Positions 1 through 14,107 of a stretch of DNA of 14,107 nucleotides are shown one piece after another. Source of the DNA: Chlorobiota bacterium (GTDB lineage: Bacteria; Bacteroidota; Ignavibacteria; Ignavibacteriales; Ignavibacteriaceae); assembly GCA_008363265.1 (NCBI GenBank), contig RHKR01000012.1:1-14107 (forward strand). Direction: 5' to 3'. The notes under the pieces were generated by a model. The model searched no databases, was not told the origin of the DNA, and was given only the letters and a program-made list of their open reading frames with translations. Within the stretch, counting starts at the first letter, position 1. Every line of letters begins with the position of its first letter. Position numbers and translations under genes: made by a program.

Positions 1-1677
1 ATCCATCCAACAGCCGCCACATTTGTGGGGGGAACCCAGGATAACGGAACAATTGCATCGCAGGGAACGGCTCAATGGATTGAGATCATCGGTGGTGACG
101 GCGGTGCATGTGAGATCGACTATAACAACCCCAATATCGGCTACGGTGAGTATGTAAACTTCTGCTTCCTAAAAACCACAGACGGCGGAAACTCATTCAA
201 CAAATCAATGAACGGAATCCCCGTCGGATCCGGTTTCTGGGACGGTACAACCGACCGCACACTCTTTATTTCACCATTTGTGATGGACCCGAACAATCCT
301 CAGATACTTATCGGAGGGACCTACCGTGTCTGGAGAACCACCAATTCGGCTTCAAGCTGGACCGCAGCTTCAGGCGATCTCACAGGTGACGGAACAGGCT
401 CGAACGGCGCCAAGATATCCGCTCTCGCTATCGCCAAAGGCAACTCGGCGGTTATGTATGTGGGCACAACCAATGGCCGGGTTCAGGTTACAACCAATAC
501 CGGTTCAACATGGAACCTAAGGAATTCAGGCCTCCCAAGTGCATACATCACCAAAGTTGCCATCGATCCCGGTAATAGCAATATAGCTTACGCCACTTTC
601 TCCGGATTCGCATCGGGACAGAAGGTCTATAAAACCACCAACGCGGGTGTATCGTGGACGAACATCTCCTCGAATTTCCCAAATCTTCCGGTTAACTCGT
701 TTGCCATCAATCCTGCCAACACTTCAAATCTCTATGCCGGAACCGATCTTGGTGTATTTTCGACAACTGATGGTGGAACCACCTGGACGAGAGACGGCTC
801 AGCAATGCCGAATGTGGTAGTCTCTGATCTAAAGATCAGGGCAAGCGACAGTAAGATCGTCGCCTTCACTCACGGAAGAGGAGCCTGGGCGGCCACACTT
901 CCCGGAGGTGGTGCTCAAACCACTTCGCTTGTTTACGATAATGGTGTTGTGTTCAGCGGGTATAACTGGCCGAACAACGGACAGGGTTCGGCGAACAGGA
1001 TGACATCACCCGTCGCAAACGCGAAACTTACTGAGATCAGTTACTACATCACAGGCGTTACTGCCGGTACCGCGACCTTTAAACCGATCGTTAAGTCAAA
1101 GGCGGGAAATGGCGCGCCTGGCTCAGATCTTGTGAACTATACGCAGGTTACCGCTAATACCGTCCCGGGGTGGAATACATGGAACACTTCGGCTCAGAAC
1201 ATCCTGGTGACTGGTGACTTCTTCATAGGCATAATCTATGATGGCGTGAACAGACCCGGTTTCGGCTACAATCAGACCAACAACGGCCGCGCCTGGGACT
1301 TCGATGGCAATGCATGGTCAGCCTGGAACGAAACATATTTCATGCGCGCAACTGTTCAGACCACCACGGCGATCATCGAATTTGATAATTCCACACCGAC
1401 CGCTTTCAATCTGTTCCAAAATTACCCGAATCCGTTCAACCCCACCACCGTGATCAAGTTTGCCCTTCCAGCATCTGAAAATGTAACCCTTACGGTTTAC
1501 GACATCACCGGTAAAAAAGTTGCCGAACTCGTGAACGGCCAGCATCAGGCAGGCAGCTACTCATATGAGTGGAACGGTAAAAACGACTTCGGTCAGTCCG
1601 TCTCCTCAGGTGTCTACCTCTGCACCATAAAAGCCGGCAACCAGGTTCAAACCATTAAGATGCTACTGCAAAAATGA
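1..1677 (+). CDS. Secreted beta-propeller (Asp-box) protein with T9SS type A sorting domain, 5'-truncated
   Basis: The frame is open from the first base (it reads IHPTAATF before the GTG at 25), so the true start lies upstream. Residues are counted from that GTG. Five Asp-box/BNR-type motifs of the form TT-D/N-x-G-x-S/T-W lie about 50 residues apart, near residues 50, 105, 156, 204 and 247. This fits blades of a sialidase/VPS10-like beta-propeller. Residues about 298-445 form a separate beta-rich, probably jelly-roll domain rich in Asn, Thr and aromatics. Residues about 455-550 are a T9SS C-terminal sorting domain: FQNYPNPFNPTT, a VYDITGKKVAEL core and a GVYLCTIKAG strand before the final KMLLQK. 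In this family the domain directs a Sec-exported protein through the outer membrane and is then removed. The substrate or binding partner cannot be read from the sequence. A rho-independent terminator follows 75 bp downstream. Confidence 0.9.
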   Translation: MHPTAATFVGGTQDNGTIASQGTAQWIEIIGGDGGACEIDYNNPNIGYGEYVNFCFLKTTDGGNSFNKSMNGIPVGSGFWDGTTDRTLFISPFVMDPNNPQILIGGTYRVWRTTNSASSWTAASGDLTGDGTGSNGAKISALAIAKGNSAVMYVGTTNGRVQVTTNTGSTWNLRNSGLPSAYITKVAIDPGNSNIAYATFSGFASGQKVYKTTNAGVSWTNISSNFPNLPVNSFAINPANTSNLYAGTDLGVFSTTDGGTTWTRDGSAMPNVVVSDLKIRASDSKIVAFTHGRGAWAATLPGGGAQTTSLVYDNGVVFSGYNWPNNGQGSANRMTSPVANAKLTEISYYITGVTAGTATFKPIVKSKAGNGAPGSDLVNYTQVTANTVPGWNTWNTSAQNILVTGDFFIGIIYDGVNRPGFGYNQTNNGRAWDFDGNAWSAWNETYFMRATVQTTTAIIEFDNSTPTAFNLFQNYPNPFNPTTVIKFALPASENVTLTVYDITGKKVAELVNGQHQAGSYSYEWNGKNDFGQSVSSGVYLCTIKAGNQVQTIKMLLQK

Positions 1678-1682
1678 TTCTT

Positions 1683-1710
1683 TAGTGGTTAACGGTTAGA
1701 GGTGAGTGGT
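1683..1710 (+). repeat. Heptamer repeat array, G-rich orientation (4 units)
   Basis: Four consecutive 7-bp units read TAGTGGT, TAACGGT, TAGAGGT and GAGTGGT. The consensus is TAGNGGT, with only one C in the whole array. The array is the approximate reverse complement of the units at 1854-1888. Comparing five units on each side gives 27 matches in 35 positions. Confidence 0.8.
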
Positions 1711-1751
1711 TAATTCTTCAAATACCTCTAACCAAAAGTAAAAAATTCTTT

Positions 1752-1790
1752 AGTGGTAGCGGAATTCTTGTGTTTCGTTACCACTTTTTT
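1752..1790 (+). terminator. Rho-independent terminator downstream of the T9SS cargo gene
   Basis: AGTGGTAGCG (1752-1761) pairs with CGTTACCACT (1776-1785) as a 10-bp stem containing one G-U pair. The loop is 14 nt, and a run of six T (1785-1790) follows. The left arm contains the heptamer TAGTGGT, so the terminator stem may derive from the neighbouring repeat. A-rich sequence before the left arm could let it work from the other side too. Confidence 0.75.
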
Positions 1791-1811
1791 ATTTGTGCCC
1801 TCCAAAAATCC

Positions 1812-1888
1812 ACTCAACCTTTAAGACTCAACCACCTTCCGCTCAACCTCAGACCATTAACCTCTAACCACTAACCTCTAACCACTAT
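1812..1888 (+). repeat. Degenerate heptamer repeat array, C-rich orientation (11 units)
   Basis: The sequence divides into eleven 7-bp units with no change of register. The first three are ACTCAAC, CTTTAAG, ACTCAAC. The last six are CCTCAGA, CCATTAA, CCTCTAA, CCACTAA, CCTCTAA, CCACTAT, with consensus CCNCTAA. Only three G occur in 77 bases on this strand. The right half is inverted relative to 1683-1710, so a transcript through both could fold into a long imperfect hairpin. Confidence 0.8.
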
Positions 1889-1990
1889 TCCATCCTTTTT
1901 TCTTATATTGGGTTAAAATCAGTTTAAAACAAACCATCAGTTACATCAGCAGAAGCGTAACCAGCGACTATTTGCGCCCCTGCCGGTGGA

Positions 1991-1998
1991 AAGGAGGT
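1991..1998 (+). promoter_or_regulatory. Strong ribosome binding site that fixes a GTG start
   Basis: AAGGAGGT is a near-perfect anti-16S match. Its GGAGG core ends 5 nt before GTG 2003-2005, which supports this non-ATG codon as the start of the radical SAM gene. Confidence 0.85.
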
Positions 1999-2002
1999 AA
2001 CA

Positions 2003-3796
2003 GTGAAGGAACTGTTTAACCAAGATAAGCCACAGCTCCTGGCCGCGTGGTGGAAGGCCAATCCATGGATGAAAAATCTCCTTGTGTCATCCTCTTCCGT
2101 GCACGATGCCCGGGAAAAACTCTTTGAGTATCTTAATGATCTCGAACGAACCTACTTTAATGTATTCAGCGAACTTCCGTTCAAGAAACTTCATATAATC
2201 GACCGCCAAAATGCCAAGGAAAGCATCAGGGTTTTCAAGAATATTCTGAGGACAGAGAATGAACTCCTTACATCATTTTCTCCGGTAAAAACCCTTTGGG
2301 AACTTGCCTCCGGCAATACTGAATTGCTGGATGAGGTGGAAGAAGGTTTTCTGATTGAAATGATCTTTCTGTCGCATGGTATCAACGGCCGGTCAGGAAA
2401 CTTCGCATTCAGGAAGGAAAATTTTGCCGGTAGCAAGAACAGCAGTTCAACACTCGACAAATTTGCGACGCATATGCGTGCTGAAATGATCAAATACAAA
2501 ACAGGAAGTCACCCTCTCCGGAGGCTCAACTCCGATGGTCTGAAAAAGAAAATTCTCGATCATTTTGGAGGTACTCTCACAGATTGGGAGGACCATTCCT
2601 GGCACCTGAAACACATCATTCGTGACCCGGGGACCGTTCAGAAGCTCATCAAGCTTGAGGATGATGAGCTCCAGGGTCTGGAATCAGCAAAGGCGATGGG
2701 GGTGGATTTCCAGATAACCCCCTACTACCTCTCCCTGTTCAACGAATCAGGACGTGACGGAGATGACAAAGCGGTCAGAGCTCAGGTGCTTCCCGGTTTC
2801 AGATATTGCCTGAATGTTTATGACAGCCGTCAGGCGAATATCGATCTGGACTTCATGGGCGAAAAACAGACCCAACCCGTTGAGCGGATCACACGGCGCT
2901 ACCCACAGATCGTAATCCTCAAGGTTATCGAATCATGTCCGCAGATCTGTGTTTACTGCCAACGGAACTGGGAGCTCAAATCGATCGACAGATCAGAAGT
3001 TCAGGAAAAGAAGATTTCCGCGGCAATTGACTGGATATCGAAAAACCCGAACATTTCCGAAGTGCTTGTAACGGGCGGTGATCCCCTCCTGCTTGGTGAT
3101 GATCATCTCGATTCGATTCTAAAGCACCTCTCGGTGATCAGTCATATTGAAAGGATCCGGATCGGAACCCGGGTTTTCGCAACACTTCCCTTTAGAGTGA
3201 ACGACGATCTCGTTGCGATGCTGGAAAAATACAACCAGCCCGGAAGACGGGAGGTCTGCCTGGTTACTCATTTCGAACACACCGCTGAGATAACGGATGA
3301 CAGTATCGCCGCTGTAACCAGAATAAGAAAAGCGGGAATGAGCATCTATAATCAACAGGTATTCACCTACTACAACAGCCGGAGATATGAAACATCGGCT
3401 CTTCGAAGGATGTTGAAGCTTTGTGGAATCGATCCGTATTACACATTTAACACCAAAGGAAAAAAGGAGACAATTGATTTCCGGGTGCCTTTGGCACGCA
3501 TACAACAGGAACGGAAAGAGGAGGCACGATTCCTGCCCGGTATGGTGCGAACTGATGAGCCTGTTTTCAATGTTCCGAGAATGGGGAAATCCCATTTAAG
3601 ATCATGGCAGGATCATGAAGTAATAATGATCAAAGGAACCGGTGAGAGGGTGTACCGCTTCCTCCCCTGGCAGTCGCGCCTGGCAAAGGTTGATGACTAC
3701 CTTTTCACCGATGTATCGATCTATGATTATCTCGATCGTCTTCTTAAAGATGGAGAAGATGTCGATCAATATTCATCCATCTGGTTCTATTACTAA
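2003..3796 (+). CDS. KamA-family radical SAM protein (divergent lysine 2,3-aminomutase homologue)
   Basis: This 597-residue protein has the radical SAM cluster motif C312-x3-C316-x2-C319 (CPQICVYC) and the GGDP motif at 358-361. Its RIGTR and LVTHFEH segments follow lysine 2,3-aminomutase closely. By the family model it would make a 5'-deoxyadenosyl radical and perhaps use PLP; K529 (in PRMGK) is the candidate PLP lysine. As recalled from the clostridial enzyme, Asp293 and Asp330 hold the substrate's epsilon-amine. Here they align with Arg (in YYNSRR) and N523, so lysine is an unlikely substrate. The C-terminal Cys-rich zinc site of classical aminomutases is absent. About 300 N-terminal residues precede the radical domain; I do not recognise them, though they contain a segment reading FLSHGINGRSGNF. 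The gene stands alone between its own ribosome site and terminator. The family call is firm; the reaction is unknown. Confidence 0.87.
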   Translation: MKELFNQDKPQLLAAWWKANPWMKNLLVSSSSVHDAREKLFEYLNDLERTYFNVFSELPFKKLHIIDRQNAKESIRVFKNILRTENELLTSFSPVKTLWELASGNTELLDEVEEGFLIEMIFLSHGINGRSGNFAFRKENFAGSKNSSSTLDKFATHMRAEMIKYKTGSHPLRRLNSDGLKKKILDHFGGTLTDWEDHSWHLKHIIRDPGTVQKLIKLEDDELQGLESAKAMGVDFQITPYYLSLFNESGRDGDDKAVRAQVLPGFRYCLNVYDSRQANIDLDFMGEKQTQPVERITRRYPQIVILKVIESCPQICVYCQRNWELKSIDRSEVQEKKISAAIDWISKNPNISEVLVTGGDPLLLGDDHLDSILKHLSVISHIERIRIGTRVFATLPFRVNDDLVAMLEKYNQPGRREVCLVTHFEHTAEITDDSIAAVTRIRKAGMSIYNQQVFTYYNSRRYETSALRRMLKLCGIDPYYTFNTKGKKETIDFRVPLARIQQERKEEARFLPGMVRTDEPVFNVPRMGKSHLRSWQDHEVIMIKGTGERVYRFLPWQSRLAKVDDYLFTDVSIYDYLDRLLKDGEDVDQYSSIWFYY

Positions 3797-3797
3797 T

Positions 3798-3819
3798 AAA
3801 GGGCGGATAACCGCCCTTT
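3798..3819 (+). terminator. Hairpin terminator after the radical SAM gene
   Basis: AAAGGGCGG (3798-3806) and CCGCCCTTT (3811-3819) form a perfect 9-bp stem with the tetraloop ATAA, starting 1 nt after the stop codon. The T-tract is short and interrupted (TTTCATATTTC), so termination may be moderate. The right arm merges into the first unit of the next heptamer array. Confidence 0.75.
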
Positions 3820-3918
3820 CATATTTCATACCTCAAACTTCATACAACAGAATCGCAGCCCTCATCCTTCATCCTTGATTTTATCCCCCTAACATTTCAC
3901 ATTTCACATTTCACATTT
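3814..3918 (+). repeat. Degenerate heptamer repeat array (15 units) between the radical SAM gene and secA
   Basis: The stretch divides into fifteen 7-bp units in one register. It opens with CCCTTTC, ATATTTC, ATACCTC, AAACTTC. A middle pair is identical (CATCCTT twice, 3863-3876). It ends AACATTT, CACATTT, CACATTT, CACATTT (3891-3918). The unit drifts along the array but the period does not. The plus strand is again almost free of G. The array ends about 7 bp before the putative secA promoter element. Confidence 0.8.
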
Positions 3919-3920
3919 TA

Positions 3921-3943
3921 TAGCTAAATTTACAGGTTATAAT
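3921..3943 (+). promoter_or_regulatory. secA: Candidate secA promoter region
   Basis: Two overlapping readings are possible. TAAATTTA (3925-3932) resembles the Bacteroidota -7 element TAnnTTTG, and lies inside TAGCTAAATTTA, which recurs almost exactly before the lipoprotein gene. Alternatively TATAAT (3938-3943) is a perfect sigma-70 -10 box about 22 nt before the start codon. No clear -35 or -33 element is visible because the heptamer array occupies that position. Confidence 0.35.
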
Positions 3944-3965
3944 AAAATTTTGGAGCAGACCCTTA

Positions 3966-6900
3966 ATGTTAAAATCGGTTCTTAAAGCCATTTTTGGCGA
4001 CAAACACAGCCGTACTTATAAAGAATTACAACCAATTGTTCAAGAAATCAACGAACATTATGAATCACTTGCGTCATTAAGCGATTTTGAACTCAAAGAA
4101 AAAGTAAAGGGATTCAAGGAACACATCAGTAAAGAGACCGAAGAGCTCCGTGGCAAGATAGCTGAACTTAGAGAGCAACTAACCAGCGTTGAAGGAGAGG
4201 TGGAAAACGCGAATGCGATCCACGATGAGATCGAAGAGCTTGAAAAAGAACTTGATGAAAAATATGAGGATATCCTCGACGAACTCCTCCCGGAGGTCTT
4301 CGCCGTGGCGAAAGACACCTGCAGACGCCTCGTTGGGAAAACCTATGATGTAATGGGCCAAAAAGTAACATGGGATATGGTGCCTTACGATGTTCAGCTG
4401 ATGGGCGGTATCGTCCTCCATCAGGGCAAGATCGCTGAGATGGCAACAGGTGAAGGTAAAACCCTCGTGGCTACACTTCCACTCTTCCTTAATTCGCTTA
4501 CCGGAAGAGGCGCGCACCTTGTAACTGTAAACGACTATCTGGCTCAGCGTGACTCCGAGTGGATGGGTGAAATATTTAAATTTCACGATCTCACTATCGG
4601 CGTTATCCTCGGTACAATGAATCCGGACAAGAGAAGAATTGCTTACAATTGCGATATCACCTACGGCACGAACAACGAGTTTGGATTCGATTACCTCAGG
4701 GACAACATGGCGATCGATCCGGAGCACCAGGTTCAGAGGAAACATATCTACGCGATCGTGGATGAGGTCGACTCTGTCCTTATAGATGAAGCCCGTACAC
4801 CGCTTATTATTTCAGGTCCTGTCGATTCTGACAACCAGAAATACGATGAAATGAAGCCGAAGATCGAGCGCCTGCACAGACTTCAGAGCAACCTCGTCTC
4901 CTCCATTCTGACCGAGGCTGAGAAAACCCTCTCAGGCAATCCCTCGAAAGATGACATTACTGAAGCCGGTGTTAAAATATTCCGCGCGTTCAGAGGACTT
5001 CCGAAGCACAAAAAACTTATGAAAATGGTTGCGGAACCGGAAAACAAACAGCTCATGCAGAACACTGAGCTTGAGTACCTGAAGGATAAGGGCCGCAACA
5101 TGCACATCATCGATGAAGAACTATACTTCGTGATCGATGAAAAGAACAACTCGATCGAACTGACCGAAAAAGGAAGAGAGGAGCTCGCGAAAGGTGCCGC
5201 TGAAGGTAAAACCTACTTCGTTCTCCCCGACTTCGGTACCGAGATCAGCAAGATAAACAACGACACTTCGCTCACCGATGAACAAAAAAAGAAGAAGGAG
5301 GAACAACTCCACTTCGAATATTCAGAGAAGTCGGACAGGCTCCACACGATCAACCAGCTTCTGAAAGCTTACACCCTGTTCGAAAAAGATGACGAGTATG
5401 TTATCACCGAGGATGGCAAAATCGCGATCGTTGATGAGTTTACCGGCCGTGTTCTTCCCGGAAGAAGATATTCCGATGGTCTTCATCAGGCGATCGAGGC
5501 AAAGGAAAATGTAAAAGTTGAACGCGACACGCAGACGCTTGCAACCATTACGCTCCAGAACTACTTCAGAATGTATAAAAAGCTCGCCGGTATGACCGGT
5601 ACTGCTGAAACCGAAGAAGGCGAGTTCGATGAGATATATAAACTCCAGGTCGTGGTTGTTCCGACCAACAAACCGATCACAAGGTTGGATGAGGATGATC
5701 AGATCTACCGCACGAAACGCGAGAAATTCAACGCTGTGGTGACTCAGGTGGAGGAGCTTCAGAAAGAAGGAAGACCTGTACTGGTAGGTACCACTTCAGT
5801 GGAAGTATCGGAAACCCTGAGCAGAATGCTGAAACTTCGCGGTGTACGCCACAACGTTCTTAACGCCAAACAGCATCAGCGTGAAGCTGAAGTGGTGGCG
5901 TTTGCCGGTCAGCCGGGCGCGGTTACCATCGCCACGAACATGGCAGGTCGCGGTACCGATATCAAACTCGGCGCGGGTGTGAAAGAAAAAGGGGGACTTT
6001 TCATTCTTGGTACTGAAAGACACGAGTCGAGGCGTATCGACCGTCAGCTTCGCGGACGTTCAGGCCGTCAGGGTGACCCCGGTACAACTATCTTCTTCCT
6101 GTCACTCGAGGATGATCTTCTCAGACTTTTCGGCAGTGAGAGAGCCGCGGCTATTATGACCCGGGCCGGATTTGAAGAAGGTGAGGTTATTAAGCACCCT
6201 ATCATCACACGGTCGGTTGAAAGAGCACAGAAGAAAGTTGAAGAGAACAACTTCGCCATCAGAAAGCGTCTCCTCGAGTACGACAACACCATGAATCAGC
6301 AGCGCACTATCATCTACTCGAGAAGGAACCGTGCCCTTCACGGTGAAAGGCTGAAAACCGAGATACTCGAGATGATGGAAGACTACATCTCCGAAATGGT
6401 TGAAAAATATTATGACAACGCCGAGATCGAACAGCTCGAGAAAGAACTCGAGACACATCTCCTGATGGACATCCATTTTGACCGTGAAGAATGGCGCCTC
6501 CTCAACAAAAGCGGCGTAACGGAGAAAGTGATAAAAGAAGCTCACGCCCGGTACAACCACAAAGAGAACATGCTCTCTTCAGAGATGATGGCAAGGATCG
6601 AAAGATATGCCTTCCTTACCGTTATCGATAACAAGTGGAAAGAACACCTCAGGGATATGGATGACCTGAAAGAAGGTATCAACCTGAGAGCCTACGGACA
6701 GAAAGACCCCCTGATCGAATACAAAAATGAGGCTTTCGACCTCTTCACAACACTTCTTGAGCAGATCAGAAATGAGACCGTGCAGATCGCGTTCAAGCTT
6801 TATCCCGCTCAACCTGAAAATGTTCAGATCACCAGAAGGCCTGAGAGACGCCCACAACGTACCATCAAGGAGTCGGCTGATAACGCGGGTATGCAGGGCG

Positions 6901-7052
6901 GTGGCGGTTATGTCCCTTCCCCCAAGGAACAGGATATGGGGCCGGTCGGAAGGCCACAACCCGTGAAAGTCGAACAGCGTATCGGCAGGAATGATCCTTG
7001 CTGGTGCGGAAGCGGCAAGAAATACAAACAGTGCCACGGCAAAAACGCCTGA
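3966..7052 (+). CDS. secA: Preprotein translocase ATPase SecA
   Basis: SecA is the cytoplasmic motor that pushes unfolded preproteins through SecYEG using ATP. At 1028 residues this one is longer than E. coli SecA (901). Visible landmarks are the Walker A motif G162-E-G-K-T166, the DEAD-type sequence D266EVDSVLIDEAR277, the preprotein cross-linking region with FTGRVLPGRRYSDGLHQ, the TGTAETE motif, and the GRGTDIKLG and RQLRGRSGRQGDPG motifs of the second ATPase lobe. The C-terminal zinc/SecB-binding tail is intact: C1012-x-C1014-x8-C1023-H1024. The extra length lies mainly in a charged, probably coiled-coil insertion at about residues 58-97 and an enlarged cross-linking domain at about 290-450, both usual in Bacteroidota-type SecA. 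The ATG at 3966 follows GGAG at 3952-3955. A P-II gene follows 15 bp after the stop and is probably co-transcribed. Confidence 0.98.
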   Translation: MLKSVLKAIFGDKHSRTYKELQPIVQEINEHYESLASLSDFELKEKVKGFKEHISKETEELRGKIAELREQLTSVEGEVENANAIHDEIEELEKELDEKYEDILDELLPEVFAVAKDTCRRLVGKTYDVMGQKVTWDMVPYDVQLMGGIVLHQGKIAEMATGEGKTLVATLPLFLNSLTGRGAHLVTVNDYLAQRDSEWMGEIFKFHDLTIGVILGTMNPDKRRIAYNCDITYGTNNEFGFDYLRDNMAIDPEHQVQRKHIYAIVDEVDSVLIDEARTPLIISGPVDSDNQKYDEMKPKIERLHRLQSNLVSSILTEAEKTLSGNPSKDDITEAGVKIFRAFRGLPKHKKLMKMVAEPENKQLMQNTELEYLKDKGRNMHIIDEELYFVIDEKNNSIELTEKGREELAKGAAEGKTYFVLPDFGTEISKINNDTSLTDEQKKKKEEQLHFEYSEKSDRLHTINQLLKAYTLFEKDDEYVITEDGKIAIVDEFTGRVLPGRRYSDGLHQAIEAKENVKVERDTQTLATITLQNYFRMYKKLAGMTGTAETEEGEFDEIYKLQVVVVPTNKPITRLDEDDQIYRTKREKFNAVVTQVEELQKEGRPVLVGTTSVEVSETLSRMLKLRGVRHNVLNAKQHQREAEVVAFAGQPGAVTIATNMAGRGTDIKLGAGVKEKGGLFILGTERHESRRIDRQLRGRSGRQGDPGTTIFFLSLEDDLLRLFGSERAAAIMTRAGFEEGEVIKHPIITRSVERAQKKVEENNFAIRKRLLEYDNTMNQQRTIIYSRRNRALHGERLKTEILEMMEDYISEMVEKYYDNAEIEQLEKELETHLLMDIHFDREEWRLLNKSGVTEKVIKEAHARYNHKENMLSSEMMARIERYAFLTVIDNKWKEHLRDMDDLKEGINLRAYGQKDPLIEYKNEAFDLFTTLLEQIRNETVQIAFKLYPAQPENVQITRRPERRPQRTIKESADNAGMQGGGGYVPSPKEQDMGPVGRPQPVKVEQRIGRNDPCWCGSGKKYKQCHGKNA

Positions 7053-7406
<354 letters not shown>

Positions 7407-7437
7407 TTTTTATTTGCATTGAAAAAGGCCCGCGGGT

Positions 7438-7449
7438 TATCTAAATTTA
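7438..7449 (+). promoter_or_regulatory. Candidate promoter element before the TPR lipoprotein gene
   Basis: TATCTAAATTTA differs by one base from TAGCTAAATTTA at 3921-3932. It sits at almost the same distance from the start codon (31 nt here, 33 nt for secA). TAAATTTA resembles the Bacteroidota -7 consensus TAnnTTTG. An ATTG at 7418-7421 lies 20 nt upstream, where a -33 element would be expected. This is inference from two sites only. Confidence 0.35.
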
Positions 7450-7480
7450 TTTCTGAGCAACAAATTTTTCGGAAATCCTT

Positions 7481-9832
7481 TTGAATTTCAAAACCAAGAT
7501 CCTTTTTCTCCTCATTCCCCTCTCCCTGCTGCTTTCAGGATGTGGATTGTGGACCGATTTTACGACCTATTTCAATCTCTACCACAACGCCAAGACGCTT
7601 TACTACGATGCGGAAGAACTGATAATCAAAGAACGGAAAGACATCTTTTTCGTCTCTGAGGCAGCAATTCCGGCGGGTGCAAATCAGAATCTCCCGAAAG
7701 TGATCGAGAAGTTCTCGAAACTCCTTCAGTTCCACAACAAAAGTTCATACGTTGATGACGCTCTCTTCCTGATCGGAAAAGCGTTTTACTATCAGAAAAG
7801 CTACATCAAAGCATCACGAAAGTTTCAGGAACTGATCGCCACCCAGCCCAACAGCAGCCTTGTTCTCGATGCCACCCTATGGCTCGGGAAATCTGAAATG
7901 CAGATGAAGAAGTTTGACTCAGGACTTAAGTATCTCGATGAAGCCAAACAGATGGCCCTGAAGGAAAAGAACAATGATATCCTGTCTGAGGTCTATGTTG
8001 AAGAAGTCAGATATCTAAAATTTCAGGAAAAATTCGCCGAAGCTGTGCAAAAGCTCCGTGATATCGTGGCTCTTGATCTTTCTGATGAACTTTCGGCGAA
8101 GGCGCTTTTTGAGACCGGGGAACTCCTCTTCAGAAAGCTTGATAACCCCACTGAAGCGGCAACGGCATATAAAACAACACTCGATTTTTCTCCCCCCTTC
8201 GATGTCGAATACAATTCCAGGCTCAACTACAGCATCTGTCTCAGGGAAATGGGTAAACTGGATGAATCGCAGGCGAATCTGGAAGAGATGGGACGCGAGT
8301 TCAAGTTCCTCGAAAAGATCGATGAGATATATTTGCAAAAGGGTCTTAATCTAAAGAGGATGGGGAAATATGATGAGGCCTACAAACAGCTGTATGTTCT
8401 TGATACCCTGGCCCAAAACTCAGTATCTTCAGGTGTGGCACGCTTTGAAATGGGTGACATGTTCGAGAACAACCTCCGGAATTTCGATTCTGCATTCGTC
8501 TATTACTCAAAGGCTGAAAAAAGCGCGTCAACCGTGGATTATGTTAAGAAGATAAAAGAGAAATCAGCACTCTTCAAAAGATACGAAGGATTGCAAACAA
8601 ATCTCTATGTCTATACAAGGCAACTCGCCTATCTTGCGGATCCTATTGAGTTCAAGAAAGATTCTTTGAATTTTTACGCCGATTCTGCTGATGCCAGACT
8701 CGCCGACCTCTTCAAACCCGTTGAACAGCTGACCGACAGCGCTAAAAGAGCGCTCGATTCCCTGAAAGCCATAAAGGATTCCCTTGATAACCTCGCCAAG
8801 CAGGGTGGACAGCCGGGTGGAGTAGTTCAGGATGAAGAGGAACTGGTGGTTGGAAGACCTAAAGGTGAGGGAGACCCTGAAGGCAAGGGTCCGGAACAGG
8901 GTTTGGGCAACCAACCTGTGACAGTACAGAAAAAAGGTTGGGCGCCGGTGATGCCGCAAATTTCGGCGGATTCTCTCAGATCACTCCTTTCGAAAGTCTA
9001 TTTTGACCTTGGTAATGTCTTTTTCGGCGAAATAATTATCCCCGATTCTTCGTATCATTATTATACTTTGCTCCTCTCAGAGTATCCGGGATCAAAATTT
9101 ACCGGACAGGCCCTTTTTTCACTCGGCTCATATTATCTCGACAAGAACGAGAAATCCACAGCAGATTCGATCTTTCAGGTGGTCTATGATAATTTTCAGA
9201 ATGAATCAGTGGTAAATCTTGCCGCCGACAAGCTCGGGAAACCGAAGATACTCCTTAACGCTTCTCCGGCTGATCAGCTTTTTGAAGAGGCGGAAAAAGT
9301 GTATTATACCAAGGAATTCAGCACGGCGGTACAAAAGTATTACTCGGTTTTCAGGCTTTATCCTGAAACATTTACGGCACCTAAATCACTTCTCGCGGCC
9401 GGCTTCGTACTCGAGAATGATCTGATGCTCCGTGACTCAGCATTCGCAGTATACGACACACTCGTCACCCGCTATCCTCAGACCCGTTTCACGAACAAGA
9501 TCGCTCCTAAAGTGAACTTCTACAAGGATGAAAGAGCAAAAGCGAAGAAAAGAATTGATGATTCTCTGAAAGCGATACAAGACAGCATAGTTGCCGATTC
9601 AATCGCTAAACATGCACCCAAGATCGATTCAACGGCTACCAATAAAACTATAACAGATTCGACCGGAAGCGAAAAAAAGGACCCCCCAACAAACCCGGCT
9701 CCCCCGGAACAGATAGAAGAGAAGAAACAGGATCAGACCATTCAGGAGAGCCCATGGGCAACTTTATTAAGAGAAGAGACCTTCTTGATCTCATCGAAGA
9801 AGGTGAAAGCTCGACTACGGAATTCAAGTTAA
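7481..9832 (+). CDS. TPR-rich outer-membrane-type lipoprotein, possible T9SS component PorW/SprE
   Basis: The TTG at 7481 is the only usable start: an in-frame TGA lies at 7454, and only this start keeps the signal peptide. The ribosome site is weak. The signal peptide has a lipobox L18-S-G-C21, so the protein should be lipidated at Cys21. Helical TPR-like repeats cover about residues 70-360. Next comes a region of repeated DSLK/DSA motifs (about 395-440), a Gly/Glu/Pro-rich linker (about 440-490), more TPR-like repeats (about 495-690) and a charged Asp/Ser/Lys tail. This order, and the opening YHNAKTLYYDAEEL-like segment before the first repeats, recall PorW/SprE of Bacteroidota, a periplasm-facing lipoprotein required by the T9SS. 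That link rests on remembered resemblance; a generic TPR lipoprotein is the alternative. The last 26 codons overlap the next gene in another frame. Confidence 0.85.
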   Translation: MNFKTKILFLLIPLSLLLSGCGLWTDFTTYFNLYHNAKTLYYDAEELIIKERKDIFFVSEAAIPAGANQNLPKVIEKFSKLLQFHNKSSYVDDALFLIGKAFYYQKSYIKASRKFQELIATQPNSSLVLDATLWLGKSEMQMKKFDSGLKYLDEAKQMALKEKNNDILSEVYVEEVRYLKFQEKFAEAVQKLRDIVALDLSDELSAKALFETGELLFRKLDNPTEAATAYKTTLDFSPPFDVEYNSRLNYSICLREMGKLDESQANLEEMGREFKFLEKIDEIYLQKGLNLKRMGKYDEAYKQLYVLDTLAQNSVSSGVARFEMGDMFENNLRNFDSAFVYYSKAEKSASTVDYVKKIKEKSALFKRYEGLQTNLYVYTRQLAYLADPIEFKKDSLNFYADSADARLADLFKPVEQLTDSAKRALDSLKAIKDSLDNLAKQGGQPGGVVQDEEELVVGRPKGEGDPEGKGPEQGLGNQPVTVQKKGWAPVMPQISADSLRSLLSKVYFDLGNVFFGEIIIPDSSYHYYTLLLSEYPGSKFTGQALFSLGSYYLDKNEKSTADSIFQVVYDNFQNESVVNLAADKLGKPKILLNASPADQLFEEAEKVYYTKEFSTAVQKYYSVFRLYPETFTAPKSLLAAGFVLENDLMLRDSAFAVYDTLVTRYPQTRFTNKIAPKVNFYKDERAKAKKRIDDSLKAIQDSIVADSIAKHAPKIDSTATNKTITDSTGSEKKDPPTNPAPPEQIEEKKQDQTIQESPWATLLREETFLISSKKVKARLRNSS
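9744..9748 (+). promoter_or_regulatory. Ribosome binding site inside the lipoprotein gene
   Basis: AGGAG lies 5 nt before ATG 9754. It supports this start, although that start lies 79 bp inside the upstream coding region. Confidence 0.65.
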
Positions 9833-10416
9833 AGTTTACAGAGCCTGAAAAGATCGCGAAGGTAATGATCTCTTTCGCGAATACAAAAGGGGGGTATTTA
9901 ATTTTCGGCGTGAACGATGACAAAAAGATCGTCGGTCTCGAAAGTGAAAAGACTGAACTTGAATTTATAAACGAAACCACGGCTTACTACATAACCCCGC
10001 CGATCGAATACGATTTGCAGTTCATTAATGTTGATCAGAAGGAATTGGTGGTGGTTTTAGTCCCCGAATCCGACAATAAACCACACAGGATCCAGGATTA
10101 CAAAGAAGAGCTTGATATTAGCACCGCGCAGGTTTACATCCGCGTGAACGATAAAAGCATCCCCGCCTCGAAACAGATGATCCGTATCTTACGGGCAAAC
10201 AGCAGCTCAAATCCCCTTATAAAATATGCCATCGGCGACCTCGAAAAAAAGGTTTTCAACTGGCTGCAAACACATGAAACGATCAGTGTTCAGTCACTCG
10301 CCAAAGCGGCAAATGTTTCAGAGAGAAGGGCCTCACGTACACTCGTAACCCTCGTCCGTGCCGGCGCGATCCACATCCACACCAAAGACAACGGCGAAGA
10401 GTTCTTTACTTTGTAG
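9754..10416 (+). CDS. AlbA_2 (Schlafen-type divergent AAA) domain protein with C-terminal winged helix
   Basis: This 220-residue protein opens with the AlbA_2 signature: GESSTTEFKLKF at residues 17-28, then SFANTKGGYLIFGVNDD and IVGLE. This is the putative nucleotide-binding or nuclease-like fold often annotated as an ATP-binding protein. The domain ends near residue 145, at a typical YIRVNDKSIPAS segment. Residues about 155-215 look like a winged helix-turn-helix (LEKKVFNWLQTHETISVQSLAKAANVSERRASRTL), so it may bind DNA as a regulator. The start overlaps the lipoprotein gene by 79 bp in a different frame, which predicts a shared transcript and possible translational coupling. It is much shorter than AlbA_2 proteins carrying a full HATPase domain. 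Regulation of the adjacent secretion gene is plausible but unproven. Confidence 0.85.
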   Translation: MGNFIKRRDLLDLIEEGESSTTEFKLKFTEPEKIAKVMISFANTKGGYLIFGVNDDKKIVGLESEKTELEFINETTAYYITPPIEYDLQFINVDQKELVVVLVPESDNKPHRIQDYKEELDISTAQVYIRVNDKSIPASKQMIRILRANSSSNPLIKYAIGDLEKKVFNWLQTHETISVQSLAKAANVSERRASRTLVTLVRAGAIHIHTKDNGEEFFTL

Positions 10417-10440
10417 TTTTTCACCGCAGAGGCCGCACAG

Positions 10441-10454
10441 TCCGCCGCAGCGGA
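10441..10454. repeat. Small palindromic hairpin, copy 1
   Basis: TCCGC (10441-10445) and GCGGA (10450-10454) form a 5-bp stem with a CGCA loop. It is closely related to the hairpin at 10548-10562. The surrounding CACCGCAGAGGCCGCACAG sequence has a loose 7-bp rhythm. Confidence 0.5.
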
Positions 10455-10491
10455 GCAGAGATAGATATTATCACTTTACTCCGCCACGGTA

Positions 10492-10505
10492 GTGCCATAT
10501 GGCAC
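10492..10505. repeat. Perfect 14-bp palindrome
   Basis: GTGCCATATGGCAC is a perfect inverted repeat with no spacer, lying midway between two convergent genes. It could be a binding site for a dimeric protein. As a hairpin it would be poor because there is no loop. No function can be assigned. Confidence 0.5.
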
Positions 10506-10522
10506 AACTAACGATGGACTAG

Positions 10523-10592
10523 ACTAAACCCCAAACCCTAAACCCAATCCGCCGCAGGCGGACTCCACACTCTACACTCCACACTCAATCCC
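10523..10592 (+). repeat. Degenerate heptamer repeat array (10 units) running into the trmH-family stop codon
   Basis: Ten 7-bp units in one register. They begin ACTAAAC, CCCAAAC, CCTAAAC, CCAATCC, pass through GCCGCAG and GCGGACT, and end CCACACT, CTACACT, CCACACT, CAATCCC. The middle units contain the perfect stem TCCGCC/GGCGGA (10548-10562, loop GCA). The last unit overlaps the stop codon and final codons of the minus-strand methyltransferase gene. Confidence 0.75.
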
Positions 10593-11121
10593 ACTTTTTC
10601 CTGATCTCATAAATCGAAATCCCATACGCCACTGCCACATTGAGCGATTGCTTGATGCCGTACTGAGGGATCTCAACCGTGAAATCACACAGGTCGAGAA
10701 GTGCCTGGTTCACACCTGTTATCTCGTTGCCGATTATGAACAGAAGCGGGAAGATATCTTTGGTAAGCTCAGAATAGTCCAATGAGGTATCTGTAAGCTC
10801 GAGCGAGGCAATTTTGTAACCCTTGGCTTTGTACTTCTGTACAACTTCAACCGGGTCTTTTACCCATTCCCATTCCACGCTCTCGGTGGCTCCAAGTGCT
10901 GTTTTCATGATGTCTTTTACAGGGGGGGCGGGTGTATAGCCACACAGATACAATTTCTCGATCATCGCGCCGTCGGAAGTACGGAAAACGGAACCCACAT
11001 TGTAGCTACTGCGGATAGAATCAAGCAGAACGACGACGGGCATTTTTTCCACTTCGTGAAGCTTGTCGAGTTTTGCCCTGCCTGCCGAGATCTCCGCGTG
11101 CGAAAGTTTTCTGTTAGCCAT
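10585..11121 (-). CDS. TrmH/SpoU-family RNA 2'-O-methyltransferase
   Basis: This 178-residue SPOUT (trefoil-knot) methyltransferase is predicted to transfer a methyl group from S-adenosylmethionine to a ribose 2'-OH in tRNA or rRNA. All three family motifs are visible. Motif 1 is DSIRSSYNVGSVFRTSD, with N41 and the catalytic-type R47. Motif 2 is LLFIIGNEITGV, with G131-N-E133. Motif 3 is IPQYGIKQSLNVAVA (151-165), with S159-L-N161. It is a compact single-domain form without an extra RNA-binding domain, common in Bacteroidota, where the target is usually unassigned. The start codon overlaps the end of rlmN by 8 bp (ATGGCTAA), which points to translational coupling. A T-tract terminator is not obvious downstream; the gene runs into the heptamer array. 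Confidence 0.93.
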   Translation of the reverse strand: MANRKLSHAEISAGRAKLDKLHEVEKMPVVVLLDSIRSSYNVGSVFRTSDGAMIEKLYLCGYTPAPPVKDIMKTALGATESVEWEWVKDPVEVVQKYKAKGYKIASLELTDTSLDYSELTKDIFPLLFIIGNEITGVNQALLDLCDFTVEIPQYGIKQSLNVAVAYGISIYEIRKKWD

Positions 11122-12187
11122 TGCTTTTTATCACCACCCCCGCGAGCTGCCCACAGGCGGCTGCTATCTCATCACCCTGAGTGTCACGGATCATGACTGT
11201 CACATTTTCCTCACGAAGCCTGTCGGCGAACTCTTCGATTCTCGCTTTTGGTGTGGAACGGAGCTCTCCCGAAAAACCTTCAGGCTGCATATGCTCCAGA
11301 GAGTTGAACGGAATGATGTTCACCTTCGAGGGCATCCTGCGGCAAAGTTTTCCGAGGGCTTTTATATCCTGATCCCGGTCGTTGATCCCGGCCAGCATTG
11401 TGTACTCGTAAGTTATACGGGTATTTGTTTTCTTCAGATAATACTCGATCGCCTCGATGTTCTCTTTCAATGAATATTTCGCGTTGATCGGCATGATCTT
11501 CGTCCTGATATCCTCGAAGCACGAGTGAAGCGAGAGAGCAAGTTTCGGTCTTAGTCCTGTATCAGCAAGGTCCCTGATCCTGGGAGCAATTCCCGCGGTT
11601 GAAACCGTGATCTTCTTCAGGCTGATCCCCTTTGTTAACTCCTCTGCAAAAATTTCAAGCGATTTAACCGTTGACTCATAATTCAGCAACGGCTCACCCA
11701 TCCCCATGTACACAATGTTCGTAATATCACGGTCGAATTGTCTTTGTGCCATCGCGTACTGATCGAATATCTCACCCGGTGTGAGATTCCTCTTGTAACC
11801 AAGCAGACCGGTGGCGCAGAATTTGCAGTCGAGTGGACATCCAACCTGCGTGGAAACACAGAGGGTAACCCTCTTCTCTTCGGGGATGATCACGCATTCG
11901 ATAAGATTTTCGAGGGAGGTTTTCAGCAGCAACTTCACTGTTCCTTCCGATCCCGAGATCGAAGTGTCGGTAAGTTCAAGTGTGTTAAGAATTGTATCCG
12001 ATTTCAGCCTCTCACGCAGGGGCTTTGAGATATTGAGCATCTTGTCATAATCATCAACCAGATAGTTGTACATCCAGTTGAATATCTGCTCACCCCTGAA
12101 CGGTTTTTCGCCCGATTCAGCGAACCACTCCTTCAATTCGGGGAGTGTCTTTCCTTTAAGTAATATTTTCTTTGTATCCGTTGCCAT
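11114..12187 (-). CDS. rlmN: Dual-specificity RNA methyltransferase RlmN
   Basis: RlmN is a radical SAM enzyme that adds the C2 methyl group to A2503 of 23S rRNA and, in several bacteria, to A37 of some tRNAs. The cluster motif is C117-x3-C121-x2-C124 (CPLDCKFC). C110 matches the catalytic Cys118 of the E. coli enzyme, in LCVSTQVGC. The second catalytic, methyl-carrying Cys is C345 in AAACGQLAG near the C-terminus. MGMGEPLLNY and SLHS motifs are also typical. The length (357) is normal. The ATG start lies 32 bp inside the end of queG and follows AGGAA very closely; the N-terminal LKGKTLPELKEWF segment matches the family, so the start is reasonable. It sits mid-operon between queG and the TrmH-family gene. 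Confidence 0.97.
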   Translation of the reverse strand: MATDTKKILLKGKTLPELKEWFAESGEKPFRGEQIFNWMYNYLVDDYDKMLNISKPLRERLKSDTILNTLELTDTSISGSEGTVKLLLKTSLENLIECVIIPEEKRVTLCVSTQVGCPLDCKFCATGLLGYKRNLTPGEIFDQYAMAQRQFDRDITNIVYMGMGEPLLNYESTVKSLEIFAEELTKGISLKKITVSTAGIAPRIRDLADTGLRPKLALSLHSCFEDIRTKIMPINAKYSLKENIEAIEYYLKKTNTRITYEYTMLAGINDRDQDIKALGKLCRRMPSKVNIIPFNSLEHMQPEGFSGELRSTPKARIEEFADRLREENVTVMIRDTQGDEIAAACGQLAGVVIKSNG

Positions 12188-13127
12188 TTCCTGTTCTTTT
12201 TACAAATTCTGAATTGCGGCGCATCCCTTTAAGTTTGCTCCTTAAGATAGGGCTCTCCGCGAAGCGTTTCCTGAATTCGCCGCTTTCAATCCCCTCAAAA
12301 TAATCAAGTTCAAATTCACGGTTCAGCGCATCGGGATCATCCTCCCGGAGGAATCCTTCCTCTAACGTGACCGTGCTGAATTTATTGTTCCATGGGCATA
12401 CATCCTGGCAAATGTCGCACCCGAATATCCAATTATCCATATTTCCCGCGAACTCCCCGGGAATCTCCCCTTTGTTCTCAATGGTCAGATAGGAGATGCA
12501 GCGGCTGCCGTCAACCACATACGGTTTCACAATTGCATCCGTGGGACATGCATCGATGCAGGCGGTGCAACTTCCACAGTGATCGGTAATCGGTTCATCG
12601 TACTCAAACCCAAGGTTTGTGAAGATATTAGCGATAAAGAACCAGCTGCCGATCCGTCTGTTAATAACATTTGAGTGCTTCCCGATCCAGCCAATTCCTG
12701 CCTTCGATGCCCAAACCTTGTCCATCACTGGACCTGTATCGACATAACTGACGGACTCACATCCTGGAAATTCCATCTTCAACCGGGCTTCAAAAACCTT
12801 TAATTTCTCCCAAAGGATGTAGTGATAATCTCGCCCCCACGCGTACCTCGAAACCTTCCCCATTCCTTCGGTAAATCCACCCGGTTGCCAGTAGTTCAGG
12901 CCAAGTGAGATTACAGACCGGGCTGAGGGGAGGATATTCCGGGGGTCTTTTCTTTTCTCAAGATTCTTCTCAAGGTAGGCCATTCCGCCTGCGTAACCCC
13001 GCGAAAGCCACTCCTTTAGAAACTGTGTCTCCCGTTCAAGGGGCTCAACGGGAGCAAATCCTGTCAGATCAAAACCGAGTGCGCGGGCAATTTCAACAAC
13101 TTTTTCCCTGTCTTTCACCACTTCCAA
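12156..13127 (-). CDS. queG: Epoxyqueuosine reductase QueG
   Basis: QueG performs the last step of queuosine synthesis, reducing epoxyqueuosine to queuosine at position 34 of tRNAs with GUN anticodons. It uses cobalamin and two [4Fe-4S] clusters. The family features are clear: YVDTGPVMDK with the catalytic-type Asp130, GWIGKHSNVI, the first cluster motif C184-x2-C187-x2-C190-x3-C194-P, and a second motif C237-D-I-C240-x3-C244-P. The length (323) fits the form without a C-terminal HEAT domain. The start is uncertain: TTG 13127 is the longest choice, while GTG at 13118 would give a classic 4-bp GTGA overlap with the Rieske stop codon. The two differ by only three residues. The gene overlaps rlmN by 32 bp at its 3' end. 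The window contains no other queuosine genes. Confidence 0.96.
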   Translation of the reverse strand: MEVVKDREKVVEIARALGFDLTGFAPVEPLERETQFLKEWLSRGYAGGMAYLEKNLEKRKDPRNILPSARSVISLGLNYWQPGGFTEGMGKVSRYAWGRDYHYILWEKLKVFEARLKMEFPGCESVSYVDTGPVMDKVWASKAGIGWIGKHSNVINRRIGSWFFIANIFTNLGFEYDEPITDHCGSCTACIDACPTDAIVKPYVVDGSRCISYLTIENKGEIPGEFAGNMDNWIFGCDICQDVCPWNNKFSTVTLEEGFLREDDPDALNREFELDYFEGIESGEFRKRFAESPILRSKLKGMRRNSEFVKRTGNGNGYKENIT

Positions 13128-13453
13128 TGCGGTTCTTCATTCTCCACGGTCACCCAGACGTGACCATTCTTGATCTCAACGGGATAAATCTTAAGTCCTC
13201 TGTTCCCCGAATCCTTCTGACCAGTTTCAAGGTCGAAGCGCCATCCGTGGATGGGACAGTAAACATGGCCATCCTCGATGAAACCGGTGTAGATCGCGGC
13301 AGCGTGCTGGTGGGGACAGATGTTTCCGATCGCGTGGATCTTCTCTCCCACTTTAAAGACCGCGATATCCTCGCCGTTAACAATAAACCGCTTCCCCTCA
13401 CTCTCGTGAAGTTCGGTAACTTTGCAAAGTTTCTGTGTGGCTTCGTTCATCAT
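13115..13453 (-). CDS. Small Rieske [2Fe-2S] ferredoxin-like protein
   Basis: This 112-residue soluble protein is essentially one Rieske domain. The cluster ligands are C46-P-H48 and C66-P-I-H69, 17 residues apart, followed by GWRFDLETG, as in NirD-like and dioxygenase-type Rieske ferredoxins. There is no signal peptide or membrane anchor, so it is cytoplasmic and probably carries single electrons. Two adjacent ATG codons are possible starts. AAGGAG at 13456-13461 is only 2 nt from the first but 5 nt from the second (13450), so the second may be the true start. It lies 29 bp after the MBL-fold gene, and its stop overlaps the start of queG by 4-13 bp. No nitrite reductase or oxygenase gene is nearby, so its partner is unknown. 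Confidence 0.9.
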   Translation of the reverse strand: MMNEATQKLCKVTELHESEGKRFIVNGEDIAVFKVGEKIHAIGNICPHQHAAAIYTGFIEDGHVYCPIHGWRFDLETGQKDSGNRGLKIYPVEIKNGHVWVTVENEEPHWKW

Positions 13454-13455
13454 TG

Positions 13456-13461
13456 CTCCTT
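13456..13461 (-). promoter_or_regulatory. Ribosome binding site bearing on the Rieske gene start
   Basis: AAGGAG on the minus strand lies 2 nt from ATG 13453 and 5 nt from ATG 13450. The spacing favours the second ATG. Confidence 0.6.
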
Positions 13462-13482
13462 CCGGTTACGGTGCTCCCGGAA

Positions 13483-14107
13483 TTATAGTTGGAAAAGTTT
13501 TTCCTTTACCCTGAAACCTTTATCGGTCCGCTCAACTTTCACCGCCACCACTTCGGGATCGTGCTGAACCACAAGGGTCCAGTCTTCATCCGAGGCTTTG
13601 GCCAGCACTTCTTTTTTCTCCTGAAGTGTAACCAGGGGCTGAAGGTCGTACCCCATTATGTAAGGTAGCGGTACATGCGCGTGCATCGGAATGAGATCAG
13701 CGCAGAAGAAAAGGGTCTGGGCTCCGTCCGAGATCTTTATCGCCTGCTGTCCGAAAGTGTGGCCATTTATTTCATAGAGCGAGATGCCGTCCATAAATTC
13801 CATCGTGGCGTCATCTATAAGTTCCAGTACTCCGTGCTCCATCAGTGGAACAAAGTTCTGTTTGATGTAGCTCCCACGGTCACGGTCGGAAGGGCTGGAA
13901 CCCCACTCAAAATTCTTTTTTCTTACAAAGTATTTCGCGCTCGGAAACGCCGGTACAAGTTTGCCGTCTTCCTTTTTCACCGATCCTCCCGCGTGATCGA
14001 AGTGGAGGTGGGTGTGAAGCACTTTGGTTATTTCTTCAGGTTTAACCCCTGCGGCTTTAAGACTTTTTTCGAGTGTGGTTTCGGGATCTATCCCGTAAAT
14101 GTTCCGC
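13483..14107 (-). CDS. MBL-fold metallo-hydrolase (N-terminus beyond window)
   Basis: The frame is open to the window edge (upstream residues read RNIYGIDPETTLEKSLKAAG), so the N-terminus is missing. The visible part has the metallo-beta-lactamase core: an HxHxDH zinc motif in THLHFDHAGG, a GHTFGQQ histidine, the bridging Asp in FFCADLIP, and a final metal-ligand His in QHDP. The spacing agrees with an active dinuclear zinc hydrolase of the glyoxalase II/lactonase-like group. The substrate cannot be told from these motifs. It is the first visible gene of the minus-strand operon, 29 bp before the Rieske gene. Confidence 0.9.
   Translation of the reverse strand, partial: RNIYGIDPETTLEKSLKAAGVKPEEITKVLHTHLHFDHAGGSVKKEDGKLVPAFPSAKYFVRKKNFEWGSSPSDRDRGSYIKQNFVPLMEHGVLELIDDATMEFMDGISLYEINGHTFGQQAIKISDGAQTLFFCADLIPMHAHVPLPYIMGYDLQPLVTLQEKKEVLAKASDEDWTLVVQHDPEVVAVKVERTDKGFRVKEKLFQL

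Follow-up and report, generated by a model that had tools for sequence, protein, structure and literature searches.

Heptanucleotide STRR repeats are a known feature of heterocystous cyanobacteria. The accessible part of Rehm et al. 2015 (PMC4692102) mentions STRR for Calothrix and describes the G-rich heptamers of Xanthomonas and Nostoc, which are located on the antisense strand before ORFs or on the sense strand behind stop codons, overlap the stop codon in some cases and form inverted pairs in Xanthomonas. There the preference for four units is tied by the authors to the minimum of a G-quadruplex. Arrays of another heptamer, TAACTGA, are reported from Beggiatoaceae, Cyanobacteria and Bacteroidetes (MacGregor 2015, PMC4679880, accessible part).

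The heptamer arrays described here are similar to the GGGAATC and GGGGA(C/T)T arrays of Xanthomonas and Nostoc in the period of 7, the intergenic location, the preference for four units and the inverted pairs, as well as in the outward direction of the C-poor, G-rich strand at both gene ends, the closeness to or overlap with the stop codon and the variation of the same gaps between close species (PMC4692102, accessible part). However, unlike in these systems, the words here are mostly without G-tracts, several word families occur per genome, each in one or a few species, the register begins in the stop codon, and gene starts are nearly free of arrays in this genus. With the TAACTGA arrays they have in common the 7-nt direct repeats between genes, the patchy distribution and the species-specific places; unlike the single TAACTGA word, found mostly just before starts in Beggiatoaceae (PMC4679880, accessible part), here many words lie mostly behind stops. 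For cyanobacterial STRR the comparison covered the period of the intergenic 7-nt units, which is alike. REP elements with their RAYT (Y1_Tnp) proteins are similarly short, dispersed and intergenic, and GC palindromes adjoin the arrays here; however, the RAYT-type genes that we read are flanked by other repeats, not by heptamers. Searches of an open-licence library listed no paper with lineage-specific heptamer families, or a register that starts in the stop codon, in its title or the beginning of its abstract.

The window (the whole stretch of 14,107 nucleotides) is contig C5 of the draft assembly G000 (3.44 Mb, 627 contigs). It was compared with G001, G002 and G003 of the same genus and with other genomes. 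Genes were called by us from ORFs with a hexamer score, and as plain long ORFs for loci of other phyla and for one further set. In the window a type IX sorting tail and SecA-, P-II-, RlmN- and QueG-like proteins were recognised; the KamA-family protein beside the array before secA has 71% identity to a protein from an Ignavibacteriales bacterium. Lag, array-finder, position and word-sharing counts are based on 41 G000 sequences, 11 of which (besides the window) were chosen for holding CACATTT; tract-end, GC-palindrome, gene-end and G-tract counts are based on 57, with 27 (besides the window) chosen in this way. Tiling of G002 and G003 started from two heptamer-matching places as centres and extended over about 260 and 300 kb. 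The two genomes have arrays in common by descent, so that their counts are not independent. Only the stretches of G010, G004 and G054 were spaced regardless of heptamer matches.

Composition of the gap before secA

The first-pass annotation had described positions 3814-3918 as one array of fifteen heptamers, free of register slips and with a gradually drifting unit. The 7-bp periodicity holds. Lag-7 identity is 0.592 versus 0.306 in dinucleotide shuffles, none of 2000 shuffles reaching this value, lags 5, 6, 8 and 9 are at or below expectation, and 7 of the 14 successive unit pairs match in at least 5 of 7 letters (shuffles: mean 0.53, maximum 5). The single array does not hold. Matches between successive claimed units are 4,5,5,4,2,1,5,7,3,0,2,6,7,7, and the claimed first unit, CCCTTTC, is mostly the tail of a terminator-like stem. 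CAT/CAA word starts are at 3820, 3834 and 3841 in the first block and then at 3863, 3870, 3898, 3905 and 3912; a 1-bp register slip separates the words at 3820-3847 from those at 3863-3876. The gap contains the following features:

3798..3819, + strand: terminator-like stem-loop directly behind the KamA-family gene
3820..3847, + strand: older TCA-type heptamer tract (CATATTT, CATACCT, CAAACTT, CATACAA); this gap has like words in G002 and G003 but none in G001
3856..3876, + strand: block CAGCCCT CATCCTT CATCCTT, 1 bp out of phase with the preceding block; CAGCCCTCA also in G002
3877..3890, no strand: non-periodic stretch between tracts
3892..3918, − strand: four-unit AAATGTG-family tract (CACATTT on the + strand), specific to G000, with other sequence here in the three congeners
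3919..3957, + strand: conserved block upstream of secA, kept in four species

Positions 3814-3918 are a composite of the terminator end, the older TCA-type tract, non-periodic stretches and a separate four-unit CACATTT tract. What was taken for gradual drift seems mostly to be layers of different age side by side, and the place next to secA differs in the congeners: G001, G002 and G003 have ACATTGTTATT in common before the conserved block, and G000 alone has the CACATTT tract there, with no gap in the alignment where the one stands against the other. The conserved block is probably the secA promoter region. We suggest that in the window the newer CACATTT tract may have replaced the ancestral sequence next to this block.

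Two more arrays had been placed at 1812-1888 and 10523-10592. Both regions do hold periodic tracts. In the first, successive units match in 3,3,2,2,2,3,5,6,6,5 letters, hence it is periodic only in its last part (TRF 1845-1887); the second consists of two tracts separated by a palindrome. The tracts of these gaps are:

1682..1716, + strand: imperfect G-rich heptamers TTAGTGG TTAACGG TTAGAGG TGAGTGG TTAATTC, 4 nt behind a stop codon, missed by the array finder at its threshold
1845..1887, − strand: TTAGTGG/TTAGAGG-family tract (AACCTCT AACCACT on the + strand), inverted relative to the tract at 1682
10526..10545, − strand: AAACCCC/AAACCCT tract (TRF)
10548..10562, no strand: GC palindrome TCCGCCGCAGGCGGA between the two heptamer tracts
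10562..10587, − strand: GTGTGGA/GTGTAGA tract, running out of the stop codon of a minus-strand methyltransferase-like gene

The inverted TTAGTGG-type pair at 1682-1716 and 1845-1887 lies in one gap of the window; a like pair is present in L055 (1736-1768 and 1869-1898).

Period, position and strand of the arrays

Intergenic DNA has a lag-7 excess of 2.8% in G000 (z 7), 2.5% in G002 (z 6), 3.2% in G003 (z 10) and 1.9% in G010 (z 7), with lags 5 and 6 between -1.1 and 0.6% and lags 8 and 9 between 0.2 and 1.9%. In these four genomes lag 7 exceeds its neighbours 5, 6, 8 and 9, which is the outcome predicted for the lag test proposed in the first-pass annotation. The excess is weaker in G004 (1.4%, z 3), G001 (0.5%, z 1; 17 gaps) and G054 (-0.7%), and amounts to 1.3% (z 3) in a random G000 subset; lag 3 is above lag 7 in this subset (2.1%) and in G010 (2.6%). 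The 19 kb of G000 gaps hold 23 period-7 segments versus 0.0 in shuffles and 0 to 5 segments of each other period, except period 14 (18); 7 further period-7 segments lie inside called genes. One masked N stretch in G002 and one in G003 each add 1 per period to the period counts; they also appear in the array-finder list and were dropped from later counts. Perfect lag-7 runs of at least 9 number 42 in 90 kb of G002, G003 and G010 gaps versus 0.8 in shuffles. The short-run excess of the same gaps at lag 9 (64 versus 7.6) is attributed to nine-letter words (CGCAAAGAC-, CACGGATTT- and CACAGAGGA-like) recurring in gaps of G002 and G003, for example in L043 and L048.

Arrays were counted as oriented when, on the + strand, G outnumbers C in the left half of the gap or C outnumbers G in the right half. 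Such orientation is found for 89 of 104 arrays in gaps of G000, G002, G003 and G010, and for 63 of 76 without G000. A replication-strand bias is not needed here, since the orientation turns mid-gap in every gap. As the C-poor strand runs into the gap from either side, one could imagine that 3' ends at breaks receive templated G-rich heptamers from a reverse transcriptase of the telomerase or DRT10 type. DRT10, together with an ncRNA, produces tandem-repeat DNA (PMC12632851, accessible part), and reverse transcriptase domains are present in all four sampled genomes of the genus. However, the array-rich one-contig G010 has no RVT_1 match, though a very divergent enzyme could be missed, so that not every array-rich genome has a recognised reverse transcriptase; several words per genome would need several templates; and the one enzyme classified here is an RT-Cas1 fusion. 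We rejected this explanation on the G010 result and consider it extremely improbable.

The fusion is encoded at L124 2061-4400 (C354 of G000); its 779 aa comprise a reverse transcriptase part and a Cas1 part (PADLOC Cas1_IIIb and RT models). An AAATGTG tract lies behind the stop of this gene, and none behind its relative in L276 (C36 of G001).

Arrays are concentrated behind genes. Within 15 bp of a stop edge lie 62 of 104 arrays and within 15 bp of a start edge 6 (46 and 4 of 76 without G000), with the two types of gap edge about equally common (336 and 366). Behind stops, lag-7 identity falls from 0.373 over the first 15 nt to 0.271 at 90-150 nt, whereas all values before starts are between 0.29 and 0.32. 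Of 484 gene ends 73 have an array within 10 nt (44 of 340 when G000 is left out), compared with 7 of 523 gene starts, and the unit TAACTGA occurs in no array of the array-finder list. T9SS-like C-termini are over-represented at array ends (22 of 73 versus 37 of 411 others, G002 and G003 not being independent).

The 7-nt register of the arrays begins in the stop codon. In the 73 array ends, detected from the sequence behind the stop only, lag-7 identity rises from 0.26 at the last sense codon to 0.57 at the stop codon (0.35 in gene ends without array) and reaches 0.62-0.93 behind it; we note that C-poor words contain stop trinucleotides, so that the array may itself supply the stop. However, in 11 of 13 orthologous slots read the G002 and G003 proteins stop at the same residue. 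The idea that the stop codon is swapped along with the array was dropped, as the stop changes in 5 of 13 gene ends with array and in 20 of 56 without.

The position raises the question of a selected function at transcript ends, where selection would keep some 30 nt behind the stop C-poor and unstructured but leave the letters free to change, and the stretch would act in ribosome spacing before the terminator, as a protein binding site or as a source of spare stops. C content of the 30 nt behind stops is 0.039 in array ends versus 0.178 in others, and terminator-like stems begin later there (median 66 versus 36 nt). The slot, moreover, keeps an array while the word changes: the orthologous gene end before the L121 tract has AAATGTG in G000, GTTTGAA in G002 and GTATTAG in G003, and among 72 G002/G003 gene ends with room the array is in both genomes at 8, in one at 5 and in neither at 59. 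However, terminator-like stems are not commoner behind array ends (14 of 73 versus 71 of 411), arrays near starts have the same outward orientation, and G001 has an array at none of 29 sampled gene ends, unlike the three congeners, in what is a small sample. Stop trinucleotides inside arrays show no constraint (13 changes to another stop, 39 to a non-stop), and spare stops were rejected for this reason. C-rich Rho-type sites behind genes were also rejected, the RNA strand behind these stops being C-poor. Selection at transcript ends would explain the position and the C-poverty, but neither the arrays before starts nor their absence from G001, and taken as a whole we find it unlikely.

Word families, unit number and orthologous gaps

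The words form lineage-specific families. The 20-mer of AAATGTG (CACATTT) is found in G000 alone, at 27 places, and is absent from 58 other genomes, the three congeners among them (backward control 0). TTAGTGG is found at 10 places, in G000 only. GTATTAG is confined to G000 (5 places), G002 (5) and G003 (11); its tracts have from three to nine units, most often four (9 of 21). The units had been called unrelated, which is true between the three gaps of the window but not for the genome, where CACATTT and TTAGTGG recur; the statement that the arrays do not reflect the spread of one element is unsupported, as the families occupy many places of one genome. Units are identical in 8-16% of array pairs within species and in 9% between the close species G002 and G003; between the other species the share is 0.5-2% (null 0.6-1.1%).

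Four whole units are present in 74 of 143 arrays. At the AAATGTG places there are four perfect units in 19 of 27 cases, three in 8 and five in none; longer imperfect tracts (51-72 bp, 77-90% identity) exist at three places. Most of 31 aligned AAATGTG tracts end with AAATGTGA or AAATGTTA, several being followed by a GC palindrome, and of the 20 intergenic GC palindromes in the G000 set 10 have an array no more than 25 bp away.

A tract with a fixed end beside GC palindromes brings to mind a mobile mini-element moved by a protein, for example by a RAYT-type Y1_Tnp, which moves REP palindromes. Y1_Tnp genes are present in 11 of 12 genomes searched, and the exception with no match, G001, is also the genome without arrays at its 29 gene ends. 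However, Y1_Tnp is found also in the array-poor G004 and G054; the 11 Y1_Tnp genes read are flanked by other repeats, with no heptamer array in the 90 nt preceding or the 110 nt following any of them, and 4 of the 11 have an array anywhere in the 2-kb piece. Terminal inverted repeats of a mini-transposon were rejected too: paired arrays of one gap are complementary in 5 of 11 cases versus 149 of 486 between gaps, which is not beyond background. With RAYT rejected on its occurrence in array-poor genomes and on its other flanking repeats, movement by such a protein is very improbable.

The Y1_Tnp (RAYT-type) genes in L283, L284, L285, L286, L287 and L288 have short palindromic flanks, such as CCCATATGTCGCCCTAAAGGGC or GGCCCCG..GGGGTCAAGTATGGGTAG, and like palindromic repeats fill parts of other G002 and G003 gaps.

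In orthologous gaps some arrays are kept and others not. The 75 gaps of G002 and G003 give 28 array rows (one gap may count from both sides). The array is retained in 14 of these rows, in 2 more with an indel and in 2 in part, and is missing or replaced in 10. The expectation that gap lengths change by multiples of 7 failed: in 21 orthologous gaps compared, 3 of 20 non-zero differences are divisible by 7 (-21, 7 and 98), about as by chance.

These counts bear on local replication slippage alone, in which a duplication that arose by chance is extended on the spot into a tract, the polymerase favours steps of 7 nt and gene ends do no more than tolerate the product. Long repeats were reportedly surveyed by Mrazek and others in 2007. 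That heptamers are the commonest long repeats, and that 7 nt may correspond to the polymerase contact, is given second-hand in the accessible parts of PMC4679880 and PMC4692102. The period of 7 holds across many words, and the secA gap differs by 21 bp, that is by three units, between two congeners, both as slippage would have it. However, a lineage-specific family at 27 places, the lack of any AAATGTG place with five perfect units in spite of the longer imperfect tracts, the enrichment of arrays at stops over the rest of the gaps and the few length differences divisible by 7 disagree with it. Slippage explains the period, but not the families, and as the only process it is unlikely.

Spread or rewriting would explain the families; the test by shared variant order is negative overall. 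Sharing of variant-unit order versus the mean of permuted units is 7 versus 4.1 in G000, 3 versus 1.2 in G002, 1 versus 2.1 in G003 and 13 versus 16.0 in G010, and copying of mosaic arrays was rejected on these numbers. Two G010 loci (L072 8722 and L074 2684) have one 29-bp array in common, with the same two variant units.

There are two further observations. A 98-bp module of heptamer array and terminator-like stem is present twice in tandem in G003 (C3 tiles 203633-203911, L048 3633-3911) and once in G002. The sequences CCTCACCCC..CCCCTCTCC and GGAGAGGGG..GGGGTGAGG (G003 C3 tiles 60807-61143 and 102780-103164; L025 294-474) resemble, by eye only, the intrastrand triplex motif in the accessible part of PMC4666352.

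Outside the genus, at least 119 stretches with the 24-mer of TGAATTA were found, and 80 of them were used; among the taxa in the titles of these are Bacteroidota, Cyanobacteria, Chloroflexota, Desulfobacterales, Lentisphaerae, Ruminococcus and Treponema. The orientation is followed by 80 of 118 arrays of these 80 loci, and by 52 of 69 lying within 20 nt of a gene edge (24 of 28 at starts, 28 of 41 at stops). The preference for stops is weak here (41 arrays near stops and 28 near starts within 20 nt), and was dropped as a general rule. A Nostoc sample has lag 7 at z 11, 15 period-7 segments and 11 of 14 arrays oriented, so the parallel drawn earlier with cyanobacterial heptamers was apt. An Anaerolineae sample has the strongest lag-7 excess seen, 5.7% (z 15), and orientation fails there as a universal rule (14 of 28). 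Most arrays of this sample form inverted pairs, separated by short loops, within small gaps (L259 19167-19221, L263 12219-12267, L265 4415-4484).

Possible origin and meaning of the arrays

We tentatively suggest a mixed origin, with birth by 7-nt duplication and lineage-specific spread or rewriting at gene ends, and would give it somewhat less than an even chance. A tract would be born by tandem duplication of 7 nt and would then stay at about four units. The current word of the lineage might be copied to other gene ends, or rewritten there, via short templated synthesis (template switching or gene conversion). Tracts would be kept mainly from the stop codon outward, presumably the first place where new letters are harmless, and would be oriented with the C-poor strand leading out of the gene. 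Against this mixed origin, copying of whole tracts is unsupported overall, the sharing of variant order being negative, one array row in two is simply retained in the orthologous gaps (14 of 28), gene ends with and without an array are alike in stop-codon change, and the orientation fails for the Anaerolineae arrays.

We also consider, as quite improbable, that gene ends are re-writable slots, at which the older word is erased and the current C-poor word put in, outward from the stop, by some activity that proceeds in 7-nt steps and goes through some four cycles. If this were true, the slot would persist while its letters are replaced.

The layout resembles that of the published heptamers, but the G-quadruplex explanation does not fit. 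That account needs four G-tracts (PMC4692102, accessible part). Among the 143 arrays, 91 are without any GG, at least four GG tracts are present in 23 and GGG in 13; AAATGTG of the window has single G only, and arrays without GG still peak at four units (44 of 91, by rounding). The same layout in words without a G-tract points to a cause elsewhere: in the stop codon, in the C-poverty of the strand or in the step of 7 nt. With the word families being lineage-specific, the spread of a repeat of about 27 bp to dozens of gene ends becomes testable in strain collections.
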